From assembly GCA_029263395.1 (NCBI GenBank), contig JAJCXO010000274.1, positions 1-64,000 of the forward strand: a DNA stretch of 64,000 nucleotides, given 5' to 3'. Within the stretch, counting starts at the first letter, position 1. Each line of letters opens with the position of its first letter. Below, in pieces: positions 1 through 64,000 of the stretch. The stretch comes from Acidobacteriota bacterium (GTDB lineage: Bacteria; Acidobacteriota; Thermoanaerobaculia; Multivoradales; J023). Made by a program: the position numbers and the translations under genes. Below the pieces are notes generated by a model. It was not told the DNA's origin and did no database searches. It saw only the letters and a program-made list of their open reading frames with translations.

Positions 1-969
1 CACTACGCGCATGTGGACTGTCCGGGTCACGCTGATTATGTGAAGAACATGATCACGGGTGCGGCGCAGATGGACGGCGCGATCTTGGTGGTGTCCGCTG
101 CGGACGGTCCGATGCCTCAAACGCGTGAGCACATCCTGCTCGCCCGTCAGGTGGGTGTGCCAGCAATGGTTGTGTTCCTGAACAAGTGCGACATGGTGGA
201 CGACGAAGAGTTGCTCGAGTTGGTCGAGTTGGAGCTTCGCGAGCTGTTGTCGTCGTACGAGTTCCCCGGCGACGATATTCCGATTATTCGGGGTTCAGCG
301 CTGAAGGCGCTGGAGGCCGAGGATCCGACCGACGACTGGGCGATGAAGATCACGGAGTTGATGGCTGCAGTGGATGAGTACATTCCTGAGCCAAAGCGCG
401 ACGTGGACAAAGACTTCCTGATGCCGATCGAGGACATCTTCACGATCACGGGTCGCGGCACGGTGGTTACCGGCCGAATCGAGCGTGGGATCGTGAAGGT
501 TGGTGAAGAAATTGAGATTGTCGGCATTCGCGACACAACGAAGACGATTGTGACGGGTGTTGAGATGTTCCGGAAGTTGTTGGACCAGGGTCAGGCCGGC
601 GACAATGTCGGAGTTCTACTTCGTGGCACGAAGAAGGACGACGTTGAGCGCGGTCAGTGTCTGGCCAAGCCAGGTTCAATCACTCCTCACCGGAAGTTCA
701 ACGGCGAAGTGTACGTGTTGAACAAGGACGAGGGTGGTCGTCACACGCCGTTTTTCAATGGCTATCGTCCGCAGTTCTATTTTCGGACGACGGACGTGAC
801 GGGTTCTTCCTCTTTGCCCGAAGGGGTGGAGATGGTGATGCCCGGTGACAATGTGAGCTTGGCAGTGGAGCTGATTGCTCCTGTTGCCATGGAGAAGGGT
901 GTCCGCTTCGCGATTCGCGAAGGTGGACGCACTATCGGTGCTGGCACGGTTGCCGACATCGTCGAGTGA
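1..969 (+). CDS. tuf: Elongation factor Tu, 3' part (5' end outside window)
   Basis: This is the C-terminal 322 residues of EF-Tu, the GTPase that carries aminoacyl-tRNA to the ribosomal A site. The frame is open from base 1, and the first visible residues, [10 protein letters not shown], contain the G3 switch II motif; about 75 N-terminal residues including the P-loop lie upstream of the window. The G4 motif NKCD and the G5 SALKAL follow, then beta-barrel domains 2 and 3 ([29 protein letters not shown]). It ends in a normal position with TGA. A short GC hairpin (997-1011) without a T-run follows, then tRNA-Trp and secE. The order tuf-tRNA-Trp-secE-nusG is the common bacterial one, so this is very probably the tufB-type copy. 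Confidence 0.98.
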
Positions 970-1024
970 AGGGGAGGCAAGCTCGTTCAGAAATGCCCCG
1001 GCACCGCCGGGCTAGCGATTCCAG

Positions 1025-1100
1025 AGGGCAGTAGCTCAATTGGTAGAGCACCGGTCTCCAAAACCGGCGGTTGGGGGTTCAAGTCCCTTCTGCCCTGCCA
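1025..1100 (+). tRNA. trnW: tRNA-Trp (anticodon CCA)
   Basis: A 76-nt cloverleaf can be folded by eye. The acceptor stem is AGGGCAG/CTGCCCT, the discriminator base is G, and the 3' CCA is encoded. The anticodon arm CCGGT-CTCCAAA-ACCGG places anticodon CCA at 1058-1060, and the T arm contains GGTTCAAGTCC. It sits between tuf and secE, the usual place for tRNA-Trp in bacterial transcription/translation operons. Confidence 0.97.
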
Positions 1101-1228
1101 GATTCGGTTACAGACGTCGCTCATCACACACGCTCTTCACAACAAGCTCTCGCACAAAATTTTTCGAATCGAACGGTAGTCGGGCGAGCGGCTTGTTGAT
1201 CAGAGATCCCAACCTAGAGACCTGTTGA

Positions 1229-1438
1229 ATGTTAGAAAAGCTGAAGTACTTCTTCAAGGAATTCTTGCCCGAGGTCAAAGGGGAGTGGAAGAAGGTGACC
1301 CGGCCTAATCGTCGGGAAGTCGTTCAGACCACTGCTGTCGTCGTGGTGACCAGTTTCATCTTTGCTGTTTACCTTTGGTTGGCTGACTTCGTCATCCGCT
1401 GGGCCTACGAAGGTATGTTCAAGATTCTGGGGCTGTAA
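1229..1438 (+). CDS. secE: Preprotein translocase subunit SecE
   Basis: A 69-residue single-span SecE, the small essential subunit that clamps SecY in the SecYEG channel. The N-terminal amphipathic part (FFKEFLPEVKGEWKKVTRP) carries the conserved E(V/L)xxEW/KKVxWP-like signature, followed by one hydrophobic segment at about residues 34-52. The ATG at 1229 gives the typical short form; the upstream Shine-Dalgarno is weak. The stop codon abuts the nusG start with no gap, which indicates translational coupling. Confidence 0.95.
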   Translation: MLEKLKYFFKEFLPEVKGEWKKVTRPNRREVVQTTAVVVVTSFIFAVYLWLADFVIRWAYEGMFKILGL

Positions 1439-1963
1439 ATGCAGTGGTACATCGTACACACCTACTCGGGATTTGAAGAACGCGTCGCAGAGACGTTGCG
1501 GCAGCGGGCTGATGCTCTGGAAATGGCAGAGAGCTTCGGGGAGATACGTATCCCCACTGAAACCATCGTCGAACTAAAAGGCGGCAAGAAGCGGGAAACT
1601 CAACGAAAGTTCTTTCCTGGCTACATGCTCGTCGAGATGGATATGTCAGACGCTGCGTGGCATGTGGTCAAGAACACACCGAAAGTGACGGGTTTTGTCG
1701 GCACTGGCAAAAAGCCCACGCCGCTGACTCAAGAAGATGTTGAGCGGATTGTTGAGCAGGTGACCTCGGCCCAAGAGAAGCCCAAGCCGAAGTATCTCTT
1801 CGAGAAGGGTGAGCCAGTCAAGATCATCGATGGCCCCTTTAATAATTTCTCTGGCGTGGTTGACGAAGTGAATCTCGACCGCGACACACTCAAAGTGATG
1901 GTGACGATCTTCGGTCGCCAGACTCCCGTGGAGCTCAACTTCCTGCAAGTCGAGAAGCTTTAG
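1439..1963 (+). CDS. nusG: Transcription termination/antitermination factor NusG
   Basis: A 174-residue NusG, normal length. The N-terminal NGN domain begins [16 protein letters not shown] and contains the [12 protein letters not shown] motif. The C-terminal KOW domain (about residues 122-174) contains [18 protein letters not shown]. NusG binds the RNA polymerase clamp helices and links elongation to Rho or ribosomal protein S10. The gene starts directly after the secE stop and lies in the secE-nusG-rplKAJL-rpoBC cluster. Confidence 0.97.
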
Positions 1964-2015
1964 CTACCGGACGCAGTTAGACCGTTAAGAAAGATACCGT
2001 CAAGAGGATCAGGAG

Positions 2016-2441
2016 ATGGCGAAGAAAGTCACTGGACAGATCAAATTGCAGATTCCGGGAGGTCAGGCGACGCCTGCACCACCGGTGGGGCCAGCTTTGG
2101 GCCAGGCCGGCGTTAACATCATGGATTTCTGCAAGGCGTTCAACGCCCGGACGCAAGCGAGCCAGGGGACGATCATTCCAGTGGTCATCACTGTGTATGC
2201 GGATCGGACGTATTCGTTCATCACCAAAACGCCTCCGGCAGCCGTACTCTTGAAGAAAGCGGCTGGAGTTGCAAAAGGCTCTGGTGAGCCGAATCGCAAC
2301 AAGGTCGCAACCGTGACTCGAACGCAAGTTGAAGAGATCGCCAAGGTCAAGCAACCCGATTTGACCGCAGCAGATGTCGAGGCAGCGATGCGCTCCATCG
2401 AGGGCACTGCACGCTCGATGGGCATCGAGGTGGAAGGCTGA
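2016..2441 (+). CDS. rplK: 50S ribosomal protein L11
   Basis: A 141-residue L11 with the standard start [30 protein letters not shown] and the C-terminal rRNA-binding half ([14 protein letters not shown], then a helix-rich tail). L11 binds the GTPase-associated region of 23S rRNA, supports EF-G function and is the stringent-response sensor site for RelA. An AGGAG Shine-Dalgarno precedes the ATG. It is the first of the four ribosomal protein genes between nusG and rpoB. Confidence 0.98.
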
Positions 2442-2526
2442 GACTGGTTGAGACATCGGGTGAAACGGTGGTCCGAACCGCGCTGGTTCGCTGGCCCTTG
2501 AGCAGCCCGCTTAGGAGATAGGTAAC

Positions 2527-3228
2527 GTGGCGAAATTAGGCAAGAAACATCAGGCTGCAAAAGAGAAGGTCGAGCAACGGGACTATCAACTCGCCGAGGC
2601 GATCAGCTTTCTCAAAGACTCGACTTACACAAAGTTCGACGAGACGCTCGAGATTGCGGTGCGGCTTGGGGTCGACCCCAAGCATGCCGACCAGATGGTT
2701 CGCGGCACCGTCGTTTTACCGCACGGTACCGGTAAGAAGGTGCGTATTTTGGTCTTTGCCAGTGGCGAGAAGATCAAAGAAGCGGAAGATGCCGGAGCCG
2801 ATCACGTCGGTGGTGAGGAACTCGGCAAAAAGATCCAGGATGGTTGGATGGACTTTGATGCTGTGGTGGCGACTCCCGACATGATGCGAGAAGTTGGTCG
2901 TCTGGGGCGGGTCCTTGGCCCTCGCGGTTTAATGCCCAATCCCAAGTCCGGCACCGTGACGTTCGACGTCGCCAAGGCGATTCAGGACATCAAGGCGGGT
3001 AAAGTCGAATTCCGCGTCGACAAGGCCGGTGTCATTCACGCCCCGCTGGGCAAGCTGTCGTTCGAAGCCGATCAGCTTCAGGAAAACGTCGAAAGTCTGG
3101 CGTTGGCGGTACTCCGTGCAAAGCCTAGTGCTGCCAAAGGAAAATATGTCTTGGGGATCAGCCTGTCATCGACGATGGGTCCGGGGCTCAAGATCGACGA
3201 AACCGTCTTGCAGACGGTGGAAGCCTAG
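2527..3228 (+). CDS. rplA: 50S ribosomal protein L1
   Basis: A 233-residue L1, typical length. It starts from GTG at 2527 (AGGAGATAGGTAAC upstream), giving [15 protein letters not shown]. The signature [17 protein letters not shown] is present near residue 125. L1 forms the mobile stalk at the E site and in many bacteria represses its own operon by binding mRNA. rplJ starts 11 bp downstream. Confidence 0.98.
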
Positions 3229-3239
3229 GAGATTTTGTA

Positions 3240-3758
3240 ATGGCACAGACCCGTGAACGCAAAGAGGAGCTGATAGGCCACTATGAAAGCGCCTTGGCGC
3301 AATCGAAGCACGCCTTCTTGATGAGCTTCGAAGGGCTGACAGTGTCTCAAGCGACCGACTTGCGAGCTCGTGTTCGCGAGCAAGGTGGCTCCTATGAAGT
3401 TGTCAAGAATAGACTTGCCTTGAGAGCGATCGATGGGCAAGATCTCGGTGAACTCAAGGAGCACTTCAACGGCCCCACGGCAGTAGCCTACAGCCAAGAC
3501 CCGGTGTCTTTAGCTAAGGCTTTGACCGACTTTAGCAAAGATGTGCCAGCCATTCAGTTCAAGGGTGGCCTGGTTGATGGTCAGGCGATCGGAGCGGACG
3601 AAGTCGAATCGATCGCTAGTATGCCCGGCCGTGAAGAGCTACTCGCTAAGCTACTCTTCCTTCTGCAGTCTCCGATCACTCGCCTGGCGCGCGGCCTGGC
3701 AGCGATTCCGAGGCAGTTGGTTGTGGTACTGGACCAAATTGAAAAGAAGAAAGCATAG
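3240..3758 (+). CDS. rplJ: 50S ribosomal protein L10
   Basis: A 172-residue L10. The N-terminal rRNA-binding domain contains [18 protein letters not shown] and [10 protein letters not shown], and the C-terminal helix (about 145-172) is the expected docking site for L7/L12 dimers. L10 anchors the acidic stalk. The L10-L12 complex commonly autoregulates its mRNA; I did not identify the leader site. It lies directly after rplA and 47 bp before rplL. Confidence 0.97.
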
Positions 3759-3805
3759 GTTTCAACCGGAAAGCCGACTCAGTTAGGAAGTCGAAGGAGA
3801 TAGAC

Positions 3806-4186
3806 ATGGCAATTGCGACCGAAGATTTCATCAAGCAAATCGACGAGATGACGGTTTTGGACCTCAACAATCTCGTCAAGTCGTTGGAGGACCACTACGG
3901 TGTCTCAGCTGCTGCTGCGACGGTAGCTGTAGCGGCCGGCGGTGCTGCCGAAGGTGGTGGCGCCGAAGAAGAAAAAACTGAGTTCGACGTGATGCTCAGT
4001 TCTTTCGGCGACAAGAAGATCAACGTCATCAAAGTGGTTCGTTCCGTCACTAGCCTCGGTCTCAAAGAGGCCAAGGATCTCGTTGAGTCGGCGCCGGTTG
4101 CGGTCAAAGAAGGCGCAACCAAGGAAGAAGCAGACGAGATCAAGGCCAAGCTCGAAGAGGCCGGTGCTCAAGTCGAGCTGAAGTAG
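3806..4186 (+). CDS. rplL: 50S ribosomal protein L7/L12
   Basis: A 126-residue L7/L12. The N-terminal dimerisation helix region contains [20 protein letters not shown], an Ala/Gly-rich hinge lies at about residues 33-52, and the globular C-terminal domain contains [20 protein letters not shown] and [14 protein letters not shown]. The protein recruits translation factors to the stalk. A GAAGGAGA Shine-Dalgarno precedes the ATG. It is followed by a 311-bp gap with an attenuator-like hairpin before rpoB. Confidence 0.98.
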
Positions 4187-4273
4187 TAGTGCGGAAGTCT
4201 TTAGATGATGGTCGTCACGATGGCGGCCATCCCGAGGACGGCAATACCCGATGTTACTCACTCGGGTTCGAGG

Positions 4274-4325
4274 CGCGCCCCATTATCGTGGCTTTCAGCG
4301 ACGGGTGGGGCGCGGTTTCTCTTGT
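4274..4325 (+). terminator. Attenuator-like hairpin between rplL and rpoB
   Basis: A perfect 9-bp GC-rich stem (CGCGCCCCA at 4274-4282, TGGGGCGCG at 4306-4314) closes a 23-nt loop that can itself pair partly, and is followed by the T-rich run GTTTCTCTTGT. The position matches the partial terminator that lowers rpoBC expression relative to ribosomal proteins in other bacteria. The T-tract is imperfect, which suits attenuation more than full termination. The rest of the 311-bp rplL-rpoB gap (4187-4497) shows no gene, only the rpoB Shine-Dalgarno GGAAGGAG. Confidence 0.6.
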
Positions 4326-4497
4326 CTAGCGGGATCTCGTTGCGGCGTAGTCTGCAATTGTAGCTTTGGGGAGCCAGAGACAGACAGGTGCCAAGCATTC
4401 GGCTGCCTAACCGCAGCCCGGTAAATAAGACTTCCTCGGAGCCGCCAACGCGGAGCCAGGGTGGTGGCTTTCTTGTCGGAAGGAGCGTGGGACGCTA

Positions 4498-7400
4498 ATG
4501 AAACAAAAAGTCCAGAGGCCAGCTCTAATGCGAAAAGATTTCTCGAAGATCGGTACGTCGTTGCCGATCCCGAATCTTATCGACGTACAACGCAGGTCTT
4601 ATGAACGGTTCTTGCAGATGAACCTTCTCCCGGAAGAGCGGAGCGGGCACGGTCTGCAAGCCGTGTTTACGGGAATCTTTCCATTTTCGGACTTCCGTGA
4701 GACGTGTTCTCTCGATTTCGTCAAGTACACCATTGGTGATTGGCAATGTAAGTGCAGTGCCCTCAAGGGGCTCGAGTACCTGCGGATGACCTGCTCCAAT
4801 TGCAGCAGCAAGATCATGACTGACCATCCCCTCGAGGAGGCAGTGACTTGCGGTGATTGTGGGTTCGTCAACAAGAATCGTGTGATCCGTTGCGATATTT
4901 GTGGTGGCCCGGTCGAGCTTCAACACAAATACTCGATCGCAGAGTGTGGTGAGCGAGGGATGACCTACGCTGCACCCCTCAAGGTGACGTTCCGGCTCTT
5001 TGTTTATGACAAAGATCCAGAGACCGGCACCCGGATGATGCGAGACGCGAAGGAAGAGGAGGTCTACTTCGGCGAAATTCCGCTGATGACCGACTACGGT
5101 ACCTTCGTCATCAATGGCACCGAGCGTGTCATTGTCAGCCAACTTCACCGTAGCCCGGGTGTCTTTTTCACCAAGGACGGTAAACGGGCTCACCTCGCGA
5201 AGATCATTCCGTATCGCGGTTCCTGGGTCGAATTTGAATACGACCAGAAAGAGATCCTCTCCGTTCGCATCGATCGCAAGCGTAAGTTCCACGGCACGGT
5301 CTTCTTGCGGGCCTTGGGACTCGAGACCAACGAGGCGATTCTGCGTCAGTTCTATAAGCCGATTGGGCTCAAGCCTGCTGCGGACGGCAAGTTCACCCTG
5401 ACGTTACCGCCGGAAGTCATGCAACAGGAGCGGCTGCGGGATCGGCAGAGCCGGGGCACGCGACCGCACTACAATATTTTTGCTGGGATCACGCTCAAGA
5501 ACAGCGAGATCAAGCAGCTCGAGAATGACGAGACGATCGATCGCGAAGTCACGATGGCAGACCTCGAGCGGGCTCTGTTCATCGCCGACGTAGTGGATCT
5601 CGAGACTGGCGAGGTATTGTTCGAGGCCAATGATCTGGTTCCCGAGGATCTCGCTGAGCGACTCGAAGATCGTGCCACCACCGATCTCGAGGTGTTTTTC
5701 CCTGAGTGGGAGCTGTGCGGCAACGTCCTGACCAACACCTTGACGAAGGACCAGACGCGGAACTCCAAGGATGCTCTGATGGAGATCTACCGGCGGATGC
5801 GTCCTGGTGATCCGCCGACGCTGGAGAGTGCGCGCTCGCTGTTCTACGGCATGTTCTTCGACGCCAAGCGTTACGATTTTTCGCGCGTCGGTCGATTCAA
5901 GTTCAACATCAAGCTCGACACCGAAGTGCCAGTGGAGCAGAAAACACTGTCCGCTGACGACTTCTATCGCGTGATCGCTTACCTGTTGCGCCTGCACAAG
6001 GACATCGGGCGAGTCGACGATATCGACAACCTCGGCAATCGCAGAGTCCGTGCGGTGGGTGAGCTGTTGGAGAATCAGTTCCGCATCGGTCTGGTGCGGA
6101 TGGAGCGTGCGATCAAGGAGAAGATGTCGGTCCATCAGGACATCGACTCGGCGATGCCACACGATCTGATCAACTCCAAACCAGTGATCGCGGCGATCAA
6201 AGAGTTCTTTGGCTCTTCGCAGCTGTCACAGTTCATGGATCAGACCAATCCGCTTTCCGAGGTCACCCACAAGCGGCGCCTGTCTGCTCTAGGACCGGGT
6301 GGTTTGTCGCGTGAGAGAGCTGGTTTCGAGGTACGCGATGTGCATGCCTCTCACTATGGCCGGATCTGTCCGATTGAGACCCCTGAAGGTCCCAATATTG
6401 GACTCATCTCTTCGTTGGCGACCTATGCTCGGATCAACGACTATGGCTTCATCGAGAGTCCTTACAAGAAGTGCGTCGATGGCCGGGTTCTAGATCACTT
6501 GCGAGTTGTCCAAGTTGGTGACTCGGGCTTCAAGTTGGGCCAAATCATCACCAGCGACGACCTCGAAGAGGCCACTGCCAAGATCGCAAAGAAGGGCAGC
6601 GGACGTACGATCGAGGTTGAGCCCTTTGCCTTCTATCTCACGGCGTGGGAAGAAGAAAAATATGTCATCTCGCAGGCCAACGCGCTGGTTGATGCCAGGG
6701 GTTACTTTCAAGATGAGCGCGTCATCGCACGTGCTGGCGGTGACTTCATTACCGTCGAGCGCGAGCGCGTCGAGTACATGGACATCAACCCCAAACAGTT
6801 GGTGTCAGTGGCTGCCGCGTTGATTCCCTTTCTCGAACACGACGATGCCAACCGGGCTCTCATGGGCTCGAATATGCAACGGCAAGCAGTGCCGCTGCTG
6901 CGCAGCGACTCGCCGATCGTCGGGACCGGCCTCGAGGGTACAGTGGCCCACGATTCTGGTGCGGTGGTGGTGGCGCGTCGCGTCGGCATCGTCGATTCCG
7001 TTGACGCGGAGCGCATCATCGTCCGTGTTGAGGCGGAGGATCTCGAGACCGGTGAATCAAAAGACTTCGGCGCTGATATCTACCAGTTGACGAAGTTCCG
7101 GCGCTCGAATCAGAACACCTGCATCAATCAGAAACCGGTAGTAACCGAAGGCACGCGGGTGACGAAGGGTCACGTGTTGGCCGATGGACCTTGCACCGAC
7201 CAAGGTGAGTTGGCCCTGGGGCGCAACATCTTGGTTGCCTTCATGCCGTGGCGTGGCTACAACTTCGAGGATGCCATTCTGGTCTCGGAGAGCCTAGTCA
7301 AAGAAGATGCTTACACCTCGATCCACATCGAAGAGTTCGAGATCGAAGCACGGGATACCAAGCTGGGACCGGAAGAGATCACCCGAGACATTCCGAATGT

Positions 7401-8754
7401 TGCGGAGTCAGCCCTGAAAGATCTCGACGAGAGCGGCATCATTCGCATCGGTGCCAAGGCGACAGCCGGCAACATCTTGGTCGGTAAAGTCACGCCGAAG
7501 GGCGAGACCCAGCTGACGCCTGAAGAGAAGTTGCTGCGGGCCATCTTCGGCGAGAAAGCTGGTGATGTGCGCGATGCTAGCCTCAAGGTACCGCCCGGTA
7601 TCGAAGGCACGGTGGTCGACGTCAAGATCTTCTCTCGTAAGGGGGTTGAGAAAGACCATCGTGCGCAGGAGATCGAAGAGGGTGAGATCGCTCGCTTGCA
7701 GAAGAACATCAAAGACGAGGTGCGGATTCTCACCGAGGAACGCAACAAGAAGATCCTCGATCTTCTTGCAGGTCAGCAAGTGTTGGCCGATGTCTCGTCG
7801 CGTACGGGTGAGCTTCTGCTGCAGAAGGGCGAGAAGATCTCCGACCAGGTGTTGTTGCAGCTCAACCGTCAAGAAATCTTGCGGTTGCCGCTCAGTGATT
7901 CCAAAACCCACGACTTGGTTGAGAAGATCTACCGTAAGACCGAGTCGCACATCGATGTCATTCACCGCGTCAACGAAGAACGGGTCGCCTTGCTTCAGAA
8001 GGGTGATGAACTACCGCCCGGCGTGATCAAGTTGGTGAAGGTTTATGTCGCCATGAAGCGCAAGCTTCAGGTCGGCGACAAGATGGCGGGTCGTCACGGT
8101 AACAAGGGTGTCATCTCACGGATTTTGGCCGAAGAAGACATGCCTTATTTGCCGGACGGTACCCCGGTCGAGATCGTGCTCAACCCTCTCGGCGTGCCGA
8201 GTCGGATGAACGTTGGCCAGATCCTCGAGACCCATCTCGGGTGGGCTGGCCGGGCACTCGGCATGAAGTTCGCTACGCCGGTGTTCGACGGTGCGAGCGA
8301 GAAGTTGATGAAGGAGTACATGGCCGAAGCCGGCCTGCCACTCTCCGGTAAAACTCAGCTCAGTGATGGAGTTACCGGCGAGGTTCTCGAGCAGAAAGTC
8401 ACCGTTGGTTACATCTACATGCTGAAGCTGTCTCACTTGGTAGACGACAAGATTCATGCTCGGTCGATTGGACCTTACTCGCTCATCACGCAGCAGCCGT
8501 TGGGTGGTAAAGCGCAGTTCGGCGGTCAGCGATTTGGAGAAATGGAAGTCTGGGCACTCGAAGCCTACGGCGCGGCTTACACGCTGCAGGAGCTTTTGAC
8601 GGTCAAGTCCGATGACGTCGAAGGCCGCAGCCGGATCTATGAGGCGATCGTCAAAGGCGACGTCCCAGAAGATCCGGGCCTGCCGGAGTCATTCAACGTG
8701 CTGGTTCGCGAGTTGCAGAGTCTCTGCCTAGACGTCGAGTTGCTCAAGACTTAA
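4498..8754 (+). CDS. rpoB: DNA-directed RNA polymerase subunit beta
   Basis: A 1418-residue beta subunit. Recognisable blocks include [11 protein letters not shown] at the N terminus, the fork and rifampicin region ([29 protein letters not shown] near residue 580), the [11 protein letters not shown] block, [33 protein letters not shown] and the C-terminal [24 protein letters not shown]. Unusually, residues 84-135 hold a Cys-rich insertion with one CxC (84/86) and three CxxC pairs (99/102, 118/121, 132/135), which looks like two zinc ribbons inserted just before the conserved [14 protein letters not shown] segment. rpoC follows after 48 bp. Confidence 0.98.
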
Positions 8755-8802
8755 GGATTTGCTGCCCTACGGGGCGGAATGTAGGATCGAAGGAGGCATA
8801 CG

Positions 8803-11800
8803 TTGCAGGGATCTCACTTTTTCGAGAAGCCGCAATCGGTCAAAGAATTCAACTCCATCCGGATCTCCGTGGCTTCGCCCGAGAAGATCAATTCTTGGAG
8901 CTTCGGTGAAGTTACCAAGGCGGAGACGATTAACTATCGAACGTTCAAACCGGAACGTGATGGTTTGTTTTGCGCCAAGATCTTCGGACCGATCACCGAC
9001 TGGGAGTGCCTCTGCGGTAAGTACAAGCGCATGAAGCACCGGGGCGTGGTGTGCGACAAGTGTGGCGTCGAGGTGACCCGGTCGCGGGTACGGCGTGAGC
9101 GCATGGGACACATCGATCTCGCCAGCCCGGTTTCCCACGTTTGGTTCTTCAAAGGTTTGCCGAGTCGTATCGGTCATCTACTGGATCTCTCTCTGCGGGA
9201 TCTGGAGCGCATTCTCTATTTCGAAAGTTACGTGGTCATCGATCCGGGCGACACAGAGCTCAAAGAGAGTGAGTTGTTGTCCGAGGAGCGCTTCCGTGAG
9301 TTGCGCGACGAGGTCGGTGACGACGCATTCGAAGCTCGGATGGGTGCGGAGGCGATCAAAGAGCTGTTGTCCCGCATCGATCTCGATGAGCTAGCGGAAG
9401 AGCTGCGGATCGTGATGAAGACCGATAGCAGCCAAATCCGTCGCCTGAAAGCAGCCAAACGACTGAAGGTGATCGATGCCTTCCGTCGTAGCGGCCACCG
9501 GCCGGAATGGATGATCTTGGATGTCATCCCGGTGATTCCGCCGGAACTACGCCCGCTGGTGCCGCTCGATGGTGGTCGGTTTGCGACCAGTGATCTCAAC
9601 GACCTTTATCGGCGCGTGATCAACCGTAACAACCGTCTCAAGAAGCTGCTCGAGCTGCGCGCACCGGAAGTGATCGTGCGCAACGAGAAGCGCATGCTGC
9701 AAGAGGCGGTGGATGCACTGTTCGACAATGGACGTCGCGGTCGCGTGCTCAAGGGCTCCAACAACCGCCCGCTGAAATCACTCTCCGATACGCTGAAGGG
9801 TAAACAAGGACGTTTTCGCCAGAATCTGCTGGGCAAACGTGTCGACTACTCCGGTCGTTCGGTGATTGTTGTTGGACCTGATCTGACCTTGGATCAATGT
9901 GGTCTACCCAAGAAGATGGCGCTCGAACTGTTCAAGCCCTTCATCTACAACCGTCTCGAGGAGAAGGGCTTGGTCGGCACGATCAAGGCAGCCAAAGAGA
10001 TGGTGGAGCGCGAAGAAAATGCTGTGTGGGATGCTCTCGAAGAGGTCATCCAGGATCACCCGGTAATGCTCAACCGTGCTCCGACCCTGCATCGTCTGGG
10101 AATCCAGGCTTTCCAGCCGACCTTGATCGAAGGTAAGGCGATCCAGATTCATCCTCTGGTCTGCGCTGCCTTCAACGCTGACTTTGATGGTGATCAAATG
10201 GCGGTTCATGTACCGCTTTCGCCCAAAGCGCAAATCGAGTGCCGCGTACTTATGTTGGCGGCCCACAACCTGTTGAGCCCGGCACACGGTCGACCGCTGA
10301 CCGTTCCGAGTCAAGATTTGGTGCTGGGCGGCTACTACCTGACCATGCCGAAGTCCGGTGCCAAGGGCGAAGGGCGTGTGTTCTCCACCTTCGACTCAGT
10401 GCTGATTGCACTTGAGCTTGGCGAAGTGGAGACGCAGACCAACATCAAGGTCCGGTATACCGGCGAATTCATTGATCTCACCAAACAGTACAACAATCAG
10501 GACATTGTGCATGCTGAGATCGAGATCAAGGAAAGAATGCTGATCGATACCACGGTCGGCCGTGTGATCCTCAACACCAACTTGCCGGAAGAGATGCCCT
10601 TCATCAACGGCCTCTTGAAGAAGAAGGGGTTGCAGGAGCTGGTCAGTTATTGCTTCATTCGTAACGGTAACGATTTGACGGTGAAGATGCTCGATGAGCT
10701 GAAAGAAGTCAGCTTCTTTTATGCCACCAAGGCGGGGATCTCCATCGGCATCGACGACATGGTCGTACCGCATGCCAAGACAAGGTTGATCGAAGAAGCC
10801 CGCAAAGAAGTGCTCCAGATCGAGAAACAGCGCACCGCCGGTGTCATCACCGCGGGTGAGCGTCACAACAAGATCATCGATATCTGGCATCGTGTCACGG
10901 AGAGCGTCTCGGAGGAGATGTTCGACGAGATGGAACGCGAGGAAGAGACGACCGGTGTGCTCAACCCGATCAAGATGATGGCCGACTCTGGTGCTCGTGG
11001 TTCGCGCGAGCAGGTTCGGCAGCTAGCCGGCATGCGCGGATTGATGTCGAAACCCTCGGGTGAGGTCATCGAGACGCCGATCGAAGCCAACTTCCGCGAA
11101 GGTCTCACCGTACTGCAGTACTTCATCTCGACTCATGGAGCCCGAAAGGGGCTGGCGGATACGGCTCTGAAGACCGCGGATTCAGGGTACCTCACCCGTC
11201 GTCTGGTCGATGTGGCGCAGGACGTCATTGTGTCCGAGCCTGACTGCGACACCATCGATGGCATCTACGTTTCCGCCATCATGGAAGGTGGCGACATCCT
11301 CGAGCCGTTGCGTGACCGTGTCGTTGGTCGTGTGAGTCAGGAAGAAATCTACGATCCGATGAGCGGCGAGCTGCTGCTCGATATCGGTCAGGCGATCACG
11401 GTGACGCTCGCTGCCAAGATTCAGGGTGCCGGTATCGAGCGGGTCAAGATCCGTTCGGTGCTGACCTGTGAGTCACGACGCGGCGTCTGCATTAAGTGTT
11501 ACGGGCGTAATCTCGCCACGGGCAACATGGTGGATATCGGCGAAGCGGTCGGCGTCATCGCGGCGCAGTCGATCGGTGAGCCGGGTACCCAGCTGACGAT
11601 GCGTACCTTCCACTATGGTGGTACCGCCAGCCGTGTGTCCGAGGAATCGAAACACATCGCCCGCAATCCTGGCGAAGTGAAGTTCATCAACGTCTCCACC
11701 GTCGACTCCAAACAGGGAGATCTGGTGGTGGTGAATCGTAACGGTAAGATCGTGCTAGTTGACGCCAAGGGGCGTGAGCTCGAGCGTTATGCACTGACCT

Positions 11801-12993
11801 ACGGTTCACATCTCCAGGTCAAGGAAGGTGATACCGCCGAGCCTGGGCAGGAACTGGTGGTGTGGGATCCCTTCACCTCCGCCATCCTGACCGAGATTGC
11901 TGGTACGGTCGAGTTCCAAGACATTGTCGACGGCGAGAATGTGCGTGAGGAAACTGACAAGGTCACTGGCCTGTCGCAGCGCATCATCGTCGAGGCTTCG
12001 GCCAATGAAAAGCGAGCACCGGCGATTTTTGTCAAGGGTAAGGATGTTGAGCGGCGTTATCTGCTGCCGTCGGGCTCCCACTTGGTGGTCTTTGATGGCG
12101 CCGAGGTTCATCCTGGCGACACGTTGGTCAAGATCCCGCGTGAAACGACCAAAACCAAGGACATTACCGGTGGTCTGCCGCGGGTTGTTGAGTTGTTCGA
12201 AGCCAGGACGCCTAAGGAGCCGGCGATCATCAGTGAGGTCGACGGTACTGTGAGATTGGGCGACATCCACAAGGGTATGCGTAAGGTGCTGGTCGAGAGC
12301 GACTACAACGAGGTGCGCGAGTACCTGGTGCCACGGTATATCCACGTCAATGTCCAAGACGGCGAGCGAGTGCGAGCCGGTGAGCCGTTGATCGATGGAC
12401 CGATCAACCCTCACGACGTGTTGAACGTGTTGGGTGAAAAGGAGTTGCAGCGCTACCTGGTCGACAAGATCCAGGAGGTCTATCGTTCGCAATCAGTGGC
12501 GATCAATGACAAGCACTGTGAGGTGATCGTCCGTCAGATGATGCGTTCAGTGAAGATCAAGGAGGTTGGTGACACCAACTTCCTGATCGACGAGCAGGTC
12601 GATCGCTTCCGTTTTCAGGAAGAGAACGATCGGGTGGTCAAGGCCAGCGGTCGTCCAGCGATCGGTCGACCGTTGCTGCTTGGTATCACCAAGGCGTCTC
12701 TCTCCACCGAGAGTTTCATCTCCGCCGCCTCCTTTCAGGAGACGACGCGGGTGCTCACTGAGGCTTCGATCAGCGGAAAAGTCGATCCGTTGCGGGGGCT
12801 CAAGGAGAACGTCATTGTTGGTCGCTTGATCCCGGCTGGAACCGGTCTGCAGCATTACCATGATTTCCACATGGAGCGTGAAACCTACGGCGCCGTGCCG
12901 GAAGGCGACGATGAAGTCTACTTCCAGTTCGACGACGGTGAGATTCGCTCGATGCCGCAGAACGTAACCAACACTGGCACCGGATCGGCCTAA
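8803..12993 (+). CDS. rpoC: DNA-directed RNA polymerase subunit beta'
   Basis: A 1396-residue beta' subunit. It starts at TTG 8803, supported by AGGAGG seven bases upstream. The N-terminal zinc-binding domain shows CLCGKYK...VCDKCGVEV. The catalytic [16 protein letters not shown] Mg2+ motif lies near residue 460, the bridge/trigger-loop region contains [15 protein letters not shown], and a second Cys cluster ([11 protein letters not shown]) follows, with the C-terminal domain ending in a short acidic tail. It is the last gene of the RNA polymerase operon and is followed by a near-ideal terminator. Confidence 0.98.
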
Positions 12994-13020
12994 CACCGTC
13001 CCTTCGATCGGATTGCGAAA

Positions 13021-13052
13021 CGGCCAACGAGAAATCGTTGGCCGTTTTCTTT
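13021..13052 (+). terminator. Rho-independent terminator of the rpoBC operon
   Basis: A perfect 10-bp stem CGGCCAACGA / TCGTTGGCCG with a GAAA tetraloop is followed by TTTTCTTT. It lies 27 bp after the rpoC stop and ends the long ribosomal/RNA polymerase operon. Confidence 0.95.
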
Positions 13053-13061
13053 GAGTGCGAA

Positions 13062-13324
13062 CGGATACGAGAGACTAGAGGGTGCGAAGCTCAAACACCC
13101 TCGCTTGGCGCTTCATCGCCAAGGAGTCGGATCCAGGGGGAGGCTCTGGGTAGTGGCGCACGGCTGTGCGCCCTAGTGCCAGACTGCGATATGTATTTGG
13201 ACCGAAGCCCCGACCAACTAGATCCCGTCTCATCTTGCCATTTTCGGTTCAGCGAGGGAGGTCTTGTGGAGCGAGCAAGCAGCGAGCATGTTTGAGCTTC
13301 GCACCTGTTCGCATTTCGTATCCG
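13062..13324. repeat. Foldback element (long inverted repeat) in a gene-free stretch
   Basis: The 388-bp stretch 13053-13440 contains no convincing gene. It holds a nested inverted repeat: a perfect 17-bp core (13081-13097 against 13289-13305), a 10-bp unpaired spacer on each side, and a further 9-bp perfect pair (CGGATACGA 13062-13070 against TCGTATCCG 13316-13324). An inner pair CCCTCGCT/AGCGAGGG (13098-13105, 13251-13258) extends the fold. The interior carries a short palindrome seen again near 50803. No transposase or clear target duplication is visible. A MITE-like or REP-type element is the likeliest explanation. Confidence 0.6.
13155..13172. repeat. Dispersed palindrome, copy 1
   Basis: GGCGCAC-GGCT-GTGCGCC is a perfect 7-bp stem with a GGCT loop. 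The same 18 bases recur at 50804-50821 in another gene-free stretch, and a related stem-loop is at 60427-60447. This is REP-like behaviour. Confidence 0.6.
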
Positions 13325-13440
13325 CTAGCACCAAAGGGGCTTAGGCTTCGCGTAACAGACCCGGCGAGTTCTGGAGCTGCGGCGCAGCCTACAAGGCCGA
13401 CCGAGCTCTCGGCGTGTTATTGGATGCGATCCAACTTCGA

Positions 13441-15195
13441 TCAGCGACCGGAGCGTTTGCCTTTTTTACTCTTCTTGCCCTTGTTGCCGATTTCGACGAA
13501 CTGGTGGGTGAAAGACTCGGTTCCCGACAGCTCATCCCAAACCCCGACGGCAATCTTTTGCCGTCCTTGGCGGATCTCTAGCTGGTGTAACGAGCCGATT
13601 GCGCTCTGACGAGCCGCCTCCAACTTATCGCTCGGAATAGTCACCGGATAGGGTAAATCCTGCATCGGTGATACGCCACCCTTCGCATCCTGGACCACCA
13701 AGAAGATGCGTAGGCGCCCTTCTTCGACCTTGCCGTTCGGCAACAGAGTCACATCACGAATCGGAATACGGATCAGGGTGGGGAGCAAGTACTTCTGCCC
13801 CTTCTTTTTGGCCTCTTCAAACTCGAGCCGGATACCAAGTGGATTCTTGTCCAGGCCGGCGATCAGCGATGCCAGTGTTTTATCTTGAACGCGCTCAACC
13901 TCAGACTTGTCGTTGAAGCCGGATCGATGGCGTACACTCATGCCAGGCCGTTTGATCTTGACATCGATCGAGTGGTATTCACCATCGCCAGCATGAGGCG
14001 AGGCATACCCAAGTGAGTAGAAGTTGTCAAAGTCCTTCGCCATGTTGTCCATGACGGTGTCGAAGTTGTAGGTGTTGATGAAGGCAGTGCCACCTGTGGG
14101 CTCCGACATGTCGATCAGCGCACCTTGATAGTTTAGAGTGCGCAATGCGTCGAGGCGAGTCCTCTCGACCCCGCCCGCGGTGTCGTCAGAGTACTCGGCG
14201 GTCGAAAAAGAGCCCACAGAGCCTCGGGCATCGAGGGAGTAAAAGGTGACCTGTTGGGCATTCGCCTGGCGCACAATCGCTTGGAAGTACGAGGTGTCAT
14301 TGTTGCGCAGACTCAAGCTCGAATCACCGAAGTATTGAGCGATGAGCTGTTCGCCAGGGCGTTGGGGCAATCCGTCCGAGACGTAGAGCATCGCCTTGCG
14401 ACCGGGTAGCCCGGCCATCGACCGAATCACTGAGTCAACCGCTCGGGTCGACTGTTGAAGATATGCTCGAGTCTCGTCGATGTACTGTTCCAAGTAGGTG
14501 CGTGCGTAAGCTGCTGTGATCGGATCACGCAAGGCAGCTGCGATCTGCTGTGAGGCAACCCTGCGTCGGAAATCTTCGGTCAGGCCGTTGGCTCTGGTCT
14601 TGCGAATCCGCTCGAGCGCAGCGGTGATGTCTGCCGAGTTGTTGGTGAAGGGTTGGACCGCTTCAATCCCACGATCGTAGGTCACCAGCATGATCCGATC
14701 ACCAACCTGGGTGCGTCCCTCTAGAAAGCCATCGAGACTGGCCATCACCCGCTCGCGATTGCCAGGACGGATGTTGAAGTTGTCGATGTAGACCAGGAGA
14801 TGGAGTCGTTGTTCAGGCGGGATTTCAGGGGTTAATGTCGCTGCCGTCGTCGCCGGCGCGGCCGACTCAGTTGTGCCACTGCTTACCGGCCCCGCTGGGG
14901 TGCCTCGGGGTTCGGGGGCAGGCGGTCGAGCGACAGCGAAGAAGTTTGTTACCTCGACGGGCTTGCCGTCCTCGTAGACTTCGAAATCTTCAACGCTCAA
15001 ACCATCAATGTGCCGGCCACTCCGGTCCGTCACAAAAACCTCGACGTTGACGATGTTGACGTCAACTCGGTCGACAAAAATGGAAGAGCCTTCTTGCTGT
15101 GCCATCACTGCCGAGGCCAGCGCCGAAGACAAGAGAAGGCAAGCGGCCGAGCGAAGAACACAGCGCCGAAGAGGTATGCGCTCCAAGAGATCCAT
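13441..15195 (-). CDS. Secreted VWFA-related protein (acidobacterial type)
   Basis: A 584-residue exported protein with a signal peptide (basic start, then a hydrophobic stretch ending near AVMAQQ). It continues with VDVNIVNVEVFVTDRSGRHIDGLSVEDFEVYEDGKPV, the typical opening of the acidobacterial VWFA-related family (TIGR03436-like). The von Willebrand A-like fold follows (HLLVYIDNFNI, VMLVTYD-like strand, GRKAMLYVSDGLP). The first MIDAS position reads DNFN rather than DxSxS, so metal-dependent ligand binding is uncertain. I chose ATG 15195 because GAGGTG lies just upstream; a GTG six bases earlier is possible. It is the last gene of the five-gene minus-strand operon. Its C terminus is Lys/Gly-rich. 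Role unknown. Confidence 0.85.
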   Translation of the reverse strand: MDLLERIPLRRCVLRSAACLLLSSALASAVMAQQEGSSIFVDRVDVNIVNVEVFVTDRSGRHIDGLSVEDFEVYEDGKPVEVTNFFAVARPPAPEPRGTPAGPVSSGTTESAAPATTAATLTPEIPPEQRLHLLVYIDNFNIRPGNRERVMASLDGFLEGRTQVGDRIMLVTYDRGIEAVQPFTNNSADITAALERIRKTRANGLTEDFRRRVASQQIAAALRDPITAAYARTYLEQYIDETRAYLQQSTRAVDSVIRSMAGLPGRKAMLYVSDGLPQRPGEQLIAQYFGDSSLSLRNNDTSYFQAIVRQANAQQVTFYSLDARGSVGSFSTAEYSDDTAGGVERTRLDALRTLNYQGALIDMSEPTGGTAFINTYNFDTVMDNMAKDFDNFYSLGYASPHAGDGEYHSIDVKIKRPGMSVRHRSGFNDKSEVERVQDKTLASLIAGLDKNPLGIRLEFEEAKKKGQKYLLPTLIRIPIRDVTLLPNGKVEEGRLRIFLVVQDAKGGVSPMQDLPYPVTIPSDKLEAARQSAIGSLHQLEIRQGRQKIAVGVWDELSGTESFTHQFVEIGNKGKKSKKGKRSGR

Positions 15196-15241
15196 GATCA
15201 CCTCGATGGGCTCGCTGCGAGCCCGAGTCCAGACTAGTGCG

Positions 15242-16075
15242 TCAAATGGTGACGTTCAGAGGCTTACGCAAGGCGAATGCGAAGACTACAGAAAGGATAA
15301 AGAACACGAGCATCCATGTCCATTCGCTTTCCCAGCCCTCGAAGCCTGCATTGCCGGCAGGATAGCTGACGATAATCGACTGCACTGGGGACGATGCTGG
15401 CAAGGGATCCTCAGCCGGATAGAGCAGTTGGTTGACGAAACCAGGTGCCAGACGGTGCGTTGAGCGGCGGACCACCTTGTCCGAGACCTGGACGCTCTTG
15501 GTGAGCGGCCCATCCGGCGTGGTCAACGTCAGTTCGTGGGCGCCCAGTTCGACCGCTGAGACGCGCCAGTTGACCTCGCGCAGCGACGGAATCCAGAGCG
15601 GGCCGGCTTCGATCGCCAGGCCTGACGGTGCTTCGAGCTCGATTTGAGGGCGGGCACCTTCATCCCAATCCTCAGCCAGCTCTACCTTGACCAGCACCTG
15701 TTCGCCGGGTACCAATCCTTGGTACCCATAGTGAAATTGCAGTTGTGCAATCACCAGCGTGAGCGGTGCGATCATCCACAACAAGGGGACAGCGGACAGC
15801 CTCAGATAGGTCAGGTTGTGACGCAGGATGTCACCCATCGCCCGCACGATCGCCCGCAGATTGTCATTGAACAAGCGGATCTCGAAGATTCCAGCATGGA
15901 TCCGACGCTTGACCGCAGCCAGCTTCTCTTGGTTGGAGGTCGCCTTGTACACCAACAACACGGCGACTCCGAAGACAAGAGAGACCACGGCGAGTCCGAC
16001 GAGAGGATGAAGCTCTCGGAACGGAAACAAAACTGCGTCGAAGAGACGACGGAGAAAGGCGTTCAAGATCGACAT
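15242..16075 (-). CDS. Membrane protein with Oxa1/EMC3-like topology
   Basis: A 277-residue membrane protein. Hydrophobic segments lie at about residues 25-44, 97-113 and 254-270. Between the first two is a charged, cytosolic-looking helical stretch (TSNQEKLAAVKRRIHAGIFE). Between the last two is a roughly 135-residue beta-rich domain that is probably periplasmic. A first helix, a cytosolic helical hairpin and a second helix are reminiscent of the Oxa1/YidC/EMC3 (DUF106) superfamily, but I could not confirm this by search. It sits 21 bp after the RHH gene and 40 bp before the VWFA gene in the phosphodiesterase operon. The context suggests a role in placing or regulating the exported phosphodiesterases. 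Function unproven. Confidence 0.8.
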   Translation of the reverse strand: MSILNAFLRRLFDAVLFPFRELHPLVGLAVVSLVFGVAVLLVYKATSNQEKLAAVKRRIHAGIFEIRLFNDNLRAIVRAMGDILRHNLTYLRLSAVPLLWMIAPLTLVIAQLQFHYGYQGLVPGEQVLVKVELAEDWDEGARPQIELEAPSGLAIEAGPLWIPSLREVNWRVSAVELGAHELTLTTPDGPLTKSVQVSDKVVRRSTHRLAPGFVNQLLYPAEDPLPASSPVQSIIVSYPAGNAGFEGWESEWTWMLVFFILSVVFAFALRKPLNVTI

Positions 16076-16096
16076 GACGGAGCGGCTCGCAAGGAC

Positions 16097-16288
16097 CTAT
16101 GAAATGTAACCGAGACCCTGGAGCCGTTTTTTGATCTCCTCTTCGGAGTCGGCTCCCTCGAGCTTGGAGAGCTCCTTCTCCAATGCGTGGGTAATGAATT
16201 CCGCCGGCGAGGAGTAGCCAGCAATCTCAGCATAACGCTTGACCTTGTCCAACAGGTCCTTTTCGAGTTTGATCTTGTTTCCGAACAT
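16097..16288 (-). CDS. Small ribbon-helix-helix-like protein
   Basis: A 63-residue protein starting MFGNKIKLEKDLLDKVKRYA. The first strand (KIKLE) and two helices (DLLDKVKRYAEIAG, SPAEFITHALEKELSKL) match the ribbon-helix-helix pattern used by MetJ/Arc-type DNA-binding proteins. An acidic helical tail follows. The start at 16288 is preferred because GGAGCG lies upstream; a longer frame reaches 16381 but would overlap the neighbouring gene. It is inside the operon between phosphodiesterase and Oxa1-like genes, so it may autoregulate the operon. It could also be a non-DNA-binding oligomerisation module. Confidence 0.75.
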   Translation of the reverse strand: MFGNKIKLEKDLLDKVKRYAEIAGYSSPAEFITHALEKELSKLEGADSEEEIKKRLQGLGYIS

Positions 16289-16328
16289 ATGCGTCGCTCC
16301 GATGTTGAGGTGGCGTTCGATCGGCTCG

Positions 16329-18440
16329 TCAGTCGCCTGTGCCAGGGGCCTTCGCTCGTGCCGGGAAGCCTTCGATACCAAATTCGTTGAGAATTGCGCC
16401 CGCCAGATCCTGCAATCTTGGTGCAGACTGCTTCAATGGGCGACTGGTCAGTAGAATACCCGGCACCGCCTCATGGTCCATCCCATGGTCGCCAGTCCAC
16501 TGTTCGGTGTTGTCTTCGAACATCTTGGCGGGAACCGCCCCCAGCGATGATTTACCCGAGCCACCGGTGCCTTTGGCAAAGCCGATTACAAGATCGGGGC
16601 CAATTTGTTCCTCGCCCCGATCCTTGAAGAACTTCTCGCGCTGATAGGCCTTGCCGACCGCCGGTTGGTCCGTGGCCGGGTCGATCACTTGTACGATCTT
16701 GTCTGCGATCTCCTGCATCAAAGCCACACGCTCTTCAGCGGTTACGATGCCGTTGGGTTCGCGTCCCTTCAGGTTGATGTAGATTCCGTTCAAGCCGACG
16801 TTGTAGGCGCGCGTCCGCGACCAGTCAATGTTGACGAACATGCCGGGGTCATTACTCATGTTGGGGTTGCGGAGGGTAATATAACCCGCTTCCTTCAACC
16901 AGGTATTGAGGCTGAAGGTTCGCCGTAAGCTGGCGAAGCCGTGGTCCGACATGATGACCAACGTCGTATTGTCATCCATCTGGTCGAGGGTGTATCCGAC
17001 AACTTCATCGGCCTCGCGGTAGAGATCTTCGATTGCGCTGGCGTATTTGGTGTCGATCACTGGATCGTAAGTCGGATGCTCTGGATCGAGCACCCGATAC
17101 ATCATGTGTGATGTCTGGTCCAAGTTTCCGAAATAGTAGAACAGCAGCCGTTTGGGGGAGCTGCTCTGCTGGAATTGATCGAGCACGTAATCGTACTGTC
17201 GACGGACGTCTTCCCCCGCGAGTTTTGCCTGAGCCATGAACTCGTCGCGAGTGAATACTTCTTCGCGCAATGCTTGGGTATCTTCCGGCATGCCTTGGGT
17301 GTAGAACAACCCGGTTTCTCTCGCCAGTTCTCCGGCATATTCGGGGGGGTGAGAGATCGGCAGGTCAGGGGACAGCGGATCGAAGTTGATCGGCGACACA
17401 TAGAGCTCAAATTCGGGCCGAATCGAGCGCAGATAGAACTTGGCAATGCCGCGCAATGATTGGGTGGGGATCATCTCGAACTCGATCGGTACCCAATCAC
17501 TCCACTCGCCGACCGCCAGCACGCGTTCTTCCTGGACATCAATGGTGTCATCGTCGTTGCGGTCTCCAATCACCAATTTGGCGATCGGTTTGTCGGGATC
17601 CAGGTAAACCGTGAAGTCCGTGGTGACTTTCTCACTCTCGACCAGGAATGAATTGGTCGGTCCATAAAGTTTCGACTCGACAACGTTGTCCTCGGCCCAC
17701 GCCTCGTAAACCTCACCGCCCGACACGCTCTGGCCAGAGAACGCGAACAGCACCGAGGTGTAGAAAGAGAAGGTACCGTAGTTGCCGAGGATATCCGGTG
17801 TTCCCATTCCGCTCAGCTCACGCGAAGCGGTGCCGGTTGGAGGAAAGTTGGCCGGCATGCGGATGATCGAGGACTCGACACCATGCCGCTCCAACACTTC
17901 CCAGAACGCCTCGCCACGTCGCATCAGCTCGATGTCGCCGCCCGACAACGGGAGCTGGTAGTCGCCGAATGTCAGCGTACGGCCAGCAGGAGAAGTACGG
18001 GTGGTCGAGAGGTAGGGAATCATGGTTTCGGGATCGCGATGGATGAAATCGAAGATACCGTGGCCACCTGAATCCATGCCGGTGATGAAGTTCGACCAAG
18101 CTACCGGGCTCAGTGGTGGTGCCGAGGTTCCGAGGGGACTGAAACTGCCCTCCTTCTCCAAGCGTGAGAAGTTCGGCATCACACCCTGGTCCATGTATTG
18201 TCGGGTAAGGCCGTGGTCCATGCCGTCGATACCGAGCACAATCACTTTCTGTTCACCGGCACCATTCGATGAGCCACCTGTCGAGTCGCTTGAACCACCA
18301 CAGCCCGCTGCACCCAGCAAAAGTAACCCCAGGCTGGTCGCACCGAGGCCCCTGAGCGCTCGTGTGGTAAGGCCGGAGGCCAATGGCAGCCCGGCGAGGA
18401 GCCGAGAGGAGCTCGAGTGCAAAGTTCGCAAACCACGCAT
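16329..18440 (-). CDS. Lipoprotein type I phosphodiesterase (alkaline phosphatase superfamily)
   Basis: A 703-residue alkaline-phosphatase-superfamily enzyme (PF01663-like). A long N-terminal leader ends in a lipobox (LLLLGAAGC, Cys 47), so it is probably lipid-anchored outside the cytoplasm. Metal and nucleophile blocks are visible: VLGIDGMDHGLT, PLSPVAWSNFITG (Ser/Thr nucleophile region), the GHGIFDF block, VIMSDHGFASLRR, and TGDHGMDHEAVPGILL near the C terminus. Such enzymes cleave phosphodiesters or transfer phospho-groups in polar lipid and glycan modification; the substrate cannot be told here. It is the second of two paralogous phosphodiesterases (gap 8 bp). Confidence 0.9.
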   Translation of the reverse strand: MRGLRTLHSSSSRLLAGLPLASGLTTRALRGLGATSLGLLLLGAAGCGGSSDSTGGSSNGAGEQKVIVLGIDGMDHGLTRQYMDQGVMPNFSRLEKEGSFSPLGTSAPPLSPVAWSNFITGMDSGGHGIFDFIHRDPETMIPYLSTTRTSPAGRTLTFGDYQLPLSGGDIELMRRGEAFWEVLERHGVESSIIRMPANFPPTGTASRELSGMGTPDILGNYGTFSFYTSVLFAFSGQSVSGGEVYEAWAEDNVVESKLYGPTNSFLVESEKVTTDFTVYLDPDKPIAKLVIGDRNDDDTIDVQEERVLAVGEWSDWVPIEFEMIPTQSLRGIAKFYLRSIRPEFELYVSPINFDPLSPDLPISHPPEYAGELARETGLFYTQGMPEDTQALREEVFTRDEFMAQAKLAGEDVRRQYDYVLDQFQQSSSPKRLLFYYFGNLDQTSHMMYRVLDPEHPTYDPVIDTKYASAIEDLYREADEVVGYTLDQMDDNTTLVIMSDHGFASLRRTFSLNTWLKEAGYITLRNPNMSNDPGMFVNIDWSRTRAYNVGLNGIYINLKGREPNGIVTAEERVALMQEIADKIVQVIDPATDQPAVGKAYQREKFFKDRGEEQIGPDLVIGFAKGTGGSGKSSLGAVPAKMFEDNTEQWTGDHGMDHEAVPGILLTSRPLKQSAPRLQDLAGAILNEFGIEGFPARAKAPGTGD

Positions 18441-18448
18441 GGCCGTTT

Positions 18449-20788
18449 CTACTCTCCCTTCGCAGGCGCTGCGACCGGCGAGCCGCCTTTGGCGCCACTG
18501 AAGCTCTTGGTCTTCTCGAACAGCGGTTTGCCGTCCATGTAGGCCGGCGGTTTGAGGCCGAAGAGACGCAGCGCGGTCGGAGCGATATCGATCAACGCGG
18601 GGTCGTCATCGTCGATCACCTGGTTACAGAAAAAGACGCCTGGTACCAACCGTGGGTCGATACAGTGGTCGCCGCTCCAAGCCTTGACGTTGTCTTCGAA
18701 CACCGGCCCTGACACCACGCCGGTGGCACAGTCCCACGATGTGCGATAGCCATCGTTGTAGCCGATCAGGAGGTCGGGGGCGTTGCCGAGATAGGGGCCG
18801 GTGTAGAGGCTGGCGGTGTCGAACGCTTCGTTGATGCCGACTTCGCCCTTCTCGTCATCCATCAGCTGCTCGAGTTTGGCCATGATCTCGGCCTTGAGTG
18901 ACTCGGCTTCTTCGCCTGGCTTGACGATCCCTTCGCTCTCGCGGCCTTCAATGTTCAGGTACATGCCGGTCAGTCCGAGGGCATAAGCCCGAGTTTTTGA
19001 CCAGTCCACATCTCGTAGCCACTCGCTGGCACCGTCGCAGCCGTCTTTGAGCGTGAGGTAACCCTCGGCGTGGAGCCAGCTGTTGAGATTGATGCCGCGC
19101 CGGAACGAGGCAAACCCGTGATCCGAGATCACCATCAGCATGTCGCCATCGCGCATTTTGGCCATCACCCGACCGACCAAAGCGTCATTGCGCAGGTAGA
19201 GCTTTTCGATCGCGTCTTTATGCTCCGAATCTTCGTGTCCGCGAGCTGCCGGATGGCCCTCTTCGATGTAGCGCCAGAACATGTGCTGGACGCGATCGGT
19301 AGCGTCGAAGACGCAGGTCAGGGTGCCGCTGTCTAAGCGGTCGAGGGCGGCGAAGAACATCGACTCGCGTTCATCGTCGATGTCGTAAGTCTGCTTCAGG
19401 AAGGTCGCGTCATCGATCACACCTTCGTTCAACGCCCAGGTGTCTTCAGCCAAACCGAGGGTGCTGTATGGACCGATTTTTTTGGCGAGGTAAGTCGAGT
19501 AATAGGACGGGTGAGAAACTGGCATCGCCGGATTTTCGGGGTCGAGGCTGATCGGCGTGATGTAGAGCGAGGTGTGCTCATCCAACTCAGTCACCATCAT
19601 GCGACAGATGCCGGAAACGGTGATTCCTGGCGCGGCGCGAAACGATAGCGGCACCCAGTCGCTCAGCTTCATCAACTCGAGTTCGACGGTCTCCTCGCCG
19701 ACGACCACCGTAGCCCGGCCCGAGGCTCGATCGACCTCGAGGGTCAGCGGTATCGCCATCAGCGGTTCGCCGTCGAGGAACGAGTTTGGTGGGCCTTCAA
19801 GCTTGGACTCGAAGCGATCTCCACCGCCAGCAAGGGGAATGCGGACGCCGCCTTCCTTGAATTTTTCGCTCGTCGGTCGAGTGGTGTAGAGCAGGAATGT
19901 ACCCTGAGTACCGAGCAGATCAGGGACGCACATCGCCGAAAGCTCGGCACCGTAGAAGTTGTCAGGCGGAAAGGTGATCGGCACCCGCAACACCGTGCTC
20001 CAGATGTAGCGTTCGCCGAGAATTGTCCAGAACGGTTTCGACTTACGCATCAACCGCATCTCGGGCTTGTGCAGCGGGATGCGGTACTTGCCGAGTTTCA
20101 GAAAACGTTCGACGCGGCCGATGCGGGTGGACGACAGCAGCGGCAGATAACTCTTCAGGTCGCGATCGAGGAAGTCGAAGATGTTGTGTTTAGCGGGATG
20201 TGTGCCGGTGGAAAACGACGACCAAGCGACCGGTGACACCGACGGGAACGTCGAGCGCAGCCGGTGGTAACACCCGCTATCGGCCAACTTCTTGAAGTTG
20301 GGCAACTTGCCCTCAGCCATGTAACGGTCCGTTAACTTGGGCTCTTGGCCGTCGAGGCCAACAATGATCAACCGTTTGACCATCGACTTTGGCCGTCTGC
20401 CGTGTCGGATGAGACGGTAGACCATGCGGAAAGGCCAGATCAGCACCGCCAAGATCGCGATCAAAATGGTGACGAAGATCACCATGAACGACGACAACAC
20501 CGCAACGCCAGCTCCCGGGCCAATGTAGGCTTCAGCGGGGAGGGACAGGGCGGCTAGGATGGCTCCAGCAGCGAGCCACGCATACGGGCGCACGGGACGC
20601 CTGGCAAGGCGATGCAGCAAACGAATCAAGGCACGAGTCTCTTCGGCGTTTAGATGGCGTATTGGAGGGGGGAGGCGCGCTGCCGGAAAAACAGGCAGTA
20701 TGGTGTGAACCGCCGTTATAATAGAGCCGCACGGCTTCGGGTGCAAGTCTTGGGCTACCCTGTGCGCAGGGTTCATCCGACCCACCAT
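18449..20788 (-). CDS. Membrane-bound type I phosphodiesterase (alkaline phosphatase superfamily)
   Basis: A 779-residue paralogue of the next gene. A hydrophobic segment precedes the AYIGPGAG motif, a second membrane segment follows (SSFMVIFVTILIAILAVLIW), and then the catalytic domain: LIIVGLDGQEPKLTDRY, SVSPVAWSSFSTGTHP, HNIFDFLDRD, MVISDHGFASFRRG and SGDHCIDPRLVPGVFF, the metal-site blocks of PF01663 enzymes. The start is uncertain. The frame opens at 20788, but a promoter-like signal lies inside it (20718-20746), so TTG 20629 just before the first membrane segment is a good alternative (727 codons). It is the first gene of the operon. Confidence 0.88.
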   Translation of the reverse strand: MVGRMNPAHRVAQDLHPKPCGSIITAVHTILPVFPAARLPPPIRHLNAEETRALIRLLHRLARRPVRPYAWLAAGAILAALSLPAEAYIGPGAGVAVLSSFMVIFVTILIAILAVLIWPFRMVYRLIRHGRRPKSMVKRLIIVGLDGQEPKLTDRYMAEGKLPNFKKLADSGCYHRLRSTFPSVSPVAWSSFSTGTHPAKHNIFDFLDRDLKSYLPLLSSTRIGRVERFLKLGKYRIPLHKPEMRLMRKSKPFWTILGERYIWSTVLRVPITFPPDNFYGAELSAMCVPDLLGTQGTFLLYTTRPTSEKFKEGGVRIPLAGGGDRFESKLEGPPNSFLDGEPLMAIPLTLEVDRASGRATVVVGEETVELELMKLSDWVPLSFRAAPGITVSGICRMMVTELDEHTSLYITPISLDPENPAMPVSHPSYYSTYLAKKIGPYSTLGLAEDTWALNEGVIDDATFLKQTYDIDDERESMFFAALDRLDSGTLTCVFDATDRVQHMFWRYIEEGHPAARGHEDSEHKDAIEKLYLRNDALVGRVMAKMRDGDMLMVISDHGFASFRRGINLNSWLHAEGYLTLKDGCDGASEWLRDVDWSKTRAYALGLTGMYLNIEGRESEGIVKPGEEAESLKAEIMAKLEQLMDDEKGEVGINEAFDTASLYTGPYLGNAPDLLIGYNDGYRTSWDCATGVVSGPVFEDNVKAWSGDHCIDPRLVPGVFFCNQVIDDDDPALIDIAPTALRLFGLKPPAYMDGKPLFEKTKSFSGAKGGSPVAAPAKGE
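20718..20746 (-). promoter_or_regulatory. Putative sigma-70 promoter of the phosphodiesterase operon
   Basis: On the minus strand, TTGCAC and TATTAT are separated by exactly 17 bp, with transcription predicted to start near 20711. It would support the TTG start at 20629 for the first phosphodiesterase. On the plus strand the same bases contain TATAAT (20717-20722), but no matching -35 is visible. A 14-bp tandem repeat (20821-20848) lies in the same divergent region. Confidence 0.45.
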
Positions 20789-20905
20789 CCTCGCTGAACC
20801 GCACTCGCAATCTGGATCATATCGGCTCGATCACATCGGCTCGATCGTACGTCTGGCGGCTGCCACTGCGCCACCAACGATCGGATACTTTAGGAGACCC
20901 TCGGC

Positions 20906-21517
20906 ATGCCTTCATTCTTGCAACGAACCTATCGACGTCTGCGCTTCGGCGAGCCTCTCGTCGTCGTTTCGGGGTTGCCCCGCTCTGGGACATCGATGGC
21001 TATGAAGATGCTCGAGGCTGGTGGCTTACCGCTTGTCATCGACGGTATTCGGACTGCCGATGAAGACAATCCCAAGGGTTATTACGAGGATGAGCGAGTC
21101 AAAGACCTAGCCCAGGTGGACGACAAAAGTTGGCTGGCGGACTCGCAGGGGAAGGCCATCAAGATCATCTCGTATTTGCTCAAAGAGCTCCCTGAGGATC
21201 GCAACTACAAGGTCTTGTTCATGCGTCGCAATCTACAGGAAGTGCTTGCTTCTCAGACCAAGATGCTCGAGCGGCGCGGCGAAACCTCCGAGTCGAGTGA
21301 CGAGCGGATGATCGAAATCTACGAAGACCACCTGTGGAAGGTCAATCGCCTGATGCAGCGCGAGCCCCACATCGAGGCGCTCGATATCCCCTACAAGCAA
21401 GCGCTGGCGGACCCGGCCAGTCAGGCTCAACGGATCCGAGATTTTCTGGATCTGGATCTCGATGTTGCAAAAATGGCTGGAGTGGTGGACAACTCGTTGT
21501 ATCGCAATCGAAGGTAA
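20906..21517 (+). CDS. Sulfotransferase-family protein
   Basis: A 203-residue, short sulfotransferase-like protein. VVVSGLPRSGTSMAMKML (residues about 18-35) matches the 5'-phosphosulfate (PAPS) loop of sulfotransferases, and VLFMRRNLQEVLASQ near residue 110 matches the 3'-phosphate-binding region with its conserved Arg and Ser. The protein has no signal or membrane segment, so it should act in the cytoplasm, transferring sulfate from PAPS to an unknown acceptor. It is divergent from the phosphodiesterase operon and 15 bp upstream of the FHA-AAA+ gene. An alternative is a nucleotide-binding protein that no longer sulfates. Confidence 0.82.
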   Translation: MPSFLQRTYRRLRFGEPLVVVSGLPRSGTSMAMKMLEAGGLPLVIDGIRTADEDNPKGYYEDERVKDLAQVDDKSWLADSQGKAIKIISYLLKELPEDRNYKVLFMRRNLQEVLASQTKMLERRGETSESSDERMIEIYEDHLWKVNRLMQREPHIEALDIPYKQALADPASQAQRIRDFLDLDLDVAKMAGVVDNSLYRNRR

Positions 21518-21532
21518 TACGTCGGGTCTGGG

Positions 21533-22930
21533 ATGACGACGCGAAACGCAGACGACCGAATGTGTCACTTTCGGCTGTCCGGCATAGGTGACCATCGTCA
21601 CCTGAGCTTTCTCGTTTCATCCGACGACGCATCAATCGGTAGCGCCGACGTCAACGACTTAGTCATCCCGGTACTCGGAGTGTCTCGGGAGCACGCCCGG
21701 ATGCATCGCGAGCCAGGGCGATTCGAACTCCAAGATCTAGGTAGTCGCAACGGCACCTTTATCAACGGCCAGAAGATTCGGCGTGGCTCGGCGAGTGCCG
21801 GCGATGTGTTGCGTTTTGGAACAGTCGAACTCCAACTCGAAGAGATCGACGCTGGCGATGCTGAGCTGGGGATGGTTCTGATGCCCCCTGGCACCGGTGA
21901 TCCGTCGCCTTTGCCCGCCGATCAGAGTACCGTTGGCTTTACCGCCAAGCCGGCCGCGTCGAAACCGGTGAGTTTGTCTACCCTGGACTTCCCGGCGGGG
22001 TACATACCTAGCCATTCACCAGCGATGCTAGAGCTCTATCGGGCTCTCGAGGCGCTGCGGGCGGCAGACTTGCCGGTGTTGATCGAGGGCGAAACCGGGG
22101 TCGGCAAGGAGGTTGTTGCTCACACTCTCCACCGATCCTCGATCCGTCAGGGCGGGCCGTTCATCGCCGTCAACTGCGCAGCGATTCCAGCGGAGATGCT
22201 GGAGGCCGAGATGTTTGGTATCGGTGAGGGGGTTGCGACTGGCGTGCGCAAGCGAGTCGGGAAGTTCGTTGCGGCGCAGGGCGGTACCTTGTTTCTCGAC
22301 GAGATCGGAGAAATGCCCCTCGAGCTTCAGGCCAAGCTGTTGCGGGCCCTGCAAGAGAAGGAAATACAACCCGTGGGTTCGGCCGCCGTTCCGGTCGATG
22401 TTTGGGTGATCTCTGCCACCAACAACAACCTTCGGCAGGGTATCGAGGAGAACCGGTTTCGTCGGGATCTCTATTATCGGGTTGCGGGCTCCGTGCTGCG
22501 CGTGCCGGCTCTTCGTGAGCGCGTCGACGATATCCCACTATTGCTCGAACACTTCCTTCGGCGAGCCGCAACAGAAGCCGGCAAGATGATCCGAGGCATG
22601 ACTGTCAAGGCGCTGCAGGTATTGCAGATCTACCCGTGGCCAGGCAATGTCCGTGAGCTCGAACATTTGGCGAAGGGACTCGCTCACAGTTGTGGTGATG
22701 GGCAGTCGATCGACTCGAAGATGTTGCCAGAGCTCTTCAAGCACACAGAAGCAGTTGCGAACAAGCTGGGCTCGTCACGCCTGGAAGATCACGTGCAGGC
22801 AGCGGAACGCCAAGCGATTGTCGAGGCTCTCGCACAGAGTGGCGGCAGCCAGCGCCAGGCGGCGCGCTTGTTGGATATATCGCGCAATACTTTGGCTCGC
22901 AAGATACGTCAGCTCGACATACGACTCTGA
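21533..22930 (+). CDS. FHA-AAA+-Fis transcriptional regulator with degenerate GAFTGA loop
   Basis: A 465-residue NtrC-family regulator. The FHA domain (about residues 20-105) has SREHARMH and GSRNGTFING, typical phosphothreonine-binding signatures. The AAA+ domain (about 150-395) has Walker A GETGVGKE (186-193), Walker B GGTLFLDEIG (250-259) and the arginine-finger region. The C-terminal Fis-type HTH (about 425-465) contains GGSQRQAARLLDISRNTLARKI. The sigma-54-contacting loop, usually GAFTGA, reads GVATGV (233-238), so the key Phe is missing. It may not remodel sigma-54 holoenzyme normally. The FHA domain suggests regulation by a Ser/Thr kinase, and kinases are present elsewhere in the window. 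Confidence 0.92.
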   Translation: MTTRNADDRMCHFRLSGIGDHRHLSFLVSSDDASIGSADVNDLVIPVLGVSREHARMHREPGRFELQDLGSRNGTFINGQKIRRGSASAGDVLRFGTVELQLEEIDAGDAELGMVLMPPGTGDPSPLPADQSTVGFTAKPAASKPVSLSTLDFPAGYIPSHSPAMLELYRALEALRAADLPVLIEGETGVGKEVVAHTLHRSSIRQGGPFIAVNCAAIPAEMLEAEMFGIGEGVATGVRKRVGKFVAAQGGTLFLDEIGEMPLELQAKLLRALQEKEIQPVGSAAVPVDVWVISATNNNLRQGIEENRFRRDLYYRVAGSVLRVPALRERVDDIPLLLEHFLRRAATEAGKMIRGMTVKALQVLQIYPWPGNVRELEHLAKGLAHSCGDGQSIDSKMLPELFKHTEAVANKLGSSRLEDHVQAAERQAIVEALAQSGGSQRQAARLLDISRNTLARKIRQLDIRL

Positions 22931-23216
22931 TTCATTCGGCTGGCAGTGTATTAACCGCTGCTGGTGTTGTCTCGTGCTATCGCTCTTCGGCGAGGTGTCG
23001 ACGCAGAATTGGGGCTTGAGGTGAGAGCACTCTCGAGGCTCTCCGCTGGCTCAGTCATGAAGCCACCGGCTCCGATATAGCGCCAGTGGACGTGGCCGTC
23101 CGGGCATAAACCTGGACTTTCCATGCGGCAGGCGCATTCTTACGGCGGCACGAGAATTGCCTCTTGGGTTGTGTGATCCATCCGGTCGCTCATCACGCGA
23201 ACCTTCGGAGGAGACA

Positions 23217-23858
23217 ATGATCGCCAACCTGTCAGTAGACGCCCCTGTCTTTCAATTGGACTTTGACAACCAGTGCCTGCTGCGTTGTGGTGAAGAGTTG
23301 GCAGTGCGCCCAAAGACATTCGGCGTCCTATGCCACTTAGTCAAACGACGTGGCCAACTGGTGACCAAGGCTGAGCTCTTGGATGTGGTGTGGGCAGAGA
23401 GCCACGTCAGCGACATTGTGCTCAAAGTCAGCATTCGCGAGCTGCGAAGAGCCTTCGAAGACCAACCGCGTGATCCGCGGTTCATAGAGACCCTCTACCG
23501 CCGCGGTTACCGCTTCATCGGTCCGATTGCAGTTGTTGATGCGAAGTTGCCTAACCGTGGGCCGTCGGCGGACCCGGGGCCGGTGGACTTACCCTGTCAG
23601 CAAGTACTAGAGACCCTTGATCAGCTCTGTCGTCGAGAGTTCGGCGAGGCACTCATGCCACTATTACATCGCCACGCTCCGTCGTGGCTGGATCGTCTGC
23701 GGTTGTTGCACAGTCCGGGTGACGAAGCAGTGGAGCCGCTTTTTAGTGAACATTCTGAGCGTCTGGCTGCAGAGCTTGACGCCTTGATGGCAGCTGCTTT
23801 GGATACATCCATGGATTTGTTGCTTTTGTCGCGACAGATTGTTCGTTGTCGGGGCTGA
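23217..23858 (+). CDS. OmpR-type winged-helix regulator, probable regulator of the RiPP cluster
   Basis: A 213-residue protein. The start at 23217 is set by a good Shine-Dalgarno (GGAGGAGACA). Residues about 10-100 are an OmpR/CadC-type winged helix: LAVRPKTFGVLCHLVKRRGQ, ELLDVVW, SDIVLKVSIRELRRAFED and IETLYRRGYRFIG. There is no receiver domain and no obvious membrane segment. The C-terminal 100 residues are helical and unassigned. It stands alone 274 bp upstream of lanB in the same direction, so control of the RiPP cluster is likely but inferred. The gap 23859-24132 holds no gene. Confidence 0.85.
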   Translation: MIANLSVDAPVFQLDFDNQCLLRCGEELAVRPKTFGVLCHLVKRRGQLVTKAELLDVVWAESHVSDIVLKVSIRELRRAFEDQPRDPRFIETLYRRGYRFIGPIAVVDAKLPNRGPSADPGPVDLPCQQVLETLDQLCRREFGEALMPLLHRHAPSWLDRLRLLHSPGDEAVEPLFSEHSERLAAELDALMAAALDTSMDLLLLSRQIVRCRG

Positions 23859-24132
23859 GCCGTGGGACAGGTCTGTTACGAAATCGTGCCTGTAGCGAAG
23901 TAGTGTTCCGTCATGGGTTGGAGAGTGGTAATGAATTGTAAACAACTTCCGAGTAATTCCGGCTGTTGGGGTCAAGTGTTCGGATCGAGGGGCTGTTGGC
24001 CATGCAGATGGGTTGAAACTGGGAACCTTTTATGAACTTCGGTTGAATGACTTGAGTATTTTTGGCAAGTAATCTGTCTGTAACGAATCTCCGCTGGCGC
24101 ACCTGTTAGCTGGAGAAGATGGAGCGGAGATC

Positions 24133-27100
24133 ATGGTGAAGCCAACGTCGGGTGGTGAGATATTCAAGTACTTTGTTTGCCGAGTTGCAGGGTTGCCGGT
24201 CAGTAGCATGGAAAATTTGCGGTTGGTGCAAACTGTCGATGCGCAGCACGACGTCTTTGATCTAGAGAAAAGATTGAGTGTAGAAGGGTCTGCTCTGGCA
24301 GACCGCCTTTACGCCATTGTTGGTGAGTTGAAAGATCGTCGGGTTCGCGGATCGTTGCTCCAAGTGCGACGCGACGTTCACAATGTTCGGCGCCCCAAAC
24401 TGGCAGCCCAAAAGCGTGTCGAATCAAAGCTGCCGCCAGCCATTGCAATTGACCTGCAGCGATATTGTGATCAATACGACGAGCTGATCAAGCGACGGTC
24501 TAGCGTCGAAGAAATCTTTGAAGGCGAAATTCTGGCAAGTCGTAAGAAGCTCCGCGGCCTGGTCGACGACACAGATTTTCAGAAAGGTTTGTGTTTATCC
24601 AGTGAAGCTCTACTGAGAGCGGCTCGCCGGTATCAGGCTGGCCGTCACGGTACCAAGAACAAGCAGATCGAGCGCGGTCTCATGCGTTATCTGTCGAGAA
24701 TGGCGATGAAAACGTCCCCTTTCGGTACTTTCTGCGCGATCGCCGCTGGCGAACTCTCGACCGATCCGTCTGTTGTTGAATCGCAGGAGCTGATGTTCAC
24801 CGGCGATCCGCGCCGCAAGCAGAGCCTGGTCCGTCTCAATAAAGGTATCTATGAAGCTCTGGTGCCGGATCTCCTGCGTTCACCGGCTATTCGACGGCAA
24901 CTCGGCGTGGAGCTCAATCCGACACTTCGGCGCGAAGGCGAGCAGTGGCTCTTTCTATCGGTAGTCAGCAGGCGCGAAGTTTTCCAACGGGTGCCACGCA
25001 GCCCGGTACTCGACCTTTTCAAAGAGGTGCTGGCCAGCCACTCGCACCTTTCCTTGGGAGAGTTGCGTGGCAAAGTGCGTAAAAGCCCTCGCCTCGACGC
25101 CTCTCGTGCCCAGATCGAGGCCTTTACCGATCGACTGTTGGAGATCGGGTTTCTGCGCTTGCGACTGGGTATTCCCGAACAGGAGGTCGACTGGGATCGT
25201 CCGCTGGTGAGTCTGCTCGGAACGATCGAGGATCCAGAGGCGATCAGGATTCGTCAACTGATCACAGGCTTGCGAAAGGGCTGTGATGCGTTTGCTATGG
25301 CACCGGTCGTCCGCCGCGGCGAGCTGCTACAAGAGGCCGCCGAGTTGATGCGCAAGAGTGATGAAGACCTGCTGCGACGTGCGACTTTCCAAGTCAACAT
25401 CCCGTTCTACGAAGATGCTGGGGTTGCTGCTTCGATCGCGATGTCGAAATGCCACTATGAGCAGCTCACGGAGTCCCTGACTTCGTTCGTACGGCTCACC
25501 GCGCCTATCGCTTGGCCACGACACGAGCGCGCCTCGATGCGGCACTTCTTTGACACGTATTACCCGACGGATACTACAGAAGTGCCGTTGTTGCAGTTCT
25601 ACGAGGACTACTATCGTGAACATCTCAAAGAACACCTGCACCGGCAACAAGTGCCACCGCCGATCCGCCAGGAGGTCGAGACTGCGGATACCGACATTGG
25701 AAGCTCATCCGAGGTTGCAGCAGCCTCGGATGCCGAACCGGGAATCTCGGCGGAAAACTTTGATGCGCTGAACCCGTTCGGTTTGGATCTGATCCGACAG
25801 ATGAAGGTGGCCAACGGCGCGCTGACCCGGTTGATTCAGGAGCGTTGGCAGGCTGATCCCGACGCACTCACGATCGACTTCGACCGTCACGATCTGGCGG
25901 CTATCGTCGAGCCGGTTCCGCCAACCCGGGATCCCTGCCGGTCGGTGTCAGTTTTTGTGCAGGCTCTACCCGGAGCTGGTCGCGACGGGGGGCCCGGCTT
26001 CGTTACGAGCACGTTTCTCAATGGTTTTGGCAAGTACTTCTCACGGTTCTTGGATCTTCTTCCGGAGCAGGTGCAGCAGGATCTTTTCGACAACAACCTC
26101 GACCTCAGCGACGAATATCTTGCCGAGATCTGTGGTGATGGTGCTTTTAACGGCAACCTCCATCCGCCGTTGTTGCGTTGGGAGGTGAGCTATCCGACAG
26201 GGGAGAGTGGCTCCGCCGAAGGCCAGTTGTTGAGCTCCGAATTGGTGGTCGAGGTGGATGCCGGTGACAACTACGCTTTATGTCTGCGACATTTGTCGAG
26301 TGGCCAACGGGTTGTTCCGCTCGATTTGGGTTTCCAGAATCCGCGCATGCGCCCGCCGCTTTATCAGCTGCTCTCTGGATTCGGGCCAGCCTGTAACTAT
26401 TCCCTTTCGGTCCCCGATCAGCCGTATACCGCGGGTGTTGAAACGGTCGCTGGAGCGGCACTGGACACTCTGGCGGAATCTACGCCGCAACCAGGTGAGG
26501 CTTCGATCCAGTATCGACCGCGAGTGACCTATGAGGGCGGGTTGGTCCTGGCCCGGCGCCGTTGGAGGGTCCGCGGCGAAGCGTTTCCGCGACGTCAGAG
26601 TGGCGAGCAAGACTTCGCTTACTTTCAACGTGCCGACGGTTGGCGACGCGAGCACGGCTTGCCAATGGAGATGTTCCTCACCGTCAAGTCGCTGCCACCG
26701 CCCGCGGCAAATCGGCAGCAGTCCTTGATTGAGGAGACGGTATCCAAGCAAAACTCTAGACCCAGGACGCCCGGTACGTCCCGAAGCGATGACTCCCGTT
26801 CCGGCAACAATCCGCCGCGTCCAGCGCCTGAGAGGGGCGGGTCCGACGTTGAACCTGCCTCGACAACGAAGGGCCCGGTCCCTCCCCGGCGTGGTCATCT
26901 GCACAAGCCTCAGTACATCGACTTTGCAAATCCCTTTCTGGTCGACGTGTTCGGTCGGTCGGCCGAGAACCTGGAGCACTTCGAGGTCAGGCTGTATGAG
27001 CGCCTGCCCGACCGTGAACATTTGGCGCGCAGCGGCGATGAGTGCTACGTCACCGAGATGGTGCTGCAGTTGGATTTTCGGGGGCCGAAGGCTGGCCGCG

Positions 27101-27135
27101 CACAGCGCCGCGAGAGGGGGCGCCATGCGGCTTGA
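24133..27135 (+). CDS. lanB: Lantibiotic dehydratase, LanB glutamylation component
   Basis: A 1000-residue LanB N-terminal-type protein. These enzymes transfer glutamate from Glu-tRNA to Ser/Thr of a precursor peptide as the first step of dehydration. The signature RYLSRMAMKTSPFGTF (about residues 185-200) corresponds to the family's R...TPFG(L/T)F motif. Near the C terminus, HKPQYIDFANPFLVDVF matches the conserved KPQYLDF-like strand. Between them (about 870-940) lies a Pro/Ser/Arg-rich, probably disordered insert. The elimination domain is absent and is encoded by the next gene, so this is a split LanB. It overlaps the next gene by 11 bp. Partners should be tRNA-Glu and the precursor at 30253. 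Confidence 0.92.
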   Translation: MVKPTSGGEIFKYFVCRVAGLPVSSMENLRLVQTVDAQHDVFDLEKRLSVEGSALADRLYAIVGELKDRRVRGSLLQVRRDVHNVRRPKLAAQKRVESKLPPAIAIDLQRYCDQYDELIKRRSSVEEIFEGEILASRKKLRGLVDDTDFQKGLCLSSEALLRAARRYQAGRHGTKNKQIERGLMRYLSRMAMKTSPFGTFCAIAAGELSTDPSVVESQELMFTGDPRRKQSLVRLNKGIYEALVPDLLRSPAIRRQLGVELNPTLRREGEQWLFLSVVSRREVFQRVPRSPVLDLFKEVLASHSHLSLGELRGKVRKSPRLDASRAQIEAFTDRLLEIGFLRLRLGIPEQEVDWDRPLVSLLGTIEDPEAIRIRQLITGLRKGCDAFAMAPVVRRGELLQEAAELMRKSDEDLLRRATFQVNIPFYEDAGVAASIAMSKCHYEQLTESLTSFVRLTAPIAWPRHERASMRHFFDTYYPTDTTEVPLLQFYEDYYREHLKEHLHRQQVPPPIRQEVETADTDIGSSSEVAAASDAEPGISAENFDALNPFGLDLIRQMKVANGALTRLIQERWQADPDALTIDFDRHDLAAIVEPVPPTRDPCRSVSVFVQALPGAGRDGGPGFVTSTFLNGFGKYFSRFLDLLPEQVQQDLFDNNLDLSDEYLAEICGDGAFNGNLHPPLLRWEVSYPTGESGSAEGQLLSSELVVEVDAGDNYALCLRHLSSGQRVVPLDLGFQNPRMRPPLYQLLSGFGPACNYSLSVPDQPYTAGVETVAGAALDTLAESTPQPGEASIQYRPRVTYEGGLVLARRRWRVRGEAFPRRQSGEQDFAYFQRADGWRREHGLPMEMFLTVKSLPPPAANRQQSLIEETVSKQNSRPRTPGTSRSDDSRSGNNPPRPAPERGGSDVEPASTTKGPVPPRRGHLHKPQYIDFANPFLVDVFGRSAENLEHFEVRLYERLPDREHLARSGDECYVTEMVLQLDFRGPKAGRAQRRERGRHAA

Positions 27136-28039
27136 GGAACGCGGCTATGGCTGGCTCGGAGCCTATGTGTTGGGCGACTTCGATATTTACTCCGCCGACG
27201 CCGACCGGGTGATCCTCGCGGTGGTTGAGCCTGTGATTACAGAGTGTCGGCGGCGGCGTTGGATCCGCGGGTTTTTCTTCATGCGATACATCGATGAGCG
27301 GGGATCGCATATTAGGTTTCGGTTCTTGTGCCGCCCGCGTCTGCGCCGCGAGCGTGTCGAGCCGTTGATCCGTGAGACGGTGAGTGCGGCGCAAGCTCGA
27401 GGGTTACCGATCTCCGACATCGCTTGGGCCGCCTACCACCCCGAAGTCGAACGGTATGGCGGGCCCCACGGAGTGGTGTTGGCTGAACGGCATTTCGAGG
27501 ACTCGAGCAACGTTGCCCTGGAACTACTGGGTGCTGACAGGTCGGTCGATCGACGAGGCCTTCTAGGCAAAGCGTTGTTGGCTCAGTTGGTGTTGCTTCA
27601 CACTTTTCTCGAGACTCGCGGCAGCGTTGCCCGCATGGCTCAGCACTATGGCAGTAGCTACCTGCAGCAGGTGATGCCCGATCCAACGTCGCAGCAGCGG
27701 CGGTCCCATGCCTTCGAGCAAGGGTTCCAGCGGCAAGCCAATCACTTGTCAGCACATGTCGAGGCGGCTTGGGAGGCGCTTGTCGACCAGGCGTCACTGA
27801 CGCCCGTCATGGATCGCTATCGAGGCCGATTGCAAGAGCTGCGTCGACGGTTGCGGTCCTTGGCTACCGCGGGTCGGCTGCTACCGCACGATAGCTGGGC
27901 ACAGAGTGTTGTCGCCCTGGTGCCGAGTTACCTCCACATGATGAATAACCGCCTTGGTGTGCGGATACAGGACGAATGTTATCTCTCGGTCTTGATCAGG
28001 TCGGCACTGACCACGGGGCCTGATCGTGTCAGCGCTTAA
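27125..28039 (+). CDS. Thiopeptide-type/LanB C-terminal glutamate-elimination protein
   Basis: A 304-residue stand-alone homologue of the LanB C-terminal domain (SpaB_C/TIGR03891-like). This family removes glutamate to yield dehydroalanine or dehydrobutyrine. It starts at ATG 27125 inside the end of lanB. Visible landmarks are WIRGFFFMRYIDERGSHIRFRF near residue 45, YHPEVERYGGPHG near residue 105, and YLHMMNNRLGV near the C terminus, all typical of this domain. With the preceding gene it makes up a complete two-protein dehydratase. LanC starts 36 bp downstream. Confidence 0.92.
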   Translation: MRLEERGYGWLGAYVLGDFDIYSADADRVILAVVEPVITECRRRRWIRGFFFMRYIDERGSHIRFRFLCRPRLRRERVEPLIRETVSAAQARGLPISDIAWAAYHPEVERYGGPHGVVLAERHFEDSSNVALELLGADRSVDRRGLLGKALLAQLVLLHTFLETRGSVARMAQHYGSSYLQQVMPDPTSQQRRSHAFEQGFQRQANHLSAHVEAAWEALVDQASLTPVMDRYRGRLQELRRRLRSLATAGRLLPHDSWAQSVVALVPSYLHMMNNRLGVRIQDECYLSVLIRSALTTGPDRVSA

Positions 28040-28075
28040 TCCAGAGCGCACTCTCGAGTTCTAGGAGCTTTGGCG

Positions 28076-30118
28076 ATGAACAAGAACAGGTGTCTCGAGG
28101 TTGCAGCCAGTCTCGGTGACCGCATCACCCGACAAGCCCTGTGGGACGGTGCGCACTGTACCTGGCAAGTGAGGGCGTTGGATACCGGTGCTGATAGCGG
28201 CGGGGGAACTCGCCTGGAGGCAGCTGGCCCCAGCCTTTACCAGGGCTCTGCCGGTATCGCCTGGTTTCTCGGTGAGCTCCATCACGTGACAGAGGATGGG
28301 TCGTCGGCACGTGCCGCCGAGGGTGGAATCCGCCAGGCGATCGCGGCCGCTGCCGATCTACCCGTAGGCCAAGATGCGTTCTACAGCGGCCGGGTCGGCA
28401 TCGCCTACGTGGCGGCGCGTCTCGGTCGATTGTTGTACCGGCCAGATCTGCGTGAACAAGCCCTCGAGCTGCTGCTGACCCTAGAAGATCCGCAGCAGCT
28501 CAAAGCTGGCCTCGACGGTGGTCTCGACGTCATTGCCGGTGCCGCTGGCATCATCCCCGCGTTGCTCGAACTGCGGCACGATCTCGGTGACGAGCGTTTG
28601 TTGACGATCGCTTGCGAGCTTGGGGATCGACTGTTGATTCGGGCCCATCGTGAACCCGCAGGCTGGTCCTGGGACACTGTTGGCCCGGTGGCGGTTCGCC
28701 ACCTGACGGGGCTCGGCCATGGCGCCGCGGGTTTCGCTTTGGCCCTACTCGAACTCGCCTGCGCAACCGGCCGTGACGAGTATCGTTTTGCCGCCGAGAT
28801 GGCCTTTCTCTACGAGCGCCAACATTTTCAAAAACAGATCTCGAACTGGCCGGATCTGCGACACAAAGATCTCAGTGATCTGATCTTCTTCGGGGCGCCC
28901 AACGCCGTGCGCGAGGCTAATGAAGCTGGCACGATCCCGCCCTATCAGACGCTCTGTATGACCGCCTGGTGTCACGGTTCGCCAGGTATCGGTTTGAGCC
29001 GGCTACGTGCCTATGAGCTCACCGGTCATGACCTCTATCGACGGGAAGCCGAAGACGCTCTGGTTTCTACTTTGCGTTCGTTGAACCATCGCGACGACGA
29101 CAATTATTCCCTGTGTCATGGCCATGCCGGCAACGCCGAGCTTCCTTTGCACGCCGCTGAGGTTCTGGCCAACAGATCGCTACGGGAGGCGTGCCTCGCA
29201 CGTGCCGAGATCGGCTGGCAGCGTCACCAGCAGGCCCCCGTGCCGTGGCCTTGCGGCACCGCTGATCGTGGCCCCGATCCGAGTCTGATGTTGGGTGAGG
29301 CTGGCATCGGCTTCTTTTACCTGCGCCTGTCTTCGCCGCAGACGCCATCTCCATTGTTGCGTCGTCCACCGCTCATGGAGAATGCTTGTCTGGCCGAAAA
29401 TCCTGCTGTCGGGAACGATGGTTTTGGTGATATGGCCCGGGAGGCGGCAAGGGAATACTTCGGTCAGACCTTGGATCTCTTCGCTGTCCTGGGACATCCC
29501 GTGGAATCGTTCGATTGGTGTGCCAATAGCGAGTCTCCGTTGCGCCGTTCGCCCGCCGAGATGACCTATCGTGAACTTCGTCGGGTTGTGGAATCCACTT
29601 GGAGTCCGCGTCGGGAGCTGCTCGTCGATGCCTTTCGGCGGGAGCGCACTGGTTACGAATTGGCTTGTGAAGCAAGCGACTTCAGTGTCGAGTATCTCAG
29701 CCGCCTGCGGCGCCCTGCTGTTGATGACGTACCCTGGTCACAGGCTCTGCTTGGTCGCTGTGACAACGACAACGTTGTGACACAGCAATGGGATTGGCAA
29801 AGCTGGCTGGCGACCAGCGATGGGCAGTCGAGTCGTCCCTCAGACCTGCCTGAGGCGGCGGAGGTTACTACTGTAATTCAACGTCATCGCGGCCGTCCGG
29901 TGATGCGCGAACTGAGTCCCTTCGCCGCGCTGTTGCTGAGCGCTCTCGACGACCCGTGCACATTGGCACAGTTGGCGCAGCGTGTTGGTCAGCAGATCGA
30001 CGGCGCCGATCAGCATCCGGCTCGGCTCGTCGCGATGGTCGAACAGCAGGCCCGTGAGCTTTACCGTGGCGGCTTCATCGATTGGGTTGACTCTCGTGAG
30101 AAGCGGGCGGTCGGTTGA
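28076..30118 (+). CDS. lanC: LanC-like lanthionine cyclase with PqqD/RRE-like C-terminal domain
   Basis: A 680-residue protein, about 250 residues longer than usual LanC. The start ATG 28076 has AGGAG eight bases upstream. The first 420 residues are LanC: LYQGSAGIAWFL, LTGLGHGAAGFALALLEL, AWCHGSPGIGLSR and YSLCHGHAGNAEL. The zinc ligands are Cys 299, Cys 347 and His 348, which place Cys thiolates on dehydrated residues. After a variable stretch, residues about 609-672 (LSPFAALLLSALDDPCTLAQ ... ELYRGGFIDWV) have the winged-helix pattern of PqqD-type RiPP recognition elements, which bind leader peptides. This suggests a fused leader-binding module. The fusion is my reading and was not confirmed by profile search. 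Confidence 0.9.
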   Translation: MNKNRCLEVAASLGDRITRQALWDGAHCTWQVRALDTGADSGGGTRLEAAGPSLYQGSAGIAWFLGELHHVTEDGSSARAAEGGIRQAIAAAADLPVGQDAFYSGRVGIAYVAARLGRLLYRPDLREQALELLLTLEDPQQLKAGLDGGLDVIAGAAGIIPALLELRHDLGDERLLTIACELGDRLLIRAHREPAGWSWDTVGPVAVRHLTGLGHGAAGFALALLELACATGRDEYRFAAEMAFLYERQHFQKQISNWPDLRHKDLSDLIFFGAPNAVREANEAGTIPPYQTLCMTAWCHGSPGIGLSRLRAYELTGHDLYRREAEDALVSTLRSLNHRDDDNYSLCHGHAGNAELPLHAAEVLANRSLREACLARAEIGWQRHQQAPVPWPCGTADRGPDPSLMLGEAGIGFFYLRLSSPQTPSPLLRRPPLMENACLAENPAVGNDGFGDMAREAAREYFGQTLDLFAVLGHPVESFDWCANSESPLRRSPAEMTYRELRRVVESTWSPRRELLVDAFRRERTGYELACEASDFSVEYLSRLRRPAVDDVPWSQALLGRCDNDNVVTQQWDWQSWLATSDGQSSRPSDLPEAAEVTTVIQRHRGRPVMRELSPFAALLLSALDDPCTLAQLAQRVGQQIDGADQHPARLVAMVEQQARELYRGGFIDWVDSREKRAVG

Positions 30119-30132
30119 CCGTATGTCCCGCC

Positions 30133-30183
30133 AAACTGCAGACCCCAGCAATTGCAGACCCCAGCAAACTGCAGATCCCAAAC
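30133..30183. repeat. 17-bp tandem repeat upstream of the precursor gene
   Basis: Three imperfect copies of AAACTGCAGACCCCAGC (30133-30149, 30150-30165, 30166-30183) lie in the 134-bp gap between lanC and the precursor gene. Each contains CTGCAG or TTGCAG. They may be a binding site or a neutral duplication; similar short tandems occur elsewhere in the window. Confidence 0.75.
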
Positions 30184-30252
30184 CACAACATCAAGTTTCG
30201 AGGAGAAGACACGCCGGTTACCCAAACGCCTTGTACCAAATAGGAGATCCTC

Positions 30253-30492
30253 ATGAAGAAGATCACATTAGACCTCGATGCCCTCGAGGTCGAATCGTTC
30301 GAGACGACGCCAGCCGGCGACAACGAAGAAGCCGGAACGGTGTTCGGATACGGTTCGTGTCCGTCCTGTCCGACCTGTGGCGCCTACACCTGTGACGCCA
30401 CCTGTGCCGAGTCGTGCGGTCAGCCCTTCACGACTTGCAGCTGCCCGGTCCGCGAATGTGTAGAAACGTTGGGCGGCACCTGCTCGCCCTGA
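30253..30492 (+). CDS. lanA: Class I lanthipeptide-like precursor peptide
   Basis: A 79-residue precursor with AGGAG upstream. The leader (about residues 1-30) contains LDLDALEVESFETT, matching the FxLD/LxVESFET-type leader motif of class I lanthipeptide and thiopeptide precursors. The core (about 31-79) has ten Cys (36, 39, 42, 47, 51, 55, 62, 64, 69, 77), and nine of them are directly preceded by Ser or Thr. These S/T-C dyads could supply both dehydration sites and ring thiols. No GG cleavage site is clear, and the junction may be AGTVFGYG. It sits between lanC and the exporter, so it is the obvious substrate. Ring pattern unknown. Confidence 0.9.
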   Translation: MKKITLDLDALEVESFETTPAGDNEEAGTVFGYGSCPSCPTCGAYTCDATCAESCGQPFTTCSCPVRECVETLGGTCSP

Positions 30493-30566
30493 TTCTCACT
30501 CACATTTGAGCAACTAGCTTCGCGATCGGCGTGTCTCTCCTCGAATTGTCGTTTCTATTGAGTTTC

Positions 30567-30624
30567 CTTGAAGACCAGTTTTCTAAAGAAGTTCCTTGAA
30601 GACCTGTTCTCTGAAGACCAGTTT
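30567..30624. repeat. Imperfect direct repeats between precursor and exporter genes
   Basis: The motif (T)TGAAGACC(A/T)GTT occurs three times (30567, 30595 and 30611) in the 170-bp gap before the ABC transporter gene. No terminator is seen after the precursor gene, so the exporter may be co-transcribed. Confidence 0.6.
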
Positions 30625-30662
30625 TTCACCCTAAACCTTGCCACACCAAACTGTGCCACACG

Positions 30663-32471
30663 ATGAGCGGCAACCGTACCCCTAGTTTACGCCAGTCGGT
30701 GACGTTCTTTGCGCGTTTGGTGCAGTTGATCCGTCCCTATTGGGTGCCGCTGATCAAAAGTATGGTGCTCGGCTTGGCCACTGGCTTGGTGGGGGTGGCG
30801 ATCCCCTATGTCACTAAGCTGCTGATCGACGAAGTGTACCCGTCACAAAATGTGACCTTGATGCACTTGCTGGTGGGCGGTTTGATGGTGCTGCATTTGG
30901 TCTCCACCGGCCTAGGGGCGGTGCGTGGTTTTTACAGCCTTTATGTCCACGCCCGCCTCAGCAACATCACCCGTTTGATGTTCTTTAATCATCTCCAGCA
31001 TCTGAAGATGCGTTTCTTCGAAGGCCATCAGGTTGGTGAGATCCAGAGCCGATTCCAAGATGTCACCAACGGTATCGGTGCCATCTCGCGGGTCTTCGAG
31101 GCAGTGTTCATTCACGGCATTTATCTGGTCCTGGTGCCGCCTCTACTGTTTCTGTTGGATTGGCGCTTGGCGTTTTTGGCCCTAGGCTCGTCGCCGGTTG
31201 TAGTGGTGATCACGGTCATGGCGGCGCGGTTTCAACGCCAGTATTGGCGCCGCAGCTCGGAAGCGTCTGCAGATCTGGATGCTTACCAGGTCGAGGTCCT
31301 GAGCCACATTCGGACCTATAAGGGGATGGGGCTCGAGCACAAGGTTTACGGTGAGGCTCGCGGGCGGGTGGTGCGGGCTACCGAAACGCGGTTGAAGGCC
31401 GGCGGTCTGGCCCATTGTCTGGGTGGCCTCACCGAGGGGATCAAGGCTGTCAACACCGGCGCGCTGTCCTGGCTCGGTTGGACGCTGATCCTCGGCAATC
31501 AGATGACCCTCGGCGACTTTATTGCGTTTACCTTCTATATCAATCTGTTGTACCAGCCGATGTTTGCGCTGGTGAAGTTGTTTTCTGAGCTGCAGCAATC
31601 TGCCGTCCACCTCAGTCGTATGTTCGAGTATCTCGATTGTCCGGTAGAGCAGGATCCCAATCAGGCCTACGAGCCGCCGCCGCCGATCACTCGGCCGTTG
31701 GCTGGCGCCTTCTCTCTCCGCAACGTGTCGTTCGCGTACCGCGACGATCAACCGGTGCTGCAGCAAGTGGAGCTCGAGATCGAAGCCGGCTCTGTGATTG
31801 CTGTGGTCGGACCGAGCGGCTCCGGTAAGACCACCTTGCTGCGCCTGTTTTCAGCCCTGGACGAGCCTGATGTCGGGACGGTCCGGGTTGACGGCGTCCC
31901 GCTGCGCGAGTTCCCCCTGTCGGAGCTCAGGCGACAGATTGCTGTTGTCTGGCAGGAGGTTGGTCTGATCGAGGGTACTTTGTGGGACAATCTCACTCTA
32001 GGTGCCTCGTCGCCATCCGCCGAGCGGGTTGATGCCACGGTACGTCTGTGTGGCTTGGATGACATCGTCGCCGAGTTTCCCGAGCATTATCAGACTCGGG
32101 TCGCGGAAGGTGGTGCCAGCTTGTCCGCTGGTCAGCAGCAGCGTCTGGCAATGGCTCGCGCCCTGCTATGTGGCAACCCGATTCTGTTGCTCGACGAAGC
32201 GACAGCCAACGTTGATGTCGAGACCGAGACGCGTATCCTGCGGGATATTTTTGCGCATCGCCAGCGGCAGACCATCATTTATGTCACCCACCGTCTAGCG
32301 GCGGCGGCGTTGGCTGATCGGATTGTGGTGATGGAGAGCGGGCGCCTGGCCGGTTTCGGACCTCATCGCGACCTGATCGAATCTTGTGCGACGTACCAGC
32401 GGATGTATCGGGCGTCCAACACCAGCGTTATTGGTTCGTCGCTGCGTGTCGTGCCAAGGAGCGGCGTATGA
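30663..32471 (+). CDS. ABC exporter (fused permease-ATPase) of the RiPP cluster
   Basis: A 602-residue half-transporter: six predicted membrane helices in residues about 25-310, then a nucleotide-binding domain with Walker A GPSGSGKT, Q-loop region VVWQEVGLIEGTLWDN, signature LSAGQQQR, Walker B ILLLDEAT and the switch His in YVTHR. It has no N-terminal C39 peptidase domain, so unlike bifunctional LanT it cannot cleave the leader; the subtilisin-like gene downstream could. It probably exports the modified peptide across the inner membrane. The HlyD-like gene overlaps its stop codon by 4 bp. Confidence 0.92.
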   Translation: MSGNRTPSLRQSVTFFARLVQLIRPYWVPLIKSMVLGLATGLVGVAIPYVTKLLIDEVYPSQNVTLMHLLVGGLMVLHLVSTGLGAVRGFYSLYVHARLSNITRLMFFNHLQHLKMRFFEGHQVGEIQSRFQDVTNGIGAISRVFEAVFIHGIYLVLVPPLLFLLDWRLAFLALGSSPVVVVITVMAARFQRQYWRRSSEASADLDAYQVEVLSHIRTYKGMGLEHKVYGEARGRVVRATETRLKAGGLAHCLGGLTEGIKAVNTGALSWLGWTLILGNQMTLGDFIAFTFYINLLYQPMFALVKLFSELQQSAVHLSRMFEYLDCPVEQDPNQAYEPPPPITRPLAGAFSLRNVSFAYRDDQPVLQQVELEIEAGSVIAVVGPSGSGKTTLLRLFSALDEPDVGTVRVDGVPLREFPLSELRRQIAVVWQEVGLIEGTLWDNLTLGASSPSAERVDATVRLCGLDDIVAEFPEHYQTRVAEGGASLSAGQQQRLAMARALLCGNPILLLDEATANVDVETETRILRDIFAHRQRQTIIYVTHRLAAAALADRIVVMESGRLAGFGPHRDLIESCATYQRMYRASNTSVIGSSLRVVPRSGV

Positions 32472-33343
32472 GCTCGGTCCTGCGGTTGCCTGAGATACAT
32501 GATCAACCGAGTCTAGGCAGCCGGTTGGCGGGTTGGGCGGTGAGCGTTACTTTGATTTGCTTGGTAATGTTGGCCGGCTCCACCGTTGCCGCCCTCTTTG
32601 GCATTACGCTCGATGTCGGGGTGGATGCTCGCGGCGTGCTCGAGATGCAGACTGTGTGGCCGGTGCGCAGTCCGGTCGCAGGCGTCTTGGAGGAGATGCG
32701 GGTGGCGAGCGGTGAACGCGTGGTTCGCGGCCAAGTATTGGCGCGCCTCGACAGCTTCGAGCTCGCGACGGGTTTGGAACGGCTACAGCTCGAAGCGTCG
32801 ATCAAGCGCCATAGCCGCGACGGTAGTCGCAGCGATCTCGAGATGCTCGATCAACAGATTCGTGCGACTGAGGCTGAGCTCGATCGACATCTTCTGGTCG
32901 GTGCGGGTGGCGGGGTTGTGGTCACTGAAGAGCTCGACGAGCTTGTGGGTTCGCGGGTCAGTGCTGGCGAGTTGTTGTTCGAGGTCGCCTCTCCAGATCG
33001 TTGGCAGGCGGAGCTGTTGGTGATCGAGCGTGATATTCATCTCCTCCGCAACGGGGATCCGGTGAAGGTGGTGGTGCCCGCTGTCGCGTCCCTCGAGACT
33101 TGGCAGAATTTGATCTTTCCTGGCCGGGTTACCTTTATCGGCTCGGATCCGATCCGGGATCGACCGGAGGCCCGATGTTTCTACCGAGTGTTTGCCGACC
33201 TCGACCCAGCGGGCGTCAGTCCGCGACATCTCGAACGTTTCAAGCGTGGTATGTCGGTGGAAGCCCGTGTCGTGACGCGCTCGGCGCGGGCGATCGACCT
33301 GCTGACGCGCCACCTATTTCGTAGCAGTGGGAGGTTGGGATGA
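32468..33343 (+). CDS. HlyD-like membrane-fusion/adaptor protein
   Basis: A 291-residue protein starting at ATG 32468 (AAGGAG upstream), overlapping the transporter stop. One membrane segment lies at residues about 25-50 (VSVTLICLVMLAGSTVAALFG). It is followed by a lipoyl-like half-motif (VWPVRSPVAGVLEEMRVASGERVVRGQVLARLDS), a helical hairpin, and a second beta-barrel half (GGGVVVTEELDELVGSRVSAGELLFEVASP). This is the membrane-fusion-protein pattern of type I secretion and peptide export. It would link the ABC exporter to the outer membrane of a diderm cell. No TolC-like gene is in the window. Confidence 0.88.
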   Translation: MSSVLRLPEIHDQPSLGSRLAGWAVSVTLICLVMLAGSTVAALFGITLDVGVDARGVLEMQTVWPVRSPVAGVLEEMRVASGERVVRGQVLARLDSFELATGLERLQLEASIKRHSRDGSRSDLEMLDQQIRATEAELDRHLLVGAGGGVVVTEELDELVGSRVSAGELLFEVASPDRWQAELLVIERDIHLLRNGDPVKVVVPAVASLETWQNLIFPGRVTFIGSDPIRDRPEARCFYRVFADLDPAGVSPRHLERFKRGMSVEARVVTRSARAIDLLTRHLFRSSGRLG

Positions 33344-34137
33344 GCGGGTTACCCTTCGTCGGCGAAGCAAGGAGCATCACGTTCAACCCTGGTAGCGTCT
33401 CTCTGGCTGCTCGGTTTGAGGCTGCCACCGGCGATGGCGTGCGAATCGGCGTTATCGACAGCGGGCGCGATCCGCGGTGGGAAGAACCTCGGATTCGTCC
33501 TGGGATCGGACTGGTGGCGCCGCGTGGTTTTGCCCTCTCGCGCTCGCTCGACGACGGGGACCGTATCGGTCACGGTACCTCCTGTGCTGACCTGATTCTG
33601 AGGCTGGCGCCAGGGGCGAGGATCTATCCGATCAAAGTGTTCCACCGTCGCCTCGAGACCTCGATCGAAGTTCTGGTGGAGGCCATTCGATGGGCGGTAG
33701 CTCAGGGCCTGCACCTCATCAATCTCAGCCTTGGGACGCATCAGGCGCGGGCGCTGCGTCCGCTGTATGAGGCCTGTGAGTTTGCACATCAGGAAGGTGT
33801 GATCGTGGTCTCGGCGTTTCGTCATTGGGGCGGTACCGCACGTGGTGCTAGTTATCCCGCGGTATTCGACCATGTCATCGGAGTAGAGGCCGGACCGTGG
33901 GATCAGGAGTTTGCGGTGCGGCAAGGGCATGCTGTCGAGTGTGTCGTCCGCGGTCGCTGTCGTGCGCGTTGCCTGGACGGTGTCATGCGGACTCGCACCG
34001 GTTCCAGCTTTGCCGCTCCGCAGGTCACGGCCTTCGTCGCCCGCTTACTCGAAGCCCACCCCGGCGTCGATCTCGACCGCATCCGCCGGTTGCTGGCCGA
34101 GGTTGCTGACACCAGCCTTTCGATCGGAGACGGATAA
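33340..34137 (+). CDS. Subtilisin-like (S8) serine protease, candidate leader peptidase
   Basis: A 265-residue S8-family protease without a signal peptide. The triad is Asp 40 (GVIDSG), His 78 (GHGTSCAD) and Ser 223 (TGSSFAAPQV). In the place of the usual AAGN oxyanion segment it reads VVSAFRHWGG (about 157-165), so the oxyanion-hole Asn is apparently replaced. Because the exporter lacks a peptidase domain and the gene overlaps the HlyD-like stop, leader removal in the cytoplasm (LanP-like role) is the best guess. Loss of the Asn could mean reduced activity or use of another group. The 3' end runs into a 17-bp triplication. Confidence 0.85.
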   Translation: MSGLPFVGEARSITFNPGSVSLAARFEAATGDGVRIGVIDSGRDPRWEEPRIRPGIGLVAPRGFALSRSLDDGDRIGHGTSCADLILRLAPGARIYPIKVFHRRLETSIEVLVEAIRWAVAQGLHLINLSLGTHQARALRPLYEACEFAHQEGVIVVSAFRHWGGTARGASYPAVFDHVIGVEAGPWDQEFAVRQGHAVECVVRGRCRARCLDGVMRTRTGSSFAAPQVTAFVARLLEAHPGVDLDRIRRLLAEVADTSLSIGDG

Positions 34138-34187
34138 TGACTACGGTGTCGATATGAACGCGGTGACAATATGATCACGGTGTCGAT
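34137..34187. repeat. 17-bp tandem triplication at the protease/DinB junction
   Basis: Three adjacent 17-bp units (34137-34153, 34154-34170, 34171-34187) each start with ATGA and share ATGA-N-(A/G)-CGGTG. Because 17 is not a multiple of three, the three ATGs are in different frames. The third is the start of the DinB-like gene and the first overlaps the protease stop. Confidence 0.85.
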
Positions 34188-34686
34188 TTTGTTCCAACGC
34201 CTGGCGGCCAACCGTCAGTGCACCTTGAACTTTATTATTTACCTGGAGGCTCTCGCCCGTCATGACGCTGCGGTGGCTGCCAAAACATACGCCGTTGCCG
34301 AGGCCAGAATCCTGCATGCTCAACCGCTTGACCGGGGGGGAAACTACCGTGGCCACATCGGCTGGCACCTCATGCACATTGCCGCCAATGAAGATGCCTC
34401 GTTTGGGTTGACCGATCGAGACACTGCTTGGTTGCGGTATCAACATGGGCAGTCACGGAGCGTTGCGACGCCTCCCCTGATTGGGATTCGACAAGCCCTA
34501 GAGACTTCGCGAGCAGGTCTTCTGACGTTGGCCCGCAACTGGGACGACGAGTTGCTTGCCGCCGTCCCGCCCGAGCGCCAGGCCACCGGTATGACCTACC
34601 GAGAGCATCTCGACTCTCTCGCCTGGCACGAGGCTTATCATCTCAACGAATGCAACGAGCTCCTACGAGCCCAGTTTGTCGAATAG
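34171..34686 (+). CDS. DinB-like four-helix protein
   Basis: A 171-residue predicted DinB/YfiT-superfamily protein. The metal-site histidines can be seen in HIGWHLMHIAANED (residues about 67-80) and LAWHEAYHLNE (about 150-160), the usual HxxxH-type placement. This superfamily includes thiol-dependent S-transferases and many proteins of unknown role. It lies 33 bp after the protease gene in the same direction and may be the last gene of the RiPP cluster, where a thiol-related tailoring or immunity function is conceivable. The start depends on which repeat-borne ATG is used. No strong Shine-Dalgarno is seen. Confidence 0.75.
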   Translation: MITVSILFQRLAANRQCTLNFIIYLEALARHDAAVAAKTYAVAEARILHAQPLDRGGNYRGHIGWHLMHIAANEDASFGLTDRDTAWLRYQHGQSRSVATPPLIGIRQALETSRAGLLTLARNWDDELLAAVPPERQATGMTYREHLDSLAWHEAYHLNECNELLRAQFVE

Positions 34687-34705
34687 AGCGTGTCGAGACA
34701 CCCTG

Positions 34706-37700
34706 TTACCGCCAACTGCCGGTGATCTGAAACGCGGCCCAGTGGTTCGGCGGGGAAGCGTCGATGAAGACCGACTCACCGTCTGCGTTCGGCACTTGGA
34801 TCGGATGTTCGATCAGCTCGACTTGGGCTGCCTGCAAGGCGTCAACCTTGGAGAGTCCGGCTTGCAGATGACGGTAAAACCGTACCATCAATTCGGCGGT
34901 CATCTCGTCCTCGACCGGCCACAGAGTCGAGACGACGGAGCGTGCACCGGCATATTGAAAGGCTCGGGTCAGGCCGATGAGACCCTCACCACCCTGCTCA
35001 TTGCCGAGGCCGGATTCGCATGTGGAAAGTACAACCAAGTCAGCATTCAGGCGCATGCCTTCGAAGATCTCCCAGGCCTGGAGGAGACCGTTGCCTCGTG
35101 TCGGGCCCAGCTTCCTGGGGGCGGTGAGGACAAGACCGGAGTCGAGCGGGAAACGCTGATCGAGCAGACCGTGGGTAGCAAAATGGAGTATGCGGGCTTG
35201 GTGACTGAAAGCCTTGACGTGTTCTTCGGTGGCCTGTGCGCCGAGAAAGATGCGAGCCCGATCGCTCGGGAACATTTCGGCGATGCGTTCGATTTCCAAC
35301 CGTGACGACGGCAGAGGCTCGAGCTCACGATTGACCAAAGAGCGCTGGCGAGTGGGTACCTCGGGGTCTGGGTCGGGGGTGTAGATCGGGTCACCAAAAG
35401 CCGCGAGCAGCAGGCCGGCGCTGGCTGGAGGTGAAGGCCGGCGGCGTTCCAGCTGAGCGTAAACGGTGGCAGAGAGCGCCAAATGGATGGGGCGCCACTG
35501 GGCCAGGAACAGGTCTTCGATGACTGTTTTTCCCGGTCGAGTTGGTACGTCGAGTCGGCGCTTTTCACGGACGAGGGCGGCGAAGGGTAGCAGGTGGAGA
35601 GGCCCATCCGCGACGATCAGAATTCGTCGGTTGGCGTCGATCAACGCCTCAGCCGGCTGAATCAGGTGTCGATACAGCCGTTTGCCGACAGTGGCGATTT
35701 CTGTCGAAAGATCAGTCGACTGGATGAGGCGCCTGAACAACTCGATCTCGCGGCGTAACTCGTCCACTCCGAGAGGTAGAACTATTCCCTTGAAGGTCTC
35801 CGTGGTCACCACAAACAGGTCGGTCTGAGATTTCCCGACGCTGTAAGACAGCATGATAGTGCCCGGATCGAGAGCTTGTTGAACACCCTCGAGATCCAGC
35901 GGCTGGGGGTAGCGCAGCGCCGCCAGCTGCGGCGACGTACCGACAACTTCGCGGGCGATGTCGTCACGTTCCTGACGCAGCTGGCGCAGCTTGCTGAGCA
36001 GTTTGTCGATCGCTTCGCCATCATCTGTCGGCGATAGCGATGAGAGTTTCTGTTGGGTCCGGTCGTAGAGCACGGCGTTGCTTCGCCGTCTAGATTCCAG
36101 GTCTGCCGGGACATCCATCGAAAACACCAAGTCACGCTCAGCGAGCATCTCCAGGAAGCTCCGTGCCCGCGAGCGCTCCAGGACGCCGAAGGCCTCCGCT
36201 GCCCGGCCTTGCGACAGGTGGAGCTCGATCAGGTGTCGATACGAGCTGCCGTGGGTCGCTCGGAAGTCACCCTTGATTTCTGGCGAACCCCCGAGATTGC
36301 CCATCTGGATATCGAGAGTCGCCAGCGACTGCTCGAAGTAGCGCCGAGCGGAGTCCAAGTCGCCGCGCTCTCTGGCCAGTACTCCCAGGCTATTGAGAGT
36401 GTCGACAGCCTCGAGCCCGCGGGGAGCGATCTGTTGAGCGATGTTCAAGGCACGTTCGTAATAGTCCCTTGCCTCCGGGTGATTGCGCTGCCAGGCGATA
36501 TCACCCATGTAACGCAAGCTGTCAGCTTCTAGCAGGCTGTCGGGCGCTCGGCGTTGGCGGATCTCGAGGGCTAGGCGATGGTAACGTTCTGCCTGGATGA
36601 GGTCGCCGCGATCTGCGAGCACCCCGCCTAGACTAGTGAGGCAGGCTGCAACATCGAGGCTGTTGGGCGCCAGTTGTATCTGCAGCTGGAGAGCATCTTC
36701 GAAATGGGTCTGGGCCTGATGGAACTGTCCTCGAAGGCGGGCGACAATTCCCAGATTTATCAGCGTTGCGGCGATATCGAGGCTGTCGGGAGCCAGTTGT
36801 TGACGCAGCTCAAGGGATTGTTGGTAGTAGTCCCGCGCTAGCTCGAGGTCGCCACGGATGCGGGCCACCACCCCCAGGTTGTTGAGGCTGGCAGCAGCGT
36901 CGAGACTGTTAGGGGCGAGGCGACGCCGTATCTCGAAAGCTTGTTGGAGATAAGCTTCGGACAGCGCCAGCTCACCGCGATGCCACGCCGTCACCCCCAG
37001 GTTGTTGAGACTGAGAGCAACATCGAGGCTGCCGGGAGCAAGCTTCTCTCGCAGCGCGAGAGTCAGGAGGTAACGCTCTTCGGCGAGGACCAAGTCGCCT
37101 CGGGTCCAAGCCAGGTTGCCCATGTTCATCCAGCTGGCAGCGATCTCGAGGCTATCGGGGGCAAGCTCTTGGCGTATCTCGATGGCCTTCTGTTGGAAAT
37201 CTTCGGCCAAGTCGAGATCACCGCGTTGCCAGGCCACGAGCCCCAGGTTGTTGAAGCTGGCAGCGACGTGGACGCTGCCTGGGGCGAGCTGGCGACGGAT
37301 ATCGAGAGCACAGTGATAGAGCTTGGATGCGTCGCCGAGCTCGCCGCGATACCAGGCCACCGTTCCCAGGTTGTTGATGCTGTCAGCAAGCTCGAGGCTA
37401 CCGGGAGCAAGAGCCAGTTGGAGGTTGCGACTGGCTTCGAAGTGATCTGTAGCCAAGTCAAGCTTACCCTGGCGAAGGGCCAAACGTCCCAGTTGGTAAC
37501 GGCTACTGGCGATCCCGAGGCCTCCTGGCCAGGTTTGCTGACGCACTTGCAGCGCCGAGCGCAGTGCAACTGCTGCTTGCTCGAACTGGTTCTGACGCGC
37601 AAACGTGCCAGCAATAGCGTTCCAGATCGCCACCGTCGACGTCGGCTCGCTGGCTTCTGCCAGCGCTGATTCCAACGCGGCTTGGGATCTCTCCCAGTGT

Positions 37701-38260
37701 TGAGATTGCGCCCAGGCCTGGCCGATTTTCAGCAGCATCCAGCAACGCAAGAGCTGATGTTGGTCGCCCGGTATCTGGCTCAGCAGATTTTGCCAGACGG
37801 CGATACCCGATTCGACCTTGCCGTCGGCCAACGTGTTGGCGCCGCGCTCGTAGAGCCTCACCAATTCGGCGGCGAATTGTGGACGGACGTCCACGCTCCA
37901 GCTGCCGACCGGCACTTGAATGGTAAAGCCTGCTGGGTGCCCGTCGCGTTGGCCGATCAACGACAACTGACCACGGGGAGCCTGCTCCGTGAGCAGCCAG
38001 AGCCAATCGAAGATGGACGAGATTTTGCCCTCAGCTGCTGCGGTCAAGGGTGTTGCAGGATGTTGCCAGGCAACGAGCAAGTCTTTCGGGTGCAGTCCGG
38101 CGTGAGCCAGCGCCGACTCCGGTTCGACGGCCGACACCCACACCCCGACGGGGGGTGGCTGCGGGACTGTGGTGGTGCGGACGGGGGATGCCGCGCCAAC
38201 CAAGAGCAGCGCAGCCAGTGTGATCAAAAACCAGGGTCGGTGATTAGCTTCGTTCATCAC
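34706..38260 (-). CDS. Exported PDZ-like/TPR/CHAT-domain protein
   Basis: A 1184-residue protein. A signal or anchor segment at residues 9-27 (PWFLITLAALLLVGAAS) is followed by a short PDZ-like stretch (VSAVEPESALAHAGLHPKDLLVAW). About a dozen 42-residue TPRs follow (repeating RGDL.LA..YY.Q.LE.R..LAPDSLD.A..LNNLG). The C-terminal CHAT domain (caspase-like protease fold) has the predicted catalytic His in ILHFATHGLLD and Cys in VVLSTCESGLG, then GGEGLIGLTRAFQYAGARSVV. Its start overlaps the end of the FecR-like gene by 17 bp, so kinase-FecR-CHAT is one operon. CHAT proteins often act as induced proteases in signalling or cell death; the target here is unknown. Confidence 0.9.
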   Translation of the reverse strand: MMNEANHRPWFLITLAALLLVGAASPVRTTTVPQPPPVGVWVSAVEPESALAHAGLHPKDLLVAWQHPATPLTAAAEGKISSIFDWLWLLTEQAPRGQLSLIGQRDGHPAGFTIQVPVGSWSVDVRPQFAAELVRLYERGANTLADGKVESGIAVWQNLLSQIPGDQHQLLRCWMLLKIGQAWAQSQHWERSQAALESALAEASEPTSTVAIWNAIAGTFARQNQFEQAAVALRSALQVRQQTWPGGLGIASSRYQLGRLALRQGKLDLATDHFEASRNLQLALAPGSLELADSINNLGTVAWYRGELGDASKLYHCALDIRRQLAPGSVHVAASFNNLGLVAWQRGDLDLAEDFQQKAIEIRQELAPDSLEIAASWMNMGNLAWTRGDLVLAEERYLLTLALREKLAPGSLDVALSLNNLGVTAWHRGELALSEAYLQQAFEIRRRLAPNSLDAAASLNNLGVVARIRGDLELARDYYQQSLELRQQLAPDSLDIAATLINLGIVARLRGQFHQAQTHFEDALQLQIQLAPNSLDVAACLTSLGGVLADRGDLIQAERYHRLALEIRQRRAPDSLLEADSLRYMGDIAWQRNHPEARDYYERALNIAQQIAPRGLEAVDTLNSLGVLARERGDLDSARRYFEQSLATLDIQMGNLGGSPEIKGDFRATHGSSYRHLIELHLSQGRAAEAFGVLERSRARSFLEMLAERDLVFSMDVPADLESRRRSNAVLYDRTQQKLSSLSPTDDGEAIDKLLSKLRQLRQERDDIAREVVGTSPQLAALRYPQPLDLEGVQQALDPGTIMLSYSVGKSQTDLFVVTTETFKGIVLPLGVDELRREIELFRRLIQSTDLSTEIATVGKRLYRHLIQPAEALIDANRRILIVADGPLHLLPFAALVREKRRLDVPTRPGKTVIEDLFLAQWRPIHLALSATVYAQLERRRPSPPASAGLLLAAFGDPIYTPDPDPEVPTRQRSLVNRELEPLPSSRLEIERIAEMFPSDRARIFLGAQATEEHVKAFSHQARILHFATHGLLDQRFPLDSGLVLTAPRKLGPTRGNGLLQAWEIFEGMRLNADLVVLSTCESGLGNEQGGEGLIGLTRAFQYAGARSVVSTLWPVEDEMTAELMVRFYRHLQAGLSKVDALQAAQVELIEHPIQVPNADGESVFIDASPPNHWAAFQITGSWR

Positions 38261-39302
38261 ACTCGAACCGTTCCTTCACTTCGGTCCAAGCGGATTGATT
38301 CGGTTCGTGGATTGCTAACCGCGCCAAGCTGTCGCAAGCCTCGCGCCATAGGCCAAGCCGATAGTCGACGTCAGCCAGCAGCATCAGCAGCCCTGGGTCA
38401 TCGGTCGCTGCTGCCTGGCGCGCCAAGTGGTGTCGCGCGCGGGCATCCCGGCGACTGGCAGTGGTGAACAGGGTGTCGCCGTGCAAGATCTGGCGGCCCA
38501 TGGAACCTGAGCTTACTCTCAGGTGGTAAACGGTTTCCGGTACCAGAACCCCCTCCGGGATCTCGACTCGCACCGTGTCCAAGAAGTTGCGGTGGGTGCG
38601 GCGTCGAGACGGTTTCGAACCACGGTTCGCTGCGGTCGCCCGGACGTCCATCTCGACCGAATAGATGTCTCGACCGCGGATGTCGCGCACCTCGACTTCG
38701 TAGCGCTCCACCCGTGACAAGGCCCGAAAGTGGAGCACGGGTGCGTCGTGCAACAAAGTGGCTTGATCATGCGGGTACAGCTCGAATGTGGGGCGAGGGG
38801 CGAAGCGCGCCTGGCGGATACGACCAGCGGCGGGTCGCTTGCCGGGCTTTTGGTCTTTGGCGAGGCGAGGCAGCTGGGCCACCGCCGGCACCGACTCCAA
38901 TCGTTGGACCGAGCCAGCGTCGATTTTGACGCCGCGGCGCCCGACTCGGATTTTGCTGCCGGAACCCAGCACGTAGCGTTCGCCGTCGAGGAAAACCAGC
39001 ATCACCTGGGCGCCCTCATCGGTACGAACGATCGCCCCCGAAGGCAGTCGATCGAGCACACTGAGGGTCTTGGCACGTGACGATGCAGTCTTGAGGAATT
39101 TGGCATTGCCTGAGATCCAACAGACGATCGCTACCGGGTTCGATCCGTCGCCGACGGTGTCCGTGTCGACGACAAATTTGGCTGTCACGAGGTCGGAGGC
39201 GACGAAGGTTGTCGAGGCCGTCTCAGCCTCGGCCGCATGGCTCGCCATCAGCAGCAAGCCCAAGAGCAAGGGGGCGAAGGATAATCTGTGAAGTATTGTC
39301 AT
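38244..39302 (-). CDS. FecR-like secreted protein
   Basis: A 352-residue protein from ATG 39302 with a signal peptide (LSFAPLLLGLLLMASHAAEA). The middle contains a FecR-type beta-sandwich segment: LPSGAIVRTDEGAQVMLVFLDGERYVLGSGSKIRV (about residues 85-120). A C-terminal part with a helical, TPR-like end (LLMLLADVDYRLGLWREACDSL) follows. FecR domains in such operons usually sense or bind envelope ligands. It lies 23 bp after the CHASE2 kinase gene and overlaps the CHAT gene. The frame continues far upstream inside the kinase gene, but there it is only a shadow. Confidence 0.85.
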   Translation of the reverse strand: MTILHRLSFAPLLLGLLLMASHAAEAETASTTFVASDLVTAKFVVDTDTVGDGSNPVAIVCWISGNAKFLKTASSRAKTLSVLDRLPSGAIVRTDEGAQVMLVFLDGERYVLGSGSKIRVGRRGVKIDAGSVQRLESVPAVAQLPRLAKDQKPGKRPAAGRIRQARFAPRPTFELYPHDQATLLHDAPVLHFRALSRVERYEVEVRDIRGRDIYSVEMDVRATAANRGSKPSRRRTHRNFLDTVRVEIPEGVLVPETVYHLRVSSGSMGRQILHGDTLFTTASRRDARARHHLARQAAATDDPGLLMLLADVDYRLGLWREACDSLARLAIHEPNQSAWTEVKERFECDERS

Positions 39303-39325
39303 GGATTCGATCTTTGTGGGCGGAA

Positions 39326-41566
39326 TTATTCTGGGAATCGAGACAATCGCAGGCGGAGGACGAAGGCCAGAGAGAGCGTGGTCAGCAGCGCGGCGAGAAA
39401 AGGTGCTGCCGGCAGTAGGAGGTAATCGCGGGAGAATAGGGCGATCGCACCCGCTAGCCAAGCTGCGGCAACCGCGATGCCAACTGAGCCGGCGAGCATG
39501 AGTCGTCGACCCAGCAGCAGAACCGCCGTGCCCAGGGTCGCCAGCATGCCCGCCGCCGCCAGCGTGCCGCCGGTTGCTGTAGGTCTCAAGGGAGCACTGG
39601 CGAGGGTCGGGTAGAACTCTTGATCGAGCAGCGTCTTGTCGAGCAACGTCTTGTCGAGCAGTGTCTTGTCGAGCAGCGTATGGAGCGTCAAAGCCTGCAG
39701 AATCGGACCGGGAACTTCGCCATCCAGGGACTTCGGGTGAGGCACCCGATAAGGCCCATCCGCGCCTGGGTAGACCGCGCCGACCAGGACCAGCCGTCCG
39801 GCAAAACGTTCCGGCTGCTGTTGCAGCGTCGCCGCCAGATCGTGCCAAGAGATCTGATCCAGCTGCCGCCAATCGAGGCTGTAGTCGATGCGGAAGGCGT
39901 TCTCTGCAGGCACTTCGGTGCGTAAGATGTTGGCGGCGCGGGCAGCGAATGACAAACGGCGCTGCCCCTCGATGTCTCGATAGCTGACCCGTGCTCGGCG
40001 CACGACACCATCGGCGTCCTGATCGAGATTGACAAAGCCGAACAGCTCGTTGGTCCGTTGCGGCCCGAGGGCGGCAGTGGTGAGACCCTGTATCGCTTCG
40101 GGGCCGGTGACCGAGCCCTCATCTGGAGAAAACGCCGCCAGCGCGATCTTGTCAGCATGGCGCAGGACAAAATCCGAGAAGGCTGACGTGCGGCTCCATT
40201 GCTCGGGCAGCAACAGATCGATGGCAATGCCCGCAGCGCCCGCTGCCATGGTTTGTTTCAACAACTCGCCAGCTTCTTGCCCGCGATCGGCCAACGGTGT
40301 GGGATCGTCGTTCAGCGTGGCCTCGTCGAGCAGGACCAGCAACAGCGGCTGGGTCGGCGATCTTGGCTCGGCGAGGTAGAATCGCACGTCTACCAAGCGA
40401 TCTTCGAGTCGACCCAGCGGTCCCTCGAAAGCTGTAGTCAGCAAGATTGCGGCGATCCCGAGAGCGGCAGCCAGAGTCAGTCGCCGAGTCGATTCCTGCT
40501 GCCACCACCGGTTGTGCCGGGTCTGACGCACGGCTTGGCGTAAGTCTGCCACGACCTGCCGAGCCGAGGTTGGACGCCGCCGAGGGTCCTTGGTCAGCGC
40601 AGCCAGAATCGGACGATCCAGCTCACTGGGCAACGTCGGTGCCAGCACCGACGGAGCCAAAACTTCCTGGTCGCGGTGGAGAGCGATCAGCTCCGCCGCC
40701 GAGCCTTGAAAAGGCGGACAACCGGCTAGACAGCGATAGATCAAGACACCGAAAGCGTAGACGTCGGAGGCTGGCGTCGGCGGCTGATTGCTCAGGACCT
40801 CTGGAGACATGTAGCCCGGGGTCCCGAGCAGCGCTGTCGAGCGGTCCGAGGCAAGATTCGGGAAACGGTCCAGCGTCACGTCGTCTTCCAACGAGGCACG
40901 GTATTCCAATCTGGCATGGTTTTCTATCCCAGTGGCCGTCCCGACCACGTCTGGCGTTTGGTCTGGATCGCTGAAGAACTGTGCCAGGCCAAAGTCCAGA
41001 ACGGTAACCCTGTCCAACGATGTGGTTTGGGAGTCCGAGTCGGGCTGTGGACTCAGAAAAACGTTGGACGGTTTGAGGTCGCGGTGCAGGATCCCAGCCT
41101 TGTGAGCGTGCTCCAGAGCATCAGCGACCTGATCGAAGATCGGCAAGGCAGCAGACAACGATAGAGCTCCCGAGCGCAATCGCTCGGCGAGCGAGCAGCC
41201 CTCGAGATACTCCATTACCAAGTAGGGGATGTGCCGTTTGGCCTCGACGCCAAAGTCCGTCACCTCGACCACATTCGGATGTCGCAGGCGTCCGAGAGTC
41301 TCAGCCTCGCGTTCGAAGCGCTCGATGAAACCACTGTCTGTCTGAAAACGTGGGCGCAGGATCTTGACCGACACCAGGCGTTTTAGACCTAGGTGGCGCG
41401 CCTTGTAAACCCGCCCCATACCGCCACCGCCGATTCGGCGCAGCAAGTGATACTTCTCATCGAGGATTGACGAGCCCACGAAGACGATTTCGAGCGGTGC
41501 CCCGTCATCAGGGCAGATCCGGTGTCCATCGTCCAGACTACGTTTGCAGCTCAGACATTCTTTCAT
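39326..41566 (-). CDS. Ser/Thr protein kinase with CHASE2 sensor domain
   Basis: A 746-residue receptor-type kinase. It starts with a zinc-ribbon-like knob (CLSC...CPDDG), then the kinase domain: glycine loop IGGGGMGRVY, Lys 68 (VSVKIL), catalytic HRDLKPSN (Asp 163) and DFG (191-193). A membrane segment near residue 370 leads to a CHASE2 domain (LVDVRFYLAEPRSPTQPLLL, LVLVGAVYPGADGPYRVPHP) outside the cell. Three more hydrophobic helices follow near the C terminus. Just before them is a pentapeptide repeat TLLDK encoded by 15-bp tandem repeats. It is the first gene of the kinase-FecR-CHAT operon and would signal envelope conditions. Confidence 0.92.
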   Translation of the reverse strand: MKECLSCKRSLDDGHRICPDDGAPLEIVFVGSSILDEKYHLLRRIGGGGMGRVYKARHLGLKRLVSVKILRPRFQTDSGFIERFEREAETLGRLRHPNVVEVTDFGVEAKRHIPYLVMEYLEGCSLAERLRSGALSLSAALPIFDQVADALEHAHKAGILHRDLKPSNVFLSPQPDSDSQTTSLDRVTVLDFGLAQFFSDPDQTPDVVGTATGIENHARLEYRASLEDDVTLDRFPNLASDRSTALLGTPGYMSPEVLSNQPPTPASDVYAFGVLIYRCLAGCPPFQGSAAELIALHRDQEVLAPSVLAPTLPSELDRPILAALTKDPRRRPTSARQVVADLRQAVRQTRHNRWWQQESTRRLTLAAALGIAAILLTTAFEGPLGRLEDRLVDVRFYLAEPRSPTQPLLLVLLDEATLNDDPTPLADRGQEAGELLKQTMAAGAAGIAIDLLLPEQWSRTSAFSDFVLRHADKIALAAFSPDEGSVTGPEAIQGLTTAALGPQRTNELFGFVNLDQDADGVVRRARVSYRDIEGQRRLSFAARAANILRTEVPAENAFRIDYSLDWRQLDQISWHDLAATLQQQPERFAGRLVLVGAVYPGADGPYRVPHPKSLDGEVPGPILQALTLHTLLDKTLLDKTLLDKTLLDQEFYPTLASAPLRPTATGGTLAAAGMLATLGTAVLLLGRRLMLAGSVGIAVAAAWLAGAIALFSRDYLLLPAAPFLAALLTTLSLAFVLRLRLSRFPE
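39618..39675. repeat. 15-bp tandem repeat inside the CHASE2 kinase gene
   Basis: Four adjacent copies of a GTCTTGTCGAGCA-based 15-bp unit (last three at 39631-39645, 39646-39660, 39661-39675). In the reading frame they encode TLLDK repeats between the CHASE2 domain and the last membrane helices. The unit length keeps the frame, so copy number can vary without a frameshift. Confidence 0.9.
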
Positions 41567-42057
41567 GGCAGACGGCTAACCCTCGAACGACAGTCGAAAG
41601 TAGATGTCGGTGCCTATCACATGCGCATGAGCCTATAACCCAGGAGGCCTCGTTGAAACGCGACTCGCCCCCGGTGGAGGTCTGCTCATGGCAGCTGTCA
41701 GTTGATCGACGAATGTTGGGGTCACATTCGACACTCTCTCTATACAACAACGAAATTGACGAGCTTTTGTTGCGATATCGACCAAATCGAGTCCGCCAAT
41801 AAAGCTCATTGCATCATCCTTTAGAAGGGTCGTCGGTAGATCGAATCGAGGTTCGCTGCTTTGTGGTCTCCAAGTGCAACCGTTTTGGTATTAACATCAC
41901 CGTCCTAGACTCAGTATTACGAAGCAAGAGAGACCGAGGGCAACGGACTGTTCGAGCAGGCTGGTTAGACAACCTGTTCAGGTGGCTTACGGCCAATGGA
42001 ATCGTCTTGCGTGAACCCATCTAGCCGGAGACTTTCGAGCTGACCAAGAATCGTCCG
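41567..42057. other. Divergent gene-free stretch
   Basis: This 491-bp gap separates the CHASE2 kinase operon (minus) from the 869-residue gene (plus). Short open frames exist on both strands but none has a Shine-Dalgarno, plausible composition or a recognisable motif. The AT content is somewhat higher than in the neighbours. It presumably holds the two divergent promoters, but I could not pick convincing boxes. Confidence 0.5.
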
Positions 42058-44667
42058 TTGACTCTGCGCTTGAATCGTCGACTACGACGTTTCGGTAAGC
42101 GCTTCGAACTCGAGGCTCAGCTCGAGATGTCGCCATACATGGCGCTACAGGCGCTGGCTGATCTTGTCAGCATGCCCGTTGACGAAGTGCCGTTACGTGC
42201 TGAGATCCAGCTACAGCGACCGGACGGTGGGCGTTCCTTGGTCGCCGTCACCAGTGGGGTCGAGGCGCCGGGAGGCGGCGCTGAGTTGATGGTGGAGTCT
42301 TATCCATCGAAGCGCGGTTGGCGGTTCCGTGGGGCCGAAGGGCTGGGCACGTTTCGCCTGTGGATCGGAGAAGGGACCGACAGCCATGGTCCCCTAGAGC
42401 TTGCTGGTGGTCGTCTCGGTACCGAGCTGCCTTGGACGTTCGTCCCTGCGCCAGACTCTGCGTCAGCCCAGGATGCCGACGAGTGTTGGCGTTTCGTAGC
42501 CCAAGGCTCGTGCGCCAGCTCGCAACCGAGTGTCGCGATTTTTGTGCCGATCGGCTGGCAACTCGAGGTTGACGACGGGCAGGCCACAGCCCTGGGTGAG
42601 ATCGACGAGGTTGACGGTGCCGTCTACGAAGTCACCGGTGAGGCGCAACTCCAAGGACCAGAGTCGCGCAAGGTAACGATCCGCACCGGGCAGGCGACCG
42701 AAAGTCTTACCGAGTATCGGCTATCCGGTGAGACGTTCGGTACCAGTGATTGTTTTTGCGGTGTGCCGGAAGTGTTGGCCTTCGAAGCCAACGGCGAACT
42801 GCAGGCTCCGGTGGATGTCGAATGGCGGCCGGTGGCGGTGAGCGTGGCGATCGGCGAGCCCTCGGAGGAAGTGTGGCGCCCGATGTCCTCCGACTGTCTT
42901 GGACAAGTCGAGCTGCGGGTCATAGACAGCGGCTCGTTACGGTTTCTCGAACGACTCGATATCGTGCCGACCGAGTTCGAGGTTGGACTCGACCGGCAGG
43001 GACGCATCTTGCTGTCGGGGTTAGCTAATGCGGATGTCGAAGAAGCCCCTGGATTAGAGTGTGAGGTGCGCGATAACTCGTCGGTCTTCATCACTGTCGA
43101 GGTTGATCGCAAATCACCGCCAACGTTCGAAATCGGTCTTACTTGGGACGCCCAACGTCGACTGACCCTGCCGGTGCCCTATGCGATTCGTGGAGCCGCC
43201 TTCATCGGCCCTGCGGGCGTTCCGCTTGAGCCCGAAGCCCAGATTCCAGTCGATCGTCTGTCAGGGATAAGGGCGTTTGCTACCAGCCTCGACGACGGCG
43301 AAAGTTTCGCCTTGACGGCGCGTTTGTTGGCCGAGGATGTGCTCTACGACGTTGAGCTTTATGAGCCGATTCCGCGTCTCGGGACCGGGTATTTCGAAGT
43401 GGATCTCGGTTTGTTTCAAGGGTCCCTCCGGCGGATGTTGTCCGCCAGCCAGGAGCTCGACGCGGAGGTCCGGCTGTGGATGGAATCGGATCGCGGGCCG
43501 TTGCCGCCGCGGCGCATCCAGGTCGCTCGGTTCGAGGCCCCGCTGGAGCTCGACAAGACGAGCGGAGAAGCCACGGTCACCGACTCCAACCCAGGCTCGG
43601 AGCTGTGTGTCGAGGCGCTGCCGCGCTGGCAGCCCGAGGCACCCCCGTTGGTCCTCGAAGCCACCGAAGCAGGCAACGCGTTCCGCTTCGATCCGGCACA
43701 GCGCGAAGCCGGTCCCTGGATGTTGCTCGGTTGGGACGGCGATATCTGTCGCTTTCGCCCCACGCTGTGGACCGTGGGTGCCGAAGGCAAAGCAGTTGAA
43801 GAGGGCAGTTTGAGCCCGCTCCAGCAAGCCATCCGCCTCGACGACAAAGAGCTGCGTCACCAGGCGTTGGCGACCGAGGTGGCGCGTCTGGCAGAAAGTC
43901 CTGGCGATCCTGGGTGGGCTCAGGTTGCCGGTAGTATCGAGCGGCAGTACCTGCTGCCCGCGGCGCCCTTCGAGCTGTTGCGCGAGTTGATCCAGCATCC
44001 CGCGGCGGCGGTTGGCGCGCTCGCCCGAGCATCCGACCAAGACAGTTTTGGTCATGCCTGGTCGGTGCTGGAGCAAATGCCGTTCGTCTGGCGGCTGGTG
44101 CCGCTCCGCGCTTGGCTTCAGGCGGTCGAAGGGCTGCATCGGACGCGGCAAGCAGCGGCCAAAGATTCGGATTCAGGCGAGTCGGCGGGTGAGCAGCTGC
44201 AATCCTTGCTCGAGAGGATGGGGGCTCACCGGCCTTACCTCAAGACCGTGGCTGCTTGGTTACAGCTCAGGCTGCTCGGCGTCGAAGACCCGTCGGAGCT
44301 GGGTGCTCCCGCCTTCGTCCTCGAAGGGATTTTGGAGGCCGAGCGCCAGAGTTTATTCAGCCGCACTGCTGATGATTGGTGGCCGCGGGCGCCGCAGGCT
44401 AGCGAATGGACGTCGGCCGAGTCGCGTCTGCCCGATGTGCTGCGGCGCCAGCTACGGGTGGCCAAAACTGTCTCGTCGTTCAAGCGACCCGTGTTGACAG
44501 CACCGCTGCTCGCCGCGTTCTCCAGCGCCTTGGACCTGCCGACACAGCCCTTCTTCCTCTTCGACATGCGTCGCCTTCGCACCTTCGATGCACGCTTTTT
44601 TGACGCCACTTATGAGAACGGTCTGCGTCTCGCTCTGTCGGTGATCGGCAATGAGCTTCCGAAATAG
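42058..44667 (+). CDS. Large protein of unknown function
   Basis: An 869-residue protein with no signal peptide, membrane segment or recognised catalytic motif. The frame first opens after an in-frame TAG upstream; TTG 42058 is the first acceptable start, with no clear Shine-Dalgarno, and the start is uncertain. The first 620 residues are acidic, beta-rich and repetitive in style (several possible Ig-like or sandwich domains). The last 250 are helical and rich in Trp and Leu (WSVLEQMPFVWRLVPLRAWL; MRRLRTFDARFFDATYENGL). Stand-alone, with no obvious operon partner. The stop codon lies in a 17-bp tandem repeat. Function unknown. Confidence 0.75.
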   Translation: MTLRLNRRLRRFGKRFELEAQLEMSPYMALQALADLVSMPVDEVPLRAEIQLQRPDGGRSLVAVTSGVEAPGGGAELMVESYPSKRGWRFRGAEGLGTFRLWIGEGTDSHGPLELAGGRLGTELPWTFVPAPDSASAQDADECWRFVAQGSCASSQPSVAIFVPIGWQLEVDDGQATALGEIDEVDGAVYEVTGEAQLQGPESRKVTIRTGQATESLTEYRLSGETFGTSDCFCGVPEVLAFEANGELQAPVDVEWRPVAVSVAIGEPSEEVWRPMSSDCLGQVELRVIDSGSLRFLERLDIVPTEFEVGLDRQGRILLSGLANADVEEAPGLECEVRDNSSVFITVEVDRKSPPTFEIGLTWDAQRRLTLPVPYAIRGAAFIGPAGVPLEPEAQIPVDRLSGIRAFATSLDDGESFALTARLLAEDVLYDVELYEPIPRLGTGYFEVDLGLFQGSLRRMLSASQELDAEVRLWMESDRGPLPPRRIQVARFEAPLELDKTSGEATVTDSNPGSELCVEALPRWQPEAPPLVLEATEAGNAFRFDPAQREAGPWMLLGWDGDICRFRPTLWTVGAEGKAVEEGSLSPLQQAIRLDDKELRHQALATEVARLAESPGDPGWAQVAGSIERQYLLPAAPFELLRELIQHPAAAVGALARASDQDSFGHAWSVLEQMPFVWRLVPLRAWLQAVEGLHRTRQAAAKDSDSGESAGEQLQSLLERMGAHRPYLKTVAAWLQLRLLGVEDPSELGAPAFVLEGILEAERQSLFSRTADDWWPRAPQASEWTSAESRLPDVLRRQLRVAKTVSSFKRPVLTAPLLAAFSSALDLPTQPFFLFDMRRLRTFDARFFDATYENGLRLALSVIGNELPK

Positions 44668-44701
44668 CCGAGCTTCCGAAATAGCCGAGTTCCGAAATAG
44701 C
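44653..44701. repeat. 17-bp tandem repeat across the stop codon of the 869-residue gene
   Basis: Two identical copies of GAGCTTCCGAAATAGCC (44653-44669, 44670-44686) and a third shortened by two bases (44687-44701). The unit contains the AAATAG stop context, so the gene end is triplicated. The next gene is convergent. Confidence 0.9.
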
Positions 44702-44775
44702 AGGGGTTCGGCTACCAGACGGTAGCCAAACCGTTTGGGACGTCGATCACGAATACCGCTCCGGTCTGCGGTAGC

Positions 44776-45147
44776 TCAGTTACAAGACTCTTGGGTGCAG
44801 CTCCAGCCGAAGGGGACACAGTTGCTGCACGAAGGATTGCAACAGTATTCACCCCTGCCGCAGATAGCCCCACCACAGAGCTGGCCCCCGGCTGCGAAAA
44901 TCTCGGGTGAGAACACCAGGCTTTCACCTAGCTCGCTCGTCGATGACTCGAGGCAGCTCGCAGTAATTGACTGAGGGGTGTCGACCGTAGCTTCCGAAGC
45001 AGCCTGATCTTGTGATTCAGCTTGCTGCGGTGTCGTCTGTTGTGGTGTTGCCTGTTGCGGCTCGGCCTGCAGAGTGTCTTCAGTTTGGGCCGAAGCGCCC
45101 AAAGTGAGAAGGGCGACGAGTCCGACCAATAGAGTTGTTTTACGCAT
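44776..45147 (-). CDS. Secreted Cys-rich (knottin-like) protein
   Basis: A 123-residue protein from ATG 45147 (AGAGGAAAG upstream). The signal peptide MRKTTLLVGLVALLTLGASAQ is followed by a Gln/Thr-rich linker with PQQ(A/T) repeats and a helical stretch. The C-terminal 37 residues contain nine Cys in the order C-x4-C-x5-CC-x3-C-x2-C-x6-C-x4-C (LCGGAICGRGEYCC, NPSCSNCVPFGWSC, TQESC). This spacing resembles the CC-containing disulfide modules seen in secreted proteins of myxobacteria and eukaryotes. It is probably an extracytoplasmic disulfide-rich protein; toxin, inhibitor or wall-associated roles are all possible. A longer frame to 45195 is unlikely. Confidence 0.8.
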   Translation of the reverse strand: MRKTTLLVGLVALLTLGASAQTEDTLQAEPQQATPQQTTPQQAESQDQAASEATVDTPQSITASCLESSTSELGESLVFSPEIFAAGGQLCGGAICGRGEYCCNPSCSNCVPFGWSCTQESCN

Positions 45148-45426
45148 GACTTTCCTCTCTGTTGTGGTGAGCCTGCTTCGCTTGCCGGGAAGCAAGCCCG
45201 ACTCTCAGCGAGTGGAGAAATCGAATGCGTCCAGAGTGCCTGATCTCCTCCCGGTGTCCCTTCCGGGGAAGAGCGAGGTGTCCTTGGGCTGTCGATATCC
45301 CCCTCTCGCGGCATCAATACGAACAATCTACACCTGCAAAGGCTCTGTGTCCAGATAGAAAAGCCTAAGCCTAGATGTCGGCACAGCGTTCGGCTTGCGT
45401 TTGCTCTAGGTTTTGACCCGCTCTAG

Positions 45427-46242
45427 CTATTGAGACGACGACATCATTGCGCCGAGATCCATCACTTGTTGCCCTTCAGCCGGGGTGTACTCGAAAACAC
45501 CGGCCGGTAGTTTGTCTTTGGCGATGAATTCGAAATCGCTGAAACTCATAGAGATGAAAGGCTTCTCGCCTTCGGCCCGGACTTCTTTCGGGAAGCCGGT
45601 GCGTTGATCGAGGAGGAAGATAAAGGCATCGGCGTCGGATGAGGTGAGGGTGCTGAGCTTCTCACGGGTCTCGCCGGTGATCTTGCCGCGTAGAGTGACT
45701 TCACCGTCGCCCTTGCCGACAACTTCGAAGTCCATGGTTTCGGTGAGGGCCCGCAGTTGGGCGACGGGGTCGAGGCTCGCGGGGCTCATGCCGCCAGTCG
45801 ATTTGTTGAGGGCCTGAGCTTGGTCTAGGGCAACTTTGGTGATCTGGACGCCGCCGAGGGCGGGATTCTCCATCTCGCTCCAGACCGTGGTACCGTCGAT
45901 GACATTGAGGACGCGCATGGTGATCGGCTCAGCCGACAGGCCCGGAATGCCATTCATCGTCAGCTCGAGAGACATCCGGGAGTGGGTGCGATCACCTTGG
46001 GTGATGCTGCCCTTCATGTTGCCGGCGAGCGGCTGGCCCATGGCGCTCAGATCCAAGGTTGCAGTGTAGTCAACCTTGAACGGGCCCCGATCGTAGATCG
46101 AGAGCAGTTTCTCCAGCCATTGCACCGCGTCCGGGGTGGAGTCGGCGTACGCTGACGGGGTCAGCGGTATGATCAGTGCTACAGCCAATAGGAACGGTAT
46201 GAAGGCCTGTCGTCTCAGGCGTGAAACAGTCTGTTGTTGCAT
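45427..46242 (-). CDS. Secreted LolA-like protein of unknown function
   Basis: A 271-residue exported protein. After a signal peptide (AFIPFLLAVALIIPLTPSAYA) the mature part starts DAVQWLEKLLSIYDRGPFKVDYTA, followed by alternating beta strands with polar turns (GNMKGSITQGDRTHSRMSLEL; GEVTLRGKITGE; GFPKEVRAEGEKPFISMSFSDFEF) and PAGVFEYTPAEGQQV at the end. The overall pattern of an N-terminal helix then a half-barrel of strands, ending in a VFxxxxPxG-like motif, resembles LolA/LppX-type lipid carriers. The assignment is by fold impression only. The gene is monocistronic; an 18-bp tandem repeat lies upstream. Confidence 0.75.
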   Translation of the reverse strand: MQQQTVSRLRRQAFIPFLLAVALIIPLTPSAYADSTPDAVQWLEKLLSIYDRGPFKVDYTATLDLSAMGQPLAGNMKGSITQGDRTHSRMSLELTMNGIPGLSAEPITMRVLNVIDGTTVWSEMENPALGGVQITKVALDQAQALNKSTGGMSPASLDPVAQLRALTETMDFEVVGKGDGEVTLRGKITGETREKLSTLTSSDADAFIFLLDQRTGFPKEVRAEGEKPFISMSFSDFEFIAKDKLPAGVFEYTPAEGQQVMDLGAMMSSSQ

Positions 46243-46306
46243 GCGAGGCTCCCTGATGTTGACGCTACAGCTGATGCCGACTCAACTGTTGATATTAGCT
46301 CAACTG

Positions 46307-46355
46307 CTGAAATGGACTCTGTTACTGAACGGGACTCTATTGCTGAATGGGACAG
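46307..46355. repeat. 18-bp tandem repeat upstream of the LolA-like gene
   Basis: Three units based on CTGAA(A/C/T)(T/G)GGACTCT (46307-46324, 46325-46342, 46343-46355) in the gene-free stretch between the divergent LolA-like and flavoprotein genes. Confidence 0.75.
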
Positions 46356-46434
46356 TACAGCGGCTTCTATGAATACGAGCGATTGCCGAAGTGTGTTCGG
46401 CGCTTGAACCGATCGATTGTTTCAGACTTTACCA

Positions 46435-48111
46435 ATGCACTCCTCCAAAGTTATTCCATCAGCATCTAAAAACCGCCAGCTCCGGCTCGACGGTTGGGGC
46501 TTCGTCGATGAACACTTCGCAGCCTCGCCCGAGTTGCTCGCTTGGTTGACGGAACGACTGGGGCAACCCGAGCCTTTTCCGTCGTTCGATGATTCTGCAT
46601 TTGATCCGGCGGCGACTGCCGACGGTCAAGGTCCCGCCGCGCTGCCCGAACTGGGCTGTGCTACCAGCAACGCGCCCCTCGATCGTCTGGCCCATGCCCG
46701 GGGTCGTGGCTTCCCGGATCTGGTGCGGCTGCGCTCTGGCACCGTGCCTCGCTTGCCCGACGCGGTGGCGCGACCGGTGGACGACGGCGAGCTCGAAGCG
46801 TTGTTGGCGACGGGCGACCGTGAGGGCCTGTGTCTCATCCCCTGGGGCGGCGGCACGTCGGTGACGGGGGGTGTCAACCCGCCAGCAGATGCCGCCCCGG
46901 TGGTGACCGTCGATTTGGCGGGTTTCTCCGGACTTCACCAACTCGACGAAATCTCCGGTTTGGCGACCCTCGGTGCTGGCACCACCGGCCCGGCATTGGA
47001 GGCCGCGCTCCAAACCCAGGGCTGGACCCTTGGCCACTTCCCACAATCTTGGGAGCTGTCGACTCTCGGGGGCTGGATCGCCACCCGCTCGGCCGGGCAA
47101 GAGTCGTTGGGTATGGGACGGATCGAAGATCTGGTTGCCGGGCTCGATCTCACCGCTCCCGCCGGCCGAATGTCCTTGCCTGCCTTGCCGGCTTCCGCTG
47201 CCGGCCCCGACCTGCGTCAGCTGGTGCTGGGCAGCGAAGGACGTTTCGGCATCATCACCCGCGCCACCATGCGAGTGCGTCGACTGCCGGCCAGCCAGCG
47301 GGTGGAGGCGGCGCTGGTGCCGGATTGGGCAAGTGGGGTCGCCGCCGCCCGGGCACTGGTGCAAGGTGGTGTGCCGCTACAGTTGCTGCGGCTATCCGAC
47401 GCCTTCGAAACCCAAGTGGCTATGACGGTGGGGCTGGGTCGTAGCCGCTTTGCAACCCTGGTTCGTGGCTGGCTGAAGCTGCGCGGCATCGGTGACCAAG
47501 CCTGTTTGATGTTACTCGGCGCCAGCGGCAGCCACCGCCACGCCGACGCGACCTTGGAAGCCGCCCGCACCGTCACCCGCCCCCACGGCTCGGTGTGGCT
47601 GGGAGCCGGCCCTGGACGCCACTGGCTGGCGGACAGGTTTCGCCATCCCTATTTGCGTGACAGCCTGTTCGATGTCGGCTTCGGCACCGAAACCCTGGAG
47701 ACCGCCGTGCCGTGGTCCGGCGTCGACCGGCTCTATCAAGCGGTCAGCCAGGCGCTCGCCGAGCCCGGTGGCGACGGCGAGCGTCCAACGCCGGTGCTCT
47801 GTCACCTCTCCCATCCCTATCGCGACGGCGTGTCGCTCTACTTCACGGTCTTCTTTCGTTGCCCGCAGAATCCCGACGTTGCGGTGGAACGCTGGGCGGT
47901 GATGAAACGCCGCGCCACCGAGGCGATCCAGGCTGCTGGCGGCACTCTCAGCCACCATCACGGCATCGGTGCCTGGCACGCACCGTGGTTTCCACACGAG
48001 GCCAATGCAGACGGTTGGCAAGTGCTGCGCCGGGTCGCCGACACGCTCGATCCCCACAACACGCTCAATCCCCACGTCCTACTCGACCGCACCGACCGAC
48101 TCGAGGCCTAG
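46435..48111 (+). CDS. FAD-linked oxidase family protein, alkylglycerone-phosphate-synthase-like
   Basis: A 558-residue flavoprotein of the vanillyl-alcohol-oxidase (FAD_binding_4) superfamily. It begins LRLDGWGFVDE, similar to the N-terminal WNGWG motif of alkyldihydroxyacetonephosphate synthases. The FAD site is LIPWGGGTSVTGGV (about residues 130-145), FGIITRATMRV lies near 275, and the His-rich LSHHHGIGAWH near 510 corresponds to the catalytic His block of AGPS. AGPS exchanges the acyl chain of acyl-DHAP for a fatty alcohol, forming an ether bond. ATG 46435 is preferred to an upstream TTG. GlpD follows after 3 bp. A D-lactate/glycolate-oxidase-type activity is the alternative. Confidence 0.85.
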   Translation: MHSSKVIPSASKNRQLRLDGWGFVDEHFAASPELLAWLTERLGQPEPFPSFDDSAFDPAATADGQGPAALPELGCATSNAPLDRLAHARGRGFPDLVRLRSGTVPRLPDAVARPVDDGELEALLATGDREGLCLIPWGGGTSVTGGVNPPADAAPVVTVDLAGFSGLHQLDEISGLATLGAGTTGPALEAALQTQGWTLGHFPQSWELSTLGGWIATRSAGQESLGMGRIEDLVAGLDLTAPAGRMSLPALPASAAGPDLRQLVLGSEGRFGIITRATMRVRRLPASQRVEAALVPDWASGVAAARALVQGGVPLQLLRLSDAFETQVAMTVGLGRSRFATLVRGWLKLRGIGDQACLMLLGASGSHRHADATLEAARTVTRPHGSVWLGAGPGRHWLADRFRHPYLRDSLFDVGFGTETLETAVPWSGVDRLYQAVSQALAEPGGDGERPTPVLCHLSHPYRDGVSLYFTVFFRCPQNPDVAVERWAVMKRRATEAIQAAGGTLSHHHGIGAWHAPWFPHEANADGWQVLRRVADTLDPHNTLNPHVLLDRTDRLEA

Positions 48112-48114
48112 CGG

Positions 48115-49800
48115 ATGTTCCACCCTGCCTGGCGACAACAGGCGTTGGCCGATCTGGAGACGCCGTTTGATCTGGTGGTGTTGGGGGGTGGCATCACCGG
48201 TTGTGGCATCCTACTCGACGCCGCCCAGCGTGGACTGCGGGTGCTGCTGATCGAACGTGGCGATATCGCCTGCGGTACCTCGTCGCGATCGTCAAAGTTG
48301 ATCCATGGCGGCTTACGGTACTTGAAAGAGATGCAATTCGGTGTCACCCGCACCGCCTGCCGCGAGCGCGATCGACAGATTGTCCTCAATCCGCACCTGG
48401 TGACGCCGCAACGATGGATCTATCCGGCCTACCAAGGGGACAAGACTCCGGCGTGGACGGTTGAATTGGGGCTCAAAATCTACGATCGCCTCACGCAGCT
48501 GCCGGACAAACACGCTCGTCTCGACCCGGCACAACTCGACGCATTAGCTCCCGGGCTCGATCGCCGAAACCTCAACCGTGCGCTGTCATATGTTGACGCC
48601 CGCGTCGACGATGCCCGCCTCACCCTGGCGGTTGCGGCCACCGCTGCCGCTTACGGTGGGGTTGTGCTGACCCGGGCTACTCCTGAGGAGGCAATCCGCG
48701 ACGCCGACGGACGCCTGAGCGGTGTGGTAGTGCGCGATCTCGAATCCGACTCAACGGGATCCGACGGCGGTAGCAGGACCTACCGTGTGGACGCGGCGTT
48801 GGTGGTCAACGCCGCGGGTGTGTGGGTCGACCGGGTACGCCATCAGCTTGGGCTCGATGGCACCCACGTCCAGCCTTCCCGCGGTTCACACCTGGTGTTG
48901 CCAACCGCCAAGCTGCCGCTCGCGGCGGCGGTGACGGTGCGTTCGCCAGACGATCAACGGCCGGTGTTTTTCATCCCCCACCCCGAGGGGGTGCTGGTCG
49001 GCACCACCGACGTGTTTCACCACGGCGAGCTCGACGACCCCCGTCCCACCACCACCGAGATTCGCTACCTGCTGCGCACCGCCGCCGCTGCTTTTCCTGA
49101 CCACGCTCTTAGCCATGTCGATATCCTGGGCACGTTCGCCGGCTTGCGACCGGTGCTGAGCCATGGCCACGACGATCCGTCCAAGGCGAGCCGGGAAGAG
49201 GCGATCTGGCACGAGCAAGGCCTGTTGTCAGTAGCAGGTGGCAAGCTCACCACCTGGCGAGCGATCGCCGAGCAAGTGGTCGACCGGGCGTTGACCTTGT
49301 TGCCCGCGGCACGTTCCAGGCGGGCGGCGCCTTGCGCTACCGCCGGCACACCGTTGGCGGGCCTGGCCCCGATGGATCTAGCCCAGCGTCTGTGCCGTGC
49401 CACGCCGGCCCGCGGCCAGGGTGAGCTCGAGCCAGCGGTTGCGGAAGCGATGGCCCGTCGACTCGGATCCCAAGCTTGGACGGCCTGCGCGCTCGCCGAC
49501 GTGGACGGCCGCCAGCTGCAACCGATCGTTGACGGCTCGGACCTCTGTCTCGCCGAAGTGCGTGCCCATCTGCGCTTCGGCGCCGTGATCCATCTACCGG
49601 ACCTCTTCCTGCGTCGGGTACGCCTCGGCATGTGGCACCCCGATCAGGTCGACGAGCTGTTGCCCCACCTCGAAACATCGATCTGTCAAGAGATGAGTTG
49701 GTCCCCACAGCGCTGGGATCGTGAGTGTGAGCGGTACCGACGCGAAGCCGAGGCTTGGGCACCACGCGGCATGGTGGACGATCCGGAGGTTGCTGGGTGA
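48115..49800 (+). CDS. glpD: Glycerol-3-phosphate dehydrogenase (GlpD family)
   Basis: A 561-residue FAD-dependent GlpD. The dinucleotide fold LVVLGGGITGCGILLDAAQRG is at residues about 19-40, followed by IACGTSSRSSKLIHGGLRYL, the signature of this family. PVFFIPHPEGVLVGTTDVFH and LGTFAGLRPVLSHG follow, and the C-terminal DAO_C-like cap contains the Trp-rich end. It oxidises sn-glycerol 3-phosphate to DHAP and passes electrons to quinone at the membrane. Here it sits between an AGPS-like gene (gap 3 bp) and a lipid kinase (overlap 4 bp), so it may supply DHAP for acyl-DHAP/ether lipid synthesis rather than glycerol catabolism. That role is inferred. Confidence 0.93.
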   Translation: MFHPAWRQQALADLETPFDLVVLGGGITGCGILLDAAQRGLRVLLIERGDIACGTSSRSSKLIHGGLRYLKEMQFGVTRTACRERDRQIVLNPHLVTPQRWIYPAYQGDKTPAWTVELGLKIYDRLTQLPDKHARLDPAQLDALAPGLDRRNLNRALSYVDARVDDARLTLAVAATAAAYGGVVLTRATPEEAIRDADGRLSGVVVRDLESDSTGSDGGSRTYRVDAALVVNAAGVWVDRVRHQLGLDGTHVQPSRGSHLVLPTAKLPLAAAVTVRSPDDQRPVFFIPHPEGVLVGTTDVFHHGELDDPRPTTTEIRYLLRTAAAAFPDHALSHVDILGTFAGLRPVLSHGHDDPSKASREEAIWHEQGLLSVAGGKLTTWRAIAEQVVDRALTLLPAARSRRAAPCATAGTPLAGLAPMDLAQRLCRATPARGQGELEPAVAEAMARRLGSQAWTACALADVDGRQLQPIVDGSDLCLAEVRAHLRFGAVIHLPDLFLRRVRLGMWHPDQVDELLPHLETSICQEMSWSPQRWDRECERYRREAEAWAPRGMVDDPEVAG

Positions 49801-50753
49801 CCCACCCGGTATTTTCCCACCCGGTATTTTCCCACCCGGTAACTCCCCACCCGGTATCTTCCCAGACGGTCGTCGTCGTCAACTCGGCGGCCGGTGGTGG
49901 CCGCGCCGGTCGAGTTTGGCAGAGTCTGCGCAACACCAACCCAGAGCTAGCCGCCGCCGAGACGGTGGAGGCAACCGACGCCGCCACCAGTCGAGATCGG
50001 CTGGCCGCTGCATTACGCCGTAACCCCGAACGGGTGTTGGCAGTGGGCGGCGATGGCACCGCTCATCTGGTGATCAACAGCTTGCTCGAAGCAGGTTGTG
50101 GCGATACCGTAGCGTTCGGCTTGGTGCCAGCCGGCACCGGTTCCGACCTCGCGCGCAGCCTCGGCCTGGCGTCGCACCCTTTCACCGCGCTGCGTCAGGT
50201 GTTGACGGCGACGCCGCGATCGATCGACGCGCTGCACGTCATCCCTGATACCGGTCCCGGCTGTTACGTCGTCAACATCGCCTCGGTCGGGTTATCCGGC
50301 ACCGTGGTGCCGGCGGTCAATGCCAATCCCAACCGCGGCCAGCTGACCTACTTGTCCACCACCCTGGTCGCCTTGTGGCGTTATCGACCGGTGGCTTGCC
50401 GCATCGAGGTGGATGGTGAGCCGTTCACCGACGGTGGTTTCTTCTTGGCCGCCTTCGCCAAGGGCCAATACTTCGGCAAAGGCATGCGCGTCGCCCCCCA
50501 GGCACGCCTCGACGACGGTTGGATCCACGTTGTGGTCATCCCACCGGTACCGCTCTGGCAGCTGCCGTATCGCATGCCGCAATTCCTCACCGGTCGTCAC
50601 ATCAACTTGCCCATCGTGCGATCAACCCGAGCCCGGCAGGTGCGCCTGACACCGGCTGAGGGTTTCCCACCCTTCGATGTTGATGGCGAGAGCCTGCCCG
50701 CCGGTCCAGCCGAGGTGCGAGTGTTGCCCGGAGCGTTGCGCGTCTTGGCATGA
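49797..50753 (+). CDS. Diacylglycerol kinase-like lipid kinase (YegS/DgkB family)
   Basis: A 318-residue lipid kinase from GTG 49797, placed by GGAGG seven bases upstream and by the 4-bp overlap with glpD. The DAGK catalytic domain shows VVVVNSAAGGGRAGR, LAVGGDGTAHLVIN (ATP site GGDGT) and VPAGTGSDLARSLG, and the C-terminal beta-rich domain contains FDVDGE. It phosphorylates a lipid hydroxyl, such as diacylglycerol or an alkyl/acylglycerol. The first 20 residues are an unusual extension made of four HPV(F/T/S)(S/P) pentapeptides from a 15-bp tandem repeat. An internal start after the repeat is possible but has no clear Shine-Dalgarno. Confidence 0.88.
   Translation: MTHPVFSHPVFSHPVTPHPVSSQTVVVVNSAAGGGRAGRVWQSLRNTNPELAAAETVEATDAATSRDRLAAALRRNPERVLAVGGDGTAHLVINSLLEAGCGDTVAFGLVPAGTGSDLARSLGLASHPFTALRQVLTATPRSIDALHVIPDTGPGCYVVNIASVGLSGTVVPAVNANPNRGQLTYLSTTLVALWRYRPVACRIEVDGEPFTDGGFFLAAFAKGQYFGKGMRVAPQARLDDGWIHVVVIPPVPLWQLPYRMPQFLTGRHINLPIVRSTRARQVRLTPAEGFPPFDVDGESLPAGPAEVRVLPGALRVLA
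49803..49862. repeat. 15-bp tandem repeat at the 5' end of the lipid kinase gene
   Basis: Four in-frame units of CACCCGGTATTTTCC (49803-49817, identical 49818-49832, then two variants 49833-49847 and 49848-49862) directly after the GTG start. They encode HPVFS-type pentapeptides. Confidence 0.93.
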
Positions 50754-50802
50754 GCGCCTAGCGCCTGTTTGATCAGACTGGGCAAGCAGCTCTCCGGTGC
50801 AG

Positions 50803-50822
50803 GGGCGCACGGCTGTGCGCCC
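50803..50822. repeat. Dispersed palindrome, copy 2
   Basis: GGGCGCAC-GGCT-GTGCGCCC, an 8-bp perfect stem with a GGCT loop, repeats the 18-bp palindrome at 13155-13172. It may also end transcription of the lipid operon, although no T-run follows. The surrounding gap 50754-51111 has no gene. Confidence 0.65.
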
Positions 50823-50828
50823 GGTCGC

Positions 50829-50858
50829 TGTCTCAGGCAGACCTGTCTCAGGCAGACC
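50829..50858. repeat. 15-bp tandem duplication
   Basis: Two identical copies of TGTCTCAGGCAGACC (50829-50843, 50844-50858) with a third partial TGTCTGCAG after them, in the same gene-free stretch as the dispersed palindrome. Confidence 0.9.
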
Positions 50859-51111
50859 TGTCTGCAGCCCTCCAGTGTCGGAGAGCACGGCCATACGCCC
50901 GACAGCGAATGCCGAGTCGAGCGCCGAAAACTTTTGTTGTCAGTTTCGGAGCCCAATCGTCGCGTAGGAGTGTGAGGTCGGAAACGGACCCGGCCGTCTC
51001 CACACACACCGACGAGCAAGGGGGAGTCATCACATTCGAAACCATCAAACAACGAGACATCACTAGGCAACAACCCGACCGATTCAAACTTCAATCCAGG
51101 AGATACCCATC

Positions 51112-51885
51112 ATGAACCGTACCCAGACAGTCCTTGTAGCCATCTCGACCCTCGCCTTGTTGACCTTCGCCAGTGTCGCCGTGGCCGAACCGGTGTTGCT
51201 CGAGTCGTCCTTCCCATCCCTCGGCCTGGGGTGGGGTGAGATGCCTTACCAAGCGTCCGCTGATGTGGCGGGCTCAGGGGTGCCGATGATCAACGTGACC
51301 AACCCGAGCCGCAAGAGCTTCGCGCTGGTTCGGATCGTCGCCTGGAGCGACGAGACCGGGCAGAGCCGTTGGGCGATGCTGAACCTCGAGCCGGGCGGCA
51401 GCTCGACTCTCAGCCTGGAAGGTGCGGAACAGTTCTCACAACTGTCCTTTGCCGGTAACGGCGCCTTTTCGGTCGAGCTCCTGAACGCGACCGACGACCA
51501 ACGCCTCGACGTACCCGTCGAGCGTGCCGTACCGGCTGCGCGAGCGGACTATGGGTTTCGCAAGTCGACCACCACCTGTGCCGGAGATTGGAAGCTGACC
51601 TGCACTGCCGGTGGCTGTCTGAACCCCTTACTTGGCCCGTTCATCAAGCATGGCAGCGTGGTAGACGGCGATCAGGTCTATTGGAATAACAACACGCCGA
51701 CCGGCCCATGGGCAACGATAGGCGATTCGAACATCACCGCAGACTGGGTCGAGGGCACCAACGGTTGTCCAAACTCGGTCACAAATTCCCTCGGTCACAC
51801 CTACAGCGTCGTGAAGCTTGGCGGTGGGCTCGAAACTTGCCCGAATCCGCCCTGCGAGATCATTGTCGTTCCGCCGCGTACCTGA
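51112..51885 (+). CDS. Secreted protein of unknown function
   Basis: A 257-residue exported protein with CAGGAGATA upstream. The signal peptide (MNRTQTVLVAISTLALLTFASVAVA) is followed by a beta-sandwich-like region in which NVTNPSRKSFALVRIVAW and a regular alternation of hydrophobic and polar residues are visible. The C-terminal half contains six Cys, two of them in CTAGGC and two in CPNPPC. No family was recognised. It is monocistronic and convergent with the kinase gene. The Cys pattern suggests disulfides in the envelope or outside the cell. Confidence 0.75.
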   Translation: MNRTQTVLVAISTLALLTFASVAVAEPVLLESSFPSLGLGWGEMPYQASADVAGSGVPMINVTNPSRKSFALVRIVAWSDETGQSRWAMLNLEPGGSSTLSLEGAEQFSQLSFAGNGAFSVELLNATDDQRLDVPVERAVPAARADYGFRKSTTTCAGDWKLTCTAGGCLNPLLGPFIKHGSVVDGDQVYWNNNTPTGPWATIGDSNITADWVEGTNGCPNSVTNSLGHTYSVVKLGGGLETCPNPPCEIIVVPPRT

Positions 51886-51906
51886 GACACGATCGTTCGC
51901 ATCCCA

Positions 51907-54780
51907 TCATGTTGTGTCCGACACGCCGTCCGCATAGCGGACGGCGTCGTCTGTTCGGCCCCAGGCGAGGTAGAGCTCAACCAACCCTTGGCGCCAGGTT
52001 TCGACGCGGGTGCTGCCAGGGTTTTGCTGAAAGGCGGCGTAGGCCTCGAGCAACAGCGGTTCGGCCGCGTCGTATTGCCGCAGGGCGGTCAAGACGATGC
52101 CGTGGTAGCCAGCGGCGGCGGCGATGAGCCGATGCCCTTCCGGCAACACATTACGCCGCACCCCTACCGCCTCGCGCAGCAGCGGTTCCGCTTCGCTGGT
52201 AGCGCCGCGGGCATGCAGAAGATTGCCCAAGCGGATCAAGGGAAAAGCCAGAGTATGTTGATCTGGGGCCTTGGTGCGACGCATGATGGCGAGGGTTTCA
52301 CGGTAGAGCGCTATCGCCTCGTCAACCTTGTCGCGCTTTTCGAGTAACACGCCGAGATTGAACACCGACGACGCCAGATCAGGGTGCTCGCCGCCCCAGA
52401 TACGACGATAGATGGCCAACCCTTCGCGCACCATCCGTTCGGCCTCGTCCATCGCTCCGTTCCGCCACAATACGTTGCCGTGATTGTTCAGCGCCACAGC
52501 CAATCGCGGATCGTCGTTGTCGAAAGACTGGCGGGCGATCGCCAGCGCACGGCGAAAGAGTTGCTCGGCACGTTCGAAATTGTTGCGAGTCAGGGCGATA
52601 TTCGCCAAGGTGTCTAGGGTGAGGCAGAGGTCCGAGTGATTCGCTCCCAACACCTTTTCTTGCAGCGCCAGCGCTTCGCGACCCACCGCATCGGCACGCT
52701 CCAAGTCGTCTTGATGGTGCAGAATCTCCGCCAGCCGTTGGAGACTGAGCCCGATCCGGGGATGGTCTTCGGCGAGCCGGCTACGCTCGATGGCCAGGGC
52801 TTGCTCGCTGAGCGCCTGGGCGTCGTCGAGCTCACCGCGTTCGAGTTGGGTTCTGGCCAGGCCCGCCATAATCTCGGCGCGCTCGAGCGGTCGACCGCTC
52901 GCTCCATCATGATCAAGGTCTTCTTCGAGAAGCAGTGCCTCCTCGAGCAGCAGTGCCTGGCGAAATAGAGCCTCGGACTTATCGAGCTCGCCTACGGCGC
53001 GGGCTGCGACCGCCAAGCCCCAAAGGTTTTCCATCACCGCATGGTCGCCGCCGGTGGGAACCGTTTGGGCGAGTTCCAGGGCTTCTTGGAAGGCCGCCTC
53101 CGCGGCCTGTGGTTCGGCGGTGTCGAGCTGTGTCCGACCCAGGTGGTGCAGGCTTTCGGCCAGCATCATGGGCTCCGCCGCCAGCTGACGACGCGTCTCG
53201 ACGGCACGGCGCAGAAGGTCCCGAGCGACCTCATAACGACCCAAGTTGTAGTTGACGTTGCCCATCGTCACTAGCAGGGCAGCGCGGGTTTCCGGCCGCT
53301 CACCGAGTTGCTCGTCGATCCGCTGAGCGCCTTGGTCCAGGATCTCGCGTGCGGTGATCGTTTCACCGCGGGAGTTCTCTGGCGACGAGGTCTCGAAGAT
53401 GGTTGTCAGGAACTCCAGCACTTCGGCATTCTTGTCGCGCTCGGCCCGTACCTGATCACGCTCCGTGGCAACCGCTTGTGATTGAATGCGGGTGGTGATC
53501 GCGAACGCGGCGATCACGCCAACGAACACGATAGCCACCGTCACCGCCAACCAATGGCGACGCAGGAATTTGCCACTACGGTAGGCGAAGCTGTCGCTCT
53601 GAGCCATCACCGGCAAGCCAGCGAGGTGGCGGCGGAGATCGTCACTCAACCCCGCTGCCGACGCATAACGCCGCGCTGCGTCTTTGTGCATAGACTTGGC
53701 GACGATGGTGTCGAGATCACCCCGCAACCGACGACGTAGGCTGTCTGGGCGCAGGCCATCTGGACGCAGATCGTCCGCGCTCAGACCTGCGGCGTCGCTC
53801 GGTGGCGGCGGTTCGACCTCTTGCAGGAAACGTTCAACCTCAGCAACCGAACAGCGGTCTAGGCGATACGGTGGCCGGCCGCTCAACAGCCTGTAGAGCA
53901 ATACCCCCAAGGAGTAGACGTCACTAGCGGTGGTGATCGAGCCACCCCGAGCCTGTTCCGGGCTAGCGTAACTGGGGGTCATCAGCCGCAGCCACGCCAC
54001 GGTCGTCTCCAGACCGTCGGCACCGTGGTCCGGACCGAGTAGCTTGGCGATCCCGAAGTCCAACAACTTGGGGTTGCCGTCCGCGGTCACCAAGATATTG
54101 CTCGGCTTGAGGTCGCGATGGACAATCAGATTCTGGTGAGCGTATTGCACCGCGTCGCAGACTTTGCGGAACAAGTTGATCCGCTGTTCGATCGAGGCCT
54201 GGTGGTGATCGCAGTAGCTGTCGATGGGAATCCCTTCGACGTATTCCATTACCACGTAGGGTCTGGAATCTTCCGTTCCGGTCGTGAGGTCGGTGATGGT
54301 GCCGCCATCGAGCAAGCGGGCGATGTGGGTATGCTCGAGTCGAGCCAGGATCTGGCGCTCGCTGCGAAATCGTTGGCGCAAAGATTCACTATCCAACCCG
54401 CGCCGCTGGACCTTGATCGCCACCTGCTGGCGAAACTCGTCGTCGGCCCGGGACGCTCGGTACACCACACTCATGCCACCCTCGCCGATCATCTCCTGCA
54501 GTCGGTAGACGCCGATCTGTTGGCCGACGTTGGCAACATCGAGGGCATCCAGCTTCGCACGCCACGGCCCGTCCACCAGCGGGCGATCCGCTGCCAGCAA
54601 GTGCTCCGCGTCCAGCAAGCCGTCAGCAGCCCCTTCGGCGGCCAGCAGGGCGTCGACCTCCTGTCTCAGCTCGTCGTCTTCGCCACAGGTGTGATCGAGA
54701 TACCTCGTGCGCTCGGCCGGCGGCATCTCCGACGCCGTCTCGAACCGTCGTCTGACTTGTTGCCAGCGCTCAGGCCGCAT
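51907..54780 (-). CDS. TPR-containing Ser/Thr protein kinase
   Basis: A 957-residue kinase. The N-terminal region (about 1-85) has the helical WQQVRRRFE...LL pattern common in kinases paired with ECF sigma factors. The kinase domain has IGEGGMSVVYRA, AIKVQRR (Lys 123), HRDLKPSN (Asp 223) and DFGIAK. A single membrane segment (about residues 410-430, LAVTVAIVFVGVIAAFAITT) is followed by roughly ten TPRs outside the membrane. Two short duplications lie inside (EEALLL repeat from an 18-bp unit near 52931; LRPDG/LRPDS from a 15-bp unit near 53745). The start overlaps the sigma factor gene by 11 bp. The pair probably forms a kinase-controlled sigma system. Confidence 0.92.
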   Translation of the reverse strand: MRPERWQQVRRRFETASEMPPAERTRYLDHTCGEDDELRQEVDALLAAEGAADGLLDAEHLLAADRPLVDGPWRAKLDALDVANVGQQIGVYRLQEMIGEGGMSVVYRASRADDEFRQQVAIKVQRRGLDSESLRQRFRSERQILARLEHTHIARLLDGGTITDLTTGTEDSRPYVVMEYVEGIPIDSYCDHHQASIEQRINLFRKVCDAVQYAHQNLIVHRDLKPSNILVTADGNPKLLDFGIAKLLGPDHGADGLETTVAWLRLMTPSYASPEQARGGSITTASDVYSLGVLLYRLLSGRPPYRLDRCSVAEVERFLQEVEPPPPSDAAGLSADDLRPDGLRPDSLRRRLRGDLDTIVAKSMHKDAARRYASAAGLSDDLRRHLAGLPVMAQSDSFAYRSGKFLRRHWLAVTVAIVFVGVIAAFAITTRIQSQAVATERDQVRAERDKNAEVLEFLTTIFETSSPENSRGETITAREILDQGAQRIDEQLGERPETRAALLVTMGNVNYNLGRYEVARDLLRRAVETRRQLAAEPMMLAESLHHLGRTQLDTAEPQAAEAAFQEALELAQTVPTGGDHAVMENLWGLAVAARAVGELDKSEALFRQALLLEEALLLEEDLDHDGASGRPLERAEIMAGLARTQLERGELDDAQALSEQALAIERSRLAEDHPRIGLSLQRLAEILHHQDDLERADAVGREALALQEKVLGANHSDLCLTLDTLANIALTRNNFERAEQLFRRALAIARQSFDNDDPRLAVALNNHGNVLWRNGAMDEAERMVREGLAIYRRIWGGEHPDLASSVFNLGVLLEKRDKVDEAIALYRETLAIMRRTKAPDQHTLAFPLIRLGNLLHARGATSEAEPLLREAVGVRRNVLPEGHRLIAAAAGYHGIVLTALRQYDAAEPLLLEAYAAFQQNPGSTRVETWRQGLVELYLAWGRTDDAVRYADGVSDTT

Positions 54781-55393
54781 CGCCGGTGTTGCTCAGGTGG
54801 CGAAACAGCCATGCCTGTGCCGTCCGCCAGCGGCGGATCACGGTGCGCTCGGAGACACTTTTGACTTCCGCGATCTGCGTGTTGTCGAGACCTCCGAAGA
54901 ATCGGAGCTCGACCACCTCTGCCAGTTCCGGGTCCATCGTCTCCAGCTCGTTCAGAGCGTCGTCGAGAGCGATTACGGACGGATCCTCCCGCCCTCGATC
55001 GAAGCCGGGCTCGCGGGTCGCCACCGCTTCGTCGAGTGCCAACAAGATCATCCCGCCGCCGCGCTTGGTGCGGCCTCGAGTGCGCGCATGGTCGACCAGT
55101 AGGCGGCGCATGATCTGCGACGCGATGGCAAAAAAATGTGACCGGTTGCGCCAGTGCGCTCGATCCTGATCGATCAGCTTGAGATAGGCCTCGTGCACCA
55201 ATGCGGAGGTTTGGAGGGTGTGCTCTCGATGCTCCTTGCGCAGATAGCCGGCCGCGATCCGGCCGAGCTCGGCATAAACGATCGGCAGCAGCGCGTCCAA
55301 CGCCTGCCGATCCCCATCGCTCCAACACCGCAGGTGTTCCGTCACATCGTTGTTCACCCATCCTCCCCGAGAGTCGGCGATACTGGTGTGCAT
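54770..55393 (-). CDS. ECF-type RNA polymerase sigma factor
   Basis: An approximately 207-residue ECF sigma factor of the group usually paired with Ser/Thr kinases (TIGR02999-like). Region 2 reads LLPIVYAELGRIAAGYLRKE...TSALVHEAYLKLI; region 4 reads VVELRFFGGLDNTQIAEVKSVSERTVIRRWR. There is no anti-sigma gene next to it; instead the kinase gene overlaps its 3' end by 11 bp, which fits activation by phosphorylation. The start is uncertain. ATG 55393 is used here, while GTG codons a little downstream follow GGAGG and would give the typical short N terminus. Confidence 0.9.
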   Translation of the reverse strand: MHTSIADSRGGWVNNDVTEHLRCWSDGDRQALDALLPIVYAELGRIAAGYLRKEHREHTLQTSALVHEAYLKLIDQDRAHWRNRSHFFAIASQIMRRLLVDHARTRGRTKRGGGMILLALDEAVATREPGFDRGREDPSVIALDDALNELETMDPELAEVVELRFFGGLDNTQIAEVKSVSERTVIRRWRTAQAWLFRHLSNTGDAA

Positions 55394-55578
55394 CACCTGG
55401 ATCAACTGTCAACTGCGTTCCAGGCGGACTGGAGAGCCGGATCAGACCTGGACAGGCATCCAAATAGCTAAATACCTCAATGGATGCATGGTTCCTATAC
55501 GCACAATGAATAGTGGTGGTTTAGCGTGGTGTTCGAGACGCCGTTCGCTTATCTGTGCGAAGCCGATCAAACCCTCGA

Positions 55579-55611
55579 CCAACTCAATACGCCAATAGTT
55601 ATGCTAAAGTG
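55579..55611 (+). promoter_or_regulatory. Conserved 33-bp upstream block, copy 1
   Basis: These 33 bases are identical to 58293-58325, in the same place (8 bp) before the paralogous HTH-TPR gene. The block ends TTATGCTAAAGTG, where TATGCT could be a -10 box, but no sigma-70 -35 is seen at the right distance. Complete identity while flanking DNA differs suggests a selected promoter or operator, perhaps bound by the HTH-TPR proteins themselves. Confidence 0.65.
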
Positions 55612-55619
55612 AAGGCTTC

Positions 55620-57131
55620 ATGGCGTGGAAGGAGACTGAGCGGCGGTTGGTAGAGCGCTTGCAGCGGGAGCTGCGGAGCCGGTGGGGGCGTATTGCCGAA
55701 ACCGAGGCGGCGCTTGGGCTCAGTGAGGGTTATCTCAACAAGATGCTCTCCGGCCATCGGGTCTTTCGGCTCGATATATTCCTGCAAGCCATCGACTTGT
55801 TGGGGTTGGACTCTCGGACGTTTTTCGCCCAAGCTCTGGACATCTGTCCACAGAGTGACGATTTCCTGGCTCAGCTCGAGATGTTGGGTGATCGCGACAC
55901 GGCATGGCTCAAGATCGAACGTGCCACCGCCAAGCTGGTAGCGGCGGACTTTCCAGCCGTAGACCTGGAGTCCTTGGGGCTCGCATCCCTGGCGCCCTTC
56001 ACCACCGAGCTCAACGCCGAGCCCAAGCCCGCATCCTGTCGCGCTTTGGCCGACGCTGGAGAGGTTGCCGAGTTTGCCGCGCTGCCTTGTCGCGAGCAGG
56101 ACCGGCGCCTGCGTAAAACCGGTAAGTACCGCAGCTTAGCGTTCGCCCGCGCCTACCTCGAGCATCTCGACGCCTTGCGTTACGACCATGCCTCGGTTGC
56201 CGCCAAGCGTGTCACGGTGGTTTTGACCGACCTCATCCCGGCGCTTCCGGGTTCCGCGAAAGATCGGCTGGCCCTGCACTGCCTGGCGCTCGGGATTTTC
56301 GGCTCGGCTCGGCGCCACAAGGCTGAGTTCACCAGCGCTGCCCACGCGTTCCGCAAGGCGCTGGTGTTGGTGCGGCGTGCCAAGATGCGGGAAGAGACCG
56401 CAAATCTGTTGATTCGAGCCTCGTACCTGCTCAAGGATTTTGGGCAGTTCGAGCGCGCCTTGGTGTTGCTCAGCGAGGCACTGGTGACCTTCACGCGGCT
56501 CGGCTCCCGCCAAGATATGGGGCGGGTGCTGGTCGATCACGGCATGATGCATTGTTATGCGGGTGACTATGACGGAGCCATTCTCGATCTCGAACAGGCT
56601 CTGGGTTACCTTGCGGGGACCAATGAAACGTTACGCCGAACCCACCTGGCGGCCTACCAACATCTAGCGTATGCCCACGAACAGCTCGGCGATCTGGAAG
56701 CCGCTGAGCTGTGGTTGGCCCGCGGCGCCAAGGCCTGCGGGTCGAAACACAAAGTGGACCAGGCCAGACTGTTCTGGTCGCAGGGTTTGGTGGCCTTCCA
56801 GCAGGCGAGCTACCTGCGTGCCGAGGATCTGTTGCGGACCGCTCAGAGTGTTCTAGCCAGTCGCGAGAGCACCATACAGGTTGCGCTGATCACCCTCGAC
56901 CTGCTGGCTGCCCTGTTAGCGCAAGGCAAACACCAAGAAGCCACCGAGCTGGGATCGGGTATGGCTCAGTTGGTAGCCAAGTTTCGGAACAATCCCTGGG
57001 CCGAAGCCGCGCTTGTCGAGCTCCTCCGAGCGACTGTTTCCGGCAAGCTGAGCCAACAGCTCGTGAGTCAGGCCAAGTCGCGGTTGGAAGACGGCGCGTC
57101 CCGCCACGCGGCCCGCCAGCGCAGACAATAG
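55620..57131 (+). CDS. HTH-TPR cytoplasmic regulator, copy 1
   Basis: A 503-residue protein without signal or membrane segments. Residues about 15-60 form an XRE-like helix-turn-helix: RWGRIAETEAALGLSEGYLNKMLSG followed by LDIFLQAIDLLGL. The rest is helical and TPR-like. Clear TPR pairs occur at about 235-420 (FTSAAHAFRKALVLVRRAKM; FGQFERALVLLSEALVTFTRLG; AGDYDGAILDLEQALGYLAG; LGDLEAAELWLARGAK). The architecture of an N-terminal HTH plus C-terminal TPR superhelix is that of RRNPP-type receptors such as PlcR and PrgX. It is highly similar along its full length to the gene at 58334. A 28-codon peptide gene lies convergent, 177 bp downstream. Confidence 0.88.
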   Translation: MAWKETERRLVERLQRELRSRWGRIAETEAALGLSEGYLNKMLSGHRVFRLDIFLQAIDLLGLDSRTFFAQALDICPQSDDFLAQLEMLGDRDTAWLKIERATAKLVAADFPAVDLESLGLASLAPFTTELNAEPKPASCRALADAGEVAEFAALPCREQDRRLRKTGKYRSLAFARAYLEHLDALRYDHASVAAKRVTVVLTDLIPALPGSAKDRLALHCLALGIFGSARRHKAEFTSAAHAFRKALVLVRRAKMREETANLLIRASYLLKDFGQFERALVLLSEALVTFTRLGSRQDMGRVLVDHGMMHCYAGDYDGAILDLEQALGYLAGTNETLRRTHLAAYQHLAYAHEQLGDLEAAELWLARGAKACGSKHKVDQARLFWSQGLVAFQQASYLRAEDLLRTAQSVLASRESTIQVALITLDLLAALLAQGKHQEATELGSGMAQLVAKFRNNPWAEAALVELLRATVSGKLSQQLVSQAKSRLEDGASRHAARQRRQ

Positions 57132-57308
57132 TTCGCATTTGCCGTCGACTATTCGCCGCCACGGCGAGTGGGTGCTGCCGCATGAAGAACACGGGGATTC
57201 TCTCCGGGTGCACCGCTGAGCGGTTGAAGATATCCCCTCCTAAAAGAATTCATACGCTAGAAGCAACAGAGTCAAGTCTAGAGACCACGGATCTTGCTCG
57301 GCATGGGT

Positions 57309-57395
57309 TTAGCCGTGAGGCTCAATCAAGGGTCCAAGACCTAATTCACCACTCGAACACCCCGCTGCTAGTCGCTGTAAGTTGCAGTTCGCCAT
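57309..57395 (-). CDS. 28-residue peptide with one GLGPLIEPHG repeat
   Basis: A short gene with an excellent Shine-Dalgarno (AGGAGG, seven bases before the ATG). The peptide is MANCNLQRLAAGCSSGELGL followed by GPLIEPHG. It aligns without gaps to the first 28 residues of the peptide at 59854-60012, with 18 of 28 identical by my count. Its 5' untranslated region is also similar to that of the second copy. There is no signal sequence. It is convergent with HTH-TPR copy 1. It could be a pheromone precursor, a RiPP precursor or a regulator of the TPR protein. Too short for usual gene calling. Confidence 0.72.
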   Translation of the reverse strand: MANCNLQRLAAGCSSGELGLGPLIEPHG

Positions 57396-58292
57396 CCCAA
57401 CCTCCTGCGAGTAGGTCGCCAGCGGACCGCATTGTCAGTCGACGCCTACTCGGTAGGGTCCCACGGTACCCTCCACCCGCAGAAGATGGAATCACCCTAG
57501 TAATCTCTCGCTGAGAGAGCTTGCTTGAACTGCTGCGTTTCATCCAGAGATAAGCTGGCGTCAATGTCATAGGGATCTCACCTATGAGAGATCGACAAGC
57601 CAGCGAGGCAACTTGGTCGAGCTGTCCTATGGGACCCGAGCATCCCAAATCTCGACTTGTTGCAAAATCAGCTGGGAGACAAGACCCTGTTGAGGCCCAA
57701 CTGGTGATGGAGCACCAGCTGGCTGAACTGTCCGCCAACGATCGCCAACAGCTCTGAGGCCAAGGCAAAAGCGCTGATGCGTTGGGGCCGCCGCGACTCG
57801 AAAATCCTTGAGCCGCCAGCACCAACCAACAGACTGAGCAATTGAACCTCTGTTGGCACGTGTGAATCGGCCATGATCAGCCCACGAATCTCAGCGGGTG
57901 TGGTCAGCGCCTGTTGTCTGGTGGGGACGACTTGCGGTAGGTCGGCATATGCATCTCTCCTCGAGTCCGGTTTCGAGACGTAGACACGCGAGTGTGGGGT
58001 GTCGGTATGGCTCGTCTCTTCATCTGGGCGGCAGTGTTATTGGCTGTCTTGTGCCAATTGGGTGGCACTATGCGGCAAGACGGCAGGCTGGGAAAGCTCT
58101 GGTATGAAAGAAAAGCGTTTTAGGACGATAGGTCCTGTATTCGAGATAAATACACAGACTGAAGTAGAGACTCTCATCAGAGTTGGGGTAGACAGGAGAA
58201 AGCCTCTCTGCTTTTCAGATCGAACCCCTGGTTCAAAACTGCAAGAGCGCGACGGATGGGCGCAGGTGAGCGCAGATGGGCCCATGCCTCGG
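57396..58292. other. Gap between the two HTH-TPR modules
   Basis: About 900 bp. The first 150 bp are the upstream region of the 28-residue peptide gene and resemble the corresponding region at 60013-60150. The rest contains short frames on both strands (for example 57584-57757 plus, 57 codons, and 57668-57874 minus, 68 codons) without Shine-Dalgarno or recognisable motifs. They may be decayed remnants; I do not call them genes. Confidence 0.5.
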
Positions 58293-58325
58293 CCAACTCA
58301 ATACGCCAATAGTTATGCTAAAGTG
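58293..58325 (+). promoter_or_regulatory. Conserved 33-bp upstream block, copy 2
   Basis: Identical to 55579-55611. The ATG of the second HTH-TPR gene follows after 8 bp and has no Shine-Dalgarno, so if TATGCT (58314-58319) is the -10 box the transcript would have an extremely short leader. Confidence 0.65.
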
Positions 58326-58333
58326 CTGCGCAA

Positions 58334-59848
58334 ATGGTTTGGAAAGAGACGCAGCGGCAGCTGGTAGAGCGCTTGCAGCGGGAGTTGCGAAGCCGGTGGG
58401 GGCGTATTGCCGAAATCGAGGCTGCGCTTGGCCTCAGTGACGGTTACCTCAACAAGATGCTCTCCGGGCAGCGCGGGTTTCGGCTCGATATCTTCCTGCA
58501 AGCCATTGACCTGTTGGGGTTGGACTCACGCACCTTCTTCACGCAGGCCTTGGACATTTGTCCACAGAGCGATGATTTCCTGGCCCAACTCGAACTGCTG
58601 GGGGACCGTGATTCGGCATGGCTGAAGATCGAGCGTGCCACCGCCAATCTGGTGGCGGAAGACTTCCCAGCAGTGGACTTGGAGTCCTTGGATCTGGGAT
58701 CGCTGGCACCGTTCACAACCGATCTCGGAGCCGACCCAAGGCCCGCCCCCAATCGCATCATGGCGGACGCCGCTGAGGTAGAGGAGTTCGCCGAGCTGCC
58801 GTACCGCGAGCAAGACCGCCGTCTGCGTCACACGCAGAAGTACCGCAGCCTGCCTTTCGCCCGAGCCTACCTCGAACATCTCGACTCTTTGCGCTACGAT
58901 CATGCTCTGGTCGCCGCCAAGCGCGTCACCGTGGTGCTCACCGATCTCATCCCAGCTCTCCCAGGGTCCGCAAAAGAACGGCTGACCCTGCATTGCCATG
59001 CTTTGGGGATTTTTGGGTCGGCCCGGCGTCACAAAGGGGAGTTCACCAGCGCCGCGCAAGCCTTCCGCAAGGCGTTGATGTTGACGCGGCGAGCCAAGAT
59101 GCGTGAGGAGACGGCGAATCTGTTGTTGCGCGCCTCGTATTTACTCAAGGATTTTGGACAGCCCGAGCGCGCCTTGGTGTTACTCAGTGAAGCACTAGTG
59201 ACCTTCACACGGCTCGGCTCCCGCCAAGATATGGGACGGGCGTTGGTGGATCACGGCATGATGCACTGTTATGCGGGCGACTATGAAGGGGCGATTCTCG
59301 ATCTCGAGCAGGCTTTGAGTTACCTCGCAGGAACCGGTGAAACGTTGCGCAGAAATCATCTCGCGGCTTACCAAAATCTTGCCTACGCCTACGAGCAACT
59401 TGGCGATCTGGAGGCAGCCGAGCATTGTTTGGCGAATGGTGCCAAGCAGTTCGGTTCAAAGCACGAGGTGGATCGAGCCAGGCTGCAATGGTCGCAGGGC
59501 ATGGTGGCTTTCCAGCGGGCCAGTTATCCGCGCGCCGAACAGTTGCTGCGGTCTGCGCAGGGTGTTTTTGCCGGTCGCGAAGGTACTTTGCAGATCGCAG
59601 TGGTGACTCTCGATCTACTTGCTGCCTTGTTGGCCCAAGGTAAACATGAAGAAGCCGCCGAGCTGGCTTCGGGTATGGCGCAGCTCGTGGCGAGAGTACG
59701 CAACAACCGGTTGGCTGAGGCAGCTCTTGTTGAGCTCGTTCGCGCCACCGTTGCCGGCAAGTTGAGCCAGCAGATCGTCAGCGAGGTCAAAGCTCGGCTC
59801 GAAGCGGCAAACGCCTCCGCCGTCGTCAGGCGAAAGCGTCTGAACTAG
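58334..59848 (+). CDS. HTH-TPR cytoplasmic regulator, copy 2
   Basis: A 504-residue paralogue of the protein at 55620, colinear from the first residues (MVWKETQRQLVERLQRELRS) through the XRE-like HTH (AEIEAALGLSDGYLNKMLSG) and the TPR region to a basic C-terminal tail. Substitutions are spread evenly, with long identical blocks (EALVTFTRLGSRQDMG; DHGMMHCYAGDY). Its stop lies only 5 bp from the stop of the convergent 52-residue peptide gene, so the two genes are physically tied and transcripts from each probably overlap. It is probably a DNA-binding peptide or protein receptor. Homology to RRNPP regulators is by architecture only. Confidence 0.88.
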   Translation: MVWKETQRQLVERLQRELRSRWGRIAEIEAALGLSDGYLNKMLSGQRGFRLDIFLQAIDLLGLDSRTFFTQALDICPQSDDFLAQLELLGDRDSAWLKIERATANLVAEDFPAVDLESLDLGSLAPFTTDLGADPRPAPNRIMADAAEVEEFAELPYREQDRRLRHTQKYRSLPFARAYLEHLDSLRYDHALVAAKRVTVVLTDLIPALPGSAKERLTLHCHALGIFGSARRHKGEFTSAAQAFRKALMLTRRAKMREETANLLLRASYLLKDFGQPERALVLLSEALVTFTRLGSRQDMGRALVDHGMMHCYAGDYEGAILDLEQALSYLAGTGETLRRNHLAAYQNLAYAYEQLGDLEAAEHCLANGAKQFGSKHEVDRARLQWSQGMVAFQRASYPRAEQLLRSAQGVFAGREGTLQIAVVTLDLLAALLAQGKHEEAAELASGMAQLVARVRNNRLAEAALVELVRATVAGKLSQQIVSEVKARLEAANASAVVRRKRLN

Positions 59849-59853
59849 CGCCG

Positions 59854-60012
59854 TTATCCGTTAGGCTCGATCAGTGGTCCGACGCCTGGAGCGCCCTCTG
59901 GATTGATTGGGGATCCGATTCCCTTCCAACCACTGGGCTCGATCAACGGCCCGACCCCCAATTCGCCACCTGAAGCGTCCACCGCTATCCGCTGAAAGTT
60001 GCAACTCGTCAT
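59854..60012 (-). CDS. 52-residue peptide with three GxGxxIxPxG repeats
   Basis: A short gene with AGGAGG seven bases before the ATG. The peptide starts MTSCNFQRIAVDASGGEL and then contains three decapeptide-like units: GVGPLIEPSG, GIGSPINPEG and GVGPLIEPNG, joined by WK and AP. It ends directly after the last unit. The first 28 residues match the peptide at 57309-57395. No signal peptide or membrane segment is present. The repeats look like multiple copies of a mature peptide or a multi-core RiPP. Only 5 bp separate its stop from the stop of HTH-TPR copy 2. Confidence 0.75.
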   Translation of the reverse strand: MTSCNFQRIAVDASGGELGVGPLIEPSGWKGIGSPINPEGAPGVGPLIEPNG

Positions 60013-60851
60013 GCGAACCTCCTGCAAGCGGGTCGCCGTCGGACCACATCGTCAGCTGACGCCCACTCTTAGTCACCCCACGGTACTCCCTGTCAGCAGA
60101 TGATGGAACTACCGTAGTGATCTCTTTCTGAAGGAGATTAGCGGAGTATATGCGTTATTTTCAGAGATGTAATGCGACTGGCCGTATGTTGATCTTGATT
60201 AAAAGAGAGCATTCAGCCTTTGGAATACCTCAGTCGACTCTCCCTACATGTCGCGGACGTCCAAATCTCAATAGTCGCAAATCAGTCTAGGACCTGGTGG
60301 CTTGGAGGTCATCGGTCCATGGTGGGCTTCCCCGACCAGCTGATCGATAAAGGCGCCCGACAATCGACATCGTTGTACGAGAACGCTCGCGGATTGGCAA
60401 GCTGGGTTGCCTCCCCTCTGATGTAGGGGCGAGCCTTGTGTTCGCCCGGTTCGGGCTGCCTCCAACACCAAGACTCGTGACGGTTTGGACGACAAGAATA
60501 TCACCGTGGGTTTGGCACGCTGGGACGCAGTGGTTGCCTTCCAACCCCAACCGAGAACCGGCCAAATCGTTGACGATCTCGACGGTAGACACCCTAGAAT
60601 CCAATTTTTATGACCACAATGAGAACCCCTATTTCGACGGCTAGAGTCGACTGATATCCCTTGTAATCGTAAGATTCAACGGAATCCGTCCATCAAAATT
60701 AAGGTTCTAGGCTCGAGTTCTGTTCTCAGTATCTATCAGAAGACATGCGATTTATCTCTCGGATCTCGTATCTCATGAAGGGATGCTGCCACTCGAGGCC
60801 GCCAAACCATCGTCTAGGTATTTGAGACCACATATCCTCCGAAAACTCGGT
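60013..60851. other. Gene-poor stretch between the peptide module and the mobile region
   Basis: The first 140 bp are the probable leader and promoter of the 52-residue peptide gene. The remaining 700 bp hold no convincing gene on either strand. A stem-loop GGGCGA/TCGCCC (60427-60447), set in a GTAGGGGCGAGCCTTGTG context, is related in form to the dispersed palindromes at 13155 and 50803. This stretch may contain the left edge of the inserted element that follows, but no attachment site or tRNA is seen. Confidence 0.5.
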
Positions 60852-60881
60852 TTGACGGTAGAAAAAGCTGCTCTGTATCCT
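60852..60881 (+). promoter_or_regulatory. Promoter of the XRE-like gene (probably leaderless)
   Basis: TTGACG (60852-60857) and TATCCT (60876-60881) are 18 bp apart. The start codon at 60889 lies where transcription should begin, and there is no separate Shine-Dalgarno, so the mRNA is predicted to be leaderless. Confidence 0.55.
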
Positions 60882-60888
60882 CCTTTTT

Positions 60889-61449
60889 ATGAAGGACAAG
60901 ACGACCAGCGCTTCGTCCACAGCTTTGCAACGCAAGGCAGGCAGAGGCACCCGAGAGCCGATGCTGTACGACGGCCTACGAGAGGCCATCGCGAACATCC
61001 GCAAGCGCAAGGGCCTCACGCAGATCCAGTGCGCTGCGCGGACGCCGACCAGCTCGGAAGAGCATAAGAAGAGCCTGGAGAAGAAGTGGAGCCGGATCGA
61101 AGCTGGCACCCACAAGATTTTCGGGCCAGCGGAAGAGGCGCTGCTGCTCACTGGCTTGCAGTGCACCAAGCTCGAGTTGTGGGAAGAGAAGATGCGGGTG
61201 GAGCGCGACTACTACCGCAAATACGCGGCGGAGGTTGGCGAGTCCAAGCCGGGGTATGAGACGTCGGCGCTGGCGCGCCATGTCGAGCAGCTGTATCGCT
61301 TCAACGCTGAGGAGCTGCCGCCCAATGCCCAACAAGAGTTTCACGAGTTACGCAATATTGTGGTGACGCTGGTCACCCAGATCTCACATTTGATCGATCG
61401 GGTTGGAGGTTCCTACCGCGCCTACCGAGACACTGCCGCCTCCCGCTAG
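60889..61449 (+). CDS. XRE-like regulatory protein
   Basis: A 186-residue basic protein. Residues about 25-85 look like a modified XRE helix-turn-helix (LREAIANIRKRKGLTQIQCAA; KKWSRIEAGTHKIF) with an insertion of about ten residues (TPTSSEEHKK) between the recognition-helix region and the rest. A charged helical segment (WEEKMRVERDYYRKYAAEV) and a predicted C-terminal helix (ELRNIVVTLVTQISHLIDRV) follow, suggesting oligomerisation. It has its own promoter and terminator, consistent with a repressor or copy-control protein for the element downstream. Function inferred. Confidence 0.75.
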   Translation: MKDKTTSASSTALQRKAGRGTREPMLYDGLREAIANIRKRKGLTQIQCAARTPTSSEEHKKSLEKKWSRIEAGTHKIFGPAEEALLLTGLQCTKLELWEEKMRVERDYYRKYAAEVGESKPGYETSALARHVEQLYRFNAEELPPNAQQEFHELRNIVVTLVTQISHLIDRVGGSYRAYRDTAASR

Positions 61450-61486
61450 ATCCTGCCTCTCTCGCCAGGCGATGCCCAGCCTGAAG

Positions 61487-61527
61487 CCTTATTAACCGCC
61501 GATCCCGGCCGGTTAGTAAGGTTTTTT
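61487..61527 (+). terminator. Rho-independent terminator after the XRE-like gene
   Basis: A 12-bp stem CCTTATTAACCG / CGGTTAGTAAGG with one G-T type mismatch and an 11-nt loop is followed directly by six T residues. It separates the XRE-like gene from the next transcription unit. Confidence 0.93.
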
Positions 61528-61613
61528 GTGTTTAAAGAATAGATCAAAAAAACACAGTGGCCCGTGTGCTCTACTGATGGGTGAGAAATATCTGAAATTC
61601 TTTAGAATAAGGC

Positions 61614-61642
61614 TTGACAAAGATTACTGGTAGGCGTAGATT
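61614..61642 (+). promoter_or_regulatory. Sigma-70-like promoter of the putative replication operon
   Basis: A consensus -35 TTGACA (61614-61619) and -10 TAGATT (61637-61642) are separated by exactly 17 bp. Transcription is predicted from about 61649, leaving an unusually long leader of about 330 nt before the first gene at 61979. Confidence 0.8.
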
Positions 61643-61692
61643 TCTCCCCATGAGGACGCGGCGACCCCTGAGGGTCACGAGTCAAGAGTAAC

Positions 61693-61740
61693 GTCTCCAG
61701 TGAGATACGTCTCCAGTGAGATAGGTCCCGAGTGAGATAC
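61693..61740. repeat. Three 16-bp direct repeats with internal dyad (operator or iteron-like)
   Basis: Units GTCTCCAGTGAGATAC (61693-61708), the same with a final G (61709-61724), and GTCCCGAGTGAGATAC (61725-61740), followed by a truncated GTCTCAC. Each unit is partly self-complementary (GTCTC...GAGATAC). They lie about 45-90 bp downstream of the predicted transcription start, where a repressor such as the XRE-like protein or a replication initiator could bind. Confidence 0.85.
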
Positions 61741-61812
61741 GTCTCACGGACCGACGCTCAGTCTTTACCAGCTACGTGCCCATGCCGTGGATCCCGGCAA
61801 CGCCCGTAGTGG

Positions 61813-61963
61813 ACGGTTCGAACCCTTGTTCGAAAACCGTGTTCTCGCCGGCCCGTTGGGCCGTGCCCAATGGACCTAACCGGTGGACCGGTCTGCGACG
61901 GCATCACACGCCCGAGCGAGCCCGAACCACTTTGACAACGATCAACGCCCGCCTGCGCGGGCG
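61813..61963 (+). other. Multi-hairpin leader of the putative replication operon
   Basis: Four inverted repeats follow one another: 61813-61840 (11-bp stem with a two-base bulge, CCTT loop), 61849-61863 (CGGCCC/GGGCCG), 61879-61892 (ACCGGT twice) and 61946-61963 (perfect CGCCCGC/GCGGGCG with CTGC loop) ending just before the GGAG Shine-Dalgarno of the next gene. A possible 13-codon leader ORF (ATG 61650 to TAA 61691) starts at the predicted transcript end. No known riboswitch was recognised. An attenuator, a protein-binding leader or an origin-associated structure are options. Confidence 0.6.
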
Positions 61964-61978
61964 ATGGAGATAAACGGT

Positions 61979-62209
61979 ATGCATTTTCTCAAACGATGGC
62001 TCGACTGGCTTCTGAGCCTCATCGGCCTCCAGCGATCCAGCACCACACAGGGTGGAACCACCTCGTCCTATTCCACCCGGTCCAGCACCAAGCCGGACTT
62101 TCCCGAGATGAAAGCGGAGCGTACCCAGCTGTGGCCCGAGTCACCCGAGGACGCCCGCGGCGAGGAGCAACACGCCAGCGATCAACAACCCAAATCAAAA
62201 GGAGTCTGA
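61979..62209 (+). CDS. Small protein with hydrophobic N terminus
   Basis: A 76-residue protein from ATG 61979 with GGAG twelve bases upstream. The start MHFLKRWLDWLLSLIGLQ is an amphipathic or membrane-touching helix; the rest is polar, Ser/Thr/Gln/Glu-rich and likely disordered (QRSSTTQGGTTSSYSTRSS). It ends 2 bp before the next ATG, within that gene's Shine-Dalgarno region, so the two are coupled. No family recognised. It could tether the downstream protein or the replication complex to the membrane. Confidence 0.65.
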   Translation: MHFLKRWLDWLLSLIGLQRSSTTQGGTTSSYSTRSSTKPDFPEMKAERTQLWPESPEDARGEEQHASDQQPKSKGV

Positions 62210-62211
62210 CC

Positions 62212-63198
62212 ATGTCTAGTCAAAAACAACCCGCCACGCTGGTCTCCCGCGAGGTCATCCGACGTCAACGGCCATCGATCGACGTCACTACCTCGGCACT
62301 CACCTATGCCGCGGATGTGGCGCTGTCACTCGAGCCGCTGCTGGCTCAAGGGCTGCCCGAGGGTGCCACCATGCCCGATACCGAAGTCCTGCAACTCTCC
62401 GTCGGCAACCTCGTGACGCTTTATGAGGACGCGATGGAGTCGGCGGACGATGCCCATTTCACCTCCAACAGCGAACTCAATCGCCTGCGGTTGGTGCGTG
62501 ACGACACCCACGATCGGCTGTACCCCAAACTGGCGGAGATCCGCGATACCTTCGACGCGGCTTACGGCGTCGGCACCTGCCAGCGCATCTTGGGGATCGG
62601 CGTGCGGATCCCCAAAGATCCGTTGACGGTGCGTCGGATGACGGCGCGGGTGGTGGCGCGGCTCACCGCCGTCGACTTCGAACCACCACCTCGGCGCGAC
62701 GATGGCATTGCCGTCGACATTGCGGCCTGGGTGGCGGCGCTATCACCGGATCTCGAGCTGCTGAAGTCGTCCCTGGGGGGTATCGCGCGGGCGAAACGCC
62801 AGGTGGTGCGGACGCAGGAGGCGAAGAATCAGGCGGTTGAGGAGTTCGAGCGCATCTATGGACGCTGCTCGCGGTTCCTCGAAGCGCTCTACGACGTTGC
62901 CGGTCGCGACTACTTGGCTCTACGCTTGCGGCCGTCGAGTCACTCGAAGGGGAAGCCGTCGGATGATGATTCGTCGAGCGGTGGGTCATCGAACCAGGGT
63001 GGCTCGTCGGGTGAGGGTGACCCGTCGAACGATGGTCGGACGTCTACGGAGGGTGACTCGCAGACCGAGCCGCCACCTGATGATTCGACGCCGTCGGATG
63101 AGTCGACGTCGGGGGACGATTCGTCGCCTGACGATCCGGCACCGGATGAGCCGTCCGCGGACGATCCCGCGTTGCGCCCTCCAGCCGACAACCACTGA
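62212..63198 (+). CDS. Hypothetical protein of the mobile region, helical with acidic tail
   Basis: A 328-residue protein from ATG 62212 with AAAGGAG upstream. Residues 1-240 are predominantly helical (LTYAADVALSLEPLLAQGLP; LYPKLAEIRDTFDAAYGVG; AKRQVVRTQEAKNQAVEEFE) with no recognised motif. Residues 240-328 are a low-complexity Ser/Asp/Gly/Pro-rich tail (DDDSSSGGSSNQ, later DDPAPDEPSADDP). It follows the small protein without a gap and precedes the primase-like gene. Such tails occur in phage and plasmid structural or scaffold proteins; no function can be assigned. Confidence 0.75.
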   Translation: MSSQKQPATLVSREVIRRQRPSIDVTTSALTYAADVALSLEPLLAQGLPEGATMPDTEVLQLSVGNLVTLYEDAMESADDAHFTSNSELNRLRLVRDDTHDRLYPKLAEIRDTFDAAYGVGTCQRILGIGVRIPKDPLTVRRMTARVVARLTAVDFEPPPRRDDGIAVDIAAWVAALSPDLELLKSSLGGIARAKRQVVRTQEAKNQAVEEFERIYGRCSRFLEALYDVAGRDYLALRLRPSSHSKGKPSDDDSSSGGSSNQGGSSGEGDPSNDGRTSTEGDSQTEPPPDDSTPSDESTSGDDSSPDDPAPDEPSADDPALRPPADNH

Positions 63199-63205
63199 GG
63201 CGAAA

Positions 63206-63269
63206 GAGACGGTCAGTCCTCCTTTCCTGACCGTCTCGGCCGGTGCCCGCGGCGGGCACCGGCCCTTTT
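63206..63269 (+). terminator. Tandem hairpins with terminator after the tailed hypothetical gene
   Basis: Two stem-loops lie next to each other: GAGACGGTCAG / CTGACCGTCTC (63206-63237, perfect 11 bp) and GGCCGGTGCCC / GGGCACCGGCC (63238-63264, perfect 11 bp, 5-nt loop), the second followed by CTTTT. This is a strong intrinsic terminator or attenuator 44 bp before the primase-like gene. Confidence 0.9.
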
Positions 63270-63312
63270 CATCGCCAGCTCCAACCGTCCACCCATTCAA
63301 ACCAAGACGATC

Positions 63313-64000
63313 ATGTTGCAAACCGCCCACGAGTTTCTTTCTGCCCTCTACCCTGAGCCGTTGCATCACTGGGCTTCCGAGGCTGGGCGGCCCGCTCCCG
63401 AGTTGGTGTTGTGGACCCTGCCGAAACAGCGCAACCCGTCGACGGATCGTTCGAGGTCGCGCAGCTATTGGCTGCCGTCGGTCGACGCCGCGGCTCGCCA
63501 GGCCGAGACGCTGAGGGCGGATCGCAACGTCTTTTTTGGCGTCGCCCTACAAGACCGTATGGCCGCCCTCGACGCCGCCCGCGAGACGAGGCCGAAGGCC
63601 ACAGCCCGATCGGTACGCGGTCGCCAGGAGACCGCGGTTGGCCTGCCGGCGGTGTGGGTAGACCTCGACGTCGCCGGCCCGGGGCACAGCAGCGACACCT
63701 TGCCACCAACTCGTGATGCGGCGCTCGGACTGTTGGCGGCGGTACCGCAGCCACCGTCGGCGGTGGTGTGGAGCGGTGGCGGCTTCCACGTCTATTGGCT
63801 GCTGCGCGAGGTCCGCAGGCTCAACTCTTCAGCTGCCCGCACGGCGGCGCATGACCTGTTGCAGCGAGTGCAGTGGGCGGTCCAGCGCGAAGCCCAGACC
63901 CGGGGTTGGATGGTGGATTCCACCGCCGAGCTGGCGCGGGTGTTGCGGCTACCCGGCACCCTGAATCACAAAGCAAGCTTCCCCCGGGAAACAGTGATCG
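63313..64000 (+). CDS. RepB/AEP-type primase-like replication protein (3' end outside window)
   Basis: The frame is open from ATG 63313 to the window end (229 residues visible). Motifs of archaeo-eukaryotic-type primases of the RepB_primase/DUF group can be seen: the metal-binding VWVDLDVAG near residue 117, SGGGFHVYWLL near 155, and RVLRLPGTLNHK near 212. Such proteins start or prime DNA replication in plasmids, phages and integrated elements, often fused to a helicase further on. No Shine-Dalgarno is evident, and the start could differ. Together with the repeats, leader and XRE-like gene upstream, it marks this end of the window as an inserted replicon or mobile element. Confidence 0.85.
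   Translation, partial: MLQTAHEFLSALYPEPLHHWASEAGRPAPELVLWTLPKQRNPSTDRSRSRSYWLPSVDAAARQAETLRADRNVFFGVALQDRMAALDAARETRPKATARSVRGRQETAVGLPAVWVDLDVAGPGHSSDTLPPTRDAALGLLAAVPQPPSAVVWSGGGFHVYWLLREVRRLNSSAARTAAHDLLQRVQWAVQREAQTRGWMVDSTAELARVLRLPGTLNHKASFPRETVI

Follow-up and report, generated by a model that had tools for sequence, protein, structure and literature searches.

Why would a bacterium carry two paralogous genes for proteins that combine a helix-turn-helix (HTH) domain with tetratricopeptide repeats (TPRs), each facing a gene of a few dozen codons? The pair lies in a 64,000-nucleotide stretch of an Acidobacteriota contig (the window). Overall, the best reading, and a probable one, is RRNPP-like peptide signaling in Acidobacteriota with a second, ECF/anti-sigma branch. 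That each TPR gene and its small neighbor form a regulator-peptide pair is highly probable; the full mechanism of export and reimport is moderately likely. The likeness to RRNPP is one of way of working, and no RRNPP descent is claimed. The locus comprises the following features:

55579-55611, + strand: 33-bp block before TPR gene 1 (putative promoter and/or autoregulatory site), identical to 58293-58325
55620-57131, + strand: HTH-TPR regulator 1, 503 aa; TPR_12 over cut-off, HTH from the paralogue's model
57309-57395, - strand: peptide gene 1, 28 aa, MANCNLQRLAAGCSSGELGLGPLIEPHG; motif match
57312-57341, - strand: C-terminal decapeptide unit of peptide 1, GLGPLIEPHG; motif match
57396-57522, - strand: region 5' of peptide gene 1, conserved with 60013-60139
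57401-57406, - strand: AGGAGG ribosome-binding site of peptide gene 1
58293-58325, + strand: 33-bp block before TPR gene 2, identical to 55579-55611
58334-59848, + strand: HTH-TPR regulator 2, 504 aa; AlphaFold2 model, TPR part matched to LGN, Rap, and NprR
59854-60012, - strand: peptide gene 2, 52 aa from ATG, three units; motif matches
59857-59886, - strand: unit 3 of peptide 2, GVGPLIEPNG
59893-59922, - strand: unit 2 of peptide 2, GIGSPINPEG (degenerate)
59929-59958, - strand: unit 1 of peptide 2, GVGPLIEPSG
60013-60139, - strand: region 5' of peptide gene 2, conserved with 57396-57522
60018-60023, - strand: AGGAGG ribosome-binding site of peptide gene 2

The sequence-only reading had described a paralogous HTH-TPR pair with an identical 33-bp block before each gene, and both points were confirmed (regulators 82% identical; blocks matching base for base). 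Coordinates and strands also bore out its account of convergent small genes of 28 and 52 codons, each with AGGAGG 5 nt before the ATG; a recount again gave 18 identical residues among the first 28 of the two peptides, and both products end in the GhGPLIEPxG unit that it had named as common. Peptide gene 2 has an alternative TTG start 15 nt upstream of its ATG, giving 57 aa. The regions 5' of peptide genes 1 and 2 comprise repeat families D2 and D3 (74% and 75%). Each 33-bp block ends 8 nt 5' of the ATG of its TPR gene, and a 26-bp core also precedes both orthologous TPR genes in the sister species, with no site at ≤3 mismatches elsewhere in the two genus genomes. A role as regulon-wide operator was not supported (2 sites per genome in two genomes, all before the TPR pair or its orthologues); because it is confined to these genes, its distribution suggests a local promoter or autoregulatory site.

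Pairing was surveyed in 107 TPR-family genes of the window's own genome and relatives (35 HTH-TPR and 72 without HTH, sorted with an HTH profile built in part from peptide-bearing genes), using a strict motif (frame ending G[PGS]xx[DE]PxG, within 800 nt). A convergent strict-motif frame lay beside 26 of the 35 HTH-TPR genes, or 29 once three relaxed-motif cases were counted, which supports the peptide-sensing interpretation outside Firmicutes advanced earlier. Homologous small ORFs are thus present near HTH-TPR genes in relatives, so the search for their absence there failed to refute the pairing. For 9 of the 35, no strict-motif neighbor was found; three of these have a relaxed motif and one has just 43 nt of downstream sequence. 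Genes without HTH had the motif frame upstream on the same strand in 14 cases and convergent in 8 (among these 8, five are accompanied by a separate HTH gene and one is truncated at the contig end). Shuffles gave 0.12 (convergent) and 0.20 (upstream), with maxima of 2 and 1 in 60 rounds. After removal of 13 genes from loci that were motif chosen or first seen, 15 of 24 HTH-TPR genes had a convergent frame, and the 70 remaining genes without HTH had 8 convergent and 12 upstream.

A further set of 39 relatives of the second type (TPR without HTH) was picked with alignment A5, whose members are mostly peptide-bearing genes. Upstream on the same strand, 19 of the 39 carried a signal-peptide-like precursor (by a home-made heuristic) with [DEN]PxG near its end; the three other orientations yielded 0 such precursors, and 20 genes had none. 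ECF sigma genes were found with two query sequences, and the zinc anti-sigma-like motif H-x(2-5)-CxxC with a regular expression. An ECF gene stood directly upstream in 15 of the 39, and the motif occurred in 26 of the 39 and in 14 of the 15 ECF-linked genes, 5 of which also had a signal-peptide-like precursor upstream. Among the earlier genes without HTH, 30/69 had the motif and 7/69 the ECF gene (short upstream sequence removed three, 72 to 69, and also one gene from the further set); no HTH-TPR protein among the 35 had either. The split HTH/TPR versions and the ECF/anti-sigma branch go beyond the sequence-only reading.

Genomes were also searched for DNA encoding GPhh[DEN]PxG followed by TRR (stop, or Trp), with the reversed pattern as control. 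The window's own 10.7-Mb genome gave nine matches versus none for the reversed pattern: seven, spread over five loci, within peptide frames that face a TPR gene convergently, and one upstream of a TPR gene on the same strand, so that eight of nine adjoin a TPR gene. One of the seven is an inner rather than a terminal unit, in window peptide 2, with TGG after it. The ninth (C135), with no HTH or TPR homologue in 10.1 kb around it, was rejected as a further regulator-peptide pair and taken as an orphan or chance; an ORF resembling a generic TPR protein lies ∼3.8 kb off. All five matches in the sister species were convergent with HTH-TPR genes. Across the class, the strict pattern gave 21 matches in 7 of 148 genomes versus 2 control matches, and 14 of the 21 fell in the window's genus. 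Beyond the genus, some matches seem fortuitous, and L039 (genome G011), the end of a 168-codon frame, was taken as one of these. Distribution is patchy, with the strict pattern in 5 of 59 relatives and the TPR family in 21 of 30. An HTH-only profile matched 6 of 297 genomes of the phylum (the window's own, one each from its family and its order, and three from other parts of the phylum, these three at 5.7e-7 to 8.8e-5), a weak bound on the HTH class since the even sample omitted known carriers and 16 candidates were scored per genome. A search for related loci with the closer alignment A3 returned 7 loci, all from one named genome.

Is the motif read as a peptide at all? A conserved DNA or RNA element, for instance a terminator, would sit well between the convergent genes of the HTH class and could give the appearance of a peptide; we hold this to be very improbable. 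The window's peptide genes have 6, 5, and 16 base differences at codon positions 1, 2, and 3 (28 codons), and three pairs summed gave 17/11/33 (P 6.7e-4), a distribution that points to protein-level constraint on the peptide, with dN near dS (0.31 and 0.38) in one of the three comparisons (L003/L078). In 59 distinct units, each conserved Gly and Pro position uses all four codons. A DNA element or terminator was rejected because third positions vary so freely and Rfam gave no match in 54500-61500; moreover, multi-unit repeats stay in frame, and the other class has its peptides upstream on the same strand. The more two peptides differ, the more their receptors tend to differ (Mantel r 0.379, n = 34; 0/5,000 permutations as high).

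Precursors are 19 to 90 residues long where the start is clear (L080 is a long frame with an ambiguous start). The duplicated units proposed for the window recur, at least two being present in 13 of 47 precursors; the L040/L076 precursor had five on recount. Ten precursors had no informative match in NCBIfam (two at E 0.089 and 0.15, taken as chance), three had none in Pfam (one at E 0.024, taken as chance), and P0004 had no Pfam match. Signal peptides were scored with the home-made heuristic, not SignalP, and were found in 0/18 convergent precursors of the window's genus and 14/16 of other genera; L091 scored negative as the scanned stretch cut its hydrophobic start; upstream precursors passed in 8 of 12 cases, own-genome L164 left aside. 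By this heuristic, the label "signal-less" given to the window's precursors appears to hold for their genus only; elsewhere most convergent precursors look secreted.

The missing signal peptides in the window were counted against export, and with the tight linkage of peptide and TPR genes they would suit a small protein that never leaves the cytoplasm and there binds its TPR partner, serving as inhibitor, timer, or cofactor. We consider such a cell-internal regulator unlikely, given the signal-peptide-like starts in the other genera and in the 19 upstream precursors of the further set (same heuristic), and given repeated units, which better suit the processing of a pro-peptide than a stable partner protein. 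The layout of leader and repeated core is also that expected if the precursors gave rise to bacteriocins or to modified peptides (RiPPs), with the TPR protein as pathway regulator or maturation scaffold. Two RiPP-associated TPR families gave weak matches, HaaT to 11 of 20 TPR proteins (best E 1.2e-6; P0002 at 17.5 bits versus a cut-off of 1125) and FxSxx-COOH to 1 of 20. That reading appears quite improbable: no recurrent modifying enzyme was seen by eye among the ORFs of the inspected loci, the recurrent partners were ECF or HTH, and a 4.9-kb tandem array (L089) is made of TPR-peptide pairs.

The AlphaFold2 model of regulator 2 (pLDDT 86.3) predicts that the TPR part is a superhelix like those of the peptide-binding proteins Rap and NprR, with about eight helix pairs by our own count from the model's helix list (Z 21.9 to RapI, 20.2 to NprR, and 18.6 to NprR with NprX). 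The best match was eukaryotic LGN (Z 25.5), showing that TPR superhelices are generic. The modeled N terminus (residues 1 to 112; pLDDT 70.5, fair only) is predicted to be an XRE-type HTH fold, resembling 3f6w (Z 10.7), Rgg2 (8.3), and PrgX (8.0); for so small a helical domain, a Z of about 10 carries limited weight by itself. Pfam gave no HTH match in the window's HTH-TPR proteins (P0001/P0002), and HTH_31 matched a relative weakly (E 0.02). Polar residues conserved at ≥75% fell mostly in the first helix of a pair (nine, versus one in the second and three in loops; pairing assigned by hand). A profile search matched NprR (5dbk, E 3.6e-8; 4gpk, 9.8e-8) and RapF (1.1e-6), with many unrelated TPR proteins at better E-values. 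The window's own genome has six SBP_bac_5 (OppA-type) matches over cut-off.

In the peptide-signaling reading that we prefer, the small gene would encode a precursor, and the active peptide would be the decapeptide at its C terminus (consensus xxGPxh[DE]PxG), which some precursors carry in repeated form. Release may proceed by Sec in many relatives and by another route in the window's genus, and uptake by an oligopeptide importer. The peptide would then bind in the groove on the concave face of the TPR superhelix, its acidic core and C terminus contacting conserved Arg, Asp, and Trp residues. Binding would alter the DNA contact of the HTH, whose target in the window is probably the 33-bp block preceding each TPR gene, so that the regulators would control their own genes. 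In the second type, a like peptide may be sensed by a TPR protein whose N terminus is zinc anti-sigma-like, freeing the ECF sigma factor. Whether Acidobacteriota evolved or acquired a large peptide signaling network of their own is evenly balanced in our judgment. In such a network the TPR receptors would be paralogues, up to dozens of them in one genome; many would have a decapeptide of their own with the shared [DE]PxG end, and they would feed an XRE regulator or, via a TPR anti-sigma, an ECF sigma factor. If true, quorum sensing by a peptide network would exist beyond Bacillota, and one of its routes would lead from peptide to sigma factor through a TPR anti-sigma receptor in the cytosol. 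Such communication has been described so far mainly in Gram-positive bacteria, and the same layout in Acidobacteriota would mean that peptide-TPR communication is not a Gram-positive speciality. Finding it in these diderm bacteria would also pose the problem of how short peptides get out and back in through two membranes. The loci collected here supply specific peptides and receptors for testing, and the ECF/anti-sigma branch is a candidate input for ECF factors of unknown signal.

Among known systems, RRNPP peptide sensing is treated in the portions of the RRNPP papers drawn on here as belonging to Bacillota and the mobile elements they carry, and the term "Acidobacter" is absent from the main texts of PMC10075063, PMC9765709, and PMC12700828. 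Three features of RRNPP(A) were found here: an XRE-type HTH and a TPR superhelix of 5 to 9 repeats, both by model, and an adjacent small pro-peptide gene. As far as these sources go, RRNPP(A) systems (NprR-NprX, PlcR-PapR, Rap-Phr, and AimR-AimP) share with ours the HTH and TPR receptor (Rap without HTH), the pro-peptide gene adjoining the receptor gene, the C-terminal active peptide (here proposed), and units that are repeated in a number of pro-peptides, there in some of the AimR, NprR, Rap, and PlcR systems (PMC9765709). Most of them export the pro-peptide by Sec, as may many relatives here. Ours differ in phylum (Acidobacteriota, not Bacillota), in a longer unit (about 8 to 10 residues) with a [DE]PxG end common to paralogues, in a gene order that is convergent or upstream on the same strand, and in the split HTH/TPR and ECF/anti-sigma versions. 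The leaderless peptides of RopB-type receptors, as described in the relevant part of PMC10518010, resemble those of the window's genus in having no secretion signal and an adjacent cytosolic receptor; they are bare 8 to 9 residues, whereas our unit is the C terminus of a longer precursor. NsdA (NCBIfam NF053720) matched 15 of 20 aligned TPR proteins weakly (best E 2.6e-14), but P0002 scored 23.2 bits versus a cut-off of 75. ECF270 and ECF271 are, in the part of PMC8999054 concerned, ECF sigma factors with soluble ZAS anti-sigma factors, and its table gives an Acidobacteria example for ECF270, mechanism unknown. The ECF-linked genes of the second branch resemble these in layout, the ECF gene adjoining one for a soluble protein in which a zinc anti-sigma-like motif is usual; here, however, the partner bears a TPR domain, and a signal-peptide-like precursor lies upstream in 5 of the 15 ECF-linked genes of the further set.

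The window's own genome (G000; assembly of 10.7 Mb in 291 contigs) encodes in the window two TPR proteins with an N-terminal XRE-type HTH, each gene facing a small peptide gene, as follows.

55620-57131, + strand: HTH-TPR gene 1, facing the peptide gene at 57309-57395
57309-57395, - strand: peptide gene 1, 28 aa, C-terminal end GLGPLIEPHG
58334-59848, + strand: HTH-TPR gene 2, facing the peptide gene at 59854-60012
59854-60012, - strand: peptide gene 2, 52 aa, C-terminal end GVGPLIEPNG

The sequence-only reading had given the TPR proteins as 503 and 504 residues, placed a 33-bp block before each gene and counted 18 of 28 residues common to the two peptides; all these figures were correct. The TPR proteins are 82% identical, both peptide genes have AGGAGG 5 nt upstream of ATG, and peptide 2 contains two additional units, one of them degenerate. 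The 33-bp block was found before these two TPR genes and their orthologues in the same-genus sister species (G001), with no other site in either genome. Adjoining the module (51907-55405, - strand) are an ECF sigma factor and then a protein kinase with many TPRs, probably a separate system. At 60889-61449, 0.9 kb past peptide gene 2, a 186-aa ORF resembles XRE-type regulators by sequence (KRKGLTQIQCA); a Pfam search with it gave nothing over the cut-off.

Genomes were searched with the pattern GPhh[DEN]PxG followed by TRR, with the reversed pattern as control (G000, 9 matches versus 0). Seven of the nine lay in peptide frames convergent with TPR genes, in five places (contigs C67, C196, C208, C274, and C279), one (C187) lay upstream of a TPR gene on the same strand, and for one (C135) no homologous TPR gene was found within the 10.1 kb read. 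The C135 match is an orphan small frame (L163, 5304-5393) ending in GPMVEPEG, about 300 bases past a 1,052-codon ORF that resembles a TonB-dependent receptor. All five G001 matches were convergent with HTH-TPR homologues, and one of these precursors holds five units. The strict pattern was present in 5 genomes, G000 included (59 relatives searched). In G020:C7, a signal-peptide-like precursor (L038, 1501-1737) has five GPxIDPxG-like units, one ending in DLNG; no TPR homologue was found in the 5.5 kb read (L159), and it may be an orphan message or one with a distant receptor.

Gene arrangement was counted around 107 non-redundant TPR-family genes, the majority found by profile and some from loci picked by peptide motif, using stop-terminated frames ending in G[PGS]xx[DE]PxG plus ≤4 residues within 800 nt on either side. 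Such frames were convergent with 26 of 35 HTH-bearing genes; on the strand of the TPR gene there was one downstream and none upstream, and two stood upstream antisense, both being the neighbor's peptide in tandem array L089. For the 72 genes without HTH, 14 were upstream on the same strand and 8 convergent, with none downstream on the same strand or upstream antisense. In 60 rounds of dinucleotide shuffling, on average 0.12 frames stood convergent (at most 2 in a round) and 0.20 upstream (at most 1). After removal of 13 genes whose loci had been picked by motif or were the first seen, 15/24 HTH genes kept a convergent frame; among 70 non-HTH genes, 8 had a frame convergent and 12 had one upstream. 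Three further HTH genes (L082, L087, and L143) had relaxed-motif neighbors, that of L087 with five GPLVEPNG units. A separate HTH gene lies just upstream, adjacent or overlapping, in five of the eight convergent non-HTH cases (L104, L165, L166, L169, and L171), and one, in L089, is cut off by the contig end (examined, the six other than L099 and L158). In those five loci, from two species, HTH and TPR are split over two genes, and each locus has a convergent peptide gene. In L089 (G025:C348, 12-4511), three TPR genes alternate with as many convergent precursors, each signal-peptide-like and carrying three units, and most junctions overlap by a few to ~50 bases.

By a home-made heuristic, 14/16 convergent precursors outside the window's genus start like signal peptides, versus 0/18 inside; L091, whose start was cut by the scanned stretch, is a fifteenth outside. 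At least two units occur in 13/47 precursors. Among 59 distinct units, every synonymous form of the conserved Gly and Pro codons is used. Three peptide pairs pooled differ at 17, 11, and 33 sites at codon positions 1, 2, and 3 (P = 6.7e-4), with no clear excess of synonymous change in one pair taken alone; the window genes differ at 6, 5, and 16. Peptide variation tracks receptor variation (Mantel r = 0.379; n = 34; 0/5,000 permutations), as is expected from co-evolution and from shared descent alike.

Pfam gave nothing on the receptor beyond TPR-type repeats. For TPR protein 2 (504 residues), AlphaFold2 gave a model (pLDDT 86.3) that matched, over residues ~170-480, LGN (Z 25.5), RapI (21.9), a phage Rap with pheromone (20.8), NprR (20.2), and NprR with NprX (18.6). 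The N-terminal part modelled alone (pLDDT 70.5) matched XRE HTH domains (3f6w, Z 10.7; Rgg2, 8.3; PrgX, 8.0). Of the polar residues at least 75% conserved, 9 sit in the first helix of a TPR pair, 1 in the second helix, and 3 in loops; we take the first helix, as in TPRs generally, to be the groove-facing side.

In an alignment of non-HTH TPR proteins, mostly peptide-bearing (A5), an HxxxCxxC-like stretch near the N-terminus, a motif of the kind present in zinc anti-sigma factors, was seen by eye in 12/17 rows. Class-wide, the A5 profile matched 59/145 genomes at 1e-15, and 39 further genes were picked with it. Upstream same-strand ORFs ending in [DEN]PxG plus ≤8 residues were found at 12/39, nine of them with a signal-peptide-like start (downstream, 0; convergent, 0; upstream antisense, 1); shuffles gave a mean of 1.57 (maximum, 5), or 0.03 (maximum, 1) with the signal also required. 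The strict motif was upstream in 3/39. A looser test (relaxed end, signal heuristic, and 1,500 nt) found upstream precursors at 19/39, with 0 in each other orientation. For 69 evaluable earlier non-HTH genes it gave 24 upstream, 5 convergent, 2 upstream antisense, and 0 downstream, and for the 35 HTH genes, 16 convergent and 0 otherwise. An ECF sigma gene lay directly upstream of 15/39 further-set genes, five of them also with an upstream precursor (L196, L197, L203, L206, and L209), and accompanied 7/69 earlier non-HTH genes and 0 HTH genes. At these five loci and at L128 and L132, the pro-peptide gene comes first, then the ECF sigma factor, then the TPR protein, which in most has the zinc anti-sigma-like motif; AGAGLDPNG is an example of the peptide ends, and L197 has three copies.

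The simplest account would be a cytosolic TPR regulator that reads a peptide signal, its HTH acting near its own promoter, at the 33-bp block; in the second, ECF-linked branch, the TPR protein would act as an anti-sigma and release an ECF factor. Six OppA-type binding-protein matches in G000 are, from sequence, candidates for peptide uptake.

Among the matches listed in open-licence PubMed Central, none dealt with this kind of peptide signalling in Acidobacteriota, and a term look-up for "Acidobacter" found nothing in the main texts of three papers on RRNPP, the Bacillota HTH/TPR peptide quorum-sensing receptors (PMC10075063, PMC9765709, and PMC12700828). ECF270 (with an Acidobacteria example) and ECF271, with zinc anti-sigma partners, are placed among factors of unknown mechanism in excerpts of PMC8999054. 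Streptococcal leaderless peptides leave the cell without a signal, according to excerpts of PMC10518010, and precursors of the window's genus likewise show none by the heuristic. The Acidobacteriota TPR-peptide system would work like RRNPP systems, a likeness of working, descent apart.
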